Assembly (NCBI GenBank): GCA_016192455.1
Contig: JACPUC010000012.1
Span: forward strand, 65,735-129,734
DNA: 64,000 bases
Direction of reading: 5' to 3'
From: Candidatus Tectimicrobiota bacterium
GTDB taxonomy: Bacteria > JACPUC01
The position numbers and the translations under genes are program-made. The notes beneath the pieces are model-generated. The model saw only the letters and a list, made by a program, of their open reading frames with translations, did not search any database and was not told where the DNA came from. Each line of letters starts with the position of its first letter. Position 1 is the first letter of the stretch. Positions 1 to 64,000 of the stretch are shown here, in pieces.

Positions 1-2
1 TG

Positions 3-608
3 GCGGCGGTGCTGCGCAGCGCGGCGTTCTGGCAGCTCAGCGCCGGGTTCTTCGTCTGCGGCTGGTCGGTCGGCGTGGCGCTGACGCACCTCCCCGCCTT
101 CACCACCGACGTGGGGTATTCGACGGAGATGGCCGGACTGCTCCTTGCCATTATCGGGGGGATGAATGTCCTCTCCACCCTGCTCTACGGCGGGCTGTGC
201 GACAGGAGCGGGAAGAAATCGCTGCCGCTAGCGTCGGTCTACTTCATCCGCGGCATCGCGCTGCTCTTCCTCTTCGCTTCTTCCGCGGCCTGGGCGCTTT
301 ACGTCTTTGCCGTGCTGGCGGGCATCTCCTGGCTGGCCACCGTTCCCATGACGTACGGGCTGGCGGGAGATCACTTCGGGCTGCGCAACATCGCCACGAT
401 CATCGGCATCGTCTTCTTCTCCCACCAAGTTGGAGCGGCGGTCAGCTCCTGGCTGGCGGGCTGGTGGTTCGACCAGTACCAGAGCTATGCCGCCATGTGG
501 CTCCTGGCGGCCCTCCTCTGCTTCGCCGCCAGCGCCGTCAGCGCCATCGTCAAGGAGGGAAGCGCCATCCGCGCACCGCTGCCGGCGGAGCAGCCGGCCA
601 CCCCCTAG
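3..608 (+). CDS. MFS transporter, C-terminal part (cut by window edge)
   Basis: The reading frame is open to the left edge, so this is the C-terminal half of a longer gene. The visible 200 or so residues hold about six hydrophobic helices. Between the second and third is a short basic loop with the sequence GGLCDRSGKKS, the A-type loop (G-x-x-x-D-R-x-G-R/K) that major facilitator superfamily proteins carry. The tail after the last helix is short and Pro/Ala rich. The protein should be an inner-membrane secondary transporter; the substrate cannot be read from this part. It ends just before a dispersed repeat element and converges on the MetE-like gene. Confidence 0.75.
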   Translation, partial: AAVLRSAAFWQLSAGFFVCGWSVGVALTHLPAFTTDVGYSTEMAGLLLAIIGGMNVLSTLLYGGLCDRSGKKSLPLASVYFIRGIALLFLFASSAAWALYVFAVLAGISWLATVPMTYGLAGDHFGLRNIATIIGIVFFSHQVGAAVSSWLAGWWFDQYQSYAAMWLLAALLCFAASAVSAIVKEGSAIRAPLPAEQPATP

Positions 609-609
609 C

Positions 610-799
610 GTTACGTTTCACAAGTTCTATGATCAATGTGATGCTTTCCTCGTGCCATTTAGGAGGGGGAATTTTTGTGGGGGACCCTTGCTCCCCCACA
701 CCCCCAATCCCCGCGAGCTGCGCAGCAGCTCGCGTAAGGGGGGTGGGCAAGGGGAGATGGTTCCCTCGCCCACTATGTGATATACTTTGAGAAACAGCA
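610..799 (+). repeat. Dispersed intergenic element R1 (MITE-like, hairpin-forming)
   Basis: One of four good copies of an element of about 190 bp. It starts with GTTACGTTTCACAAGTT and ends with ACTTTGAGAAAC, so the ends form a short imperfect terminal inverted repeat. The centre is a perfect hairpin: arms CGCGAGCTGC (712-721) and GCAGCTCGCG (725-734) around the loop GCA. Outside this the C-rich stretch 686-711 and the G-rich stretch 736-757 extend the pairing. The copy at 5067-5258 matches over its whole length, roughly four bases in five by eye. It fills the gap between two convergent genes and encodes nothing recognisable. Confidence 0.8.
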
Positions 800-819
800 C
801 ATGACCGCCACGCGCCTCC

Positions 820-1851
820 TCAAGCCGCACCGCTGAGCTCGCGGCGGACGATCTTCGCCCCTTCGACCAGCGCCTTCAGCTTCGCCTTGCCGAGGTAGCG
901 CGGGATGCGCGCCAGGCCGCAGTCGGGGCTGAGGAAGAGCTTCTCCGCCGGCACCGCCTTGAGGAGGAGGCGGATGCGATCCGCCACCTGCTCCGGCGTC
1001 TCGATGGCGAAGCTCTTCAGGTCGATGACGCCGGCGGTCAGCTCCTTGTCGCACTTCACCTCCGCCCACATTCCCGCTTCCGACATCTCGCGGTTGGCGA
1101 ACTCGAGGGCGAGGTTGTGCGCGGCGCAGTCGTTGAGGGCCGGGAAGAGCGGTCGATAGGTGCGGGCGCTGTAGCCGAAGCCCCCCAGGGTGCCGAAACA
1201 GATGTGCAGGCCGAGCTTGGCCTTGACGCCGTCCACGCAGCGGTTGTAGCAGTCAACGAGAATTTCGGGCCGCATCGAGAAGACCTGGAAGACCTCATCC
1301 ACCTGGACGTACTCGGCGCCCGCCTCCACCACGGCGCGCAGCTCCTCGTTAATGATCTTACAGAGGTCGTAGGAGATGTCGCGGCGGCGGCCGTAGGCGG
1401 CGCCTTTCTCGATGTGCGTCGCCAGCGTCAGCGGACCCGGCACCGGCACCTTGATGGGGTGCGTCGTGCGCGTCTTCGTGTAGGCGAACTCCTCGCGCAG
1501 CCCCAGCCCGTTCGGCGCCGTGACGCGCTCCATGGCGTCGAAGTGGTGCTGGCCGTCATAAGCGAGGACGCCCACCTTGCGCGGCAGGTCGCGCTTGCGC
1601 AGCCCCGCGAAGTGATCGTAGAAGCTCAGGATGTAGCCGACGCGGCGCATCTCGCCGTCGCTGACGATGTCGAGGCCGGCCTCCTCCATGTCTTTCAGGG
1701 CCGTATCGACGGCGTCGTCGTACGCCTCCTTTGCGTCCACCTCGCCGAACTCGCCGCCGGCCATCTTGTCATAGACGGCGTACATCCAGCTTGGGATGGA
1801 GTGGCTGCCGATGGTGGCGGTAGGGAGGAGGGGAAGGTGATCGAGGGCCAT
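820..1851 (-). CDS. MetE C-terminal-type (cobalamin-independent) methyltransferase
   Basis: This 343-residue protein belongs to the UROD/MetE-like superfamily and corresponds to only the catalytic half of methionine synthase MetE (about 750 residues). The zinc ligands expected for thiol activation are present: His216 and Cys218 in HICFG, Glu250, and Cys311 in SPDCGL. Members of this short family move a methyl group onto or from a thiol such as homocysteine or coenzyme M; here the real donor and acceptor are unknown. The start is supported by an AAGGAG ribosome site just upstream. It lacks the N-terminal folate-binding half, so a role as the housekeeping methionine synthase is not assured. Confidence 0.8.
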   Translation of the reverse strand: MALDHLPLLPTATIGSHSIPSWMYAVYDKMAGGEFGEVDAKEAYDDAVDTALKDMEEAGLDIVSDGEMRRVGYILSFYDHFAGLRKRDLPRKVGVLAYDGQHHFDAMERVTAPNGLGLREEFAYTKTRTTHPIKVPVPGPLTLATHIEKGAAYGRRRDISYDLCKIINEELRAVVEAGAEYVQVDEVFQVFSMRPEILVDCYNRCVDGVKAKLGLHICFGTLGGFGYSARTYRPLFPALNDCAAHNLALEFANREMSEAGMWAEVKCDKELTAGVIDLKSFAIETPEQVADRIRLLLKAVPAEKLFLSPDCGLARIPRYLGKAKLKALVEGAKIVRRELSGAA

Positions 1852-1984
1852 GGAAAACTCCTTCTACACGCCTCGGCGAACGGATTCTCACGTCGCTCGG
1901 ACGTGCCGCGGTACTTCAGGATTACTGCGGGCGCCCGCGCCGCCAGGCGGAGAGAGACGCCCAATCTCACGACGCTTCCACCGG

Positions 1985-2068
1985 CGAGCTGCGCCGCATC
2001 TCGCGTAAACGGGATGCGCCCAATTCCCTGCGGATGGGGGGCGCGGCTCCCTCTCGGAACTACGTGAT
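1985..2068 (+). repeat. Partial copy R5 of the dispersed element
   Basis: This piece matches the right half of element R1: a GCGAG / CTCGC hairpin (near 1985-2006), then a G-rich stretch, then GCGCGGCTCCCTC and TACGTGATGG. The left half and the terminal repeat are missing. It lies in the gap before the small membrane protein gene at 2100. Confidence 0.55.
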
Positions 2069-2099
2069 GGAACGTGGGAACACGACGGTAGGATAGCTG

Positions 2100-2549
2100 A
2101 TGCCCGACACCCCGCCAAGCAGTCCAACCAATCTTCGCGCCGGCGGGCCACCGCAGGCGGCCGGTCCTGCCCAGGTTCCCCTGCCGGGGCGGCTGGTCGG
2201 CCTCTACCTCCTGGCGCACCCCGTCCTTAAAGTCCTCGTTCTCTGGAGCGGCAGGAGTTTCCTCAACCTGCAGCCCGCGCGGGGCCGCGGCTGGATCATC
2301 TACGGCCTGGCCGCGCCGTTAGTCGGCTGGCTGGTGTGGCGCCGCCATCCGCGGGCGCGCTTCGCTCTCTACGTCTTCATGACCTTGGAGGCCTGGCGCG
2401 CCTTCGACCGCGCCACCTTCGCCCTGGAGCGTCCCCTGGCCCTGGCCATGGCGGCGGCGATCCTTCTTCTCTTCCAGATGCCGGCGCTGCTCCGCGCCTA
2501 CCCCGCGATTGAGCGCGACCGCTACCGGCGCATCTTCAGCCGCAGGTGA
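2100..2549 (+). CDS. Small membrane protein of unknown function
   Basis: A 149-residue protein that I do not recognise. The first 25 residues are Pro/Ala rich and hydrophilic. Four hydrophobic segments follow (near residues 30-47, 65-80, 86-100 and 113-128), and the end is basic (RDRYRRIFSRR), which suggests a four-helix inner-membrane protein with a cytoplasmic C-terminus. An AGGA ribosome site lies seven bases before the ATG. It converges on the polyferredoxin gene, with that gene's terminator between them. The coding sequence keeps the base composition of its neighbours, which supports a real gene, but no function can be given. Confidence 0.55.
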   Translation: MPDTPPSSPTNLRAGGPPQAAGPAQVPLPGRLVGLYLLAHPVLKVLVLWSGRSFLNLQPARGRGWIIYGLAAPLVGWLVWRRHPRARFALYVFMTLEAWRAFDRATFALERPLALAMAAAILLLFQMPALLRAYPAIERDRYRRIFSRR

Positions 2550-2620
2550 GGGTCTGTGCCGCGGGGCCGGGCGCTCCCTGGCCTGGAACCCATTTGCATA
2601 CTGCTTCCTGACGCGCGCAC

Positions 2621-2646
2621 AAAAAAGGCCGGGCAGCTCCCCGGCC
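2621..2646 (-). terminator. Rho-independent terminator of the polyferredoxin gene
   Basis: Read on the minus strand this is the stem GGCCGGG, loop GAGCTG, stem CCCGGCC, followed by six T. It lies 45 bases after the polyferredoxin stop codon and has the classic G/C stem plus T-run form. Confidence 0.85.
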
Positions 2647-2690
2647 TCGAACCTCCGACGCACCTTTCCCCACAGCAGGGGCAGGCGGCG

Positions 2691-3143
2691 TCAGGACCCC
2701 ACCGCGGCCTCTTCCTCCTCTTCCTCCGGCTGGCGGAGGTGCAGCACGCCCTTGATGCAGGCATCCTCGCAGATGTAGCAGCTCACGCAGCCCTTCGGGT
2801 CCTTCAGCACCGCCACGCCGAACGGCGGGAACTCGTCCTTCCTGCCGATCTCCAGGCAATCGAAGGGGCAGTAATCGACACAGTAGCGGCAGCCGGAGCC
2901 GGTGCAGGAGTCCAGGTCGATGACCGGCTTGGGGCGCTCCTTCGGCTTCAGGCGGTCCACTACCACACCGGTTTGATCCTCGATGGCGGGCTCGGGGCAG
3001 ACCATGCCGCAGGCGCCGCAGTCGATGCACTTCAGCGGGTCAATGATGTGCAGCAGTTTGCTCTCGCCCGTGATCGCCTCGGTGGGACAGACCTTCACGC
3101 AGGCCGTGCAGCCGACGCATTCCTCATTGATCACAAAAGCCAT
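2691..3143 (-). CDS. Polyferredoxin with four 4Fe-4S motifs
   Basis: A 150-residue soluble electron carrier with sixteen ligand cysteines in four groups: C9-C12-C15-C19, C39-C42-C45-C49, C80-C85-C88-C92 and C119-C122-C125-C129. The first, second and fourth are the usual C-x2-C-x2-C-x3-C; the third is widened to C-x4-C-x2-C-x3-C. An extra Cys96 follows the third group. The tail is a run of acidic residues (seven Glu near 140-146). Such proteins pass electrons between oxidoreductases in the cytoplasm. It stands alone, with its own promoter (3278-3305) and terminator (2621-2646), so it is a one-gene unit; the redox partner is not visible nearby. Confidence 0.85.
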   Translation of the reverse strand: MAFVINEECVGCTACVKVCPTEAITGESKLLHIIDPLKCIDCGACGMVCPEPAIEDQTGVVVDRLKPKERPKPVIDLDSCTGSGCRYCVDYCPFDCLEIGRKDEFPPFGVAVLKDPKGCVSCYICEDACIKGVLHLRQPEEEEEEAAVGS

Positions 3144-3277
3144 GGCGGCGGAAACCTTTCATTTTCTTCGACGCTCGACCTGCCGGCTCGCCGAAACATA
3201 CGTCCAAGCGTTCTGCCACAAGCTGCGTGCTGAGCAGCCGTTTCCTTCCCGGTTGGTCGCCTCTCGCGCACACTCTG

Positions 3278-3305
3278 AGTATAGGCAACGAGATCGGCGT
3301 GTCAA
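3278..3305 (-). promoter_or_regulatory. Sigma70-type promoter of the polyferredoxin gene
   Basis: On the minus strand TTGACA (3305-3300), a 16-base spacer, then TATACT (3283-3278). Five or six bases of each box agree with consensus. It would give a leader of about 130 bases ahead of the ATG at 3143. The rest of the gene-free stretch 3144-3455 holds nothing else that I can see. Confidence 0.75.
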
Positions 3306-3455
3306 ATGCGTTCGGGGAGCGGCCGCCTTTGGCGTGATGTGTCTGCCGCCTGGAAGGCCGCGCCGCCGGCGAGGGGAGCACGGCGCCCAATGGCTCACCC
3401 TCACGACTGCCACCGCGCTTTTCGCTGTCAGGCGAAACGCCAGGAGTTGCGTTCC

Positions 3456-3848
3456 TCAATGACGCACCGAATTCTCTCGGAACCAACCCGCCAGGACGGC
3501 TTCGTCAGCCTGTCCCGAGGCGGCAGCCATCATGACGTGATAGGGTCTGCCTTGCGGCGGGCGGAAGGTCCAGCCGTTCAGGGCCAGGAAGGCGACTCCG
3601 GCCAGCAGGGCCGTGCGCTTGTTGCCGTCAATGAAGGGGTGATTCTTGGCCAGGGAGAGGCTGAGAGCGGCGGCGAGATCGAACAGGGTGGGGCGGTCGC
3701 CGTAGTGCCAAAGCTGACGCGGCCTCTGGAGCGCGCTCTCCAGCAGTCCCGCGTCCCGCAAACCCGATCTGCCTCCGAAGCGCATCACGTGTTCGGCGTG
3801 GATCGCCCGCACCATCGGCACGGTGAGCCATCTCGGCTGCCGTTTCAT
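3456..3848 (-). CDS. doc: Doc/Fic-type toxin (death-on-curing family)
   Basis: A 130-residue Fic-fold protein with the Doc signature HPFIDGNKRT at residues 70-79. In phage P1 Doc this loop transfers a phosphate from ATP to elongation factor Tu and stops translation. The short length, single Fic loop and leading RAIHAEHVMRFGG stretch match the Doc branch and not AMP-transferring Fic proteins. The ATG overlaps the stop of the upstream antitoxin gene by four bases (ATGA), so the pair is translated together. All motif residues are intact, so the toxin is probably active. Control is expected to come from the antitoxin and the palindrome at 4105-4124. Confidence 0.88.
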   Translation of the reverse strand: MKRQPRWLTVPMVRAIHAEHVMRFGGRSGLRDAGLLESALQRPRQLWHYGDRPTLFDLAAALSLSLAKNHPFIDGNKRTALLAGVAFLALNGWTFRPPQGRPYHVMMAAASGQADEAVLAGWFRENSVRH

Positions 3849-4084
3849 TCAGCCAGGGCCTTGAGGTCGTCACGGTACTGCCGCATGAACTCCCGTGACG
3901 CCTCGAGCGCCTGAGCGAAATCGGGATCATAGGGAGTGAGCAGCAGCCCATCCGCTGTGCGCACGATGAACACCTCGTCACCCTCGCGCAGGTTGAGGGC
4001 CTCCAGCAGATCCCGATTAAGAATCATGCCCAGGGATGAGCCGATCTTGCGGACCTTCGTGGCGGCGTTCTTGCGGCGAGCCAT
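3845..4084 (-). CDS. AbrB/MazE-type antitoxin
   Basis: A 79-residue protein whose first 50 residues form a SpoVT-AbrB swapped-hairpin DNA-binding domain (KVRKIGSSLGMILNRDLL, then LREGDEVFIVRTADGLLLTPYD). The last 25 residues are a charged helix (ASREFMRQYRDDLKALAE) of the kind that wraps and blocks a toxin. It should neutralise the Doc-type toxin encoded immediately downstream and repress its own promoter by binding the perfect palindrome upstream. Doc toxins classically pair with Phd antitoxins, so this pairing is of the exchanged type. An AGGAG ribosome site precedes the ATG. Confidence 0.88.
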   Translation of the reverse strand: MARRKNAATKVRKIGSSLGMILNRDLLEALNLREGDEVFIVRTADGLLLTPYDPDFAQALEASREFMRQYRDDLKALAE

Positions 4085-4104
4085 AGTCTACTCCTCGTTT
4101 GGCT

Positions 4105-4124
4105 ATTATAATATACATTATAAT
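4105..4124 (-). promoter_or_regulatory. Palindromic operator / -10 region of the toxin-antitoxin operon
   Basis: A perfect inverted repeat of 8 + 4 + 8 bases (ATTATAAT, GTAT, ATTATAAT on the minus strand), centred 30 bases upstream of the antitoxin ATG. Each arm contains TATAAT, so it probably covers the -10 box. It is strikingly AT rich in a GC-rich genome and is the obvious binding site for the AbrB-type antitoxin. I see no strong -35 box. Confidence 0.65.
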
Positions 4125-4245
4125 ACCCTCGCCCGCAACCCACCTCCCAGCGTCTCGTTGCTCGGCGCGCGCCCGTCATGCAACGGAGTGGACTGTTGCC
4201 GATGGTCCACCAAAGTGGGCGTCTCAACCAGGCCGCCCACGTCGG

Positions 4246-5013
4246 CTACTCAATATACAGCGGCGCCGTGGGAAGTTGCAGCCAGTCTCGCATGTCGTGG
4301 CCGACGACGACGCGGGCCTTCTTGGCGGTGTGCAGGTCGTGCAGGCGCTGCATGCTGGCGAGGTTCTCCTCGGCGCGCCACGATACCTTCGGGAGGATGC
4401 AGGTCTCGAGGTTCTCCAGCATGTAGCAGCTATCGGCGGCCAGCACCCAGACGCCGCTCTCCCCCATCTCCAGACGCAGCGACTGGTGCCCCGGCGTGTG
4501 GCCGTAGGTGGGGAAGACAATTACCCGCCCATCACCGAAGAGGTCGTGCTCGCCGTCGATGAAGGTGTACTGCAGCGGGTGGTCGTAGTCGTCGGGAATG
4601 AAGGCGTTTCTCTTGATCTCCGCGGCGTCGTGAGCGGCGTCCCACTCACGCCGGTTGACGATGACCGTCGCCTTCGGGAAGAAGGCGTTGGCGCCGGCGT
4701 GGTCGAAGTGCAGGTGGGAGTTGATGACGACGTCGATGTCGGCGACGCTCATGCCGAGCTGGCGGAGCTGGCTCATGGCGTCGTCGCCGGGACGCAGGCG
4801 GGGCGCGAAGACCTTGTCCAAGCCGCGCCAACGGCTGGCGGCATCGGTGATCGCGTCGGGGTGGATGCCGGTATCGAAGAGGACGTTTCCCTTCGGGTGG
4901 ACGATGAGGAAGAACGGCAGCGGCGCCTGCACCCGCAGGCCCTTCGGCGCGCTCGGCACGAAGACGCGCTTCTCGTGCTCGACGTAGCCTGCCGACATGG
5001 CATAGAGCTTCAC
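4246..5013 (-). CDS. MBL-fold lactonase-like hydrolase (AHL lactonase family)
   Basis: A 255-residue metallo-beta-lactamase-fold protein. The two-metal site is complete: HLHFDH (His100, His102, Asp104, His105), His172 in GHTPGH, Asp194, and a late GHD near residue 238. Size, the N-terminal VLFDTGIHPD strand and motif spacing match the AiiA/AhlD group of N-acyl-homoserine lactonases, which open the lactone ring of quorum-sensing signals; other small lactones or esters are also possible. It has no signal peptide, so it acts in the cytoplasm. A GAGGAG ribosome site precedes the ATG. It lies downstream of the nitrilase on the same strand, with a dispersed repeat between. Confidence 0.82.
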   Translation of the reverse strand: MKLYAMSAGYVEHEKRVFVPSAPKGLRVQAPLPFFLIVHPKGNVLFDTGIHPDAITDAASRWRGLDKVFAPRLRPGDDAMSQLRQLGMSVADIDVVINSHLHFDHAGANAFFPKATVIVNRREWDAAHDAAEIKRNAFIPDDYDHPLQYTFIDGEHDLFGDGRVIVFPTYGHTPGHQSLRLEMGESGVWVLAADSCYMLENLETCILPKVSWRAEENLASMQRLHDLHTAKKARVVVGHDMRDWLQLPTAPLYIE

Positions 5014-5066
5014 GACCCGCTGCTCCTCACGCGCCTTGTCGGCGCAGCCGCACCCGCCACTGGCTG

Positions 5067-5258
5067 GCGTTACCTTTCACAAGTTCGACCAAGAATTTGA
5101 TGCCTTCCTCGTGCCATTTGGTGGGGGGATTTTATGGAGGGGACCTTCGCTCCTCCACACCTCCAAGCCCCGCGAGCTGCGCAGCAGCTCGCGTATATGG
5201 GGTGCGCGAGGGGACGCGGTTCCCTCGCAACATATGTGATGTAATTTGAGAAACAGCC
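5067..5258 (+). repeat. Dispersed intergenic element R2
   Basis: Second full copy of the element seen at 610-799. It starts GCGTTACCTTTCACAAGTT and ends ATTTGAGAAACAGC, giving the same imperfect terminal inverted repeat. The central hairpin is identical in sequence (arms 5171-5180 and 5184-5193). Flanking C-rich and G-rich arms match with small changes. It sits directly after the stop of the nitrilase gene. Confidence 0.8.
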
Positions 5259-5260
5259 CA

Positions 5261-6289
5261 CTATTCGTCCCCGCCGTGCTCTTCCTCGAGCAGGAAGGGG
5301 TTGCCCTCGAGCATGTGGGGGTTGCGGGGTGGCTCCTCCTCCACGAGGACGCGCTGGCGCTTTGGGTTCAGGTGCAGGGAGAGGACCTCGGGACGGGCGT
5401 AGTCGCCCACCGCGTTGCGAATCTGCCGGGCGGAGATGGCATCCTCGAGATCGAGATCGGCGAAGATGACCCCTTCCTTATCTTCGATCGGGCCGGCCAG
5501 CACCTCGCCGCTCGGGCCGAAGATCGCCGAGCGCCCGCCGCCGACTCGCATCATCTCCGGTCGATCGGCATAGCCCAGCTTCGCCACCGTGGCCTCGTCC
5601 GCCACGCCGTAAGCGCTGACCGTGAAGACACCGCCGGCGATGGCGTGGTGGCGCGACGAGACCTCGGTGAAATCGTTGAAGTAGCGCTCGTAGCGGGGGA
5701 AGTGGGTGATGGCGCTGACCCCCGGCCAGAGGGCGGCGTGCACCTGCTCGCCCATGGCGTAGAGCGAGTAGCGGCAGAGGTCCATGAAGTGCTCGCCGCA
5801 CATCATGCCGCCGAAGATGCCGAAATCCCCCTCGACCGTGAACAGGTCCGAACCGTCGCCGTCGCCCCAGACCAGCTTCTCGGCGTGGGTCGGGCGCAGC
5901 TTGCGGCGCCGCGCCGCCAGTTCCCCCTCGCGGTTGAAGAAGAAGATGCTGTTGAAGAGGGCCGTCCCCTGGCGCTCCGTGCAGCCCATGACGACATAGG
6001 CGCGCGCCGCCCGCGCCGCCTCGCCGAGCCGCTGCGTCGCCTCGCTGCCGGCGACCAGGGCGTTTTTGTACAGCTCCTTGGCGAAGTCCATGCCCTCGAA
6101 GGAGGGGAGGAGCCAGACCCAAAAGGGGTAGCCGGGGATGTAGGACTCGGGGAAGACGATGAAATCGGCGCCTTTGGCACCGCACTCGCGGATGAGGTGG
6201 CACGCCTTCTCGACCGTCGCCTCGCGGTCAAGATAGACCGATGCCGCCTGCACCGCCGCCGCCCGCAGCTTGCCGAGTGAGTCGCCCAT
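5261..6289 (-). CDS. Nitrilase (aliphatic nitrilase / cyanide hydratase type)
   Basis: A 342-residue carbon-nitrogen hydrolase of the true nitrilase branch. The catalytic triad is Glu48 (FPESYIPGYPFW), Lys130 (RRKLRPTHAEKLVWG) and Cys164 (MMCGEH). Members turn R-CN plus water into the acid and ammonia. The HAEKLVWGDGDGS stretch after the lysine is typical of nitrilases as opposed to amidases. It is closely similar in its first 60 residues to the gene at 37484-38602 (both begin MGDS and share REATVEKAC), so the two are paralogues. A promoter lies at 6345-6374. The nitroreductase gene diverges from the same gap. No signal peptide; cytoplasmic. Confidence 0.88.
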   Translation of the reverse strand: MGDSLGKLRAAAVQAASVYLDREATVEKACHLIRECGAKGADFIVFPESYIPGYPFWVWLLPSFEGMDFAKELYKNALVAGSEATQRLGEAARAARAYVVMGCTERQGTALFNSIFFFNREGELAARRRKLRPTHAEKLVWGDGDGSDLFTVEGDFGIFGGMMCGEHFMDLCRYSLYAMGEQVHAALWPGVSAITHFPRYERYFNDFTEVSSRHHAIAGGVFTVSAYGVADEATVAKLGYADRPEMMRVGGGRSAIFGPSGEVLAGPIEDKEGVIFADLDLEDAISARQIRNAVGDYARPEVLSLHLNPKRQRVLVEEEPPRNPHMLEGNPFLLEEEHGGDE

Positions 6290-6344
6290 CGCCGCCGCTC
6301 CTCCAGCCTGGGGTTGTTTTTGAGAGAAAGACTGGGCTGGGGGG

Positions 6345-6374
6345 AGTATAGGGTGCGGCCCGAGGCTGGGTCAA
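6345..6374 (-). promoter_or_regulatory. Sigma70-type promoter of the nitrilase gene
   Basis: On the minus strand TTGACC (6374-6369), an 18-base spacer, then TATACT (6350-6345), about 55 bases upstream of the nitrilase ATG. The -10 box is the same as that of the polyferredoxin and yggX promoters. Confidence 0.65.
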
Positions 6375-6523
6375 GAAGCGGCGCAGCGCCACGGGTTCGG
6401 TTGCTTGGCATGCCCTCCCTTAGGTAAGATTGCGGATAGAGTCTTGACGGTGAGAAGGGCGTGTGGCCTGTCCCCATGGTTTTGGGCGCGGCAGGGGCGA
6501 GGCTGAGCTACAAGGAGGAATTC

Positions 6524-7390
6524 ATGGCGTCAAGAAATCCGGAGTCCGCATCCCCCTTTCCCCCCGGCTACGACAGACAGGCGCGCCTGGCCCACGCCGA
6601 CGAGGTGTACCGCGCCATCCGCTCACGCCGCACCTTCAAAGGGGGATTGAGCTCGGAGCCCATCCCTGATGAGTACGTCGAGCGCATCCTCGAGGCGGCG
6701 CGCTGGGCGCCCTCGGGGGCCAACACGCAGCCGTGGGAAGTGATCGTCGTGAAAGAGCGGGAGCTGATCCAGCAGATCGGCCTCTTCTTCACCGACGGCT
6801 TCACGAAGATGAAGACGGCCCAGCCGGATTTCCCCGTCGATAACAAGAAGTACATGTGCCACGTGCCGCTCATGCTCGTGGTCATCGGCGACAAGCGCTT
6901 CATCAACTGCTATCCCCAAGTCGGCGGCTGGGACGGCTGCGTGGAGATCTTCTACTCCAGCCTCGCCGCCTTCGTGCAGAACATCCACCTCATGGCCTGC
7001 GCGCTGGGGCTGGGCAGCACCTGGGGGACCTGCTTCTCCTTCCACGAGATCAACCTGAAGAAGCTCCTCGGCATCCCGGATATCTACCGCACCTTTGCCG
7101 TCATCCCCATCGGCTGGCCGCGCGCCAAGCGCAAGGATAGCTGGCGCAAGCCGGTGGCGTCGTTCGTGCACGCCGAGCGTTACGACCCGGCGCGGCTGAA
7201 GTCCACCGCCGAGTTCAGGGAGTGGATCGGCCCGGTGCGCTACTCCCGCCTGCGCAGCGACGGCCGCGTGCATGCCGACCCGGCGCCGGCGATCGAATAC
7301 GGCTCGCTGGTGGCTTGGGACGTGAACCTCGACTCACGCTACGGCGACAGCTTCCCCGCGCCGAGCCGCGCCAACGGCGGGGCGGCGTAA
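6524..7390 (+). CDS. Nitroreductase-family FMN oxidoreductase
   Basis: A 288-residue protein of the NfsA/NfsB nitroreductase fold. The family's FMN-phosphate segment AIRSRRTFKG and the WAPSGANTQPWEVIVV segment are clear, as is the late ALGLGSTWGT stretch. These flavoproteins reduce nitro groups, quinones or enones with NAD(P)H. It is longer than the common 200-220 residues, with an added region in the middle and a C-terminal extension of about 50 residues. The start at 6524 is chosen because AAGGAGGA lies just upstream; an in-frame ATG further 5' has no ribosome site. It is followed by a flavin oxidoreductase gene on the same strand 85 bases later. Confidence 0.82.
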   Translation: MASRNPESASPFPPGYDRQARLAHADEVYRAIRSRRTFKGGLSSEPIPDEYVERILEAARWAPSGANTQPWEVIVVKERELIQQIGLFFTDGFTKMKTAQPDFPVDNKKYMCHVPLMLVVIGDKRFINCYPQVGGWDGCVEIFYSSLAAFVQNIHLMACALGLGSTWGTCFSFHEINLKKLLGIPDIYRTFAVIPIGWPRAKRKDSWRKPVASFVHAERYDPARLKSTAEFREWIGPVRYSRLRSDGRVHADPAPAIEYGSLVAWDVNLDSRYGDSFPAPSRANGGAA

Positions 7391-7475
7391 GCGCTGCCTG
7401 CCGCGCCGCGGCTCAGGGCCGCGTTCCACGGCACACCCTGATCATGCGCAAGGCGCCAAGCAAAAAGGAGTGAAC

Positions 7476-9074
7476 ATGCCGGAGACCTTCGATCTTGTGG
7501 TGTTGGGGGGAGGGCACAACGGCCTGGTGACGGCGGCGCTCTTTGCCAAGGCGGGCTGGAGCGTGTGCGTGCTTGAACGGCGGCACAATATCGGCGGCGG
7601 CTGCTGCACGGAGGAGGTGACGCTGCCCGGCTTCCGCCACAACCTGCACTCCCAGGGGCACGTCTACATCACCGGCGGGCCGGTGTTCAAGTCGCTGGAG
7701 CTCGACAAGTTCGGCTGCCAGTACGTCTTCCCCGATCCCACCTGCGCCTGCGTCTTCAAGGACGGCCGCAGCATCGTCTTCTACCGCGACCTCAAGGCGA
7801 CCTGCGAGACCATCGCGCAGTTCTCGAAGAAGGACGCGGAGGCCTACCGCCAGATGGTCAACAACTTCGAGCCGCTCAACCGGCTCTTCGTGGCCTCGTG
7901 GTACCAGCCGCCGCTGCCCCCCTCGAAAATCTACGCCGCCTTCGAGAAGAGCCCCGGCGGCCTGGAGCTGTTGCAGATGTGGAACGCCTCCTGCCAGGAC
8001 ATCGTGAACGAGTACTTCGAGAGCGACCAGCTCAAGATCGCCGTGCTCCTCATGGCCATGCAGGGGGCGAACCTGGCGGACCTCTACGGCGTCGGCGCCT
8101 ACGTGCCGATCCTCTGCTCCGGCATGCACTCGAAGCCCTATGGCCTCTGCGTCGGCGGCTCGCGCTACCTCGCCGAGGCCATCGCCCGCTGCCTGGAGGC
8201 CAACGGCGGCGTCATCCGCAAGAACGCCAGCGTCGATCGCATCCTCATCGAGAAGGGCGAGGCCAAGGGGGTGCGCCTCGATGACGGCACGGAGATTTTC
8301 GCCCGCCGCGCCGTCGCCTCGAACACGAATGTGAAGACGCTGATGCTGCGGCACGTCGGCGAGGAGCACCTCGAGGCAAACTTCCTGCGCAGGGTGCGCG
8401 CTTACAAGCCCGACGAGGTCACCCCCTTCACGCCGCACTACGCCCTGAGCGAGCCGCCCCGCTACCTCGCCAGCGAGAAGAATCCCGACGTGCAGAAGGC
8501 GATGTTCGTCTCCTGGGGCTGCGAGGACATGGGGGCCTTCGCGCGCCACGCCGGCGACGTGCGCTCCGGTCGCCTGCCACAGGATGTCACCGGCTTCTCC
8601 ATTGCGCCCTCCGTGCACGATCCCAGCCAGGCGCCGCCGGGGAAGCACACCGCCTTCGTCTGGCAGTACGCCTGCTACCACCTGGCGGGGGGGGCCGGCA
8701 AGTGGGACGCGGTGAAGGAGGAGTACGCGGATTACGTCGAGGGGGTGTGGCGCGGCTACGCGCCGAACATGGCGGGGACGAACATCCTGAAGCGCTTCGT
8801 CTACACGCCGCTGGAGATCGAGCGCACGAACATGGCGATGTTCGAGGGCTCCTTCCACCACGGCCTTTGCAGTCCCAACCAGATGGGGAGTTTCCGGCCC
8901 TTCGCCGGCTGGTCGCACTACCGCATGCCGATCAAGAAACTTTACCTCTGCGGCTCCTCATCGCACCCGGCTGGCGGCGTCACGGGTGCGCCGGGCTTCA
9001 ACTGCGCCGGGGTGATCGCGGACGACGCGCAGACCAAGAAGTGGTGGTGGCGCGCGTCAAAAAGCCTTGCCTGA
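7476..9074 (+). CDS. CrtI/PYROXD2-like FAD-dependent oxidoreductase
   Basis: A 532-residue flavoprotein related to phytoene desaturases and to mitochondrial PYROXD2. The N-terminal FAD site GGGHNGLVTAALFAKAG, with the acidic end of strand two in CVLERR, and the following IGGGCCTEEVTLPGF stretch define the family. The C-terminal LYLCGSSSHPAGGVTGAPG segment closes the FAD site. There is no carotenoid gene nearby, so carotenoid desaturation is not implied. The start is set at 7476 because AAGGAG lies five bases upstream. It lies 85 bases after the nitroreductase gene and is probably co-transcribed with it. The 286 bases that follow (9075-9360) hold no gene, only a fragment resembling the dispersed element (about 9290-9345). 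Confidence 0.8.
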   Translation: MPETFDLVVLGGGHNGLVTAALFAKAGWSVCVLERRHNIGGGCCTEEVTLPGFRHNLHSQGHVYITGGPVFKSLELDKFGCQYVFPDPTCACVFKDGRSIVFYRDLKATCETIAQFSKKDAEAYRQMVNNFEPLNRLFVASWYQPPLPPSKIYAAFEKSPGGLELLQMWNASCQDIVNEYFESDQLKIAVLLMAMQGANLADLYGVGAYVPILCSGMHSKPYGLCVGGSRYLAEAIARCLEANGGVIRKNASVDRILIEKGEAKGVRLDDGTEIFARRAVASNTNVKTLMLRHVGEEHLEANFLRRVRAYKPDEVTPFTPHYALSEPPRYLASEKNPDVQKAMFVSWGCEDMGAFARHAGDVRSGRLPQDVTGFSIAPSVHDPSQAPPGKHTAFVWQYACYHLAGGAGKWDAVKEEYADYVEGVWRGYAPNMAGTNILKRFVYTPLEIERTNMAMFEGSFHHGLCSPNQMGSFRPFAGWSHYRMPIKKLYLCGSSSHPAGGVTGAPGFNCAGVIADDAQTKKWWWRASKSLA

Positions 9075-9360
9075 TACGACGGTGTCGTGCATAAGCTGAG
9101 CTGAGGGTACGGGCGCGACGCCAATCGCTGCGCCGCTCGTCGCCAACGCCGCCGGGGACGACGCGGCGCTGCCGTCAGTGGTGCGGTGTGCTTGGCACGC
9201 AGGAGAACCGCCAGGCCGCCCTCACGGTGACGCCGGCGCACGAAGCCGTCCGCATCCCTGCCGCCGCGAGTGCGAAGCACCGGCAGAAGCGGAGTGCGCG
9301 AGGGAACCATGCTCCCTCGCGCCTCTCCTCCTACGTGAACTCCCGCCCCACGCTCCTCGT

Positions 9361-10401
9361 TCAATCCCGCGCCGGTCGCGTGTAGACGCCTTTTTGGTAG
9401 CGCTCCTCGACGATCTGGCCGAAGAGCTTGCGGGTCTCGTCGGTCCCTTCGATCGGCTTGTGCAGCCAGGTATTGAGGGGCCAGCCGGGGGCCTCGGCGT
9501 ACTCCCTGGCGAACATCTGGGAGCGCAGGGTGGTGGGCCAGAAGGGCACGGCGCGCGCCTCGCGCACGGAGTTCACGTCGACGACGGCCTTGATGACCGC
9601 CTCGCCGGCGCCGGGCACCTGAACGAGCTCGCGTCCCTCGAAGTCAATAACCGAGGACCCACCCTGGCTCTGCTGGGCCGCCATGCCGCAGCCGAGGTAG
9701 GCGCCGACGTTGGTCCCCAGCACGTAGCACTTGTTCTCGATAGCGCGGGCGACGCGCAGGTAGTGCCACTTCCACAGCTCCATCAGCTCGGCGGTCATGT
9801 GCACCAGCACCTCGGCGCCGTTCAGGCAGGTGCAGCGGGCGTTCTCGGGGTAGGCGATCTCGCCGCAGGTGATGATGCCGATCTTGCCCAGCGGCGTGTC
9901 GGCCACCGGAAAGAGCGCCTGGCGGCCGTAGCGCTCCACGAACTCATCGTAGATGTCGCTCGGCGTCGTGTACGGCAGAATCCAGGAGTTGTTGTTGTTC
10001 TTCCAGTGCTTCAGGGCGAAGTCGCCTTGCGGGCTGATGAGCAGGGCGGTGTTGAAGAAGCGCCCCGGCCAGTCCTCGTGCAGCTCGAGGAAATGGGCGG
10101 CGATGTAGACGTTCAGCTCCTTGGCGCGCTGGGAGAGGAGCTCGGTGCACTTGTTGGGGAGAGTGACGGCGACCTGCAGCCACTCTTTCATCGGAATCTC
10201 CTGCCAGACACCGTTCAGGCTATACTCCGGCAGGGTGATGAGCCGCACCCCTTCGCGGGCGAAGGCCATGTGGAAATCAATGAGCTCGAGGATGCGGTTG
10301 AGGTTGTCCATCATATCGGTGTCGCGCCGCCGCGGCGTCGTGCTGACCTGCTTCGGGCAGGACTGGATACACATGACGCGATATGGTTTGAGTGAGCTCA
10401 T
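9361..10401 (-). CDS. Nitrilase-superfamily amidase, downstream end of the liv operon
   Basis: A 346-residue carbon-nitrogen hydrolase. The triad is Glu59 (LPEYS), Lys134 in KHWKNNNNSW and Cys179 in ITCGEIAYPE. The region between, with SDIYDEFVERYG and FPVADTPLGKIG, is shared with the genes at 15416 and 30151, so the three form one subfamily of about 350 residues that looks closer to aliphatic amidases and carbamoylases than to nitrilases. It should cleave an amide, giving an acid and ammonia or an amine. A strong GGGAGGTG ribosome site precedes the ATG. It is the last gene of the liv operon, 131 bases after livF, so its substrate is probably what the importer brings in. Confidence 0.85.
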   Translation of the reverse strand: MSSLKPYRVMCIQSCPKQVSTTPRRRDTDMMDNLNRILELIDFHMAFAREGVRLITLPEYSLNGVWQEIPMKEWLQVAVTLPNKCTELLSQRAKELNVYIAAHFLELHEDWPGRFFNTALLISPQGDFALKHWKNNNNSWILPYTTPSDIYDEFVERYGRQALFPVADTPLGKIGIITCGEIAYPENARCTCLNGAEVLVHMTAELMELWKWHYLRVARAIENKCYVLGTNVGAYLGCGMAAQQSQGGSSVIDFEGRELVQVPGAGEAVIKAVVDVNSVREARAVPFWPTTLRSQMFAREYAEAPGWPLNTWLHKPIEGTDETRKLFGQIVEERYQKGVYTRPARD

Positions 10402-10532
10402 CTCGTCACCTCCCGAGGCGCGGAGTGGCGGCGGGGATTGGCCCCCCCGTGACCCTGCGCCGCAACCCAGGTTGAGCGCCGGCGGCGGCCGAATGCCGGG
10501 GAGATCAGCCGCCCCGGCTGCCCTCGCTTCCC

Positions 10533-11256
<724 letters not shown>

Positions 11257-11270
<14 letters not shown>

Positions 11271-12015
11271 CGAGGTACGCCTCCATCACCTTCGGGTCGT
11301 TGCGGACCTCCGCGGGCGCCCCTTCGGCGATCTTCTGCCCGAAGTCGAGCACGGTGACGCGGTCGCAGATGCCCATGATGACCCGCATGTTATGTTCAAC
11401 GACAATGAGCGTGATGCCTTGCTCGTTGAGCTTCTTGATCAAGCGGTTCAGATCCCCCACCTCGTGCAGGCTCATGCCGGCGGCCGGTTCGTCCAGGAGC
11501 AGCACCGCCGGCTGCGACATGAGCGCCCGGGCCATCTCCATCAAGCGCGTGTGCCCGTAAGAGAGGCTGTCGGCCCGCAGTGCCGCCTCCGGCTCGAGGC
11601 CCACGAACGCAAGCTGCGCCTCGGCGCGGCGGCGAATCTCCCGCATCTCCCGCCGCACCGACCGCAGACCCAGGAGCACGGCGCCCAGCCCGGAGCTCAC
11701 GTGGGCCTGACAGCCCATCATGACGTTCTCCAGGACCGTCATCTCGGGAAAGATCTGCGGCGTCTGGAAGGTGCGCGTGATCCCGGCCTTGACGCGCAGG
11801 GGCGGGCTGAGGTGGGTGATCTCCCGGCTCTGGAAGAGGACTCGCCCATGGCTGGCGGGCAAAAAGCCGCTCAAGAGATGGAAAAGGGTCGTCTTCCCCG
11901 CGCCGTTGGGCCCCACGAGGCCGCGAATCTCACCGGTCTCGATGGTCACCGAGACGTGGTCGATGGCGCAGAGCTTGCCGAAGTAGCGCGTCAGGTTCTC
12001 GGTCACGAGCAGCAT
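11257..12015 (-). CDS. livG: ABC transporter ATPase LivG
   Basis: A 252-residue ABC ATPase with Walker A GPNGAGKTT at about 35-43, the variant signature LSYGHTRLMEMARAL, Walker B VLLLDEPAAGM, and the long GITRTFQTPQIFPEMTV segment typical of LivG. It forms the heterodimeric motor with LivF on the cytoplasmic face of LivH/LivM. GAAAGG lies at ribosome-site distance from the ATG. It overlaps livF by 14 bases and follows livM after 111 bases. That gap contains a C-rich stretch slightly like the dispersed element. Confidence 0.9.
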
Positions 12016-12126
12016 GCCGCAGCCTTTCGGTCAGGAGAAAGGGCGGCAGCTCTCTCCCCCACACCGCCTGGACCTCGTGCGCCGCTGCGCGGCGCAATTC
12101 CCTGCAGGAACAAATGAGGCGCTTCG

Positions 12127-13161
12127 CTAGCCATCCGCCGGGGTCTCGGGCCGCATCTGCAGCAGCGCGGACGGCGGCGCCGCCTTCACCATGCCGAAGC
12201 GTCGTCGCGCCGCCTCGCCCACCTGCCTCGAGAAGCCCACAATCCCCTTCGGCATAAAGATCATGAACACCGCCAGGATCACGCCGTAGCTCAACATGGA
12301 GTACTCGGCGAGGATGCGCAGGTAATCGGTGAGGAAGAGGAGAACGCTGACGCCGACGATGGCTCCGCCGAAGCTCTGCAGCCCGCCGACGACGATCATG
12401 GCGAGGATCGCCACCGACTGCACCCAGGAGAAGGAGAGCGGGCTGACCGAGCCGTTGAAGTGGGCGAAGAGGCTCCCCGCCGCCCCGGCGGACACGCTGC
12501 CGATCAGGATGACCTTCACCTTCAGGACGGCCAGGTTCACCCCGCAGGCCTGCGCCGCCGTCTCATTCTGGCGAATGGCATTGAGCGCCAGGCCGAGGTG
12601 TGACACCAGCAGCCGGCGGAAGAGGAGGTACTGCCCCAGCAGGAGCAGGAGCGCGAAGTAGTAGAAGCGGCCTGACGTATCAAAAGCGAACGGCCCGAGG
12701 CCGGCGGCCGGCAGCATGGGAATGCCGTCGTGCCCCCCGGTGAGGGACGACCAATGCAGGAACACCTGCGTGGCGATGATGCCGAAAGCGAACGTCGCCA
12801 TGGCGAAGTTGATGTCGCGCAGCCGCACGGTGGGGGTCATGATGAGCCCGAAGAGGAAGGCGGTGGCGAGGGCGGCGAGGAAGCCGACGCTGAACGGCAG
12901 GCCGAGCTTCTTCGTGAGAATGGCAGAGGCGTAAGCGCCGACGCCGAAAAAGGCCGCGTGGCCGAGGGAGATGATGCCGGCATACCCCAGGATGAGCTGC
13001 AGCCCCATGGCGAAGATCGAGTAGATGAGCACGCTGACCAGGAACGACACGAAGTAGCTGTCGATGCCGATGACGAGGGGGACCAGGGCCGCCAGGGCGG
13101 TGTAGAGCAGGGCCCGTCCCATGGAAGGGTCCCATCGCCAGGCCGGGATCGTCTTTGGCAT
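12127..13161 (-). CDS. livM: ABC transporter permease LivM
   Basis: A 344-residue membrane protein with about nine or ten hydrophobic helices and the family motif LGYAGIISLGHAAFFGVGAY near residues 58-77, typical of LivM. It forms the membrane channel with LivH. The start has GGAG upstream and lies 25 bases after the livH stop, so the two are translated from one message. The C-terminal tail is basic and faces the cytoplasm. Confidence 0.9.
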   Translation of the reverse strand: MPKTIPAWRWDPSMGRALLYTALAALVPLVIGIDSYFVSFLVSVLIYSIFAMGLQLILGYAGIISLGHAAFFGVGAYASAILTKKLGLPFSVGFLAALATAFLFGLIMTPTVRLRDINFAMATFAFGIIATQVFLHWSSLTGGHDGIPMLPAAGLGPFAFDTSGRFYYFALLLLLGQYLLFRRLLVSHLGLALNAIRQNETAAQACGVNLAVLKVKVILIGSVSAGAAGSLFAHFNGSVSPLSFSWVQSVAILAMIVVGGLQSFGGAIVGVSVLLFLTDYLRILAEYSMLSYGVILAVFMIFMPKGIVGFSRQVGEAARRRFGMVKAAPPSALLQMRPETPADG

Positions 13162-13186
13162 GGAGGAGCGCTCCGCTCGCCGTCGC

Positions 13187-14065
13187 TCAGGCGACGCTGC
13201 CGCCGCTGCTGCCGAGCAGCCCTGCGGGCCGGATGAGCAGCACCAGGATGAGGATGAGGTAGGCGATGATGTCGCTGTAGGTCGAAGAGATGTAGGTCGA
13301 ACCGAGGTTCTCGATCACGCCGAGCGCGATCCCCCCGAGCATGGCGCCGGGGATGCTGCCGAACCCCCCAAGGACCGCCGCCGCCAGGCTCTTCAGCCCC
13401 AGGATGCCCATGTCGAAGGAGGCGTAGTAGAGGGAGGCGATGAGCATCCCCGCCAGCCCGGCCATGGCCCCGCTGATGGCGAAGGTGACGGAGATGACGT
13501 AGTTCGTCGGCACGCCCATGAGCTGCGCGGTGCTCGGCTTTTCGGCCGAGGCGCGTATGGCGAGGCCGAGCATGGTCTTCTTCAGGAGGAGCTGCAGCAG
13601 CACCATGACCAGGGCCCCCACCCCGAAGATGAAGAGGTACTGCGGCGCCAGGGCGATGCTGCCGAGATGCAGCGGCTTGAGCTGCGAGAAGGTGGGATAG
13701 GAGAGCGAGTACGGCCCCCAGATGAACATGGAACCGTTGCTCATGATGATCCCCCAGCCGATGGTAGCCACGATGGCATTGATGAGCGGGCCGCGCCGCG
13801 CCCGAATCGGCCACAGGCCGACCTTATCCAGGACGATCGCCCCTGCGCCGCACGCCGCGGTGATCAGCAGGAGGGTGACCGGCAGCGGAAGCCCCAGACG
13901 TGTTAGCACGGAGTAGCCGAGCAGCCCCCCGATCATCATGAACTCCTGGTGGGCGAAGTTCAGCAGGCCGACGGCGCGGAAGACCATGCTGAAGCCGAGG
14001 GCGATCAGGGCGTAGACCGCGCCGATGGTGCAGCCGTAAATGATCTGGGTGATGAGCTGGCTCAT
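13187..14065 (-). CDS. livH: ABC transporter permease LivH
   Basis: A 292-residue inner-membrane permease. The N-terminal QIIYGCTIGAVYALIALGFS and GLLNFAHQEFMMIGG stretches and the GLAIRASAEKPSTAQLMGV loop are diagnostic of LivH. The start is set at the ATG 14065, where the conserved family N-terminus begins; the frame stays open for another 41 codons upstream, but that extension is basic and looks like read-back through the intergenic region. The ribosome site is weak. It follows livK by about 100 bases. Confidence 0.9.
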   Translation of the reverse strand: MSQLITQIIYGCTIGAVYALIALGFSMVFRAVGLLNFAHQEFMMIGGLLGYSVLTRLGLPLPVTLLLITAACGAGAIVLDKVGLWPIRARRGPLINAIVATIGWGIIMSNGSMFIWGPYSLSYPTFSQLKPLHLGSIALAPQYLFIFGVGALVMVLLQLLLKKTMLGLAIRASAEKPSTAQLMGVPTNYVISVTFAISGAMAGLAGMLIASLYYASFDMGILGLKSLAAAVLGGFGSIPGAMLGGIALGVIENLGSTYISSTYSDIIAYLILILVLLIRPAGLLGSSGGSVA

Positions 14066-14171
14066 CCGGGTACGCTCTCGTCCTCGCTGCCACGCACAAC
14101 GCCTGGGGAGGTGGACAACGCACCGTACGGCCGCGCCACCTCCCCAATACCGCCTCATGCCCGCAATCGCT

Positions 14172-15344
14172 TTAGTCAGTCTTCTCAATCGCCACGACCG
14201 GCGTGAGGTTCCCCGCCTTCCACTCGGAGACCACGAGCGACTTGCGGATGTCGCCAGTGGGCAGGAAACTGTAGATGCCCGCGGCGCCCGGCCAGTTCTT
14301 CAATCCGGCAAGGTAGTCGCGGATTTTCTGCCGGTCCGGCCCCACCTTGCCGATCGCCTCGGCAAGCATGTTCATGGCATCGTAGCCGTGCGCCTCGAGG
14401 TCCTTCGGCATGCGCTTGAACTTCGCCTGCCACTCCTTCACGAACTCCTGCGCTTCCTTGTGCTTAAAAAGGCCGGGGGCGTAAGTGGTGACGATGAGGG
14501 TGCCGTCGCCCGCCGGGCCGGCGACGTCGCGGTACTGCTGGATACCCTGGTAGCCGCCATGACCAAGCAGGGCAACATTCCACCCCATCTCCCTGGCTTG
14601 TCGGGCCACCAGCCCGGAGACGGGCGCCGCCGCCGCCATCACCAGAGCGTCGGGGTTCTGCTGGCGCATCTTCGCCAGCACGCCTTTGAACTCCTTCGCG
14701 TCAAGGGGCACAACTTCGCGGGCGACGATCTCTCCCTTGCCTTTCTCCTTGACGGTCTTCACGAAGACCTCGATAGAGGAGAGACCACCTTCGTCATTGT
14801 ACGCCAGCGTGGCAAATTTCTTGTGTCCTAGCTTGTCAATGGCGTAGTGCGCTAATGAGCTGTACGTGAGGATCACTGAGGGATAGGTGCGGAAGATCCA
14901 CTGGCTGCCCATCTCGGTGATCTTCGGCGTGCCGGCGAGGCCGGCGATCTGCGGCACCTTCAAGCGGGCCGTCTCTCCCACGGTGGCGATGGTCACCGCG
15001 CTCGAGATGCCGCCGATGATCGCCGCCACCTTGTCCTGCTGGGCAAAGCGTCGCACCGCCTGCACCGAGGTGTTGATGTCGAACTTGCTGTCGGTGTAGA
15101 TCATCTCAACCTTGGCGCCCTTGATGCCGCCGCCGGCGTTGATCTTCTCGACGGCGTACTCCACCCCGGTCTTATGCTCGATGCCGTACGGAGCGAGGGT
15201 GCCTGAAAGAATGCCTAACCAGCCAACCTTGATCGGCCCCGCCTCGGCCGCCATGGCCCCCCCTGGCGGCAGCAGCAGAACCAGCGCCAAAACCGCCGCC
15301 AGCAAAACGATGCCGAGTTTCCCGACCATCCCACGCCGTTGCAT
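14172..15344 (-). CDS. livK: Periplasmic substrate-binding protein LivK-type
   Basis: A 390-residue type I periplasmic binding protein. The first 33 residues are a signal peptide (MQRRGMVGK, then a long hydrophobic run, cleavage after AMA). The mature part begins IKVGWLGILSGTLAPYG and carries INAGGGIKGAKVEMIYTD, the classic ABC-branched-chain binding-protein start. The ligand could be an amino acid, amide or aromatic acid. The start at 15344 has GGAAGGAGG seven bases upstream. The frame continues upstream to 16274, but that part is antisense-frame shadow of the nitrilase gene. It lies 71 bases after the amidase gene at 15416-16477 and heads the transporter genes. Confidence 0.9.
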   Translation of the reverse strand: MQRRGMVGKLGIVLLAAVLALVLLLPPGGAMAAEAGPIKVGWLGILSGTLAPYGIEHKTGVEYAVEKINAGGGIKGAKVEMIYTDSKFDINTSVQAVRRFAQQDKVAAIIGGISSAVTIATVGETARLKVPQIAGLAGTPKITEMGSQWIFRTYPSVILTYSSLAHYAIDKLGHKKFATLAYNDEGGLSSIEVFVKTVKEKGKGEIVAREVVPLDAKEFKGVLAKMRQQNPDALVMAAAAPVSGLVARQAREMGWNVALLGHGGYQGIQQYRDVAGPAGDGTLIVTTYAPGLFKHKEAQEFVKEWQAKFKRMPKDLEAHGYDAMNMLAEAIGKVGPDRQKIRDYLAGLKNWPGAAGIYSFLPTGDIRKSLVVSEWKAGNLTPVVAIEKTD

Positions 15345-15415
15345 GATGCCGCCTCCTTCCTGGTGGTGAAATCCCCTGCAGTCACGTGAAAGCTTGAACC
15401 TGGAGTGTGAACGCC

Positions 15416-16477
15416 TCACCTCGCCTCGCCAAGACCCTGGATGAGGTCCCATTTCTCCTGGCGGGTCTGCGGGCGCTCCTTCCAGAGGTTGGGCGGATAA
15501 CAGCCCTTCCCCCAGTAGTCGTACACTTCGGGACGGTAGAGTGGCAACCCCCGGACACCCTGCACGGGGACGGACTTGGCGAGGTAGTTCGAGCCTTTGC
15601 CGCGCACCCGGCGCAGGCGCTCCACGTCGATGACCGCTGCGACGAGCGTCTCGCCGGTGGTGTGCGCCTCCGCCAGCACCGTGCCGTCGTAGCCGATGAT
15701 GGTCGAGGCGCCCGACCACTCGTGCGAGGCCCAGGCGTACTTGGACGGCCCCAGGTGGGGGACGACGTAGTAGGCGACGTTCTCGATGGCGCGGGCCCGG
15801 TCGAGCACCTGCGAGACTTTGCGCGGTTCGTGCTGGAAGAGGTCCATCTCGGCGGTGGGGCGGATGATGACCTCGGCGCCGTTGGAGACGAGCTGCCGGT
15901 GCAGCTCCGGCACGATCATCTCGTAGCACATGCACATGCCGAGGTTGCCGATGGGCGTCTCGACCACCGGGAAGATCGTCTCGCCGACGCTGCGGCCTTT
16001 GCTGTAGAGCTCCACGTAGCGGTCGAGCACGTCGTGCGGGCTGGCGTACATGAGGAAGCCGGCATGCTCGGTTTTGTGGCGCTTGTAGATCAGGTCGCCG
16101 TTCGGGTCGATAATGAAGCCGCAGTTGAAGAAGTAGCCGGGGAAGTCCTTGGTGACCTCGAGAGCCTGGGCGACGATGTAGATGCCCTTCTGCCGCGCCT
16201 TCTCGGCGATGCGGTCGGTCTCTTCGCCGGGGATGGTGATGCAGACCTCGAGGGGATCGACCGGCGCGTCCCACCAGGGGGCCGTCACGCCGCGCCAGTC
16301 CTGCAGGTGGTACTCCGGGAAAGCCACCAGCCTCACCGGCTCGCCGAGCTGGCGCTCGAAGAACATGGCGCAGCGATCAATCAGGGTCAGGCAGCGGTCG
16401 AGATTGGTCTTGATCTCGGAGCGCTTCGTGCACGGCGCCACCTCGTTCTGAATGGCCACGGCAACGTAGGGTTCCAT
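15416..16477 (-). CDS. Nitrilase-superfamily amidase, first gene of the liv operon
   Basis: A 353-residue carbon-nitrogen hydrolase of the same subfamily as the gene at 9361. The triad is Glu55 (FPEYHLQDWRG), Lys135 (YKRHKTEHAG) and Cys184 (MCMCYEMIVPE). The shared SPHDVLDRYVELY and IFPVVETPIGNLG segments follow the lysine. Two adjacent ATG codons occur; the second (16477) is chosen because GGAAGGAG is then five bases away. As the first gene of an operon that goes on with livK-H-M-G-F and ends with a second amidase, it most likely degrades the imported compound. No signal peptide, so cytoplasmic. Confidence 0.85.
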   Translation of the reverse strand: MEPYVAVAIQNEVAPCTKRSEIKTNLDRCLTLIDRCAMFFERQLGEPVRLVAFPEYHLQDWRGVTAPWWDAPVDPLEVCITIPGEETDRIAEKARQKGIYIVAQALEVTKDFPGYFFNCGFIIDPNGDLIYKRHKTEHAGFLMYASPHDVLDRYVELYSKGRSVGETIFPVVETPIGNLGMCMCYEMIVPELHRQLVSNGAEVIIRPTAEMDLFQHEPRKVSQVLDRARAIENVAYYVVPHLGPSKYAWASHEWSGASTIIGYDGTVLAEAHTTGETLVAAVIDVERLRRVRGKGSNYLAKSVPVQGVRGLPLYRPEVYDYWGKGCYPPNLWKERPQTRQEKWDLIQGLGEAR

Positions 16478-16770
16478 CATGGCTCCTTCCCTCCGCGTGC
16501 TCTCGGGCTCCCCGGCTTGCCACCTCTCCACACGTCTCCGCGGCGCCTGCGGCCGCGCGCTTGCCCGCCGGCGCCACACGCCCCACCCGCCGCGCCCGCT
16601 TTCTGTTGACAGATTATGGCATAGTTATGACAGATCGACCCCTCTGCCGTCAAGAATCAAACACTAATCCGTTAATTCACTCCACTAATTTCAATACTTT
16701 CTGCATCAATTGCGGTTTGCCTCCAAACGCCTGAATGTGAGAGTCTTTCGGTGTCCAGGCGGTGCTGCGC
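16478..16770 (-). other. AT-rich leader region of the amidase-liv operon
   Basis: This 293-base gap between the end of ilvD and the first amidase gene has an AT-rich core (about 16608-16720) unlike the rest of the window. It includes TATGGCATA, a small palindrome flanked on the minus strand by two CTGTCA repeats (16609-16633). The promoter of the operon should be here. TTGACG (16653-16648) is a candidate -35 box but no good -10 box stands at the right distance, so I do not place the promoter exactly. Confidence 0.4.
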
Positions 16771-18450
<1,680 letters not shown>

Positions 18451-18537
18451 GATTGCTTCCTCTGGCCGTAGCTTCTCCCGAAGGGTTTGACTGAGGACCG
18501 ACAACGATCCGCGGGGCCCGTGGGCTTGCGGGAGGCG

Positions 18538-18960
18538 TTACGAGGCGGAACGCAGGTGCCGCCGGATGATCTGTTCCATCTCGGGGGGCAGGGGTACTTC
18601 ATCGCCGAGGGTGCCGTCGCGCCTCCGGCAGACGCACTTCACGTAGCCCGACGCCAGCGTCTCGCCCCCCCGCTTGATCTGGAAGTGGTTCGTGAAGCGG
18701 CTGCCGTCGAGGTCGGAGTAGGCGCTGTGCACCTCGAGCAGATCATCGTAGACGGCGGGGCTGCGGTAGCGGCACTCCGACTCCAGCTTCGAGATCGTGG
18801 CGTTGTACTTCGCCTTCAAGTCCTTGTACGACCACGGCGACGCGCGGAACATCTCCTCCTCCGCCTGCTCCAGGTACTTGAAGTAGTTCGCGTAGTAGAT
18901 GATCTGCGCGGAGTCGCAGTCCTCCCAGCGGACACGCCGTTGAAACAGAAACTCGCCCAT
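18538..18960 (-). CDS. Hotdog-fold acyl-CoA thioesterase (4-hydroxybenzoyl-CoA / YbgC type)
   Basis: A 140-residue hotdog-fold protein. The N-terminal RVRWEDCDSAQIIYYANYFKYLEQAEEEMF matches the W-x-D-x-D-x-x-G-hydrophobic-Y-x-x-Y pattern of 4-hydroxybenzoyl-CoA and YbgC thioesterases, with the second Asp of this stretch as the expected catalytic residue. It would hydrolyse an acyl- or aroyl-CoA to the free acid. The start at 18960 (MGEF) is favoured by a GGAG at ribosome distance; in-frame ATGs at 18975 and 19032 are possible. It lies upstream of ilvD and diverges from the cyclodeaminase pseudogene. Confidence 0.78.
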   Translation of the reverse strand: MGEFLFQRRVRWEDCDSAQIIYYANYFKYLEQAEEEMFRASPWSYKDLKAKYNATISKLESECRYRSPAVYDDLLEVHSAYSDLDGSRFTNHFQIKRGGETLASGYVKCVCRRRDGTLGDEVPLPPEMEQIIRRHLRSAS

Positions 18961-19186
18961 GGCGGGGATCTCCATCTCTGCCGCCGGTCGGGTGGCCGCG
19001 CCGCCGCAGTCCCGAGTCCTTCGGGTCATCAACTAGGAATTTCCTATACTATGCCATTCCCGCTGGAGCCACAAGCCTGGCTGGGCGTGCGCCTCGCACC
19101 CGACGCGCCGCTGCGCTATACTCTCCTCGCGAAAGAACGACCTGGCGAACGGCCTTGGCGGTACGAGGCGCGATGAGGAAGGTTCG

Positions 19187-20148
19187 ATGGCGCGCTACAT
19201 CACTGAAGCGCAAGTGCGGCAGCTTGTGGATATGCGGGTCGCCCTGGCGACCGTTGAACGCGTCTTCGCCGAGCTTGGCACCGGCGCGGCGGAGAACGTT
19301 CCCCGCCAGCGCCTCTACCTGCCCCGCGGCACCATGCACCACATGATGGCCGCCTGCCGAGCCTGTCGGTGATGGGTCACAAGGTCTACACCACTTACCC
19401 GGAAGGCTCGCGCTTCCATCTCTTCCTCTACCACACGGAGACTGGGGATCTCCTCGCCATCATCGAGGCGAGCTGGCACGGCCTGCTGCGCACCGGGGCC
19501 GCCACGGGGGTGGCCACGAAGTATCTGGCGCGCAGGGACGCGCGGAGCGTCGGCATCATCGGTTCGGGCGCCCACGCGCGGACGCAGCTCGAAGCGGTCT
19601 GCGCCGTGCGCCCCATCCGTCGCGCCCACGTTTACAGTCCCACGCCCGAGCACCGGCGGCGCTTTGCCGCGGAGATGGCGGCAAGCCTCGACATTGAGGT
19701 GGCGGCCGTGGAGTCGGCTCAGGAAGCCGTCGGCGGCATGGACATCGTCATCACCGCAACGAAGTCGCCGGCGCCGGTGCTGCGGGGTGACTGGCTGGAG
19801 CCGGGGGCGCACCTCAATGCCATGGGATCGAACTCCTTGTTGCGGCGCGAGCTCGACCCGCTGAGCGTCGAGCGCGCCACCCTCATCGTCGCCGACTCCG
19901 TGGAGCAGCTTCGCCTCGAGGGGGGTGACCTGCTCGCCAGCATTGTTTCGGGCAAGCTGCGCTGGGGACAGATCGTGCCGTTGGGGAGCATCGTGGCGGC
20001 TCGCCACCCTGGACGCCAGGCGGAGAGCGACATCACCCTCTTCAAGTCCTCCGGCCTCGGCGCGCAGGATGTGGCCCTGGGCGCCGTGATCTACCAGCGC
20101 GCCGTGGAACGCGGTGTTGGCGCGGAGCTGCCGGAATCTGCACGGTGA
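19187..20148 (+). pseudogene. Ornithine cyclodeaminase / mu-crystallin family gene with a one-base frameshift
   Basis: Two consecutive frames together make one full ornithine cyclodeaminase-family protein of about 320 residues. The first part (19187-19354) reads through RQRLYLPRGTMHHMMAA; the second continues as PSLSVMGHKVYTTYPEGS from 19357. Exactly one base is missing between them (19349-19356), so the first frame ends at TGA 19370-19372. All later motifs are intact: the lysine of MGHKVYT, the NAD-binding GIIGSGAHARTQ, and DIVITATKSPAPV. Family members deaminate and cyclise ornithine or reduce imino acids. Either the gene is freshly dead or the base was lost in sequencing or assembly. AGGAAGG precedes the ATG. 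Confidence 0.8.
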
Positions 20149-20289
20149 GCATCCGCTCACTTGCCCCGTACTGCTTTGTATGAGCCCAGGAGGGCGAGAT
20201 TCATCCGTTTTCTCGCCAGAGTTCGTGATGAAGGCGGTGTTTTTCCTCTAGTCGCCGCCTTCCGACGGCAAACCCGGAAGAACGTTGTA

Positions 20290-20985
20290 ATGACCCACCG
20301 CCAGCCCAAATTGCTCCTCTTCGACATCGACGGCACCCTCATCCTCAGCGGCGGCGCCGGCGGGGCGGCGCTCAACCGCGCCTGCGAGGAAATCCTCGGC
20401 GTGCAGAACGCCATGGCCGCCGTCAACCCCGGAGGCATGACCGACGGCGCCATCGTTCGCCGGATCATCACGACCGTCCTTGGGCGGCCGCCCGAGGACG
20501 GTGAGATCGAATGCATCCTGCGGCGCTACCTCGAGCACCTGCCGCGCAGCCTCGACGGCTCGACGCGCTTCCGCCTCCTGCCGGGGTTCCCTCGCCTCCT
20601 CGATGCCCTGGGGGAACGGCCTGACATCGTGCTGGGGCTTGGCACCGGCAACCTCGCGGAGGGAGCCCGCATCAAGCTCGAGTTCGCCGGCCTCTTCCAC
20701 TACTTTCGCTTCGGCGGCTTCGGGTCGGACGCCGAGGACCGCGCCGAGCTGTTGCGCCGCGGCATCGAGCGCGGCAAGGCGTTGAGCCCGCAGCCTGTCG
20801 CGCCGGAGCACATCTTCGTCATCGGTGACACGCCGCACGATGTCGAGAGCGGGCGGCGCGCCGGCGCGCGCACGGTGGCCGTGGCGACGGGAAGCACCTC
20901 GCGCCAGGAGCTGGCCCGCCACCAGCCGGATTACCTCTTCGACAGCTTCGCCGATGCCAAACCGTTCATGGAGCTGATGGCGTAA
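20290..20985 (+). CDS. HAD-superfamily phosphatase (phosphoglycolate phosphatase-like)
   Basis: A 231-residue haloacid dehalogenase-fold hydrolase. Motif I is FDIDGTLI with the nucleophilic Asp, motif II is LGTGN, and the last motif is GDTPHDVESGRRAG with the metal-binding Asp. A helical cap lies between motifs I and II, as in phosphoglycolate phosphatase and beta-phosphoglucomutase. The start at 20290 (MTHRQPK) is chosen because the fold begins ten residues later; the frame upstream is not conserved-looking. It stands alone between the cyclodeaminase remnant and the glycolytic operon. The substrate is unknown. Confidence 0.82.
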   Translation: MTHRQPKLLLFDIDGTLILSGGAGGAALNRACEEILGVQNAMAAVNPGGMTDGAIVRRIITTVLGRPPEDGEIECILRRYLEHLPRSLDGSTRFRLLPGFPRLLDALGERPDIVLGLGTGNLAEGARIKLEFAGLFHYFRFGGFGSDAEDRAELLRRGIERGKALSPQPVAPEHIFVIGDTPHDVESGRRAGARTVAVATGSTSRQELARHQPDYLFDSFADAKPFMELMA

Positions 20986-21101
20986 CCGGCGTCTCCCTGG
21001 GCTTCTCCTCTCTCCTCCTCCGCTGGCCTCCTGCAAGGTCGCGGCCCGCCGCTCCCCCGGCCCTCGCGCATTCCCCGCTTCTCAAGCGGCGGGGCCCGGT
21101 G

Positions 21102-21130
21102 TTGCGAGCCTTGGAGGGGCCGTGTATATT
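21102..21130 (+). promoter_or_regulatory. Probable promoter of the gap-pgk-tpiA-secG operon
   Basis: TTGCGA (21102-21107), a 17-base spacer and TATATT (21125-21130) on the plus strand. Transcription from here would give a leader of about 300 bases before gap. The leader (21137-21433) is GC rich and contains two clean hairpins: CGGCGCG-GGA-CGCGCCG near 21155 and GTCCGC-GCGGAC near 21270-21290. The gene-free stretch 20986-21433 holds nothing else that I can identify. Confidence 0.5.
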
Positions 21131-21433
21131 GAGCCTCAGCTTCTCTCCTCCGGCGCGGGACGCGCCGCGACCGAGGTTCGGGGAAGCGCTCTGGGGGCTG
21201 CGCTCCTCCTCGCAGGCTGGGGGTCATCCACTGGCGGGGGACGAAAAGGTGGCGCCGCGCTTCTCGTCCGCTGCGGTGTGGCGGACGGCGCGTTTCCTTA
21301 CCTCTCACCTGCCCTGAGCTTCCTGCTTCCGGCTCGTGCCCTCTCGGGGTTTCGGTCTTGGCGGTTGGGTGCCGCGTCGGCTGACGCTGGTCCCCCCACG
21401 TTTGATCACTCCGGTGCATAGGGAAGCCTGCTC

Positions 21434-22468
21434 ATGAGCATTCGGGTTGGAGTCAACGGCTTTGGCCGCATTGGGCGGAACTTGCTGCGAGCCTGCCATG
21501 GGCATGCCATCGAGATCGTCGGCATCAACGACCTCGCCGAACCGAAGACCCTGGCGCATCTCTTGAAGCACGACAGCAACTGCGGGCGCTATCCCGAGCC
21601 GGTGGAGGCGAGCAACGCGGGCATCAGGGTGGGACGGCAAGAAATCCCAACGTTCCGCATGGTGGACCCGCGCGATCTCCCCTGGCGCGAGCTGGGGGCG
21701 AGCATCGTGGTGGAGTCGAGCGGCCACTTTCGCTCCCGCGAGGGAGCCGCGCAGCATTTCCAGGCGGGCGCCCGCAAGGTCATCATCTCGGCCCCGGGAA
21801 AGAACCCCGACCTCACGGTGGTCATGGGGGTGAATGAAGAGCGCTACGATGCGGCACACCATCACATCGTCAGCAATGCCTCGTGCACCACGAACTGCCT
21901 GGCGCCGGTGGCCCTGGTGCTGCACCGCGAGTTTGGGATCGTGCACGGCTTTCTGACCACGATCCATTCCTATACGAACGATCAGCAGCTCCTTGATTTT
22001 CCCCACAACGATCTGCGGCGCGCCCGCGCCGGCGCCATCTCGATGATTCCCACCACCACCGGGGCCGCGCGGGCGCTCGCGCAAGTGCTGCCGGAGCTGG
22101 CCGGAAAGCTTGACGGCCTGTCGGTGCGCGTGCCGACCTCGAATGTCTCGCTGATCGACCTCGTCCTGGAGGTGCAGCGGCCGGTGACGGTGGAGGAGGT
22201 GAACGGCGCCTTCCAGAAGGCGGCCGCCGGCAGCTTGAGCACCATCTTGGCCTACTGCGATGAGCCCCTCGTTTCAGTGGATTTCAACCACGATCCGCAC
22301 TCGGCCATCATCGACGGCCTGAGCACCAACGTGGTGGGCGACACGCTCGTCAAGGTGCTGGCGTGGTACGACAACGAGTGGGGGTATAGCTGCCGCCTGC
22401 GCGATCTCATTGAGTACATGGTGCAGCACTCGCCGGAGCTGGCATCGGAGGATGGGGGCGGACGCTGA
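21434..22468 (+). CDS. gap: Glyceraldehyde-3-phosphate dehydrogenase
   Basis: A 344-residue GAPDH. The NAD-binding VGVNGFGRIGRNLLRA opens the protein, with the acidic residue of IND at about 33 favouring NAD. The catalytic cysteine is Cys151 in SNASCTTNC, the base is the His of TTIHSYT, and WYDNEWGYSCR closes the active site. It oxidises and phosphorylates glyceraldehyde 3-phosphate in glycolysis, or runs backwards in gluconeogenesis. The HDSNCGRYPE stretch replaces the more usual YDSVHG. It is the first gene of the set gap-pgk-tpiA-secG. Confidence 0.95.
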   Translation: MSIRVGVNGFGRIGRNLLRACHGHAIEIVGINDLAEPKTLAHLLKHDSNCGRYPEPVEASNAGIRVGRQEIPTFRMVDPRDLPWRELGASIVVESSGHFRSREGAAQHFQAGARKVIISAPGKNPDLTVVMGVNEERYDAAHHHIVSNASCTTNCLAPVALVLHREFGIVHGFLTTIHSYTNDQQLLDFPHNDLRRARAGAISMIPTTTGAARALAQVLPELAGKLDGLSVRVPTSNVSLIDLVLEVQRPVTVEEVNGAFQKAAAGSLSTILAYCDEPLVSVDFNHDPHSAIIDGLSTNVVGDTLVKVLAWYDNEWGYSCRLRDLIEYMVQHSPELASEDGGGR

Positions 22469-22601
22469 TGGGAGGGCGGCGTTGCTCTGGCGCGGCCGCC
22501 GCGTCCCTGCGGTGCAGGGTTCTCCCCTTGCACCATGGCGGGGAAAGGCCGGCTGCGCCACATCCCTGAACCTCCCCGGCGGTTGGAGCCACGGGACCCG
22601 G

Positions 22602-23798
22602 ATGCAGTACCGAAAACGCGGCATCGACTCACTCGACCTCGCCGGCAAGCGCGTTTTCGTGCGCGCCGACCTCAACGTGCCGCTCGATGCCGAGGGCCGG
22701 ATCACCGACGACACCCGCCTGCGGGCGGAGCTGCCGACGCTGCGGGCGCTCCGCCAGGCGCGGGCGCGCATCATCCTGGCCTCGCACCTCGGCCGGCCGA
22801 AAGGCAGGCGCGCCCCCTCGTTCAGCCTGCGCCCCGTCGCGGCCTACCTGCGGGAGGCGCTCGGCTGCCCTGTCGCCTTCGCAGATGACTGCGTCGGCCC
22901 GGAGGCGGAGCGCGCCGCGGCGGCCTTGCGGAAGGGTGACCTCCTGCTGCTGGAGAACCTGCGCTTCCATGCCGAGGAGGAGGCGAACGATCCCCGTTTC
23001 GCGCGGCAGCTCGCCGCCCTCGCCGAGGTCTACGTGAACGACGCCTTCGGCACGGCGCATCGGGCTCACGCTTCCACCGAGGGAATCGCGAAGCACCTGC
23101 GGCCGGCGCTGGCCGGGCCCCTCATGCAGCGGGAGCTGGAGTACGTGACGCGCGCCTTCGTGGAGCCAAAGCGCCCGGTCGTGGCGCTCCTTGGCGGCGC
23201 CAAGGTCTCCGACAAGCTCGGGCTGCTGCGCAACCTCCTCAGCCGGGTGGACAGCCTGCTCATCGGCGGCGCCATGGCGTTCACCTTCTTAGCGGCGCGG
23301 GGCGTCGGCGTGGGACGCTCGCTTGTCGAGCCGGAGAAGCTGGCGGAGGCGCGCGCCCTCCTCGATCTCGCCGCCCACCAGGGCATAGCGATCCTCCTTC
23401 CCGAGGATGTGGCGGTGACGGAGCAGCCTTCGATCCCAGCCTCGCAGCGCACGATCGTGGCGGTCGCCGCCATCCCCGCAGAAGCCGCAGCCCTCGATAT
23501 CGGCCCGGCCACCTGCCGGCTCTTTGCCGGCGTCCTGCGCGACGCCGGCACGATCATCTGGAACGGCCCGCTGGGGAAGTTCGAGACGCCACCCTTTGAC
23601 CACGGCACGCTGGACATTGCCAGAGCCGTCGCCGCTTCGCCGGCGCTTTCGATTGCCGGCGGGGGCGACACCGCGAGCGCCATCCACCAGGCCGGCGTGG
23701 CTGAGCGCATCTCCTTCATCTCGACGGGGGGCGGCGCCTTCCTCGAGCTTCTGGAAGGACTGGAATTGCCCGGCGTGGCGGCGCTCGACGACGCATAG
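22602..23798 (+). CDS. pgk: Phosphoglycerate kinase
   Basis: A 398-residue PGK with RADLNVPLDAEG near the N-terminus, SHLGRPKG for 3-phosphoglycerate binding, GGAKVSDK and the C-terminal nucleotide loop GGGDT. It makes ATP from 1,3-bisphosphoglycerate. The start at 22602 follows the family N-terminus; the frame extends further upstream over the gap gene, which is read-back. The ribosome site is weak. It lies 133 bases after gap; a dispersed repeat element separates it from tpiA. Confidence 0.95.
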   Translation: MQYRKRGIDSLDLAGKRVFVRADLNVPLDAEGRITDDTRLRAELPTLRALRQARARIILASHLGRPKGRRAPSFSLRPVAAYLREALGCPVAFADDCVGPEAERAAAALRKGDLLLLENLRFHAEEEANDPRFARQLAALAEVYVNDAFGTAHRAHASTEGIAKHLRPALAGPLMQRELEYVTRAFVEPKRPVVALLGGAKVSDKLGLLRNLLSRVDSLLIGGAMAFTFLAARGVGVGRSLVEPEKLAEARALLDLAAHQGIAILLPEDVAVTEQPSIPASQRTIVAVAAIPAEAAALDIGPATCRLFAGVLRDAGTIIWNGPLGKFETPPFDHGTLDIARAVAASPALSIAGGGDTASAIHQAGVAERISFISTGGGAFLELLEGLELPGVAALDDA

Positions 23799-23799
23799 T

Positions 23800-23975
23800 C
23801 CTGTATTTCCGCGAGGGAGCCGCGCCTCCTCGCGCACCCCTCATCGTAGGGGCGGTTCGCGAACCGCCCCTCCCGCTCGCGGGGACTGGGGGTGTGGGGG
23901 AGCGAGGGTCTCCCCAATGAAATCTCCCTGCCAATAGCATGAGCAATGCACCGAATTTATCAGGGAACTTGGGAG
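23800..23975 (-). repeat. Dispersed intergenic element R3, inside the glycolytic operon
   Basis: Reverse-strand copy of the element at 610-799. Read on the minus strand it runs AAGTTCCCTGATAAATTC, then GGGGAGACCCTCGCTCCCCC, then the central hairpin, then GGGGTGCGCGAGG and GCGGCTCCCTCGCGG. The central hairpin differs in bases from R1 and R2: here it is a perfect 22-base palindrome (23849-23870, arms GGGGCGGTTCG and CGAACCGCCCC). It fills most of the gene-free stretch 23799-24114 between pgk and tpiA. Confidence 0.75.
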
Positions 23976-24114
23976 ACGCGACACTAGGGAGGGAGCGCCG
24001 CGCGGGCTCGCGGCACCGCGCGCGGTAGGGAGGCCAGCTCCACCTGCCGGCGAGCGGTGGGGGGAGAGATGGGGATGAGAGTGCGAGAGCCCAAGCACAG
24101 TGGGTAGGATGGCG

Positions 24115-24888
24115 ATGCGGAGACCACTCGTAGCCGGAAACTGGAAGCTGCACAAGACGGTCGCGGAATCGGTGGCGTTGGCCGAGGAACTGCTGCATCT
24201 GCTGGGGGAGGTGCGCGAAGTCGACATCCTTGTCGCGCCCACCTTCGTCGCGCTCGATGCCGTGGCGCGGGTGTTGCGGGGCACGCGCCTTGCCGTCGCG
24301 GCCCAGAACCTTTTCTGGGAGCCTGCCGGCGCCTATACTGGTGAGGTGTCGGCCCCCCTCCTCACAGCGGTGGGGTGCAGCGCGGTCATCCTAGGGCACA
24401 GCGAGCGCCGGCAGCATTTCGGCGACTCGGAGGCGCAGATCAGCCGGCGCGTGCAGGCGGCGCTGGCTTCCGGCTTGACGCCGATCGTCTGCGTGGGCGA
24501 AACCCTCGCGGAGCGACGGGCAGGGCGCACCGCCGCCATCATTGGGCAGCAGCTCGAGGGGACCCTCGGCGCCTTGACGCCGTCGGAGTTGCGCAGTATC
24601 GTGATCGCCTACGAACCGGTCTGGGCGATCGGCACCGGAGTTTCCGCCGGGCCGGCGCAGGCCCAGGAGGTTCATGCGCTCATTCGCGCCTGGGTGCGCG
24701 CGCGCGCCCCTGAGGTGAGTGCTGCTCTCCGGCTCCTTTACGGCGGCAGCGTGAAAGCCTCGAACAGCGCCGCGTTGCTGGGGGAGCCGGATATTGACGG
24801 CGCGCTGGTTGGCGGCGCCAGCCTGGACGCGCGTGAGTTCGCCGCCATCGTGCGGTCAGGAGTGCCAGCCTCGTGTACACAGCCTTGA
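24115..24888 (+). CDS. tpiA: Triosephosphate isomerase
   Basis: A 257-residue TIM with all catalytic residues: Asn9 and Lys11 in AGNWKLHKT, His95 in GHSERR, Glu167 in AYEPVWAIGTG, and the phosphate loop LYGGSV. It interconverts dihydroxyacetone phosphate and glyceraldehyde 3-phosphate. The start at ATG 24115 (MRRPLVAGNWK) is preferred, with AGGA six bases upstream; a GTG at 24100 and an ATG at 24109 are in frame. Its end overlaps the secG start by 16 bases. Confidence 0.95.
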   Translation: MRRPLVAGNWKLHKTVAESVALAEELLHLLGEVREVDILVAPTFVALDAVARVLRGTRLAVAAQNLFWEPAGAYTGEVSAPLLTAVGCSAVILGHSERRQHFGDSEAQISRRVQAALASGLTPIVCVGETLAERRAGRTAAIIGQQLEGTLGALTPSELRSIVIAYEPVWAIGTGVSAGPAQAQEVHALIRAWVRARAPEVSAALRLLYGGSVKASNSAALLGEPDIDGALVGGASLDAREFAAIVRSGVPASCTQP

Positions 24889-25265
24889 TCATCCTCCACG
24901 TCCTGGTGAGCCTTGCCCTCATCCTCATCGTGCTGCTGCAGACCGGCAAGGGGGCTGCCCTTGGGGCCATGTTCGGGGGCGGCTCCAATCAAACCATCTT
25001 CGGCAGCCGCGGCGCCGCGACCTTCCTCAGCAAGCTGACCACCGCCGCCGCGATCATCTTCATGTTGACCTCTCTCTCCCTCTCCATGCTCTATAGCCGC
25101 GCCCCCCGGACCTCCGTGATCCAGCCCGAATCATCCGAGTCCGGGCCCGCTCCCCTCGCCCCGCCGTTGACGGAGTCGCAGCCGACGCCTGGCGCTCCAG
25201 CCGGTCAGACCGGCGCGCCGCCTGGCGCTCCGACCGGCGCCCCGGCTCCGGAACCGCAGAAGTAA
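24873..25265 (+). CDS. secG: Protein translocase subunit SecG
   Basis: A 130-residue inner-membrane protein. Two hydrophobic helices flank the SecG signature LLQTGKGAALGAMFGGGSNQ and FGSRGAATFLSKLT. It is an accessory subunit of the SecYEG channel that helps protein export. The C-terminal third (from about residue 82) is a Pro/Gly/Ala/Thr-rich tail, longer than usual. The GTG start overlaps tpiA and has AGGAG upstream. The tpiA-secG order is widespread in bacteria. Confidence 0.92.
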   Translation: MYTALIILHVLVSLALILIVLLQTGKGAALGAMFGGGSNQTIFGSRGAATFLSKLTTAAAIIFMLTSLSLSMLYSRAPRTSVIQPESSESGPAPLAPPLTESQPTPGAPAGQTGAPPGAPTGAPAPEPQK

Positions 25266-25500
25266 GGCCGGCTTACTCTGCGCGCCCTCCGACGCGACGG
25301 GTAGAGAAGGGGGGAGAGGCGAGCGCGTGGTGCCGGGGCCCACCTGCGAGAGGTTCGAGCCCCCTCCCCGAAGCGCTGGAAACAATTGCTCCAAACGCTG
25401 CCGCAGGGGGCCCCTTGGTGTTGACCTGTGACCAAGGACGCCGCACGGCGCCGAGCCGCGACCGAGGTGGGATACGGGTGCGGGCGCGGAAAGGCCGCCC

Positions 25501-27660
25501 ATGATTATTAAACGGCTCCTCATCCTCACGCCGCTGGCGGTGTTCCTCTTCTTCCTCGTTTCCTTCCTCGTCGCCTCCCGAAACTTTGACCGCAAGATCA
25601 ACCAGCTCATCCTCAGCTCGTCCGGGGATGCCGAGAAGCTGAACCCGGTCCTCTCCCTGGACAGCGCCTCGAGCGACATCAACGGCTTCGTCTTCAACGG
25701 CCTCGTCAAGTACAACGAGCATCAGGAGCTCGTCGGCGACCTGGCCACCGGCTGGCGTATCGAGCAGGAGAGCTGGTTCTACCTGAAGCCCGACGCGGAG
25801 CTGGCGCCGGAGGAGGCGGTGGCGCGCCTGCGGCAGGAGCTGGCGGGGGGCGGCCTCGAGGCGGCTCAGATCGTCAGCCTCGAGGTGGCGCCGAAGCGCG
25901 GCGTGCACCTGCTTGCCCGGCGGGCCGGGAAGTTCATCGAGAGCGAGCTGCGGAAGGTGGTGCCGGAGCAGCTCCTGCGGCCGGTGCATACCCTGCCGAT
26001 CATGGTGGAGACCTCGCGCAAGCTGGCGGACGGCCAGCCGGCGAACGCCGCGGCGGTCATCGCGCGGCTCACCGCGGCCCTCGCCGCCCACCCAACCCTT
26101 GGCGCACAGCTCCTCGAGGTGATCCCCGACGCCTCCTATCGCTTCGAGGTCGTGGCCCTGGGCGAGGTGGGGGAGCTTCGGGCCTGGCTCGAGGCGTTCG
26201 GCGAGGAGCTGGCGGAGAAACCCGCGACCCCTGCCGCGGCGAAAAAGCCAGCCCCCCTCCTGCGCATCGCCGCCGCCGGTCGCGAGCTCTTCGTGCACGA
26301 GCCGATCATCACCTTCTCGCTGCGCGACGACGTTCGCTGGCATGACGGCAAGCCGTTCACGGCGGAGGACGTTGAGTTCACCCTGCAGGCCATCCTGGAC
26401 GAGAAGACGAACACGGTGCGCCGCCCCATGTTCGATCTGGTGAAGTCTTTCACCATCGTCGACCCGCAGACCGTGCGGGTGCGCTACAAGCGCCCCTTCT
26501 CGGCCAGTCTGCCCAACTGGAGCATGGGGATCATCCCGAAGCATCTCTTCGCGGGGCAGGACATCAACAGCAGCCCCTACAACCGCCGCCCCATCGGCAC
26601 CGGCCCGTTCAAGTTCGAGGAGTGGGTTTCAGACGAGCAGATCACCGTGGTGGCGAATCCCGACTCCTTCGAAGGCCGCCCGTACCTGGACCGCATCGCC
26701 TACCGCATCATCCCCGAGGCGCCGCTGACGGAGCTCGAGTTCATGACCAAGGGCGTCGACCTGCACGCGCCGCAACCGCAGCAGTACGCGCGCATCTCCG
26801 CGGATGAACGCTTCCAAGTTCTGGAGCGCCTCGCCAACGGCTACACCTACATCGGCTACAACCAGAAGGTCGAGCTCTTCAAGGACGTGCGCGTGCGCCG
26901 CGCCCTCACCATGGCGATCAACCGGCAGGAGATCGTCGATTTCCTCCTCTACGGCCTGGGGGTGATCAGCACCGGCCCCTTCCCGCCCCAGATGTGGTAC
27001 GCCAATCCCGATGTGCCGCCCATCCCGTACGACCCCGCGCGGGCCAAGGCTCTGCTCGCCGAGGCGGGTTGGAGGGACAGCGACGGCGACGGCATCCTCG
27101 ACAAGAACGGCAAGCGCTTCTCCTTCGTCCTCATGACGAACAACGGCAACATCGTGCGCCAGAACGTGGCGGTGCTGGTGCAGCGCGCCTTGAAAGAGAT
27201 CGGCATCGAGGTGGAGATCGAGCTCTACGAGTGGTCGGTCTTCATCCGCGACAAGATCAACCCGCGCAACTTCGAGGCCTGCGTCCTCGGCTGGTCGCTG
27301 AGCCTCGACCCCGACGTCTACGAGCTCTGGCACTCGAGCCAGATCGAGAAGGGGTTCAACTTCATCGCGTACAGCAACCCGGAGGTGGACCGCCTCCTGG
27401 AACTGGGCCGCACGACCTACGACCAGGGGGAGCAGGAGAAGGTCTACCGCCGCATCCACCAGCTCATCTACGACGACCAGCCCTACACCTTCCTCTTCGT
27501 CGCCAAGGCCACCCCGGCCCTGCACCGCGATGAGTTTCGCATCCGCCGCCAGGTCGACCACCAGGTCATCACCGAGCCGATCCGGATGACCGAGGTCGGC
27601 CTTCTCTACTACCTGACAAAATGGTATCGTGCGCGCTACGGAGCCATGCTGGCGCAGTAG
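25501..27660 (+). CDS. Peptide ABC transporter substrate-binding protein with a large insertion
   Basis: A 719-residue family 5 solute-binding protein (OppA/DppA type), compared with about 530 for the family. It starts with a hydrophobic N-terminal anchor and no lipobox cysteine. The fold begins at FDRKINQLILSSSGDAEKLNPV and DINGFVFNGLVKYN but is then interrupted by about 180 residues (91-268), rich in Ala, Glu and Leu, before the conserved ITFSLRDDVRWHDGKPFTAEDV resumes. Later motifs (RRPIGTGPFKFEEW, RRALTMAINRQEIV, YDPARAKALLAEAGW) are normal. It should deliver peptides or similar ligands to the two permeases that follow. AAAGG precedes the ATG. The 235 bases before it hold nothing recognisable. 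Confidence 0.85.
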   Translation: MIIKRLLILTPLAVFLFFLVSFLVASRNFDRKINQLILSSSGDAEKLNPVLSLDSASSDINGFVFNGLVKYNEHQELVGDLATGWRIEQESWFYLKPDAELAPEEAVARLRQELAGGGLEAAQIVSLEVAPKRGVHLLARRAGKFIESELRKVVPEQLLRPVHTLPIMVETSRKLADGQPANAAAVIARLTAALAAHPTLGAQLLEVIPDASYRFEVVALGEVGELRAWLEAFGEELAEKPATPAAAKKPAPLLRIAAAGRELFVHEPIITFSLRDDVRWHDGKPFTAEDVEFTLQAILDEKTNTVRRPMFDLVKSFTIVDPQTVRVRYKRPFSASLPNWSMGIIPKHLFAGQDINSSPYNRRPIGTGPFKFEEWVSDEQITVVANPDSFEGRPYLDRIAYRIIPEAPLTELEFMTKGVDLHAPQPQQYARISADERFQVLERLANGYTYIGYNQKVELFKDVRVRRALTMAINRQEIVDFLLYGLGVISTGPFPPQMWYANPDVPPIPYDPARAKALLAEAGWRDSDGDGILDKNGKRFSFVLMTNNGNIVRQNVAVLVQRALKEIGIEVEIELYEWSVFIRDKINPRNFEACVLGWSLSLDPDVYELWHSSQIEKGFNFIAYSNPEVDRLLELGRTTYDQGEQEKVYRRIHQLIYDDQPYTFLFVAKATPALHRDEFRIRRQVDHQVITEPIRMTEVGLLYYLTKWYRARYGAMLAQ

Positions 27661-27702
27661 CGGCGCGCTCTCCCGAGGCTGCCGCGGTCGGAGCGCTCGA
27701 CC

Positions 27703-28662
27703 ATGTCCTCGTACCTCATCCGGCGCATTCTGCAAAGCATCCCGGTGCTCATCGGCATTACGGTGCTGTCGTTCGCCATGGTGCACATTGCGCCGGGCTC
27801 ACCAATGGGGCAGTACCTGGACCCGAAGGTCCCCCAGAAGGTGGTGGAGCAGTGGGAGAAGAACTTCCACCTCGACAAGCCGCTCCACGTGCAGTACTGG
27901 CACTGGCTGCGCGACTTCGTGAGCGGCGACCTGAAGAGCTTCAAGGACGGCCAACCGGTCATCACCAAGATCCTTCAGCGCCTGCCGGCCACCATCCTGC
28001 TCAACGTCGTCGCCACCATCATCATCTTCTCCCTCGCCATCCCACTCGGCGTCTTCTCTGCCACACGCCAGTACTCCGCCGCCGACCACATCTTCACGTT
28101 CTTCGCTTTCTTGGGCATCTCGCTGCCGAGTTTCTGGATCGCCTACATGCTCATCCTCCTCGTCGTGCAGGGGTTCGGTCTGCCGGTGCTGGGAGCCCGC
28201 ACCTTCGGCCTCGTCGAGCTCGCCCCCATGGCGGGCTTAGCCGACCGTCTCTGGCACCTCGTGCTGCCGGCGACGATCGCGGCGATCACCGGTATCGCCA
28301 GCCTGTCACGCTACATGCGCGGCAGCATGCTGGAGGTGAACCGGCAGGACTACATCCGCACCGCCCAGGCCAAGGGCCTCTCCGAGCAGGACGTGCGCTA
28401 CCGCCACGCCATGCGCAACGCCCTCCTCCCCATCGTGACGATCTTCGGCTTCCTCATCCCCAGCCTCATCGGCGGCTCCGTCATCATCGAGTCGATCTTC
28501 GCCTGGCCGGGCATCGGCCGCCTGGGCTACCAGGCCGTCCTGTCGCGCGACTACCCGGTCATCATGACCCTCAACACCATCTCCGCCGTCCTCGTGCTGG
28601 CGGGCAACCTGGTCGCGGATGTCCTCTACGCCTGGGTCGATCCGCGCATCCAGTACCGATAA
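27703..28662 (+). CDS. Peptide ABC transporter permease, DppB/OppB type
   Basis: A 319-residue permease with six hydrophobic helices. The N-terminal YLIRRILQSIPVLIGITVLSF and the cytoplasmic loop DYIRTAQAKGLSEQDVRYRHAMRNALLP are diagnostic of the DppB/OppB family. GGAG lies upstream of the ATG. It is 42 bases after the binding-protein gene and ten before the second permease, so the three are one operon. No ATPase genes follow, so the transporter must use DppD/F-type ATPases coded elsewhere. Confidence 0.92.
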   Translation: MSSYLIRRILQSIPVLIGITVLSFAMVHIAPGSPMGQYLDPKVPQKVVEQWEKNFHLDKPLHVQYWHWLRDFVSGDLKSFKDGQPVITKILQRLPATILLNVVATIIIFSLAIPLGVFSATRQYSAADHIFTFFAFLGISLPSFWIAYMLILLVVQGFGLPVLGARTFGLVELAPMAGLADRLWHLVLPATIAAITGIASLSRYMRGSMLEVNRQDYIRTAQAKGLSEQDVRYRHAMRNALLPIVTIFGFLIPSLIGGSVIIESIFAWPGIGRLGYQAVLSRDYPVIMTLNTISAVLVLAGNLVADVLYAWVDPRIQYR

Positions 28663-28671
28663 GGGAGTCCA

Positions 28672-29574
28672 ATGTCTGCCGCCGATGCCCTCGCCCTCGA
28701 TGAGACGGCGCCGCCGTACAGCTTCTTCGGCGAGTTCAAGAAGCGCTTCCTGCGCAACCGCCTGGCGATGGGCGGCATGGTGGTGGTACTGGCGCTCTTC
28801 ATTCTCTCCATCATGTGGTGGGTTTTCGAACTCAAAGACCTCAACATCCCCTACGATCCCAACGCCACGAACGTGGCCGCGCAGCTCCGGGGGCCATCCC
28901 TGGCGCACCCGCTGGGGACCGATCAGCTCGGCCGCGATGTCCTCTCGCGCACCCTGCGGGGCGCCCGCATCAGCCTCACGGTGGGCTTCGTCGCCGTCGG
29001 CATCTCGGTCAGCATCGGCGTGCTCGTCGGCAGCCTGGCAGGGTTCTTCGGCGGCTGGGTGGACTCCCTCCTCATGCGCCTCGTCGATATCGTCATCGCC
29101 TTCCCCAGCTTCTTCCTCATCCTCACGGTCGTGGCCCTCTTGAAGCCCAACTTCTGGAACGTCATCATCGTCATCGGCATCACCGGCTGGACGGGGACGG
29201 CTCGCTTCGTGCGCGCCGAGTTCCTGTCGCTGAAGGAGCGCGACTTTGTGCAGGCGGCCTTCGCCATCGGGGCGCCCTCGCGGCGCATCATCCTCCTCCA
29301 CATGCTGCCGAACGCCCTGGCGCCGGTCCTCGTCTCCGCCACGCTGGGGGTGGCCGGGGCGATCCTCACCGAGGCCGGCCTCAGCTTCCTCGGCTTCGGC
29401 GTGCAGCCGCCGCGGCCGACCTGGGGGAACATCCTCTCCGAAGGCCGGCTCTACATCTTCGACGCCTGGTGGCTGACGGCTTTCCCGGGCCTCGCCATCC
29501 TCCTCACCGTCCTCGCCTTCAACCTCTTCGGCGAAGGGCTGCGCGACGCCCTCGACCCGCGCCTGAAAACGTAG
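28672..29574 (+). CDS. Peptide ABC transporter permease, DppC/OppC type
   Basis: A 300-residue permease of the OppC family. An N-terminal helix (RNRLAMGGMVVVLALFILSI) is followed by HPLGTDQLGRDVLSRTLRGAR, the family hallmark, then five more helices and the loop DFVQAAFAIGAPSRRIILLHMLPN. It pairs with the DppB-type permease just upstream. GGGAG precedes the ATG. The operon ends here without ATPase genes. Confidence 0.92.
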   Translation: MSAADALALDETAPPYSFFGEFKKRFLRNRLAMGGMVVVLALFILSIMWWVFELKDLNIPYDPNATNVAAQLRGPSLAHPLGTDQLGRDVLSRTLRGARISLTVGFVAVGISVSIGVLVGSLAGFFGGWVDSLLMRLVDIVIAFPSFFLILTVVALLKPNFWNVIIVIGITGWTGTARFVRAEFLSLKERDFVQAAFAIGAPSRRIILLHMLPNALAPVLVSATLGVAGAILTEAGLSFLGFGVQPPRPTWGNILSEGRLYIFDAWWLTAFPGLAILLTVLAFNLFGEGLRDALDPRLKT

Positions 29575-29695
29575 CCGCCATGCAGCCCGGCGCTCCACTC
29601 CCTATGGTGACATCGCCCCCCGCCGGCGTCGCCAGGCTTCGCCAAGCACGAAGCCGAGCGCCTCAGGCCGGGGCCGAGGCAGGAGAGAGCAAACG

Positions 29696-30019
29696 ATGGA
29701 TGTGATCAGGGTTTTTGAGAAGCAGCAGTTCGCCGCCGAGAAGATGAAGAAGGTGGGCCTTTTTGATACGCAGAACCTCTTCTGCGACCTCTACTGCCTG
29801 GAGCCTGGGCAGGAGCAGAAGAGTCATACCCATGCGCATGAGGACAAGGTCTACTTCGTGCTCGAGGGCAAGGTTCGCGTGCGCATCGGAGGTGACGAGA
29901 AAGAGCTGAGCGCCAACATGCTCACGCTGGCGCCGGCGGGTTCGGAGCACGGCGTGGCGAACCATACCAACACCCGCAGCACGCTCCTTGTCTTTATGGC
30001 GCCGAAGCCGCAGCACTGA
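29696..30019 (+). CDS. Small single-domain cupin protein
   Basis: A 107-residue cupin barrel. Motif 1 is KSHTHAHEDKVYFVLEGK, giving two histidines and a glutamate, and motif 2 is LAPAGSEHGVAN with the third histidine, so a divalent metal site is complete. Small cupins of this kind act as isomerases, dioxygenases or sugar/oxalate-binding proteins; the substrate cannot be told. AGGAGAG precedes the ATG. It lies 120 bases after the peptide permeases on the same strand and converges on the nitrilase-like gene. Confidence 0.8.
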   Translation: MDVIRVFEKQQFAAEKMKKVGLFDTQNLFCDLYCLEPGQEQKSHTHAHEDKVYFVLEGKVRVRIGGDEKELSANMLTLAPAGSEHGVANHTNTRSTLLVFMAPKPQH

Positions 30020-30150
30020 GGCGCGCCGCCGAGACGCCCCTGCGGCGCAGCGCGGCGCCGCCACATCAGCTCCCTCCCGTCAAGCCGGTCCTCCCCTTCA
30101 CGCCGCCGCGGGCCACACCGGCTCGCTGCGGCGCCCCCCCTTTCTGCGGG

Positions 30151-31176
30151 CTAACTCCCCGGTCGCTGCCAGATGCCCGCCTCCAGCAGGCGCTCGATGC
30201 TGGCGCGCACCGCTTCCGCCCGCACCTTGAGATCGTGCGACAGGGGCGAGTCGAGGGCGGCGTTGACGGGCATGATGGGACGCTCGTAGATTTTCCGGTA
30301 GACCTCGGTGCGCAGGTCCTTCAGCCAGTTGCCGAAGGTGGTCTGGGCGCGGAAGCGCCGCTGCGCCTCGATGTCGATCTGCGCGGCGGCGAAGGTGGAG
30401 CCGGGCGCCGAGGCGTCGGCCAGGACGTTGCCGCGGAAATCCACCACCATCGAGTGGCCGCCGAAAATGCTGACCGCAGCCCGGCTCTCTTGCCTGGGGT
30501 AATAGTCGCCGGAGTTCGGCGAGACGACGTAGCAGTTGTTGTCGAGCGCCCGCGAGCGCGTCTGCAGCTCATAGGTGCCGCGGCTGGGGAAGGGCTCGTG
30601 CGCCGTCGGGATGCAGAGGACCTCGGCGCCGTTCATGGCGAAGCCGCGCGACATCTCCGGGTAGTAGCGGTCCACGCTGACCATGGCGGCGAGGCGGCCG
30701 ATGGACGTGTCGACCACCGGGAAGAAGGCGTCGAGGTCGTCGCCGTACTCCTCCACCCAGCGGTCCCAGATGTCGTGCGGCGAGGCCAGCGCCTCGCGCG
30801 GGAAGAGGTTGATCTTGTGGTAGCGGAGGATGATGTCGCCGTTCGGCGCGATGATGATGGCGGTGTTGAAGACGCGGTCCACCTTGGCGTTGCGGGCGGT
30901 GAGCTGGGCCATGAGGTAGCAGCCGATCTCCTGGGCCTTCTTGCCGAGGGCGTCGGTCTCCGGCCCGGGAATCTCGGTGGAGTAGCCCTTCGACGGCAGC
31001 CCCATGACGACGCACTCCGGCAGCGCAATGAGCTTCACCGGCAGCTCCAGGGAGGTGAAGAAGACCGCCAGCTCGAGGCAGTCGTTGATGTGGTCGAGGT
31101 TGCGCCGCACGTCCTCGCGTCGGTCGAGCGCCCAGAACGTCGGTTGCAGAGCGATGGCTGAGTAGAGCGGGACCAT
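30151..31176 (-). CDS. Nitrilase-superfamily protein with Ser in place of the catalytic Cys
   Basis: A 341-residue protein of the same subfamily as the amidases at 9361 and 15416 (shared SPHDIWDRWVEEYG and FFPVVDTSIGRL). Glu54 (LPECVVMG) and Lys121 (YHKINLFP) of the triad are present. At the nucleophile, where relatives read I-C-Y-D-x-x-F-P-E, this protein reads V-S-V-D-R-Y-Y-P-E: Ser167, codon AGC at 30678-30676. The rest of the fold is intact, so the gene is under constraint. It may be a non-catalytic binder or regulator, a serine enzyme, or inactive. The ATG at 31176 has AGGAG upstream. It follows the DUF364 and hydroxylase genes on the same strand. Confidence 0.82.
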   Translation of the reverse strand: MVPLYSAIALQPTFWALDRREDVRRNLDHINDCLELAVFFTSLELPVKLIALPECVVMGLPSKGYSTEIPGPETDALGKKAQEIGCYLMAQLTARNAKVDRVFNTAIIIAPNGDIILRYHKINLFPREALASPHDIWDRWVEEYGDDLDAFFPVVDTSIGRLAAMVSVDRYYPEMSRGFAMNGAEVLCIPTAHEPFPSRGTYELQTRSRALDNNCYVVSPNSGDYYPRQESRAAVSIFGGHSMVVDFRGNVLADASAPGSTFAAAQIDIEAQRRFRAQTTFGNWLKDLRTEVYRKIYERPIMPVNAALDSPLSHDLKVRAEAVRASIERLLEAGIWQRPGS

Positions 31177-31495
31177 GATCACAACTCCTGACGAGGCTCG
31201 TGGGAGCAAGGCTGGCGCGGGGCGCTCGCGAAAGGAGCCGCCGCTCGTCCCGCCTGATCGGCACGGTGATGAAGCTTACCGGGGTTAAGGGTGCGGGATC
31301 AAGCTGAAGGAGGGCGCCCCTGCCGCCCCATGCGCCGCACGCGCGGTGGAAGGGGGCTCTCCGCGCCCGGCGGCGCGGCGGCGGCCGGGTGCATCGCGCT
31401 CAGGCGGAGGGGACCAACGATCTCCCGCAGCGACATCTCCTCGGAGATTCCTCTTGCCGAACCTCGAAAGCGTCTGCTGCATTCCGAGACGCAGC
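31177..31495. other. Gene-free gap
   Basis: I see no gene, repeat or convincing promoter in this GC-rich 319-base stretch between the DUF364 gene and the nitrilase-like gene, both on the minus strand. Confidence 0.5.
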
Positions 31496-32332
31496 CTAGC
31501 GGACCGTCACCTCGCTGGGCCGCAGGGTGATCTTCTCCGCGCAGGTGCCGAAGAGGTGGTAGGCCGAGCCGGCCTCGGCGAGGAGGTCGAGGAGGAGGTC
31601 CGGTTCGTAGATGGAGATGCCGCCGAGGCAGGTGACGCCGCGCGCGAAGTAGGCGGTGGGCACCATGCTCGCGGTGGGGCCGGCGATGATCACCTCCGTG
31701 CCGGGTTGCACGTGCGCCAAGAGGCCGTCGATGGTGTTGTTCACGATGGTCGTGCCGGTGAGGATGATGAGGTCGGCCTTGGGCAGCACCTCGCCGGCCT
31801 GCTCGGGCCAGCGGTGCAGCGGCAGTTCATCCTGCTTCAAGGCGGCGGGGTTCTTTTCGAGCACCAGAAAGGAAGCCTGCTGCCGCTTCAGCTCGCGGAT
31901 GAAGGGCGTGAAGGCGCCGACGAGGACGACGCTGCGGAAGCTGCGGAAGTCGATCTCCTCGATGGCGTCGCGCCGCCGCTCGATGATGTAGCCGTGCGGT
32001 TCGTGCCCCGCCCAGAGGTGGGCCGAAAGCGCATTGAGGAGGGCCACGGCGATGCTGCTCTTCAGGACGTTGGCATCGCCCGCGTAGGAGAGCAGTTCGA
32101 CGGCGGGCAGGCCGCGGAGCTTCCCCGCCTTCGGCATGCGGGCCGCCGTGGTCGGGCAGCAGACCGCCTCCGGGATGTCGCCGATCGCCGTGAAGGCGAT
32201 GCCGGCTCGGCCGGAGCTGAGCTTCAGGCCGGTGAAGAAAATGCCGACGACGACGCGCTCGACCCTGAGGCTCTCCAGCTCACCTCCCAGCTCCTCTCGC
32301 AGTAGCGCGACGGTCTCCTGGGTGCTGCTCAT
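31496..32332 (-). CDS. DUF364/DUF4213 protein (putative heavy-metal chelation domain)
   Basis: A 278-residue protein. The N-terminal part (VVVGIFFTGLKLSSGRAGIAFT) resembles the DUF4213 enolase-N-like domain, and the C-terminal half, with VVLVGAFTPFIRELK, KADLIILTGTTIVNNTIDGLL and VIIAGPTASMVP, is the Rossmann-like DUF364 domain that is predicted to bind metal. The family often lies beside molybdenum hydroxylases and metal importers. Here it is 263 bases downstream of a molybdenum hydroxylase gene, so a role in cofactor or metal handling for that enzyme is plausible. Three ATG codons are in tandem; the third (32332) has the best spacing from GGAGGAG. A long extension of this frame upstream is shadow. 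Confidence 0.72.
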   Translation of the reverse strand: MSSTQETVALLREELGGELESLRVERVVVGIFFTGLKLSSGRAGIAFTAIGDIPEAVCCPTTAARMPKAGKLRGLPAVELLSYAGDANVLKSSIAVALLNALSAHLWAGHEPHGYIIERRRDAIEEIDFRSFRSVVLVGAFTPFIRELKRQQASFLVLEKNPAALKQDELPLHRWPEQAGEVLPKADLIILTGTTIVNNTIDGLLAHVQPGTEVIIAGPTASMVPTAYFARGVTCLGGISIYEPDLLLDLLAEAGSAYHLFGTCAEKITLRPSEVTVR

Positions 32333-32454
32333 CATCATCTCCTCCCGTGGTGGCACGCCCGAGCGTCGTATCCCTAGTGATCTCCGACACCAAGCGCCGG
32401 CACCGCTACCGCGGGGGACGTGGTGTCGGCGCCGCGGAGCCCCGCCGGCCATGT

Positions 32455-32560
32455 CTCTCGCAAGAGGCGCACCCCTCTCTGCGAGCTGCTTGCAACGCGC
32501 GGCGGGGGAGGGGAGTGGGAATCCCCCAGGGAACCCGCGTACCCATGGCGCCTGCAACGC
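32455..32560 (-). repeat. Possible degenerate copy R6 of the dispersed element
   Basis: Read on the minus strand this gap has GGGATTCCCACTCCCCTCCC, then GCAGCTCGCAGAG, then GGGGTGCGCCTC, in the order seen in R4. The match is patchy and the ends are not recognisable. Confidence 0.35.
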
Positions 32561-32595
32561 CCCGACCTCGTCGGAAAAGGTAGCAGACTGACGAC

Positions 32596-35646
<3,051 letters not shown>

Positions 35647-35732
35647 ATGATCTGCCCTCCTGTAGGGGCTGGGACATGGTCGGAGGCGTGGAAGGGAAGC
35701 GGGAACCTCATGCGAAGCGCTGTCGTTCCTAT

Positions 35733-35761
35733 TGATTAGTCTGCCATCTCGCCCCTGTCAA
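35733..35761 (-). promoter_or_regulatory. Candidate promoter of the molybdenum hydroxylase gene
   Basis: On the minus strand TTGACA (35761-35756), 17 bases, then TAATCA (35738-35733), about 87 bases upstream of the hydroxylase ATG. The -35 box is perfect; the -10 box is weak. Confidence 0.45.
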
Positions 35762-36249
35762 CGCCTTTCCTCCCCGAACGCGCACCCTCGTCGCAGGCTG
35801 CCCGCCGCAGCTCCGAGCGCGCCCTCCGCAACCAAACAGGCCCGGCCGCCGGCCGCCGGTCCGTCCGACCTGGCACGCCGACGTGCAAAGCCGACACGCC
35901 TCACCTCCCTGGCGGCGCTACGGCGCACTTCTCGGCGGGCGGGACGAAACGGATGCAACGACGTTCCCTGAGGCGGGATCATCTGGGATGACGAAGAGGG
36001 GATACGGGTAGCATCCCCTCCTCCTCGAACACCTCGCAGACGCCTTGGCCTGCGTCAACCAGCAAGCCTCGGAGCCGCCTCTGCGCTTCTCCACCTGACC
36101 CCCGCCCCCCGCGGCCCCTCGTCCGCGCCCTGTGCGTTCCGGGGAGGGGGGGATCGCGCTTCCCTCGCCTGGCTCTGCACGACCTCGCCGCGCTGCCCCG
36201 GCCGGTTCAGAGCCGGGAGCGCCTCCCGGATACCAGATCGGCCTCTCCC
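35762..36249. other. Gene-free gap
   Basis: Nearly 490 bases with no frame that looks coding, no repeat copy that I can align and no terminator. The base composition is that of the surrounding intergenic DNA. Confidence 0.5.
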
Positions 36250-37293
36250 CTACTTCGGCACGAAAGCGAAGGAGAAGGTGTCGGGGAGGAAGCGGGGTGG
36301 AAATCCCTTGCAAGCGCTGGCGGAAACCTTCCCTTTCTCCCCGCCAACCTCGGCGGAGCAGAAGAGCTTCTGCACCTCATCGGTGAAGCCCCGTAGGTCA
36401 TCGAGGGAGCTCTGATTCCAGGTCGTCAGGTACTGGCCCGTGAGGGCTTTCTGGAGCATCTCGCGGCCCGCCTCATCTTCAATGCCGACGATCTTGGCGA
36501 AATCCTTCCACACCTCGGGATGGCTGTTGATGTACCCCACCGCTTCCTTGTAGGCGGCCACAAAGCCACGCACCGCCTCGGGGTGCTTGGCGATGAAGTC
36601 CTCGTTCGTGGTGATGGTGACGAGGAGCATATCCTGCCCGGTCTTCTCCTTCCAGAACTTGCCGATATCCATAATGGAGCGGAACGGCTTGGTGGTGAGG
36701 AACTTCGACGTGAGAGGGTGGAGCGTCAAGACGGCGTCGAGTTCACCTTTCTCCAGCAGGTTCGCCTGGAGAACGGGCGAACCGTAGCGCAGCGACGCAT
36801 CAATGAGGGGATCGAAGCCGAAGTACTTCTTGCCAATGGTGCGGAACACCATCGACGTGGTGCCGGCTGGTCCGCCGAAGACACCGAGGCGCTTCCCCTT
36901 CAGATCGGCAAAGGTCTGAATCGGCGAGTCCTTGCGCACGAGGATGTCATTGACGAAGCCGATGAGGGGAAAGACCGTGACGAGCTTCATGCCCTGGGAA
37001 CGGAAGAGCACATTCGAGGCCCAGGCGGGAAAACTGATGTCGACCTCATTCCCTGTCAACGCCGTATAGAGAGCCGACACCGAGACCACATCGCGGCGGA
37101 TGATGCGGAGGCCGTGCTTCTCCGCAATCTTCTGGCGTTGCATGATCTCCACCGGGAACATCTGCGTCCCTTGCAGGACGTAGACCCGCACATCGACCAG
37201 CCCTTGCGCCCGAGCCGCGAGGCCCATCCCCAGCAGCAGCCCAAGCATGACGCCGCACGTGATGGTTCGCCGTAGCCAGGTTGTGTGCCGCAT
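36250..37293 (-). CDS. ABC transporter substrate-binding protein, NMT1/TauA/SsuA type
   Basis: A 347-residue periplasmic protein with a signal peptide (MRHTTWLRRTITCG, hydrophobic core, cleavage after ARA). The mature part has the two-lobed fold of the thiamine-precursor/taurine/sulfonate binding family: VYVLQGTQMFPVEIMQ, FADLKGKRLGVFGGPAGTTS and NEDFIAKHPEAVRGFVAAYKEAV. GGGAGGAGGAG precedes the ATG. It should serve the permease and ATPase at 38944-40604, which are on the other strand; a nitrilase gene lies between them. The substrate may be a sulfonate, an aromatic acid or a nitrile. Confidence 0.85.
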   Translation of the reverse strand: MRHTTWLRRTITCGVMLGLLLGMGLAARAQGLVDVRVYVLQGTQMFPVEIMQRQKIAEKHGLRIIRRDVVSVSALYTALTGNEVDISFPAWASNVLFRSQGMKLVTVFPLIGFVNDILVRKDSPIQTFADLKGKRLGVFGGPAGTTSMVFRTIGKKYFGFDPLIDASLRYGSPVLQANLLEKGELDAVLTLHPLTSKFLTTKPFRSIMDIGKFWKEKTGQDMLLVTITTNEDFIAKHPEAVRGFVAAYKEAVGYINSHPEVWKDFAKIVGIEDEAGREMLQKALTGQYLTTWNQSSLDDLRGFTDEVQKLFCSAEVGGEKGKVSASACKGFPPRFLPDTFSFAFVPK

Positions 37294-37483
37294 ACGCTCC
37301 TCCTCCCGATACCTCAAGAGCCACAGCCTGTGAGACGGCTCGCCCCCCGAGGTCCATGTTCCCTGCCAAGCCGCAGGACTCCTCGCGGCCGTTCCAGCGC
37401 CCACCCTCGACCCGCCCGTCGGTGTCGCAACACTGCCGCCCGTACACTCAGCCCTCGTCGCTGGCGACTCTGCCGACCCATGC

Positions 37484-38602
37484 TCACACCAGGTGATCCC
37501 GCTCCCCCTCCAGCAGGTGCCGCACTTCATGGATGAGGGCACGCTCACGGGCATGCGTGGGAGCCTGACGCAGGTCCTCGAGGAGCCGCCGGAGGCTGGC
37601 CGCGGCGCCGGCGTCCAGGCGCTCCGCCGCGCGGCGCACGCCGCCTTCGTCCACGATCTCGAGCGGCCCATGGCTCGCCCTGTTCACCTGCAGCCGGAAG
37701 ACATCGAAGCGATTGTAGTGGCCGATGAGGTCGTGGGTGATCTTCCCCTCGATGATCTGCTCGAAATCGAGATCACCGTAGACGATGCACTCGCCCTCCT
37801 CGATCGGTCCCGCCAGGTAGCGTCCGGCGGGGTCCACGATGGCCGAGTAACCGCCGCCGTTGACGGCGATTGGCGGCGGCTGGCGGTCCGTGAAGATGCT
37901 GTCGACCATTTCCTGCGAGAAGACGCCCGAGGAGCTGACCACGAAGACCTTGCCCTCGAAGGCGTGGTAGCGGATGCGGATGCCGATGCCCTGGCGCATC
38001 ACCTCGAGGGCCGGCGAGGCGAAGGCTGGCCAGCTTGCCACGTGCACCTTCTCCCCCTGGGCCAGCAGAGCGAAACGCGCCAGGCTGTTGGTGTTTTCGC
38101 CGCAGATGAGGGCGCCCACCTCGCCGAACGAGGTCGGGAAGGTGCGCAGGCTGCTGCCGTCGCCGCCGGTATGCACGAGACGTTCGCCGAAGGTCGGCAT
38201 GAGCTTGCGGTGCTTGCCCAGGATGCTCCCCTCGGCGCCGATGACGAGCTGGGTGTTGTAAAGCGTGCCGAGGGTGCCGGGGTCCTTCTCATTCAAGCCC
38301 ATGACCACCACCACGCCGGCATCCCGCGCGGCGCGGCAGAGGGTCTCGGTGGCGGGGCTGGGAATTTCGACGGCGTTCTTGAACAGATCGAGGAAGAAGC
38401 GGCGCCCTTCGAGCGGCGACAGGAAGCTGTTCCAGTGCGGGAAGGCGGGGATGAAGCACTCCGGGAACGCCGCAAGCTGCGCGCCGTTCGCGCCCGCCTC
38501 ACGGATCAGCCGGCAGGCTTTCTCCACCGTGGCTTCGCGGTCGAGGAACACTGGCGCGGCCTGCACGGCTGCGGCCCGAATCTTCGGATAGCTGTCGCCC
38601 AT
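37484..38602 (-). CDS. Nitrilase (paralogue of the gene at 5261)
   Basis: A 372-residue nitrilase. The triad is Glu48 (FPECFIPAFPHW), Lys133 (KHRKLMPTFGERLVH) and Cys167 (ALICGENTN). The CGENTNSLARFALLAQGE stretch is the hallmark of aliphatic and aryl nitrilases. The C-terminal 50 residues are an added charged helix not present in the paralogue. The ATG at 38602 (MGDS) has GGAGG upstream; an in-frame ATG four codons earlier is possible. It lies 190 bases upstream of the NMT1-type binding-protein gene on the same strand, which suggests that a nitrile is a substrate of that importer. Promoter at 38688-38716. Confidence 0.88.
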   Translation of the reverse strand: MGDSYPKIRAAAVQAAPVFLDREATVEKACRLIREAGANGAQLAAFPECFIPAFPHWNSFLSPLEGRRFFLDLFKNAVEIPSPATETLCRAARDAGVVVVMGLNEKDPGTLGTLYNTQLVIGAEGSILGKHRKLMPTFGERLVHTGGDGSSLRTFPTSFGEVGALICGENTNSLARFALLAQGEKVHVASWPAFASPALEVMRQGIGIRIRYHAFEGKVFVVSSSGVFSQEMVDSIFTDRQPPPIAVNGGGYSAIVDPAGRYLAGPIEEGECIVYGDLDFEQIIEGKITHDLIGHYNRFDVFRLQVNRASHGPLEIVDEGGVRRAAERLDAGAAASLRRLLEDLRQAPTHARERALIHEVRHLLEGERDHLV

Positions 38603-38687
38603 GCTTCCTCCCATTCGCCCTGCTTCACGTCGCCCGGGGCTGATTCGCGCCGCCAAGCCGCGCGTCTCCCGGCTTCTTCCCAAGAGC

Positions 38688-38716
38688 ACTCTAGCACAAG
38701 CACAGCATCCTCTCAA
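38688..38716 (-). promoter_or_regulatory. Promoter of the nitrilase and binding-protein genes
   Basis: On the minus strand TTGAGA (38716-38711), a 17-base spacer, then TAGAGT (38693-38688), about 85 bases before the nitrilase ATG. Confidence 0.55.
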
Positions 38717-38847
38717 CCCTGCGCTCACAATCGCGGTTGTGTCAAGAAAAACGGCGCGTTGCAGTCGCGCCGCCGCCAGGACAGCGGGCCTGGCGAGAGG
38801 GGGGCGGCGAAGGTAAAAGGCCGAAATCCAAGCGGTTCAAGCCGTTC

Positions 38848-38876
38848 TGGACAGTGGACAGGGCTTGTGGTATACG
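38848..38876 (+). promoter_or_regulatory. Promoter of the ABC permease and ATPase genes
   Basis: TGGACA (38848-38853), a 17-base spacer, then TATACG (38871-38876) on the plus strand, about 68 bases before the permease ATG. With the promoter at 38688 this makes the gap 38603-38943 a divergent control region; I see nothing else in it. Confidence 0.5.
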
Positions 38877-38943
38877 AGGGGGTGAGGGGACGCTTTGCCT
38901 GCGCCACGTCCCCTTCTTCTACTCCAAGGGGGGTTGCGAATTC

Positions 38944-39777
38944 ATGCGCGCTGACGTTCGGGAGGCGGCTGGAGCGCACCTGGAGATCGTGGAGACCCAG
39001 GCCATGGCGCGGAGCACCGTGATCATGGGTCGGAGTCTTGCGAAGGTTGCCTCGGCGATCCTCATCGTGCTCGTCTGGTGGCTCCTCGCCCTCACCCTCT
39101 CCCCTGATGTCCTCCCCGGCCCCCTGCCGACCTTCCGGGTCTTCTGGAACAACCTCATCACCGGCCAACTCCACACCCACTTCTTCGCCACCATGATCCG
39201 TGTGGGGTTGGGGTTCCTCTTCGCCATGCTGCTCGGCATCCTGGCCGGCACCATCATGGGGTTGTACCAGCGCGTTGAGCTCGTCGCCGACCTCTGGGTG
39301 ATGGTCGCCCTGACCATCCCCGGGCTCTGCTACACCTTCCTCTCGTTCATGTGGTTTGGTCTCAATGAGGCGGCCGCCATTATCGCCATCTCGATTACCG
39401 TCTTCCCCTCGATCACCATCAACATGTGGGAGGGGGTGAAGGATATCGACTCGCGGCTCATCGACATGTCGAAGACCTTCCAAGCCTCGCCGCTGCGGCG
39501 CTTCTTCCAGGTCATCATCCCGCAGATTCTGCCGTACATCCTCGCCGCGTCGCGCTTCGGCCTGGGACTGATCTGGAAGGTCACCGTGCTCATCGAGCTC
39601 ATCGGCATGGGCGACGGCGTCGGCTACATGCTGAACTTCTGGTTCCAGGTCTACGACATGCGGCAGGTGCTGGCCTGGACGCTCTTCTTCACGATCATCA
39701 TGCTGGTCATCGAGCTTGGTATCCTGAAGCAGGTGGAGAACCGCATCTTCGCCTGGCGTCCGCGCATCAAGGTCTAG
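38944..39777 (+). CDS. ABC transporter permease, SsuC/TauC type
   Basis: A 277-residue inner-membrane protein with six hydrophobic helices. The loop DIDSRLIDMSKTFQASPLRRFFQVIIPQILPYILAASR is the ATPase-coupling loop of the SsuC/TauC/nitrate permease family, and GLGLIWKVTVLIELIG follows. AGGGGGG lies before the ATG 38944; a second ATG at 39004 is possible. It forms an importer with the ATPase 32 bases downstream and, most likely, with the divergent binding protein at 36250. Confidence 0.88.
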   Translation: MRADVREAAGAHLEIVETQAMARSTVIMGRSLAKVASAILIVLVWWLLALTLSPDVLPGPLPTFRVFWNNLITGQLHTHFFATMIRVGLGFLFAMLLGILAGTIMGLYQRVELVADLWVMVALTIPGLCYTFLSFMWFGLNEAAAIIAISITVFPSITINMWEGVKDIDSRLIDMSKTFQASPLRRFFQVIIPQILPYILAASRFGLGLIWKVTVLIELIGMGDGVGYMLNFWFQVYDMRQVLAWTLFFTIIMLVIELGILKQVENRIFAWRPRIKV

Positions 39778-39809
39778 CCCCGGCCGCGCCGCTCCCGGTG
39801 GTCTCACGC

Positions 39810-40604
39810 ATGGCAGCCCACATCGAAGTCCGCAACCTGCGCAAGGTCTTCCAGTTCGGCAGCTCGAAGCGCGGCCTGCTGGCGCTGAGCGAGGTGAACT
39901 TCGCCATCAAGCCCGGCGAGTTCGTCTGCATCCTTGGCCCGTCGGGGTGCGGCAAGTCCACCATCCTTAATATCCTCGGCGGCCTCGATGCGACCTACGA
40001 GGGGGAGGTCCTCGTCGACGGCGTATCGCTGAGCAGCACCCCCAGCCAGAAGCGGCGCATCGGCTACATCTTCCAGGAGCCGCGACTCTTGCCGTGGCGC
40101 AGCGTGCTGCGCAATATCACCTTCGCCCTCGAGTCCGTGGGCCATCCGCGCAGCGCCGCCAGGGAGACCGCGCAGAGCTTCATCAACCTGGTCGGCCTGA
40201 CGGGGTTCGAGCACCACTACCCCTACCAGCTCTCCGGCGGCATGCAGCAGCGCACCTCAATTGCCCGCGCCTTCGCTGTGGACCCTGACATCCTCTACAT
40301 GGACGAGCCGTTCAGCTCCCTGGACGAGATCACCGCCCGCTCCCTGCGCGAGGAGCTCCTCGAGATCTGGCGCAAGACGCACAAGACGATCCTCTTCGTC
40401 ACCCACAACTCCATGGAGGCCACCTTCCTCTCCGACCGCATCTTCCTCATGACCCGCCGCCCGGGTCGCATCTACGAGGAGGTGACGGTGGACCTCCCCC
40501 GCCCGCGCGCCCTCGACGACCCGCGCCTCTTTGCCCTGAACAACCGCATCGTCACCAACTTCCTCAGCACCATCGGCGAGCTGCGCGGCGCCAGGGGAGC
40601 CTGA
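39810..40604 (+). CDS. ABC transporter ATPase, SsuB/TauB type
   Basis: A 264-residue ABC ATPase with Walker A GPSGCGKST, Q-loop FQEPRLLPWRSVLRN, signature YQLSGGMQQR, Walker B ILYMDEPFSSLD and the switch His in FVTHNSMEA. The Q-loop and D-loop forms are typical of the sulfonate/taurine/nitrate group. The start at 39810 is where the family N-terminus (EVRNLRKVF) begins; no strong ribosome site is visible, so it may be translated by coupling to the permease gene. Confidence 0.9.
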   Translation: MAAHIEVRNLRKVFQFGSSKRGLLALSEVNFAIKPGEFVCILGPSGCGKSTILNILGGLDATYEGEVLVDGVSLSSTPSQKRRIGYIFQEPRLLPWRSVLRNITFALESVGHPRSAARETAQSFINLVGLTGFEHHYPYQLSGGMQQRTSIARAFAVDPDILYMDEPFSSLDEITARSLREELLEIWRKTHKTILFVTHNSMEATFLSDRIFLMTRRPGRIYEEVTVDLPRPRALDDPRLFALNNRIVTNFLSTIGELRGARGA

Positions 40605-40927
40605 GGGGCCATGCGCCGCCGCTGCAGCCTGGCGCCGCCGTCGGCGAGGCCGACCCACGGCTTGCCCGCTGCCGGGCGCCTCCGCTTGCCGCCCTTTCCT
40701 CGCCGCCGAGACGCTGCAACCGCGCGACGGCCTCCTCGGCGTTGCATCGCGCCAACCCGGCAGAGGTCGCGGGAGCCGGCCGCGGCGGGTGCGTTTCGCC
40801 TTGCATCGCCGCGGCAGTTGCGCCATATCAAGGTGGCGGACCGTGCGCCACGCCGCGGTTCGACCGGCGCAGCCCCGCCGCTCCGCGGTCCAGCCGCCCC
40901 GCGCCGTGCGCGCAGGAGAACGCCACC
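40605..40927. other. Gene-free gap
   Basis: GC-rich stretch between the ATPase gene and the first QueG-like gene. Frames here are open only because of base composition. I see no repeat, hairpin or promoter. Confidence 0.5.
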
Positions 40928-41896
40928 GTGGAACTCACCGCCGAGACGGTCAAGGCGAAGGCGCTGGAGCTGGGCGCCGACGTCGTGGGCATCGCCAGCG
41001 GGGCCGTGCTGGATCAGTTCCCGCCCGATCCGAGCCTGCCGCAAACCCCCTCCAGCATCAGCGACCATGACAACAAGAGCGTCATCGTCCTGGCCCGCAA
41101 GTTCGCCTGGGGGCTGACTCGGGTGCCGAAGGCCGACCAGAACAAACTCTACACGGCGCAGCTTGAATTGCAGGGCCTCGAGGAGCTCGCCTACGACCTC
41201 GTCATCTTCCTCGAGGACCACGGCTACCCGGCCATCACCGTGCCCGCCGTGCACACCATGTGGGAGATGCGCCAGGGACTCTACGGTCCGCTGTCGCTGC
41301 GGCACGCCGCCGTCGAGGCGGGGCTGGGCACCCTGGGGCTGAACCTGCAGCTCCTGACGCCGCGGTACGGGCCGCGCGTCATGCTCATGGGCGTGCTCAC
41401 CTGCGCGCCGCTCGAACCGGATCAGCCGATGCACGAAGCGCTCTGCAAAGGACCGGAGTGCGGCCGCTGCCTCCTTACCTGTCCGGGCGACGCGGCCTTG
41501 CACTGGAACATCGACAAAGAGAAGTGCTCCCCGCATGCCTGGCCGTATGGCTGGCAGTACCTCACGAACCACATCAAGGATCTCATGACCGCCGGCTCCT
41601 TCGACGAAAAGTGGGCGCTCGTCAAGGGGAAAGCCACCTTCGAGCTGTGGCAGAGCATGCTCCAGGGGGTGGGGGTGAACTCCGGCTGCACGCGCTGTCT
41701 GGAGGTCTGCCCCGTCGGCGAGGACTACGAGCTCTTCCTGAAGGAGGCGCAGGAGGAGATCCCCGAGGCCACCCCGGAGAAGCAGGCGCGCCTGCAGGCG
41801 ATGCGCGACGCCGAGGAAGCAGGCGATCTGGGGCCGAGCTTCGCGGCCTCGCGGCGGTGGATCGGCGCCTACCCGGCCCTGCGCGTCATCCCATAG
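40928..41896 (+). CDS. QueG-like double 4Fe-4S protein, copy 1
   Basis: A 322-residue protein related to epoxyqueuosine reductase QueG and to the core of reductive dehalogenases. The N-terminal two thirds (ELGADVVGIAS, then LRHAAVEAGLGTLGLN) match the cobamide-binding region of that superfamily. Iron-sulfur ligands follow as CKGPECGRCLLTCP and a later Cys, then CTRCLEVCP, enough for two 4Fe-4S clusters. It lacks a TAT signal, so it is cytoplasmic. The GTG start at 40928 has GGAG upstream and aligns with the start of its neighbour. The catalytic role is unknown; it is not the typical QueG, which is followed by HEAT repeats. Confidence 0.75.
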   Translation: MELTAETVKAKALELGADVVGIASGAVLDQFPPDPSLPQTPSSISDHDNKSVIVLARKFAWGLTRVPKADQNKLYTAQLELQGLEELAYDLVIFLEDHGYPAITVPAVHTMWEMRQGLYGPLSLRHAAVEAGLGTLGLNLQLLTPRYGPRVMLMGVLTCAPLEPDQPMHEALCKGPECGRCLLTCPGDAALHWNIDKEKCSPHAWPYGWQYLTNHIKDLMTAGSFDEKWALVKGKATFELWQSMLQGVGVNSGCTRCLEVCPVGEDYELFLKEAQEEIPEATPEKQARLQAMRDAEEAGDLGPSFAASRRWIGAYPALRVIP

Positions 41897-41966
41897 CGAG
41901 GAGCCAGTTGCCTGGCGGCGGGTCGGTCTCGAGTTGGGCTGAAGAAACGAAGGAAAGGAACCCAGC

Positions 41967-42956
41967 GTGCACCTCACCGCTGCGATGGTGAAGAAGGCGG
42001 CGCGCGAGGCGGGCGCCGATGACGTGGGCATCTGCAAGGTGGAGACGCTCGAAACGTTCCCGCCGAACCCCCAGGCGCCGCAGGTGCCGTCGCGCACGAG
42101 CACGAAGTTCAAGAGCGCCGTGGTGCTCCTCGTGCGCATGGCAGTCGGCGAATTCCGCGCCAAGAACAAGCTCTGCATCATGCACGTCAGCCAGATGGCC
42201 CTGCGCCGCATGGACCGGGCGGCGAACCGCCTCATCCGCTTCCTCGAGCGGCAGGGCTACCCCGCCTTGCAGACGGCGGCGCAGGAGACCGCCTGGGACC
42301 TCAAGGGGGGAAGCTACGGGCTGCTGTCGACGCGCCACGTGGCGGTGGAGGCCGGCCTCGGCAACCTGGGGCTGGAGATGAACCTCCTGCACCCGCGCTT
42401 CGGGCCGCGCTGCGACGTCACCGTCGTGCTTACCGACGCGGACCTCGAGGCCGATCAACGCATGACCGAGACCCTCTGCATCGGCGAGTCGTGCGGCCGC
42501 TGCCTCCTCGCCTGCCCGCCGGACGCCGTGCTGCACTGGAACCTCGACAAGCGGCGCTGCGCCACCTACGCCCAGCCCCTCGGCATCTCCGGCCTCTTCC
42601 GTTACTTCCGCGAGGCCCTGCGCGCCGAGACGCCGCAGAAGAGCTGGGAGTACCTCAGCGCGCCGGCCTTCTACGACAAGTGGAAGAGCCTGCACTGGCA
42701 GATCGGCGCCTTCGCGAGCTGTCCCCGCTGCATCGAGGTCTGCCCCGTCGGCGACGACTACCTCCCCCACCTGGCGGACCGCCATCGCACGATCGAAGAG
42801 AAGACGGACGACAAGGTGGTGAAGCTGAAGCTCTACCGCGACGCCCGCAAGCACAACGAGCCGATCCCCGGACTCGATCCCTGGCGCCTGCGCTGGATCG
42901 GCGAGGAGGGCTACAAGCCGAAGAAGAAGGAGAAGGCAACGAGCCGCGAAGCGTAA
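41967..42956 (+). CDS. QueG-like double 4Fe-4S protein, copy 2
   Basis: A 329-residue paralogue of the preceding gene, made by tandem duplication. It keeps the same architecture: EAGADDVGICKVETLETFPP at the start, TRHVAVEAGLGNLGLEMN in the middle, iron-sulfur ligands in CIGESCGRCLLACP plus a later Cys and CPRCIEVCPVG, and a charged C-terminal tail ending in a Lys-rich run. The two differ widely outside the motifs, so the duplication is old and the proteins have probably separated in role or form a heterodimer. GTG start with AGGAAAGGA upstream, 70 bases after copy 1. Confidence 0.75.
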   Translation: MHLTAAMVKKAAREAGADDVGICKVETLETFPPNPQAPQVPSRTSTKFKSAVVLLVRMAVGEFRAKNKLCIMHVSQMALRRMDRAANRLIRFLERQGYPALQTAAQETAWDLKGGSYGLLSTRHVAVEAGLGNLGLEMNLLHPRFGPRCDVTVVLTDADLEADQRMTETLCIGESCGRCLLACPPDAVLHWNLDKRRCATYAQPLGISGLFRYFREALRAETPQKSWEYLSAPAFYDKWKSLHWQIGAFASCPRCIEVCPVGDDYLPHLADRHRTIEEKTDDKVVKLKLYRDARKHNEPIPGLDPWRLRWIGEEGYKPKKKEKATSREA

Positions 42957-43313
42957 CCGGGGCCGCTCACCTTCGCTTCGGCGCACAGGACCTGGCTGCT
43001 CGTCTGAGCGCCGCCGCGGCGCTACGACCTCGCCTTCTCTCTCCCCCCTGCCTCCGCCCCCCTTAGCCGCGCACCGCCCGCCACCCCTTGACGCTGCGCT
43101 TTCTGTAGCCCTGCCCGCGCAAGTAAGGTATGATAGCAACCAGGGTTTGCCCCAGGAGGTGACCAGGGGAGGCGCGCCACCTCTCGCGACATGCTGACGT
43201 GGTCACTCCGGGAGGCTTCCCGCCGCCGGACCTCGTCGCCTGGCGTGCCGCGCGCGCGGCGCCGGCGGCCGCCGCTCTTTCCGCGTTCCCCACTCGGATC
43301 TGGGGGTGCCATC
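42957..43313. other. Gap upstream of the E1 genes
   Basis: No gene. TATGAT at 43129-43134 could be a -10 box for the E1 operon, but no -35 box stands 16-18 bases before it. A short CCCCAGGAGGTGACC stretch at 43150 looks like a ribosome site but has no good frame after it. Confidence 0.4.
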
Positions 43314-44348
43314 ATGTTGCCAGATGTCTCAGCAGAGCGCTTGGTCGCGATCGGGCGCCGGATGCTCCTCATCCGACGATTCGAGGAGCGCCTTATCACG
43401 CTCTTCCAAGACAAAGTCTTCGTCGGCCACTACCACGTCTACATCGGCCAGGAGGCCACCGGCGTGCCGGCCATCGCGCAGTTGCGCCCCGATGACTTCC
43501 TCTTCTCGACGCACCGCAACCACGGCCATAACCTGGCGCGCGGCGTTGACCCGAAGATGCTGCTGGCGGAGATCCTTGGGCGCGTCGGAGGGATGAGCCG
43601 GGGCAAGGCCGGCACCCTGCACCTGAGCGATCCGCAGCGCGGCATCTTCCACACCTCGGCGGTGGTCGGCGGCTCGATGCCGCTGGCGACCGGCGCCGCC
43701 CTGGCGGGGAAGCAGCTTGGCAAGCAGCAGGTGAGCGTCTGCCTCTTCGGCGATGGCGCCCTCGAGGAGGGAGCCGCCTACGAGGCGATGAACCTCGCCT
43801 CGCTCTGGAAGGTGCCGATCATCTTCATCTGCGAAAATAACTGCCTGGAGGCGCGCGAGGACATCCCCGGCGCCTGGCATACCACCTGCCTCACCACCCA
43901 GCGCCTCATCGACATCGCCGCGGCCCTTGGACACTCCACCGCGGCCATCGACGGCGGCGACGTGGGCGCGATGTGGTCGGCCATGTCGCAGGCGCTCGAT
44001 CGAGTGCGCGGCGGCGAAGGCCCCTGCTTCATCGAAGCCGCCACCATCCGCTGGCCCGGCAACTTCGGCTTGTGGCCGGAGCTGCCGATGGGGCTGACGA
44101 ATTTGGCCTGGGTCTGGGGCGCCGGCGAGGGCCCGGCAGCGTACGAGGGCTGGTTCCGCGAGCAGGACCCCCTGCTGCGCTACCTGCGCGAGCTGCAGGC
44201 CGCCGGGATCGCCGATCGCGACACCATCTTGGCGTGGGATGAGGCGGTGAGGAAGGAGGTCGACGCGGCAGCGCAGTTCGCCCTCGGCAGTCCCTCACCC
44301 GAGCCGGCCGAAGCCCGGCGGCATGTCTTTGTGGAGGCCGGACGATGA
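43314..44348 (+). CDS. TPP-dependent 2-oxo acid / acetoin dehydrogenase E1, alpha subunit
   Basis: A 344-residue E1 alpha subunit. The HVYIGQEATGVPAIAQLRPDD and FSTHRNHGHNLARGVDPKML stretches and the thiamine diphosphate motif GDGALEEGAAYEAMN, then 25 residues to ENN, are intact. With the beta subunit it decarboxylates a 2-oxo acid or cleaves acetoin and passes the acyl group to a lipoyl E2. Motifs do not separate pyruvate, branched-chain and acetoin types. The ATG at 43314 follows GGGGGTG; the frame upstream is not conserved-looking. It overlaps the beta gene by four bases. No E2 or E3 gene follows. Confidence 0.9.
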   Translation: MLPDVSAERLVAIGRRMLLIRRFEERLITLFQDKVFVGHYHVYIGQEATGVPAIAQLRPDDFLFSTHRNHGHNLARGVDPKMLLAEILGRVGGMSRGKAGTLHLSDPQRGIFHTSAVVGGSMPLATGAALAGKQLGKQQVSVCLFGDGALEEGAAYEAMNLASLWKVPIIFICENNCLEAREDIPGAWHTTCLTTQRLIDIAAALGHSTAAIDGGDVGAMWSAMSQALDRVRGGEGPCFIEAATIRWPGNFGLWPELPMGLTNLAWVWGAGEGPAAYEGWFREQDPLLRYLRELQAAGIADRDTILAWDEAVRKEVDAAAQFALGSPSPEPAEARRHVFVEAGR

Positions 44349-45322
44349 GCGAAATGACTTACGCCGAGGCCAAGGCGGCTGCACTGCGGCAGGTTCTGGA
44401 AGAGGATGAGCGCGTCACCCTCATCGGTTCCTCCTTTTTCGGGTTGAGCCCTTTTCGGCGCCTCACCGATAGCCTGCCGGCGGAATACCCGACGCGCGTC
44501 TACAAGATTCCCATCGCCGAACTGGGCGCCTGCGGCTGCGGGGTGGGGGCGGCAATGGCGGGGCTGCGTCCCATCGTGGACATCTCCACCGCCAGCTTCA
44601 TTTTCGAAGCCTGGCCGCAGGTGGTGAACGAAGCCCCGCACGTGCACTACATGTCCGGCGGCCGCGCCCGGGCGCCGGTGGTCTTCCATGTCCTCCACGG
44701 CCTGCGCGGCGGCGGCGCGGCGCAGCACTCGCACAGCCCCCAGTCGATGCTCTGGAACACGCCGGGGCTGGAGATCGTGCTGCCGGCCTCGCCGGCCGAC
44801 GTCAAGGGTCTGCTGATCAGCTCCGTGCGCAGCGATAACCCCACGGTCTTCCTGGATCAGCCGGTGCTCTTCGGCATGCGGGGCGAGGTGCCGGAGGGGG
44901 ATGCCGCCATTCCCCTCGGCAAGGCCGAGGTCAAACGAGCGGGCAAGGATGTCACGGTGGTGGCCACCTCGGCGGCGGTGCAGCAGTGCCTGAAGATTGC
45001 CGCGGCGTTGGCCGGCGAAGGGATCGACGTCGAGGTCGTGGACCCGCGCACCCTCGTCCCCTTCGACGCGGAGACGATCTACGCCTCGGTCGGCAAGACC
45101 GGGCGGCTCGTCATCGTTGATGAGACGCACCAAAGCTGCGGCGTCGCCAGTGAGATCGCCGCGCGCGTCGCGGAGGAGGCCTTCGACGCCCTGCGCGGGC
45201 CGATCCGGCGGGTCTGCACGGAGGATGTGCCCATCCCCTTCGCGCCGGTGCTGGAGACGGCGATCAGCCCGAACGAGGAGAAGATCATCCGGGCCATCAA
45301 GCTGGCGGTGGGCGCCGCGTAG
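44345..45322 (+). CDS. TPP-dependent 2-oxo acid / acetoin dehydrogenase E1, beta subunit
   Basis: A 325-residue E1 beta subunit. The N-terminal TYAEAKAAALRQVLEEDERVTLIG, the IAELGACGCGVGAAMAG segment with the TPP-activating Glu, HVLHGLRGGGAAQHSHS, and the C-terminal VEVVDPRTLVPFDAETI and GRLVIVDETHQSCG are all family hallmarks. It overlaps the alpha gene (ATGA). The operon appears to stop after this gene, where the DNA becomes AT richer. Confidence 0.9.
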   Translation: MSEMTYAEAKAAALRQVLEEDERVTLIGSSFFGLSPFRRLTDSLPAEYPTRVYKIPIAELGACGCGVGAAMAGLRPIVDISTASFIFEAWPQVVNEAPHVHYMSGGRARAPVVFHVLHGLRGGGAAQHSHSPQSMLWNTPGLEIVLPASPADVKGLLISSVRSDNPTVFLDQPVLFGMRGEVPEGDAAIPLGKAEVKRAGKDVTVVATSAAVQQCLKIAAALAGEGIDVEVVDPRTLVPFDAETIYASVGKTGRLVIVDETHQSCGVASEIAARVAEEAFDALRGPIRRVCTEDVPIPFAPVLETAISPNEEKIIRAIKLAVGAA

Positions 45323-45578
45323 CAGGCTGGGGAGGTGGCCCGTCGGCTGGGAGAGAGCCTTGCCCACGTGAAGTGGTCGGTGCCGGTCCATTCAGGTGGT
45401 GCATCCAGGCCGAAGCTTCCTGCTACGCTCGCCAGGTTCACGAAGGTTGCTCGAAGCGCACAATGTCAACCTACAAGGCTTGACCCTACGTATGCGCACA
45501 CTGGGGTGACGCTTCGCTGGTTTCGAACACGTAACCGAAGGCGTTGAAGTCCTAGAGGCGATGGAGTAGGAGTCTTCA

Positions 45579-46031
45579 ATGAAGAAAATCAAAGATGTCA
45601 TGACAGACAGGCCCATAGTAATCAATAGCAATGCTACAGTCTTGGAAGCGCTAAAGCTCATGAGCAGCGCTGGCGAGATTCGGCACCTTCCGGTCATGGA
45701 TGGGCAACAACTCGTTGGCATCGTTACGTCACGAGATCTGAAATCCTATGTCGGTCACTGGTCCAGCATGTCTATAGATGGGCTCTTAAAAAAGGAGCGT
45801 CTGGATCGTCCGATCTCGCGCTTGATGACGAGGAATGTAACAACGGTATCGCCCGAGGACTCTGTTGTCAAAGCAACCAAACTTTTTGGCAGTAAAAAGA
45901 TTGGAGCGCTGCCTGTTATTGAAGATGGGAAGCTCGTCGGCATCATCAGCTATGTCGATCTCCTGAATCGTTTCATCGTGCCTTCTATTTTAGAGACACA
46001 AGAGAAGAACCCGGAAACCAAGGAGGGGTGA
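45579..46031 (+). CDS. CBS-domain pair protein
   Basis: A 150-residue protein made of two CBS motifs: KDVMTDRPIVINSNATVLEALKLM to VGIVTSRDL, and SRLMTRNVTTVSPEDSVVKATKLF to VGIISYVDLL. Such Bateman pairs bind adenine nucleotides and act as energy or redox sensors, usually by touching another protein. AGGAGTAGGAG lies upstream of the ATG. Codon use is much AT richer than the rest of the window (many AAA, AAT, GTT codons), which suggests recent transfer or a conserved low-GC gene. No partner is adjacent. The 256 bases before it are also AT rich and hold no intact gene. Confidence 0.85.
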   Translation: MKKIKDVMTDRPIVINSNATVLEALKLMSSAGEIRHLPVMDGQQLVGIVTSRDLKSYVGHWSSMSIDGLLKKERLDRPISRLMTRNVTTVSPEDSVVKATKLFGSKKIGALPVIEDGKLVGIISYVDLLNRFIVPSILETQEKNPETKEG

Positions 46032-46471
46032 TGCGCGCGTTCAGTAAGAGGAAGTTGAGCTGGGCGATTATTGTGATGGTTTGGAGAATGAAAAGGAGTC
46101 AAATCTTCTCTTAGTTGGGCAGCAACCCGTTCTCTCACACTGACACGTAGCTTCTTTGTCAGCCCCTATTTTGATCGCATCGGATCGCACCCTCTTCTCC
46201 CACTCCAGAGATTCAAACGCCAAAGCACGCAGCAGTTACTCGCACGGTCAGGTCGTAGAAACGCTGCTCGAAAAGCATCGTGACCTTCCTCGGCGCATTT
46301 CCTGGAAATTGAATGCAAAGCGGGCAAGCCCGAAGGGCGCCAAAAGGCGCCCGGGGAGAACTTCGTGTCACTATCGAGACTGAGATTAAGACCCAGCCTT
46401 CGCAGCCGTTTGGGCCAGAGGAACTTCTTCAAAGTTTCAGTTTCCAGTTGCCTATGGCGTAATGGGACAAC
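46032..46471. other. AT-richer gap with a perfect hairpin
   Basis: No gene that I can support. A perfect hairpin GGGCGCC-AAAA-GGCGCCC lies at 46335-46352, preceded by a second small one (CGGGC-AA-GCCCG, 46321-46332). There is no T-run on either strand, so these are not classical terminators. An 88-codon minus-strand frame (46166-46432) resembles nothing that I know. Confidence 0.4.
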
Positions 46472-47761
46472 TCATGAACCGCGTGCTGCCGCGGCAGCGG
46501 TGGCGGCGGCCGCCACCGGGAGGATGGGGCTGACGGTGAAGCGCAGGGCGCGGTGGGCTTGGCGCAGAGCCTGCTCGACCTGCTGCGGCGAGTCGCCGCG
46601 GGCGAAGATGAAGCCGAGGTAGCTCCCCCCCTCCGGCAGCGGCAGGAGCGCCTGCGAGCTCTTCGCGGTGATGGTCACCTCGTCAATGCCGTCGACGGCG
46701 CGGGCGGCCTCAATCCCCTCCACCCGCTCGTAGATGCCGGGCCGTTCAATCGGCAGCATCATCACCCCGACGGCCCGATCCTCCCGCCGCGGCTCGATCT
46801 CCAGGCCGAGGGCGTGGCGGATGATGAGCTCCTCCAACGACATGCCGGTGCCGAAGCGCAGGGTGCGCGAGCAGAGTCCACCGATGGCGCGCGCGGCGAT
46901 CTCGAGGATGCGCGGCCCCTGCGGCGTCAGGCGCAGCTCGGCGTGAATCGGTCCGCGCACGAGCCCCAGGGCGCGGCAGGCGCGGTCGACCTCCTTGACC
47001 ATGGCGGCCTGCGTGGCCGCGTCTTCGCGTGACGGCGTGACGAAGAGCGTCTCCTCGAAGAACGGCCCCTCGAGCGGGTCGGGCTTGTCGAAGATCGCCA
47101 GGACGCGCAGCACGCCGTTGTCCAGCAACCCCTCCAGCGTCGCCTCGCGCCCCTCAAGGTAGCCCTCGACGAGAATCCAGTCGTCCGCCTCATCGCGCCG
47201 CACGCGCACCTCCGCGGTCCGCAGGAGCGCCGCAACGCGGCGGAAGGCGACGACGAACTCCGCCGGCCCGCCGGCCCGCACCACCCCGCGGCTGGCGGAG
47301 AGCGCCAACGGCTTCAGCACGCAGGGGTAGGCCACCTGGCGCGCGGCGTCCGCCGCATCGGCGTCCAGGGGGAAGCGCGCGAACGGCGGCACGCTCACGC
47401 CCGCGGCGCGCAGGAGCCGGCGCGCCAGGTACTTGTTGCGGCAGGCCGCGGCCGCGGTACTCGGGTTGTGGGGCAAGCCGAGCCGGGCGCTGGCCAGCGC
47501 CGCCGTGCGCACCGGCAGGTCGCCCACCGCCACGATGCCGTGGATGGGATGCTCGCGGGCGTACCGTTCGATGACGCGCGCCGCCGTCCGCGGTTGGTTG
47601 AACCGCAGCGCCAGGGCGCCATCGTGCCAGGGGTCGTCGAGGGAGTGGCAATGATCGGTGCCGAGGGTCACCGCCACGCCGAGCCGCTGGGCGGCGGCGG
47701 CGAAGTCGCGTCCCTCGTACCCCGTCGTGGCGAAGAGGAGGAGGAGCCGTTTCTCATCCAT
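46472..47761 (-). CDS. ATP-grasp ligase, partner of the selenocysteine radical SAM gene
   Basis: A 429-residue ATP-grasp protein. The N-terminal domain (LLLFATTGYEGRDFAAAAQRLG) resembles the preATP-grasp fold. The ATP-grasp core shows PCVLKPLALSASRGV, ILVEGYLEGREATLEGLL and the metal-binding GPRILEIAARAIGG; a C-terminal domain has SYLGFIFARGDSPQQVEQAL. These enzymes join a carboxylate to an amine or thiol through an acyl phosphate, as in the L-amino acid ligases. It lies 123 bases after the radical SAM gene. ATG 47761 is chosen because the fold begins there; ATGs at 47797, 47815 and 47830 are in frame. It may make or modify the substrate of the radical SAM protein. Confidence 0.78.
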   Translation of the reverse strand: MDEKRLLLLFATTGYEGRDFAAAAQRLGVAVTLGTDHCHSLDDPWHDGALALRFNQPRTAARVIERYAREHPIHGIVAVGDLPVRTAALASARLGLPHNPSTAAAACRNKYLARRLLRAAGVSVPPFARFPLDADAADAARQVAYPCVLKPLALSASRGVVRAGGPAEFVVAFRRVAALLRTAEVRVRRDEADDWILVEGYLEGREATLEGLLDNGVLRVLAIFDKPDPLEGPFFEETLFVTPSREDAATQAAMVKEVDRACRALGLVRGPIHAELRLTPQGPRILEIAARAIGGLCSRTLRFGTGMSLEELIIRHALGLEIEPRREDRAVGVMMLPIERPGIYERVEGIEAARAVDGIDEVTITAKSSQALLPLPEGGSYLGFIFARGDSPQQVEQALRQAHRALRFTVSPILPVAAAATAAAAARGS

Positions 47762-47884
47762 GGCGCCGATCTTCCCGCGGGAACGTGAGGTCATCCTGAT
47801 TGAGCCGGCAGCCATGCTACCCCGGCGCACCTAGGCCTCGGGCGTACCCGATCATCCCTCTGCTGCCAGTCGATCTCTACGCGG

Positions 47885-49300
47885 TTACAGGAGAGCTACC
47901 TGCTCTTCGGTCGGTTCAGCTCAGCAGTACCAGGGCTCGTTCAGGAAGGGGATGCCCTGCCTCAGCGTGCCGCGCATCGCCAGCGACGGCGGCGTCCGCC
48001 CCGCCGCCTCGTGGGCCGCCTGCCAGAGCTGCGCAAAGAGCCGCCGCCGCGTCAGGCCCTGCTGCTCCCCCTCCTTGACGAGCGCCTGCAGGGTCCAGCA
48101 GAGCGTATCCAGGCGGGGATCGCTGTGCGACCAGGGGTAGGAGAGGGAGTCGGGAGCAAAGTCGCCGACCAGGCGCTGCACCTCCTGCAGCTCCAACAGC
48201 CGCGACCCGGCAGGGAGGAGGAGACGCATGGCGAGCTGGATGGGCGCCACGTTCTCGACCAGGTCGAGCTCGACGAGCACCCGCAGGAGCTCCAGGTAGG
48301 TCTCGAAGGTCGTCCAGGGCGAGAAGGGAACGAAGGTCGGCGCCAGCGTCACCCCCGCCTCGCGGCAGCGCGCCGCCACGCGGTGGAAATCGTCGCGCGT
48401 ATGCCCCTTGTCGAGGAGGCGGAGGAAACGATCATCGACCGACTCGACGGCGCTGGTCACGAAAGCGCAGCCGGTGCGGCGCAGCGTTTCGAGGTGCTCC
48501 GCATGCCGCAGCAGGTGCTGCACCTTGATCGTCACATCGTAGGTGAGGGCGGGGAACTCGTCGTGCAGCGCTTCCACCAGGGCCAGCGCGTGCCGCACGC
48601 CGTTGAAGAAGTCGGGATCGCCGAAAGTGAGGTGCCGCGCCCCCGCCGCCACCTGCTGCCGGATGTCGGCCAGGACCACCTGGCGCTGCACGATGCGGAA
48701 CTGTCCGTTGTAGACGGGCACGATGGGGCAATGCCGGCAGCGGTGCTTGCAGCCGCGGCTCGCCTCGGTGTAGCCGGCGAGGCGCGTCTCGCCATCGGGG
48801 AGGAGGAGCTGGGCGTAGCGATGCAGGGGGGGCAGCCCACGGCGCTCGGGCACCTTGAAGGGGAGCTTGTCGAGGGAGATGACCGGCTCGCCCTGCGATT
48901 GGTCGCGGCGCGCGGCGCCCGGGGAGGCGCCGGCGAGACGCAGGCGCTCCACCATGCGCACCAGGCCGGGTTCGAACTCGCCGCCCAGGATGGTCTGCGC
49001 CCCGAGCCGCCTGAGGTACGCCTCGTTCATCGGCGCGTAGAGTCCGTAGAAGCAGAGGTGCGCGCGGGGATTGAGTTGCCTCACCCTGTCGAGCAGGCGC
49101 GCCGCCAGCTTGGTGGCGGTGTGCATCGGCACGTAGAAGGCCACCGCATCGGCACAACTCACCTCGTCCTCGCGCAGCGGCTCCTTCGCCAAGTCCTGGC
49201 AGGAGACGGCGACGCCCGCCTGCGTCAGCCACGCCGCGGGCGAGGCGAGGCCGAAGGGCTGGCGGCCGAGGTCGTAGGTGGAGATGAGGACAACCCGCAT
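47885..49300 (-). CDS. CUAEP-tail radical SAM selenoprotein (B12-binding-like N-terminus)
   Basis: A 471-residue protein if TGA at 47923-47921 is read as selenocysteine. Residues 1-120 look like a cobalamin-binding-type Rossmann domain (STYDLGRQPFGLAS, CFYGLYAP, ILGGEFEPGL). The radical SAM cluster motif is C184-x3-C188-x2-C191 in SRGCKHRCRHC. The C-terminus runs EPWYC, then TGA, then AEPTEEQVALL and TAA at 47887-47885. CUAEP (Cys-Sec-Ala-Glu-Pro) is the tail of a known radical SAM selenoprotein family, from memory. A SECIS-like hairpin lies 15 bases after the TGA. Substrate unknown. It sits between yggX and an ATP-grasp gene on one strand. Confidence 0.85.
47892..47906 (-). promoter_or_regulatory. 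SECIS-like hairpin of the selenoprotein gene
   Basis: On the minus strand AGAGC-AGGTA-GCTCT: a perfect five-pair stem with loop AGGUA in the RNA. It begins 15 bases after the UGA. Bacterial SECIS elements, such as that of E. coli fdhF, have a small stem 15-25 bases downstream of UGA with an apical loop holding GGU, which SelB contacts. Position, size and loop all fit. Confidence 0.7.
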
Positions 49301-49372
49301 GGGATCGGACGTTTCTGAACGGCGCTCGGGTGAGCCTAATGAGGGATGGGAGGCCGGCCTCGCGGCGCCGGC

Positions 49373-49678
49373 TTACATCTTGCCTTGCGGCGGCACATAG
49401 CCCGGCGGCAACGCGGCATCCTCGCCAAAGAAGAACTCTTCCATCTGAGAGAGGATGAGCTCGTCCGATTCAGGCTCCGACGGCGTGAGCCGATACTCAT
49501 TGATGACCATGATGAGGAACTCCTTCCACATCTCCCACGCCCGCTGCGAGACGTTCTCGTAGATGCGCGCGGCCAGCTCTTCCGGAGCCATCAGCTTGAC
49601 GATCTCGTAGGTCGTCTCATCAATGCCGGGGAGCTCTTCTGACAGCTTGATGCACTTCACCATGCGCGGCTCGGCCAT
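49373..49678 (-). CDS. yggX: YggX-type iron-trafficking / oxidative damage protection protein
   Basis: A 101-residue protein with the YggX pattern: a single N-terminal Cys (MVKCIKLSEELPGID), then APEELAARIYENVSQRAWEMWKEFLIMVINEYRL and a late helix LILSQMEEFFFGED. In enteric bacteria YggX protects iron-sulfur clusters from oxidation and has been linked to Fe(II) handling. AAGGAG precedes the ATG at 49678. It is the first gene in a run with the radical SAM selenoprotein (72 bases downstream), which is an iron-sulfur enzyme that would benefit from such protection. Confidence 0.8.
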   Translation of the reverse strand: MAEPRMVKCIKLSEELPGIDETTYEIVKLMAPEELAARIYENVSQRAWEMWKEFLIMVINEYRLTPSEPESDELILSQMEEFFFGEDAALPPGYVPPQGKM

Positions 49679-49744
49679 ACCGTGTCTCCTTGTGGCGAAA
49701 CCCTTGCGCCAACGACCATGCGAAGGCGGCCCATCCTGAGCTTC

Positions 49745-49772
49745 AGTATAGTACACGAGCGGGGGGGAACAA
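49745..49772 (-). promoter_or_regulatory. Promoter of the yggX-radical SAM-ATP-grasp unit
   Basis: On the minus strand TTGTTC (49772-49767), a 16-base spacer, then TATACT (49750-49745). It gives a leader of about 60 bases before yggX. The -10 box is identical to those at 3278 and 6345. Confidence 0.5.
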
Positions 49773-49810
49773 GCGCTTCTGCCGCCGCGATGTCGCGCCG
49801 CCCCGCCCCC

Positions 49811-50671
49811 TCAGCGGAAGAGCGTCACCAGGCTGGCGCCCAGCACGATCAGGCAGGTGGCGGCGACCACCCGCGTCGTGATGAACTCGCTGTCGCGCAG
49901 CAGCAGGAGGCTGAGGACCATCGAGAAGAGCGGCGCGGTGTTCATGAGGGTGGTCACCACGATGATGTTGCCGAGCTGCAAGGACTTGAAATTGGCGTAG
50001 ACCGCGACCAGGGAGAAGACGCCGGCGCCGCTGAAATGCAGGAGACTCCGCCTGTCGCCGACGAGACCGCGGCCGTGGCTGCGCAGCAGGGAGACGCCGA
50101 CGAGGCAGAGCATGCCGCTCGTGATGGTGATCGCCGCGCCGGCCATGGCATGCGGGTAGAGCTGCAGGCCAAGCTGGCGGAGATTGACCGACACGCCGAA
50201 GGTCAGGGCCGAGAGAATCGGGAAGAGGAAGGCCGCCCGTTGCCTCCGGCCTTCCTCGCGTGGCGCCGTGAGCAGCGCCACGCCACCCACGCAGACGAGG
50301 GTCCCGAGCACCAGCGGCAGCCGCGCCGGCTCGCCGAACGCCGCGATGGCGACCAGCATGGTCACGATCGGCATGGTGGCGATCACCGGGTGGGCGCGCG
50401 TGACGCCCAGCCGGGCGATGCCAAGGAAGCCGAAGTACCTCCCCAGCGCCGGCGAGAGCAACCCGGCGAGGATGAAGATGACGAGGGCCTTGGCGGGGAT
50501 GCTGTCGATCCCACCCGTCCCCAGGAGGATCGACCAGTAGACGAGAATGTTCACGAAGGTGGAGATGACCGTTGCGGAGATCGGTGAGGCGGTGCGCATG
50601 CCCCACTTGGCGAAGATGTTGCTGGCGCCGAACCCGAAGGCGCTGAGCAGGGCGAAGGCCACCGCGAGCAT
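49811..50671 (-). CDS. EamA/DMT-family membrane transporter
   Basis: A 286-residue protein with about ten hydrophobic helices in two EamA repeats (LLSAFGFGASNIFAKWGM in the first and FPILSALTFGVSVNLRQLGL in the second). Drug/metabolite transporters of this type export amino acids, nucleosides or toxic metabolites. The ATG at 50671 has GAGG upstream and starts the first helix; a longer frame upstream is Arg rich and not typical. It ends 39 bases before the yggX promoter and diverges from the dihydroorotase-like gene. Confidence 0.82.
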   Translation of the reverse strand: MLAVAFALLSAFGFGASNIFAKWGMRTASPISATVISTFVNILVYWSILLGTGGIDSIPAKALVIFILAGLLSPALGRYFGFLGIARLGVTRAHPVIATMPIVTMLVAIAAFGEPARLPLVLGTLVCVGGVALLTAPREEGRRQRAAFLFPILSALTFGVSVNLRQLGLQLYPHAMAGAAITITSGMLCLVGVSLLRSHGRGLVGDRRSLLHFSGAGVFSLVAVYANFKSLQLGNIIVVTTLMNTAPLFSMVLSLLLLRDSEFITTRVVAATCLIVLGASLVTLFR

Positions 50672-50892
50672 GGTTGCCTCGACAGCGGAGAGCAGGGTGC
50701 GGCGCCGAGCGAGGCCGCGGAGGCGCCCGCGCGGCCGCCGGGCAGGCGAGCGCCGGTGGACCGCCGCGAAGTTTCGCGCCATACTTCCGGCCGGCGTTGC
50801 CGGCGACGGCCCCTGAAGGGGATCGGGGCGCCCCCCACCGGGCCGGGCAGCTCCGCAGGCCCGCCCGCCGCCCTCGGCCGCGAGGAGGTACG

Positions 50893-52284
50893 ATGACCGT
50901 CGATCTCGCCATTGTCAATGGTACGGTGGTCACACCCGCCGGCCCTCAGCCGCTCACGGTCGCGGTGCGCCAGGAACGTATCGTTGCCCTCAGCGATCGG
51001 GCGCATTGCCCCGCGGCGCGCGAGATCCTCGACGCGAGCGATCTGCACGTGCTTCCCGGGCTGGTGGAGGGGCACGTCCACTTCCGTGAACCGGGCCTGA
51101 CTCAGAAGGAGGACTTCGGCAGCGGCTCGGCGGCCGCGGTCTGCGGCGGGGTGACGACGGTGATCGACATGCCGAACACCGTGCCGCCCACCGCCGACGC
51201 GCAGAGCCTGCGGCAAAAGCAAGCCCTGGCGGAGGCCAAGTCGTTGGTTGATTTCGGGCTGCTGGGGGTCATCCTGCCGAACAACCTGCGGCAGCTCCGC
51301 GGCCTGGTGGAGGCCGGCGCCCTGGGGTTGAAGGTCTTCATGGGGATGACGGTGGGCAATCTGCCGGCGCCCGAGGACGGCGACATCCTCGAGGCCTGGA
51401 GGCTGGCCGCAGAGCTGGGAATTCCGGTGGCGGTGCACGCCGAGAGCAGCGTCCTTGTGCACCACTGCACCGAACGGCTGCGCGCCGGCGGCCGCAGCGA
51501 CGCCCTGGCGCACTATGAAGCCCGCCCCGAGATCGCCGAAGAGGAGGCGATCCAGCGCGCCATCCTCCTGGCGGCGGCGGCGGGCGCGCGCCTGCACGTC
51601 CTGCACGTCAGCACGGCCCAGGGGGCGGCGCTGGTGGGGGCGGCGAAACGCCGCGGCGGCGCGGTGAGCGCCGAGACGACGCCGCACTACCTGCTCTTGC
51701 AGAGCGCCGACGCCGCGCGCCTCGGCAACACCATGAAGATCAACCCGCCGGTGCGCGCCGCCGGCCACGCGGAGCAGCTCTGGCAGGCCCTGCGGGGCGG
51801 CGCGATTGACAGCATCGCCACCGACCACGCTCCCCACCTGCCGGAAGAGAAGCGCCGGCGGAACGTCTGGGAGGCCCCGTCGGGGTTCCCCGGCGTGGAG
51901 ACAGCCCTCCCCCTCATGCTCACCCAGGTGAACGCCGGGCGCATGCGCCTCGAGGAGTACGTGCGCTGGCACTGCGAGAACCCGGCGCGCATCTGGGGAC
52001 TCTACCCCCGCAAAGGGGTGATCCAGGTCGGCAGCGACGCCGACCTGACCCTCGTCGATCTCTCCCGCCGCGACGTCATCAGGGCGGCGAACCTGCACAG
52101 CAAGAGCAAGGTAACGCCCTATGAGGGGTGGGAGGTGCAAGGCGTGCCGGTCTGCACCCTGGTGCGGGGCCAGATCGTCATGCGGGAGGGACAGCTCGTG
52201 GGCAGGCCGCGGGGACGGATGCTCTGGCCAAGCCGCGAGGCAAGGGCGGGCAGGGCCTCTGATGACGCCGCGCGACTCGCATGA
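50893..52284 (+). CDS. Dihydroorotase-like cyclic amidohydrolase
   Basis: A 463-residue amidohydrolase of the dihydroorotase / allantoinase / hydantoinase group. The metal site is complete: GHVHFREPG, the Lys of LGLKVFMG (the carboxylated bridging residue), HAES, LHVLHVST and SIATDHAPHL. The ATDHAPH form and the SGFPGVETALPLML stretch favour dihydroorotase over allantoinase. It would open or close a ring amide such as dihydroorotate. With no pyrimidine genes beside it, a catabolic cyclic amide is equally possible. GAGGAGG precedes the ATG; longer in-frame starts lie over the transporter gene. Confidence 0.85.
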   Translation: MTVDLAIVNGTVVTPAGPQPLTVAVRQERIVALSDRAHCPAAREILDASDLHVLPGLVEGHVHFREPGLTQKEDFGSGSAAAVCGGVTTVIDMPNTVPPTADAQSLRQKQALAEAKSLVDFGLLGVILPNNLRQLRGLVEAGALGLKVFMGMTVGNLPAPEDGDILEAWRLAAELGIPVAVHAESSVLVHHCTERLRAGGRSDALAHYEARPEIAEEEAIQRAILLAAAAGARLHVLHVSTAQGAALVGAAKRRGGAVSAETTPHYLLLQSADAARLGNTMKINPPVRAAGHAEQLWQALRGGAIDSIATDHAPHLPEEKRRRNVWEAPSGFPGVETALPLMLTQVNAGRMRLEEYVRWHCENPARIWGLYPRKGVIQVGSDADLTLVDLSRRDVIRAANLHSKSKVTPYEGWEVQGVPVCTLVRGQIVMREGQLVGRPRGRMLWPSREARAGRASDDAARLA

Positions 52285-52346
52285 ATGTCGCAGCGCTGCC
52301 GTCGACCGGAGGGATTCCGCCGGCAGCGGCGCCTCGCGCGACTGCC

Positions 52347-53765
52347 TTACGCCGACGTGGATGCGGAGATCGAGGCTGCTTCGCGCAGTCGATTCACGCA
52401 GTCGAGGGCGGCCACCTTGTAGCACTCCGCCAGGGTGGGGTAGTTGAAGACCATGGTGAGGAAGTAGTCGATCGTCCCCTGGAAGTACATCACCGCCTGA
52501 CCGATGTGGATGATCTCCGTGGTGCCGGTGCCGATGCCGTGCACCGCGAGGAGGCGCCGCGTGTCCTGGTGCACGAGGACTTTCAGCATCCCCACGTCCT
52601 CGCCGAGGAGCTGGCCGCGGGCGATCTCGCGGTAGCGGGCCCGGCCTTGCTCGTAGGGCACTCGCGCCTTGGTGAGCTGCTCCTCCGTGGGGCCGATCAT
52701 GGAGATTTCGGGGATCGTGTAGATGCCGAAGGGGAGCAGCTCGGGCGTCGAGGCGCACTGCTCGCCGAAGGCGTGGCAACTGGCCAGGCGGCCCTGCTCC
52801 ATGGCCGTGGCGGCCAGGCTCGGGAAACCGATGACGTCCCCGGCGGCATAGATGGTGGGGACGCTCGTCTGGTAACACTCGTTGACCTTGATGCGGCCGC
52901 GCTCGTCGACCTCGATGCCCACCTTCTCCAAGCCCAGGCCGTCGATGGCGCCGGTCCGTCCCACCGCGTACAGCGCCGTGTGGGCGGTGATGCGCTTGCC
53001 GCTCAGCAGCTCGGCGACGACGCGGCGCTCGGCGCTCTTCGCCAAGCTCGCCACCTCCTCGCCCAGCAGCAGGGTCACCCCTTTCTGGCGCATGTGGTAG
53101 GAGAGCGCTTCAGAGATCTCGAGGTCAAGGAAACCGAGCAGGCGCGCCGACCGTTCCACCAGGGTGACCTTGACACCGAGGGCGGCGAACATACTGGCGT
53201 ACTCAGCGCCCACGATGCCGCCGCCGATCACCAGGAGGGTCGGCGGAATTTCCGCCAGGTGCAGGATGCCCTTCGAGTCGACGATGATCTCATCATCGAA
53301 GGGGATATGGCTGGGTCGGGTGGGGCTGCTGCCGGTGGCGATGACGATGAAGTCGGTGCTGCAGCGACGGTCTCCATCACCGCTTTCGATAAAGAGGGTA
53401 TGGGGGTCGATGAGGGCGGCGGCGCCGTAGATCACCTCAACGTTGTTGCGGGTGAGCTGCGACCGCACCACGGCGATCTCGTTGCGGATCACCTGCTCGC
53501 AGCGCGCCAGGAGGTCCGCCATCGCGATGCGCCGTTTCAGAATAAGGTTGGAGTCGTAGAAGGAGCGCTCGCGCAGCCCAGCCAGATAGATCACCGCTTC
53601 GCGCAGGCTCTTGCTGGGGATGGTGCCGGTGTTGATGCAGACGCCGCCGACGACGTGCTGGCGCTCGATGACCGCCACACTCTTGCCGAGCTTCGCCGCC
53701 TGAATCGCGGCTTTCTGACCGCCCGGCCCGCTGCCGATGACGACAAGATCATAGTGCTGAAGCAC
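52347..53765 (-). CDS. sthA: SthA-like soluble pyridine nucleotide transhydrogenase / FAD disulfide-reductase-fold protein
   Basis: A 472-residue flavoprotein with FAD site VIGSGPGGQKAAIQAAKLG, NAD(P) site LVIGGGIVGAEYASMFAALG and the end motif YAAGDVIGFPSLAATAMEQGR. In place of the redox-active C-x4-C it has GGVCINTGTIPSKSLREA, with one Cys only, as in SthA. SthA moves hydride between NADPH and NAD. The GTG start at 53765 follows GAGGGATG. It converges on the dihydroorotase-like gene. It could instead be a related lone-cysteine member of the disulfide-reductase family. Confidence 0.85.
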   Translation of the reverse strand: MLQHYDLVVIGSGPGGQKAAIQAAKLGKSVAVIERQHVVGGVCINTGTIPSKSLREAVIYLAGLRERSFYDSNLILKRRIAMADLLARCEQVIRNEIAVVRSQLTRNNVEVIYGAAALIDPHTLFIESGDGDRRCSTDFIVIATGSSPTRPSHIPFDDEIIVDSKGILHLAEIPPTLLVIGGGIVGAEYASMFAALGVKVTLVERSARLLGFLDLEISEALSYHMRQKGVTLLLGEEVASLAKSAERRVVAELLSGKRITAHTALYAVGRTGAIDGLGLEKVGIEVDERGRIKVNECYQTSVPTIYAAGDVIGFPSLAATAMEQGRLASCHAFGEQCASTPELLPFGIYTIPEISMIGPTEEQLTKARVPYEQGRARYREIARGQLLGEDVGMLKVLVHQDTRRLLAVHGIGTGTTEIIHIGQAVMYFQGTIDYFLTMVFNYPTLAECYKVAALDCVNRLREAASISASTSA

Positions 53766-54546
53766 GGTCCGGCATCCCTCATTGCGATGGGTTTCCGGCT
53801 CGCCCCTCGGCTGCGGGCGGTCGGGGACCTTCCCGGGCGGAGCGCCCGGCTCGTACCAGCGTCGCCGCCTCAGCTACCGGGAAGACGCGACCGCCGTCGG
53901 CTGCTCCTCGGGCTCGCCCTCCTCGATGCAGTGTGCGGGAAAACCGCGTTCATCGCAACCCTTCGTCAACGTCGGGCAAGGAGCGCCCGCGCCCTTCCAG
54001 GTGGCAAGCTCCGGGGAGCCGGAGTGGACCCCAGGGCCACCCCGAGCGGCGCAGCTCCTCGGCCGCGGGCGCCGCGCACCTCGGCCCTGCCTGCCGCGAC
54101 CGCGGCCCAGGCCGGCCGCCACCGGCAGGCGCGGAGAGGCGCCCCTTCTCTTGATCCCGGCGTCTCCGGCACTCGCCGTGCTCGGAAGTGTGGGAGATGC
54201 GTGGTCAACGACCGCCTGGCAGCGTGACGAGAGCGGCTGGAAGGGGATGCCTCTCAGCCGAGGCACGCCGTGTCACGAAAATGCTTGAGACATTCTACGG
54301 TCAGTATTACTCTTTGGCCATCACTTCTCTCGTGAAACGTTGACAGATTCCTCTAGCTGCGTGCTTGGAAACTACGGTAGAATTTGGGTAAACAAAAACC
54401 TCTTCGTTCTGGACCCTTCCTCGTGCACTGTTGTCTCTTTGGGTAGTGCCCCATCCCACCCCCAGGAAGAGGAAGCAGCGACGCAGCGCCCTGGCGGGAG
54501 AAGGCGGCTGCATGCACCCGAGAACGCCCTAAGGTGAGGCTAGACG
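53766..54546. other. Long gene-free gap before the efflux genes
   Basis: About 780 bases between divergent genes. I see no coding frame that resembles a protein and no repeat copy. From about 54290 to 54440 the DNA is AT richer, with TTGACA at 54342 and TAGAAT near 54380, but these are about 32 bases apart and cannot form one promoter. The promoter of the efflux genes should lie in this part. Confidence 0.4.
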
Positions 54547-56457
54547 ATGTACCTCTCGGCGCCCCTTGCACATTGGTCGGCGCGTCGTGCCCTGATGTTC
54601 CTCGCCCTCCTACCGGCCCTCCTTGCCGGCTGCACGTCCGACACCTCCCCCGGCGCTGGGGGCCCTCGTCCGCGGCTGATCGCCGTGCGCGCCGTGCCCG
54701 CCAAGCCAGGACAGCTTGAGCGCTCCATCACCAGTACCGGGACGACCTTCCCGCTCGCCGAGGTGAAGATCATGCCGCGCACTGATGGGCAGATCGCCAC
54801 GATCACGGTGCGCGAGGGGAGCGCGGTGCGGAAAGGCGACCTCCTCATCCAGCTCGATGATGCCATTGCCAGCCACCAACTGGCGCTGGCCGGGGCCGAG
54901 CTGGGAGCGGCGCGGGCGCGCCTGAAGAAGCTGCGCGCCGGGAACCTGCCCGAGGAGATCAAGCGGGCCGAAGCCGAGATGCGCCAGAGCCGCGAGGCGG
55001 TGAACCGGACGAAGGCCGAGCTGGCCTCGGCGCAGGCGCAGCTCCATGAGGCGAAGGAGAACCTGGCCGCCTTCGAGGACCTCTTCCGGCAGGGGGTCGT
55101 GAGCTCGCAGCGCCGACTGAACTGGCAGACGACGGTGGGGACCACGACCGCGCTCCTCGCCGAGAAAGCCGCCAAGCTGCGCGAGCAAGACGAGCAACTC
55201 GCGGTGGCCGAGGAGAAGCTGGTCCTGGTGCGACGCGGCTCGCGCAGCGAAGATATCGAAGCGGCGGCCAACGAGGTGCAGCGCGCCGAGGCGAACGAGC
55301 GGCTCCTGCGGACGCGGCTCGAGTACACGAAGATCACTGCTCCCTTCGCCGGCATCATCGCTGAGCGACTCGTCGAGGAAGGCGATCTCGCCTCCCTCGG
55401 CAAGCATCTGCTGACCCTCGTCGATCTTGCCGAGCTGCGCGCGCGCGCGCCGGTCTCGGAGATCGACCTGCCGGACCTGCGCGTGGGCCAGGACGCGACG
55501 ATCCACTTCGACGCCTTCCCCAAGGGGGTGTTCCATGGCCGCATCGCCAGCATCTTCCCCACCATCGATCCGGTCTCCCGCCAGGGGACCGTGGAGGTGG
55601 TGTTGCCGAATGCGAGCGGGGAGCTCAAAGCGGGCCTCTTTGCGCGCCTGAGCATGAGTCTCGGCAAGCGATCGTCGGCGCTGCTCATCCCGCGCAGCGC
55701 ATTGGCCCGATTGGCGGACGGGGAGATGTCGGTCTTTGTGCTTGATCCGGCGGCTGGCGAGGGAGGCCCCCCTGGCGGCCCGCGCGCGCAGGGGGCCGGA
55801 GGAGGCGCGGCGGGAGCGGGGGGAAAGCCGGGGGGGAGGCAGCGACCGCCGAGCCAGGGAACCGCCGAGGCTCCCGGCCTTGCGGCGAAGCGTCCGCAGG
55901 ATGTGGCGATGCGCCCGCCCGGCGCGGCAACCGCTGACCACGGTGGCCCCGCCGCCGAGGGAGGGAGGGGGGAATTACCCGCGAACCGGGAGAGTGCCTC
56001 GGAGCGGCAGGAGCGCGTCACCATGCAGTTCGGCGTCGATGGCGTGGTGAGCCAGGCGGAGGCCGCGGACCCCGGCGCCTCCCAGGGACGGCCGCAGGCG
56101 ACACGCGGAGAGGCGCCGGGCGGGGCGGCGCCGAGCGACGGCCAGAAGGGCGGCGCGCCGGCTGGCGAAGGCCGGGCGAGGCCGCGTGGGCAGGCGGTGC
56201 AACCGGGCGCTGCTGGGGGAGCGCCGCGGGGTGGTCCCCCGAGCCGCGTCCCTGGGCAGGCAGGAGGCGGGCCGGGCGGAGGCGGACCGGGCGGGCCGCA
56301 GGGACCGCTCTACACCGTGCGGCGCGTGGTCGTGCAGGTGGGTCTGGTGCAGGACAACACCGCCGAAGTGCTGGGCGGCCTGGGCGAGAATCAGCTCGTC
56401 CTGCTCTCTGGGCTCAGCGAGATCCCTGTCGGCGCGCGCGTCCGCGTGCGTGAGTAG
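54547..56457 (+). CDS. RND efflux membrane-fusion (adaptor) lipoprotein with a long low-complexity insert
   Basis: A 636-residue HlyD/AcrA-type periplasmic adaptor, against about 380-400 for the family. A lipobox LLAGC puts the lipid on Cys29. The lipoyl-like half (TDGQIATITVREGSAVRKGDLLIQLDD), a helical hairpin of about 150 residues (LKKLRAG to NERLLRTRLEYTKITAPFAG) and the beta-barrel follow. Then residues 402-587 are a Gly/Pro/Ala/Arg/Gln-rich stretch without fold, inserted before the membrane-proximal end (LYTVRRVVVQVGLVQDN). It should link the RND pump encoded downstream to an outer-membrane channel. AAGGTGAGG lies before the ATG. Confidence 0.85.
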   Translation: MYLSAPLAHWSARRALMFLALLPALLAGCTSDTSPGAGGPRPRLIAVRAVPAKPGQLERSITSTGTTFPLAEVKIMPRTDGQIATITVREGSAVRKGDLLIQLDDAIASHQLALAGAELGAARARLKKLRAGNLPEEIKRAEAEMRQSREAVNRTKAELASAQAQLHEAKENLAAFEDLFRQGVVSSQRRLNWQTTVGTTTALLAEKAAKLREQDEQLAVAEEKLVLVRRGSRSEDIEAAANEVQRAEANERLLRTRLEYTKITAPFAGIIAERLVEEGDLASLGKHLLTLVDLAELRARAPVSEIDLPDLRVGQDATIHFDAFPKGVFHGRIASIFPTIDPVSRQGTVEVVLPNASGELKAGLFARLSMSLGKRSSALLIPRSALARLADGEMSVFVLDPAAGEGGPPGGPRAQGAGGGAAGAGGKPGGRQRPPSQGTAEAPGLAAKRPQDVAMRPPGAATADHGGPAAEGGRGELPANRESASERQERVTMQFGVDGVVSQAEAADPGASQGRPQATRGEAPGGAAPSDGQKGGAPAGEGRARPRGQAVQPGAAGGAPRGGPPSRVPGQAGGGPGGGGPGGPQGPLYTVRRVVVQVGLVQDNTAEVLGGLGENQLVLLSGLSEIPVGARVRVRE

Positions 56458-56768
56458 GAACTTCTTCCCCGACCCGCCGCGCCTCCGCATGGTGGCCGCG
56501 CGGCTGCCGCAGGGTGGCGCCGAGGCGCCGCCCCGAGGCCACAACCGTGGGGGGCGATCCTGGCGGCAGCAGTGGCACGGGGGAAAGCTCTCTTCCCGGA
56601 GGTCCGCGGGACAGGGTCGTGGTGCGGCACTCCTTCGCGGGAGGGAAAGCCGACATCCCGCAGCTAACCTGAGAGCTTGTCGGAGCGTGGTGATTGCGGC
56701 GCCGGGCGGCGACCTTCGCCCCGTGAAGGCGGACCGGTCATCCCTGCTGCCGGTGAGGAGGTTGAAGG
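56458..56768. other. Gene-free gap between the two efflux genes
   Basis: 311 bases of GC-rich DNA with no gene, repeat or terminator that I can identify. Confidence 0.5.
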
Positions 56769-59700
56769 GTGTCAGTCAGTGGGCTCTCCATTCGTCGCCC
56801 CGTGGGCGTTCTCATGCTTGGGCTCTGCGTCCTGGTGCTCGGCGGTTTCTTCCTGGCGCGCCTCCCCGTCGATCTCCTGCCGTCCATCGTCTACCCGCGC
56901 ATCGTGGTGATCGTGCCGTACCCCGGCGCCGATCCCGCCATCGTCGAGGAGCAGGTGACAAAGGTCCTGGAGCGCGAGCTCGCCACCACCGACGGCGTGG
57001 CGAAGATTCGCTCCACCACCCGCGAGGGGATTGCCTTCGTCAACCTCTTCTTCAACTTCGGCCGCAACATCGACGTGGCGCTCCAGGATACCGTCGCCCG
57101 CCTGAGCGTCGCCCAGGGGAACCTGCCGGAGGACGTGGACCCCGCCCGCGTCTTCAAGTTCGATCCCTCGCAATTGCCGATCATCGAGTTCGCCCTCAGC
57201 TCGGCGACGGTGACGGGCTCCGAGCTGCGCATCTATGCCGACGAGATTCTCTCCCGCCAGCTCGGCACGGTTCCCGGTGTGGCGGCGGCCCTCGTGCTGG
57301 GCGGCCAGAAGGAGGAGGTGCGGGTGCTGGTTGATTTCCCGCGCCTGCAGAGCTACGGCATCGGCGTGACCCAGGTGCTCGAAGCGCTGCGCAAGGAGAA
57401 CCTCGATGTCGCCGGGGGCCGGGTGACCACCCAGCTCCAGGAGTTCCAAAGCCGCACCTCCGGGAAGTTCGCCTCGGTCGATGAGATCGGCGGGATTCCT
57501 TTCCTGACGCGGGCCGGCAAGAAAATCTACCTGCGGGACTTCGCCGAGGTCGTGGACCTGGGGGCGGAGCAGCGCGTCTTCGCCTGGTTCGACGGCGCCG
57601 AGGCGATCAAGCTCTCGATTCTGAAGCAGCCGGACGCGAACACCGTCAGCGTCGCCGATGCCATCCGGGAGCGCATCCGGGAGCTGCGCGCCAGCGGCAT
57701 CCTGCCGCCGGCGATGGAGCTGCGACCGATCTACGACCAGAGCTGGTACGTGCGCACCTCGATCGATAACGTGTCGGTGGCGGCGGGTCTCGGCGGCCTG
57801 CTGGCGACGCTCATCGTCTTCTTCTTCCTGGGCAGTCTGCGCCGCACCTTCATCATCGCCCTCTCCATCCCCCTGGCGATCTTCGTCACCTTCATCTTCA
57901 TGGGGCTGGGCGGGCTGACCCTCAACATCTTCAGCCTCGGCGGCCTGGCGCTGGGGGTGGGGATGCTGGTGGACGGCGCCGTGGTGATGCTGGAGAACAT
58001 CCATCGCCACCAGCTCCACAAGGAGGAGCCCCTGCACGCCGCCCAGGTCGCCGGCAAGGAGGTCGAGTCGCCCCTCGTCGCCTCGACGCTCACGAACATC
58101 GTGGCCCTGGCGCCCTTCCTCCTCCTCGGCGGCTTCACCTCGCTCCTCTTCAAGGAGCTGATCCTCACCGTCATCTTCGCCTTCGCCGGCGCCCTCGTCG
58201 TGGCGCTCACCCTGGTGCCGATGCTGAGCGCCCGCTTGCTCGCGCTGCCGCGCACCAGCGGCTTGAACCGCACCCGCTTCTTCCGCGCCATCGAGCGCCT
58301 GCAGATCGCCATGACGACACGCTACGTGGGGGCCGTCGGGCGCGTCATCCGCCACCCCGCCCCATTCCTCATCGTGGCCCTCCGCCTCTTCGCCGCCAGC
58401 CTGCCCCTGGCAACCCAACTGGGCGCTGAACTCCTGCCGCAGAGCGATGACCATCGCGGCTCGATCTTCATCCGCCTGAAGCCCGGCGTGCGCCTGGCGG
58501 AGAACATCGAGACGGTGCGCCGCGTGGACAGCGTCGTGCGGCGCGATCCGAACGTGCTCGCCACCTTCGCCGTGGCCGGCGGGCGCATTTTCTCGCGTTC
58601 CACGTCGGAGGATGTGACGCGCGGCCAGATCGACTTCGAGGCGCGCCACACTGTCCCCACGTCGGTCGTCGCCAGCCAGTTGATGCGCAAGCTGCAGACG
58701 CTCGGCATTCCGGACACGCGCATCTTCGTCCGCGCCGCGAAAATCCGCGGCGTCGCCACCTCCTTCTCTACCCATAACAAGGACATCGGCTTCATGATTC
58801 AGGGCCCCGAGCTGCCGGTCTTGACCCAGCTTGTCTCCCTGGCCATGGACGCCGTGCGCCGGGTGCCCGGCCTGCTCAACGTCGATACGGAGGCGGACGA
58901 GCCCTCGCCGGAACTGCAGGTGGTCGTTGATCGGGAGCGGGCCATCGAGCTGGGCTTGCGGGTGGAGGACGTGGGGAACATCGTGAAGACCGCAGTGGAT
59001 GGGGTGGTGCCGACCCGCCTGCGGCGCGGCGACCGCGAGGTGGACCTGCGCGTGGAGTTCGCCAACACGAAAATCCGCAGCCCGAGCGACCTCGAGCGCT
59101 TGGCCCTGTTCACGCCAGGCGGGCAACGGGTGCCGCTCTACCATCTGGCGCGTGTCGTGGCGGCGATCGGCCCGGCCAGCATCACGCGCAACGACCAGTC
59201 GCGCATGATCGAGATCGCCGGAGATATCCGCGGTCGCAGCCTGGGCGAGGTGGCAGCGGACATTCGCGCCGCGCTGCGCACCCTTGATCTGCCCCCCGGC
59301 TACCACGTCGTGGAGGGGGAGGAGGAGCGCTCCCTGCGGGAGACGAACCGGAACCTCTTCATCATTGGGCTGCTGGCCGCCTTCCTCGTCTACGTCGTCA
59401 TGGCGGTGCAGTACGACTCCGTCATCAATCCGCTCGTCATCATGGGGACCGTGCCGCTGGCGCTGACCGGCAGCATCGTGGGCCTCTACGTCACGAAGAC
59501 GCCGCTGGGGGCGACGGTGCTCCTGGGGGTTATCCTCCTCGTCGGCATCGTGGTGAACAACGCCATCATCATGATCGAGTACATCGAGCAGCTCCGCAAG
59601 GAGCACGGCTACCCGCGCGCCCAGGCGGTGGTGACGGCGTGCGGTCTGCGCCTGCGACCCATCCTCATGACGAGCATCACCACCGTCGTCGGTCTGGTGC

Positions 59701-60188
59701 CGCTGGCGCTGGGGGTCGGGGAGGGCTCGGAGATGACCGCCCCGCTCGGCATCGTAGTCCTCTCCGGCGTTTCGGTCTCACTCCTGCTCACCCTCTTTAT
59801 CATCCCCTGCCTCTACCTCACCTTCGAGGACCTCGCGAACCTCGTGCGCCGCCTCGTCGGCGTGGCGCCACGCCTTGCCGCGGCGGGCCCCACTTTCGAT
59901 CCCGCCAACGTGCTCAATCCCATTGAGGAGCTGCGCATCAGTCTCAGAAGCGCGGCGAACGGCCGACCGTCCCCGGCGGTTGCGGCGCTGCCGGTCGACG
60001 GGATGGGCGACGGGATGGGCGACGCGGCGGCGTCTGCCGCGGGCAAGGAGGTTGGCGGCGCCGCCGCGGAGCCGCCTGAAAGCGCTGCCGCGCAGTCGCT
60101 TGCGAAGCCTGCTCAGGAAGCGGAGCACGACCACGATGGCGCGCCCACTAGCTCGTCGAAGCTGGAACGGGGGCAGTGGCTGATCTGA
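56769..60188 (+). CDS. RND-family efflux pump
   Basis: A 1139-residue resistance-nodulation-division transporter with two repeats of a large periplasmic loop and six helices. It begins SIRRPVGVLMLGLCVLVLGGFF and LPVDLLPSIVYPRIVV; transmembrane helix 4 carries GLALGVGMLVDGAVVMLENIHRH, where the Asp is in the proton-relay position, and the second half has LLVGIVVNNAIIMIEYIEQLRKEHG. The lack of the heavy-metal DFG-type motifs points to the multidrug/solvent (HAE1) group. The last 80 residues are a disordered Ala/Pro/Ser/Glu-rich tail, longer than usual. The GTG start at 56769 has GAGG upstream. It works with the adaptor encoded just before it; no outer-membrane channel gene is present. Confidence 0.9.
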   Translation: MSVSGLSIRRPVGVLMLGLCVLVLGGFFLARLPVDLLPSIVYPRIVVIVPYPGADPAIVEEQVTKVLERELATTDGVAKIRSTTREGIAFVNLFFNFGRNIDVALQDTVARLSVAQGNLPEDVDPARVFKFDPSQLPIIEFALSSATVTGSELRIYADEILSRQLGTVPGVAAALVLGGQKEEVRVLVDFPRLQSYGIGVTQVLEALRKENLDVAGGRVTTQLQEFQSRTSGKFASVDEIGGIPFLTRAGKKIYLRDFAEVVDLGAEQRVFAWFDGAEAIKLSILKQPDANTVSVADAIRERIRELRASGILPPAMELRPIYDQSWYVRTSIDNVSVAAGLGGLLATLIVFFFLGSLRRTFIIALSIPLAIFVTFIFMGLGGLTLNIFSLGGLALGVGMLVDGAVVMLENIHRHQLHKEEPLHAAQVAGKEVESPLVASTLTNIVALAPFLLLGGFTSLLFKELILTVIFAFAGALVVALTLVPMLSARLLALPRTSGLNRTRFFRAIERLQIAMTTRYVGAVGRVIRHPAPFLIVALRLFAASLPLATQLGAELLPQSDDHRGSIFIRLKPGVRLAENIETVRRVDSVVRRDPNVLATFAVAGGRIFSRSTSEDVTRGQIDFEARHTVPTSVVASQLMRKLQTLGIPDTRIFVRAAKIRGVATSFSTHNKDIGFMIQGPELPVLTQLVSLAMDAVRRVPGLLNVDTEADEPSPELQVVVDRERAIELGLRVEDVGNIVKTAVDGVVPTRLRRGDREVDLRVEFANTKIRSPSDLERLALFTPGGQRVPLYHLARVVAAIGPASITRNDQSRMIEIAGDIRGRSLGEVAADIRAALRTLDLPPGYHVVEGEEERSLRETNRNLFIIGLLAAFLVYVVMAVQYDSVINPLVIMGTVPLALTGSIVGLYVTKTPLGATVLLGVILLVGIVVNNAIIMIEYIEQLRKEHGYPRAQAVVTACGLRLRPILMTSITTVVGLVPLALGVGEGSEMTAPLGIVVLSGVSVSLLLTLFIIPCLYLTFEDLANLVRRLVGVAPRLAAAGPTFDPANVLNPIEELRISLRSAANGRPSPAVAALPVDGMGDGMGDAAASAAGKEVGGAAAEPPESAAAQSLAKPAQEAEHDHDGAPTSSSKLERGQWLI

Positions 60189-60414
60189 GGCGGAGCGCCC
60201 GACGAGGTGCGGCGTCCCGCTTCCGAGCGAGGCGGCGGGCGCCTGGCGGCAAATTCCGCACGGAGCCCCGCGGCCGCGCGGGAACGCCGTGCTCGCTTTG
60301 ATTGGGGGGTGGAAGGGATTACTGATCCGCCGGAAGGCTTTTCCGGACGAAGGCAGGCTGAGGCGAGCCGCGCTCAGGCGCCGCTGTCTCTTCAGGGGAT
60401 TGCAGGCGTTGCCG

Positions 60415-62019
60415 TCACTCTGCGGGGCGCCTTCGCCTCCGCAGCTTCTCGCCGGTGCGGTAGTGCTCGCCTTCGATGGCGAGGCGGGCCTCCTCGTCGA
60501 GCTCCTCGTCCCACTGGCCCAGGGAGTAGCCGTGCCAGGGCTGGCGCGGCGTCAGCTCCGGCAGGTTCAGCTCCTGCCAGATCTTGCGGGCGTTCTCCAT
60601 GAACTCGCGCTTCGGCAGGGAGATCGGCGGGTAGGGCTCCTTCAGGATGGCGTTGACGAGCATCGCCGAATCATCAGCGGCGAGATCGTAGGACACCCGC
60701 TCCTCCGCCTCGCTCGTCCCCGCGAAGGGGGGCGCATGCCCCTTGCTGCGGCCGCGCAGAATCTGCACGTCGAGGTGCGGCTTCATGCGGTAGCACATGG
60801 CCCAGAAGACGGCATCGGCGTCCCAGGGATTGATGTCCTCGTCCACCGCCACGATGATCTTGCCGACGCCGGGGTGGAAGACCGCGGCGCCGTTCAGCGC
60901 CCGCCACACCTCGGCCTCATCCGGGTGGGCCATCTGCACCACGAGGAGCTTGCGCAGGTTCGTGAGAGGCTCGTGCATGGCGACGCGGACGACGCTTTTC
61001 AGCCCCAGGTCATCCCGCAGGAAGCGGGTGAAGAGCGGCTCGTAGCCGACCTTCTTGATGACGCTGCTCTCGCTCGGCGTCACCTGGCTGATGAAGGAGA
61101 CGTAGATGGCATCGCGCCGGTGCGTGATGGCCGTCACCTCCATGAACGGGTTGAGCTGGCGCGGGTGCATGTAGCCATGGGACTCTCCGAACGGTCCCTC
61201 CGGCTCCAGCTCCGTGGTGTCGATCCTCCCCTCGATGACGATCTCCGCCGTCGCCGGCACCTCGAGGTCCACGGTTTTGCAGCGCACCAGCTCCATCGGC
61301 TCGCCCGCCAGCCCTCCCGCCACGGCCAGCTCATCGACGCCGAACGGCACCTTCTGCACCGTGGCGTAGGCGATCACCGGTGGCCCGCCGATGACCACCG
61401 CCGCCTCGAGGGGCCGGCCTTTCGCCCGTGCCTTCTCCCAATGCAGGTAGATGTGCTGTCCCAGTCCCGAGGGGAAGAGGCCGAGGCGCAGCGGGCTCTT
61501 GATCTGGCCGCGGTAGTTGCCGGAGTTGCGGATGCCGGTCTGCGGGTCTTTGGTGATCCAGTGCGAGGCGGTGGTGTAGGGTGCGTTGTCGAACCCCGGC
61601 GTCGAGATGGGCACGGGGATCATGCCGAGGCCGCCGGCCGCCTCGAGCTGGGCGCCGGTGTGGACGACATCGTGCACCGGCCCCCGCTCGATGATCACCG
61701 GCTCGACGGGTTGGGCAAGGGCGTGGTTCCACCGTTCCCCCACCTCCTCCTCGCTGCAGCCCATCCCCAGGCAGTAGATGAGCGGCGACGCCGCCAGCGC
61801 CCCGACCACCACCGGGATGTCGTAGCGCTTCCCTTTGCTGTCGGTCACGTGCTCGAAGAGGAAGGCGGTGCGGCGCTCCTCCGGGATGCCGCCGCGGAAC
61901 TGCCAGCGCACCAGGGGGTGAATCTCGGTATCCTTGTTCATGGGCCGCGTCACGCGCACCAGGAGGCCTCGCTCATCCAGGAGGCGCAGGTGGTCGCGGA
62001 GGTCGCGGGAGGGTGGCAT
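60415..62019 (-). CDS. UbiD-family prenylated-FMN decarboxylase
   Basis: A 534-residue UbiD-type enzyme. Family landmarks are SRDLRDHLRLLDERG at the start, TASHWITKDPQTGIRNSGNYR, KVPFGVDELAVAGGLAGEP and the catalytic region ELEPEGPFGESHGYM with its glutamates and arginine network. UbiD enzymes reversibly decarboxylate aromatic or unsaturated acids with prenylated FMN made by UbiX. Sequence alone does not say whether this one is UbiD proper or a catabolic aryl decarboxylase; the adjacent ACMSD-type amidohydrolase favours catabolism. GAGGAACC precedes the ATG. It is upstream of nothing on its own strand except intergenic DNA before the RND pump end. Confidence 0.88.
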   Translation of the reverse strand: MPPSRDLRDHLRLLDERGLLVRVTRPMNKDTEIHPLVRWQFRGGIPEERRTAFLFEHVTDSKGKRYDIPVVVGALAASPLIYCLGMGCSEEEVGERWNHALAQPVEPVIIERGPVHDVVHTGAQLEAAGGLGMIPVPISTPGFDNAPYTTASHWITKDPQTGIRNSGNYRGQIKSPLRLGLFPSGLGQHIYLHWEKARAKGRPLEAAVVIGGPPVIAYATVQKVPFGVDELAVAGGLAGEPMELVRCKTVDLEVPATAEIVIEGRIDTTELEPEGPFGESHGYMHPRQLNPFMEVTAITHRRDAIYVSFISQVTPSESSVIKKVGYEPLFTRFLRDDLGLKSVVRVAMHEPLTNLRKLLVVQMAHPDEAEVWRALNGAAVFHPGVGKIIVAVDEDINPWDADAVFWAMCYRMKPHLDVQILRGRSKGHAPPFAGTSEAEERVSYDLAADDSAMLVNAILKEPYPPISLPKREFMENARKIWQELNLPELTPRQPWHGYSLGQWDEELDEEARLAIEGEHYRTGEKLRRRRRPAE

Positions 62020-62039
62020 GGCGTGGTTCCTCGGCTTTT

Positions 62040-62212
62040 AGTCGCAGGATTTCTGCGAGGGAGCACCGCCCCTTCGCGCACCCCATTCGCGCGAGCGGCT
62101 GGGCAGCTCGCGGTGAGAGGGGCGGGTGGGGAAGCAAGGGTCTTCCACAAGATCCCTTCTTAACTAATGCTGCGCACAACCCCGTAAATCTGTCAGGGAA
62201 CTCTTACGACGC
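62040..62212 (-). repeat. Dispersed intergenic element R4
   Basis: Reverse-strand copy. On the minus strand it runs GAGTTCCCTGACAGATTTAC, then GGAAGACCCTTGCTTCCCC, a hairpin with arms CGCGAGC / GCTCGCG and a nine-base loop, then GGGGTGCGCGAAGG and GTGCTCCCTCGCAGAAAT. The order of blocks matches R1-R3. It lies between the amidohydrolase stop and the UbiD start. Confidence 0.72.
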
Positions 62213-62216
62213 GATC

Positions 62217-63323
62217 TCAGCCCAGGTTATACATGCGCGCCGCGTTCTCGCCGAGGACCTTGCGCTTCGAGTCCTCCGAGAGGTCGTTGCGGCCGCGAAC
62301 GGTTGCCACGCACTCGGGGAAGCGGCAGTCGCCGTGCGGGTAGTCGGAGGCGAAGACGACGTTGTCGTCACCCAGGAGCTGGATGAAGGCCGGCAGCATC
62401 TTCTCGTCCGGCTCGCAGCTCACGAAGAAGTTGTCGCGGGTGAGCACCGTGCTGGGGCGTCCCACGAGCTCCGGCACCAGCTTGTGGAGGTCGCCGTACA
62501 TCTCGTGCTTCTCGTAGTGCTCGTCGAAGCGCTCGACCCAGTAGGGCGCCCAGCCGCAGCCGATCTCGAGGAAGGCAAAGCGCAACTTCGGGTGGGTGGT
62601 GAAGATGCCGCCGCGCATCAGGCTCACCAGGCCGGTGAAGACGGCAAACGGCATGGCTACCATGTGGGCCGACCAGAAGTCGTCGAAAAGGTGCTGGCCG
62701 GGGATGTCGTAGCAGCCGGTGACGGCGTGCACGCCGAGGAGAGTGTTGAGGCGCGCCGCCTCGGCGAAGAAAGGCCGCAGCGAGGGGTGATCAAGCCGCT
62801 TGTCGGGAAGGAAGCCGGGGAGCACCGCGCCGACCATGCCTAGCTCGGTGACGGCATGGCGCAGCTCGACGATCGCCGCCTCCGGGTCCTGCAGGGGGAC
62901 AACCGCCACGGCTTTCAGACGGTCGCGGTGCGAGCCGATGCTGTCGTGGACCCAGGTGTTGTAGGCGCGGCACATGGCCGCGGCAAGCTTCGCCTGGCGC
63001 ACGTAGCAGGCGCCGAGCATCAGGGTGGGGAACATCACCTGCGCGTCGATGCCCTCAACGTCCAGGTCCGCCAGGCGGCCGCTGAGGTATTGCAGACCAT
63101 AGAGGTCCTTGAAGCCGCGGTTGGCGCCGGGGGTCACGAAACCGCGCGTGGTGCCCGGTCCGGTGCCGGCCGGTTTCGGCACCAGGGCGCCCTCCACCAG
63201 CCAGTACTGCCACCCCTGCCGGTTCGTCACCAGCTCGGGACGGCGGTCCTGGAACTCAGGCGCGAGGTACTTCTCGAAGACGGCCTCCGTCTCGATGATA
63301 TGGCCATCGGCATCGATGATCAT
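62217..63323 (-). CDS. ACMSD-type amidohydrolase (amidohydrolase family 2)
   Basis: A 368-residue TIM-barrel amidohydrolase of the group that includes aminocarboxymuconate-semialdehyde decarboxylase and gamma-resorcylate decarboxylase. The N-terminal IIDADGHIIET gives D-x-D-x-H, GVHAVTG gives the mid-barrel His, and FASDYPHGD gives the late Asp. The R-x-Y-N-x-W stretch (CRAYNTWVHD) is typical. Members carry out non-oxidative decarboxylation or hydrolysis with one metal ion. GAGGAG precedes the ATG at 63323. It is upstream of ubiD on the same strand, so the two probably act on one aromatic pathway. TATACT at about 63383-63388 could be its -10 box. Confidence 0.85.
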   Translation of the reverse strand: MIIDADGHIIETEAVFEKYLAPEFQDRRPELVTNRQGWQYWLVEGALVPKPAGTGPGTTRGFVTPGANRGFKDLYGLQYLSGRLADLDVEGIDAQVMFPTLMLGACYVRQAKLAAAMCRAYNTWVHDSIGSHRDRLKAVAVVPLQDPEAAIVELRHAVTELGMVGAVLPGFLPDKRLDHPSLRPFFAEAARLNTLLGVHAVTGCYDIPGQHLFDDFWSAHMVAMPFAVFTGLVSLMRGGIFTTHPKLRFAFLEIGCGWAPYWVERFDEHYEKHEMYGDLHKLVPELVGRPSTVLTRDNFFVSCEPDEKMLPAFIQLLGDDNVVFASDYPHGDCRFPECVATVRGRNDLSEDSKRKVLGENAARMYNLG

Positions 63324-63563
63324 GAAATGCTCCTCTATAAGCTATAGCTGGAGTGGGCCAGGATGGTGAGTGACTTCCCATCAGTATACCCCAGCTTGCC
63401 GGGGATTTCCTGGGGGGGAGGGTTGCCGAGTGTGCGAGGCGCCTCGGCTGCTTGCGCGGCAACTCGTATTGAGAGCGAGGGCTTCCGGCGCCGTGAGGAG
63501 GGAAGGCACCGTCCTCGGGGTGCTCCTCCTCCGCGTTGCGTCGCAGGATGCGCTTCTCCCGGC

Positions 63564-63877
63564 TCAGTCGCGACGGGTTCGATAGCTGCGCAGTTCTTCC
63601 GAGCTCAGCTCCTCTGGCGGAACAAGCCGGTAATGTTTCTCCAGGGCGATGACAACACCGCTCGCGGATTCTTCCAGCTCGAAAAGCTTATCAAGTCGTC
63701 GTTCATGAACTGGGCTGCAATCGGACGGGAGATGAGCGAGGAAAACTTTTCAGCGCACACTGCGAGATCTTGCTCGACTTGTACGATGCTGAGGCCATCG
63801 CTCCTCCCCTTGGCCTGCACGGGAAAGACGTAGTGCGCGCCGCGACGGTCAACTCCTACTACTACTGTGTCATAAAT
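63564..63877 (-). pseudogene. 3' remnant of an endonuclease-like gene, frameshifted and cut by the IS
   Basis: On the minus strand the frame IYDTVVVGVDRRGAHYV, then VFPVQAKGRSDGLSIVQVEQD, AEKF and RPIAAQFMNDDLI reads as the C-terminal part of a protein. Near 63695 the frame must shift by a base to continue LFELEESASGVVIALEKHYR and RLVPPEELSSEEL to TGA at 63566-63564. Upstream it meets TAG at 63880-63878, where the insertion sequence begins. From memory the VQAKGG...IVQ...AQFM-DDLI pattern occurs in a family of hypothetical endonuclease-like proteins; this is a weak identification. The 5' part is beyond the window or lost. Confidence 0.6.
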
Positions 63878-63915
63878 CTATTGCCTTGGCTTTGCGGGTG
63901 TGGTACCTTTGGGGT

Positions 63916-64000
63916 ATGAGGAGGATGCCCGGAGGTTCCCCGCAGCGCTTTCAGGAGTACCTGGACCATTTGGCCCAGGCGGTGGGCCACGCTGATCGTC
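63916..64000 (+). mobile_element. IS701-type transposase, N-terminal end (cut by window edge)
   Basis: An ATG at 63916 opens MRRMPGGSPQRFQEYLDHLAQAVGHADR, running off the window; ATG 63925 is an alternative. The FQEYLDHLAxAVGHADR stretch matches the N-terminus of IS701-family DDE transposases. The left end of the element should lie at about 63862-63880 (TGTGTCATAAATCTATTGCC), just where the broken gene stops. The rest of the IS is outside. Confidence 0.65.

Follow-up and report, generated by a model that had tools for sequence, protein, structure and literature searches.

A radical SAM selenoprotein with a Cys-Sec-Ala-Glu-Pro tail, and its L-amino-acid ligase neighbour, in a Candidatus Tectimicrobiota genome

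TGA truncation of selenoprotein genes is routine. The 64,000-nucleotide stretch of a Candidatus Tectimicrobiota contig analysed here (the window) contains a radical SAM gene with an in-frame TGA codon close to its 3' end. Does this codon end translation or encode selenocysteine (Sec), and what might the complete enzyme make? A sequence-only reading had placed the gene at 47885-49300 and proposed read-through of the TGA into a short conserved tail; the interval was correct, and the strand, which had not been given, is minus. The features of the gene are as follows.

47885..49300, minus strand: CUAEP-tail radical SAM selenoprotein, 471 amino acids including Sec460, stop TAA; NF040546 match
47921..47923, minus strand: TGA codon for Sec460, which immediately follows Cys459; from the homologue codon column
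47892..47906, minus strand: bSECIS-type hairpin AGAGC-AGGUA-GCUCU, at 18-32 nt counted from the U of UGA; comparative support
48728..48751, minus strand: CxxxCxxC motif (C184, C188, C191) of the [4Fe-4S]/SAM cluster; from PF04055 and the homologue alignment
48926..49300, minus strand: residues 1-125, an N-terminal Rossmann domain whose fold resembles that of B12-binding domains; from structure prediction and fold comparison

The read-through product and its family

With TGA translated as U, the product is 471 residues long; its only in-frame TGA falls at residue 460, and its tail is the proposed EPWYC-U-AEPTEEQVALL-TAA. The CxxxCxxC motif was found as described, as C184-x3-C188-x2-C191. In an alignment of 60 homologues it is invariant, and E455, W457, C459, Sec/Cys460, A461, E462 and P463 are invariant too. 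Radical_SAM (PF04055, 51.8 bits) was the sole Pfam domain seen in the read-through protein. The family named in the sequence-only reading is indeed NCBIfam NF040546, the CUAEP/CCAEP-tail radical SAM (seleno)protein: the protein matched the profile end to end (residues 3-469 on positions 1-467 of 468) with a score of 629.2 bits against a cut-off of 500. The second-best family was ArsL (NF040542) at 287.7 bits, and all other families scored about 44 bits or less. As judged by these scores, ArsL is the nearest characterised relative of the window protein.

A search of the phylum returned only the genome itself, and relatives were therefore taken from GTDB contigs. One scan of GTDB species genomes yielded 537 candidate stretches, indicating a widespread family, and the best 80 were kept. 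The nearest relatives found were about 66% identical to the window protein, which adds a member to an already catalogued family and does not found a new one; the discovery value of the protein itself is moderate for this reason. Literature searches for the CUAEP name gave no match, and no function of the family has been published as far as the literature search shows.

Recoding of the TGA codon

Among the best 80 of the 537 relatives, the codon aligned with the TGA was TGA in 54 and TGC or TGT in 26, with no other codon, so that only Sec or Cys occurs at the position of residue 460. Homologues ending at the TGA with no conserved Ala-Glu-Pro after it, an outcome that would have spoken against recoding, were looked for; the three residues followed the Sec or Cys codon in all 80. 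About six changes between Sec and Cys are required on a tree built without the tail. At one locus (L043:2428) a Cys form lies among the Sec forms of its clade (L026, L058 and L077), its hairpin is degraded and selA is absent; apparently Sec was recently replaced by Cys here and the Sec machinery was lost along with it. On a plasmid of Thermomicrobium roseum DSM 5159 (L103:5935-7440, WP_012643191.1), the annotated protein stops at ESWFC-TGA although AEP continues beyond it; this annotation is a truncated selenoprotein in a cultured reference strain.

A SECIS-like hairpin had also been proposed downstream of the TGA. Counted from the U of UGA, it begins at 18 nt and its loop occupies nucleotides 23-27. 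Taken singly the window hairpin is weak: it did not stand out from synonymous shuffles (P = 0.11), and the 74 nt after the TGA folded no more stably than shuffled sequences (z +0.98). Because the plain fold showed no unusual stability, the case for a SECIS element rests on comparison and not on the window sequence, and comparison across the TGA genes bore the proposal out. These genes (n = 55) retained a mean of 5.65 of 6 pairs, against 3.70 +/- 0.11 in synonymous shuffles, a difference of 17 SD, whereas the hairpin was barely kept in the Cys genes (n = 26; mean 3.62 of 6 pairs against 3.30 +/- 0.16 in synonymous shuffles). Two distinct stem types were seen, of which GGAGC/GCUCC closes a loop of five bases and GGACC/GGUCC one of four, indicating that both sides of the stem changed together. 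The loop was AG(G/U)U in 54 of 54 TGA relatives among the best 80 of 537, and variable in the Cys genes. When hairpin and Sec state were compared over independent pairs, the informative pairs all agreed, with only three supported pairs, too few for significance.

The genome was also searched for the Sec machinery, whose absence would have told against the proposal. All four components were present: selA, selB, selD and a tRNA-Sec (selC) that scored above the Rfam cut-off and was also called by ARAGORN, with anticodon TCA. The tRNA-Sec locus (L009) carries no sel genes, and selA and selB sit on another contig. The genome's own selD (L101, G000:C3:190907-191827) itself contains an in-frame TGA, and its SelD is therefore probably a selenoprotein too. 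Across 50 genomes of relatives, selA was found in 24 of 24 with a TGA form and in 20 of 26 with a Cys form (Fisher p = 0.023), and all six genomes that lack selA use Cys.

The chance-level statistics of the window hairpin (P = 0.11; z +0.98) are what would be expected if the TGA were a normal stop and the AEP extension untranslated or accidental. That explanation is, in our judgement, almost certainly wrong, given AEP in 80 of 80 relatives, the strict exchange of TGA with Cys codons, the conservation of the hairpin in TGA genes only and the full Sec machinery in the genome. The gene is confirmed by sequence comparison as a genuine selenoprotein gene, and its UGA is predicted to be decoded by the host SelB and tRNA-Sec via the bSECIS hairpin.

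Neighbouring genes and predicted fold

Three neighbouring genes lie on the same strand.

46472..47761, minus strand: L-amino-acid ligase, next gene downstream; Pfam ATP-grasp_4 and LAL_C2, start at the conserved MDEKRLLLLF
49373..49678, minus strand: YggX / Fe(2+)-trafficking protein, upstream; Pfam, start chosen at MAEPRMVKCIKL
49811..50671, minus strand: EamA-family transporter, upstream; Pfam

The ligase comprises the Pfam domains ATP-grasp_4, LAL_C2 and ATPgrasp_N. Relatives of it were found at 59 of the best 80 CUAEP loci (of 537), in 55 cases downstream, on the same strand and within 2 kb. A YggX-like protein was encoded near CUAEP at 44 of these 80 loci, and the ligase co-occurred in every one of the 44. 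CUAEP, the L-amino-acid ligase and the YggX-like iron protein form a conserved module. The EamA transporter, a possible exporter, had no match in any of the best 80 loci. The conserved ligase neighbour suggests that the enzyme produces an unusual amino acid for later incorporation into a peptide. The sequence-only reading had called the protein a redox enzyme; this was a guess, and both the relation to ArsL and the ligase neighbour point to biosynthesis instead.

Some loci carry DUF169 or HgcAB-like/CpaM genes instead of the ligase, and in four (L026, L031, L058 and L077) a DUF169 protein is encoded between the CUAEP and ligase genes. At two loci, one acidobacterial and one from a Pyrinomonadaceae genome (L047:11169-13903 and L051:10363-13042), CUAEP and DUF169 are followed by CpaM, which is a corrinoid-associated methyltransferase, and by a corrinoid/ferredoxin fusion of HgcAB-like type, neighbours that raise a possible link between CUAEP and organometal chemistry. 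Literature searches on DUF169 and on CpaM/HgcAB-like proteins returned nothing of use. Elsewhere in the window, at 40742-42956 on the plus strand, lie two adjacent genes for Fe-S proteins weakly similar to reductive dehalogenases and QueG.

An AlphaFold2 model of the protein had a mean pLDDT of 92.9, with about 80 in the tail and about 65 in the linker at residues 441-450. Fold comparison of this model placed AprD4 (Z 26.7), OxsB, MgmA, MiaB and TsrM as the closest solved folds, with AprD4 at the top, and the N-terminal domain resembled those of OxsB and TsrM and the cobalamin domain of MetH. These matches indicate that the N-terminal domain has a B12-binding fold. Of the earlier description of this domain as cobalamin-type, the fold accordingly stands, and the domain may bind cobalamin, although the read-through protein had no significant match to Pfam B12-binding (PF02310) and the top structural match was AprD4.

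Proposed chemistry and relation to known systems

ArsL transfers the aminocarboxypropyl group from SAM to arsenic through noncanonical SAM cleavage (PMC8552651), and a JACS 2024 characterisation of the enzyme is cited in PMC12159101. By analogy, the CUAEP protein may carry out ArsL-type SAM-radical chemistry on a soft acceptor at Cys459-Sec460, with ligation of the product by the neighbouring enzyme. The [4Fe-4S] cluster would cleave SAM as in ArsL; a SAM-derived radical, most likely 3-amino-3-carboxypropyl, would join a soft acceptor atom (a metalloid or chalcogen), which the vicinal Cys459-Sec460 pair in the tail would hold or reduce; the ligase would couple the resulting non-standard amino acid to another amino acid; and YggX would supply iron or protect the cluster. 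This chemistry is tentative, and we put its likelihood well short of even. Several observations count against it. None of the best 80 CUAEP loci (of 537) has an arsenic gene of the ArsL clusters nearby; the window protein, at 287.7 bits, falls below the ArsL cut-off of 450 bits; its tail is CUAEP on a longer linker, against RCCLKC in ArsL; and of the 73 loci long enough to show a ligase gene, 54 have one and 19, about a quarter, do not.

Other chemistries were weighed against this proposal. The protein may instead be an enzyme of canonical 5'-deoxyadenosyl-radical chemistry, either AprD4-like or a C-methyltransferase; Cys459-Sec460 would then be a redox pair giving the product radical an electron or hydrogen atom, and the ligase would use the product. 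The best structural matches (AprD4 at Z 26.7, and the B12-radical SAM enzymes OxsB, MgmA and TsrM) and the Cys-Sec pair, a typical redox motif, agree with such an enzyme, but ArsL is far closer by sequence (288 bits, where the other families reach about 44 at most) and cleaves SAM noncanonically (PMC8552651); we regard it as unlikely, while still a serious competitor. A cobalamin-dependent radical SAM methyltransferase with corrinoid partners would account for the B12-binding-like N-terminal fold and for the CpaM and HgcAB-like corrinoid fusion genes after the gene in L047 and L051. It appears distinctly improbable in view of the lack of a significant Pfam B12-binding match and the occurrence of corrinoid genes at only two of the 80 loci.

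A role in arsenic metabolism proper, like that of ArsL, would be in keeping with ArsL as the sister family and with the occurrence of ATP-grasp genes in ArsL and CUAEP clusters alike. In Priestia and Pantoea, plasmid ArsL genes belong to arsenic clusters that include such a gene, and across their ATP-grasp domain the ATP-grasp genes of these clusters are homologous to the window ligase, with E values of 3e-20 and 2e-12. This role is nevertheless rejected as very improbable because ArsR, ArsM, ArsI, ArsN and the aquaporin from two ArsL clusters had no match in the best 80 CUAEP loci (of 537). The ATP-grasp genes of the plasmid arsinothricin-type (ArsL) clusters were located at L104:2483-3706 and L105:7572-8777. 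Their position within ArsL clusters suggests that arsinothricin may itself be incorporated into peptides; among the papers searched for this link, none has both terms.

Taken as a whole, the explanation that combines a selenoprotein, a SECIS element, the CUAEP family and the conserved module is probably right, with the ArsL-type chemistry as its tentative part. More speculatively, and with a low probability in our estimate, CUAEP, the L-amino-acid ligase and YggX could constitute an undescribed biosynthetic pathway that is common among the Acidobacteriota and Methylomirabilota. A metalloid other than arsenic, or a chalcogen, would be offered by the Cys-Sec tail to a SAM-derived radical, and the product, a C-X-bonded amino acid of a new class, would go into a peptide. 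The ligase and YggX context, which seems less known than the family, and the parallel with ArsL make the family worth experiment: the ties to ArsL and the ligase yield a testable proposal both for the product and for the need for selenium in the tail of a radical enzyme.

Compared with NF040546, the window protein is the same in its full-length match, its Sec form and its C-U-A-E-P tail; with no difference found, it is an ordinary Sec-type member. TrsS, SaoC and other radical SAM or Cys-Sec selenoproteins are likewise recently recognised and bacterial, and some of this group have a C-terminal Cys-Sec or metal-related roles, although their families differ from CUAEP (PMC13188914); when the text of this review was searched, NF040546 and the name CUAEP were both absent. 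AprD4, OxsB, TsrM, MgmA and CysS combine Rossmann N-terminal and radical SAM domains as CUAEP does (Z about 24-27), but AprD4 and the B12-type enzymes are only 14-20% identical to the CUAEP protein and do not have the CUAEP tail. ArsL (NF040542) shares about 30-35% identity with the window protein over some 410 residues and the same fold elements. ArsL lies in arsenic gene clusters, whereas the 80 CUAEP loci are without matches to the arsenic genes of two such clusters. The W-x-H-x-DP motif of ArsL is common to CUAEP proteins, with the RCCLKC end of ArsL following soon after it, and both enzymes have a C-terminal vicinal pair, which is Cys-Cys in ArsL and Cys-Sec in CUAEP.
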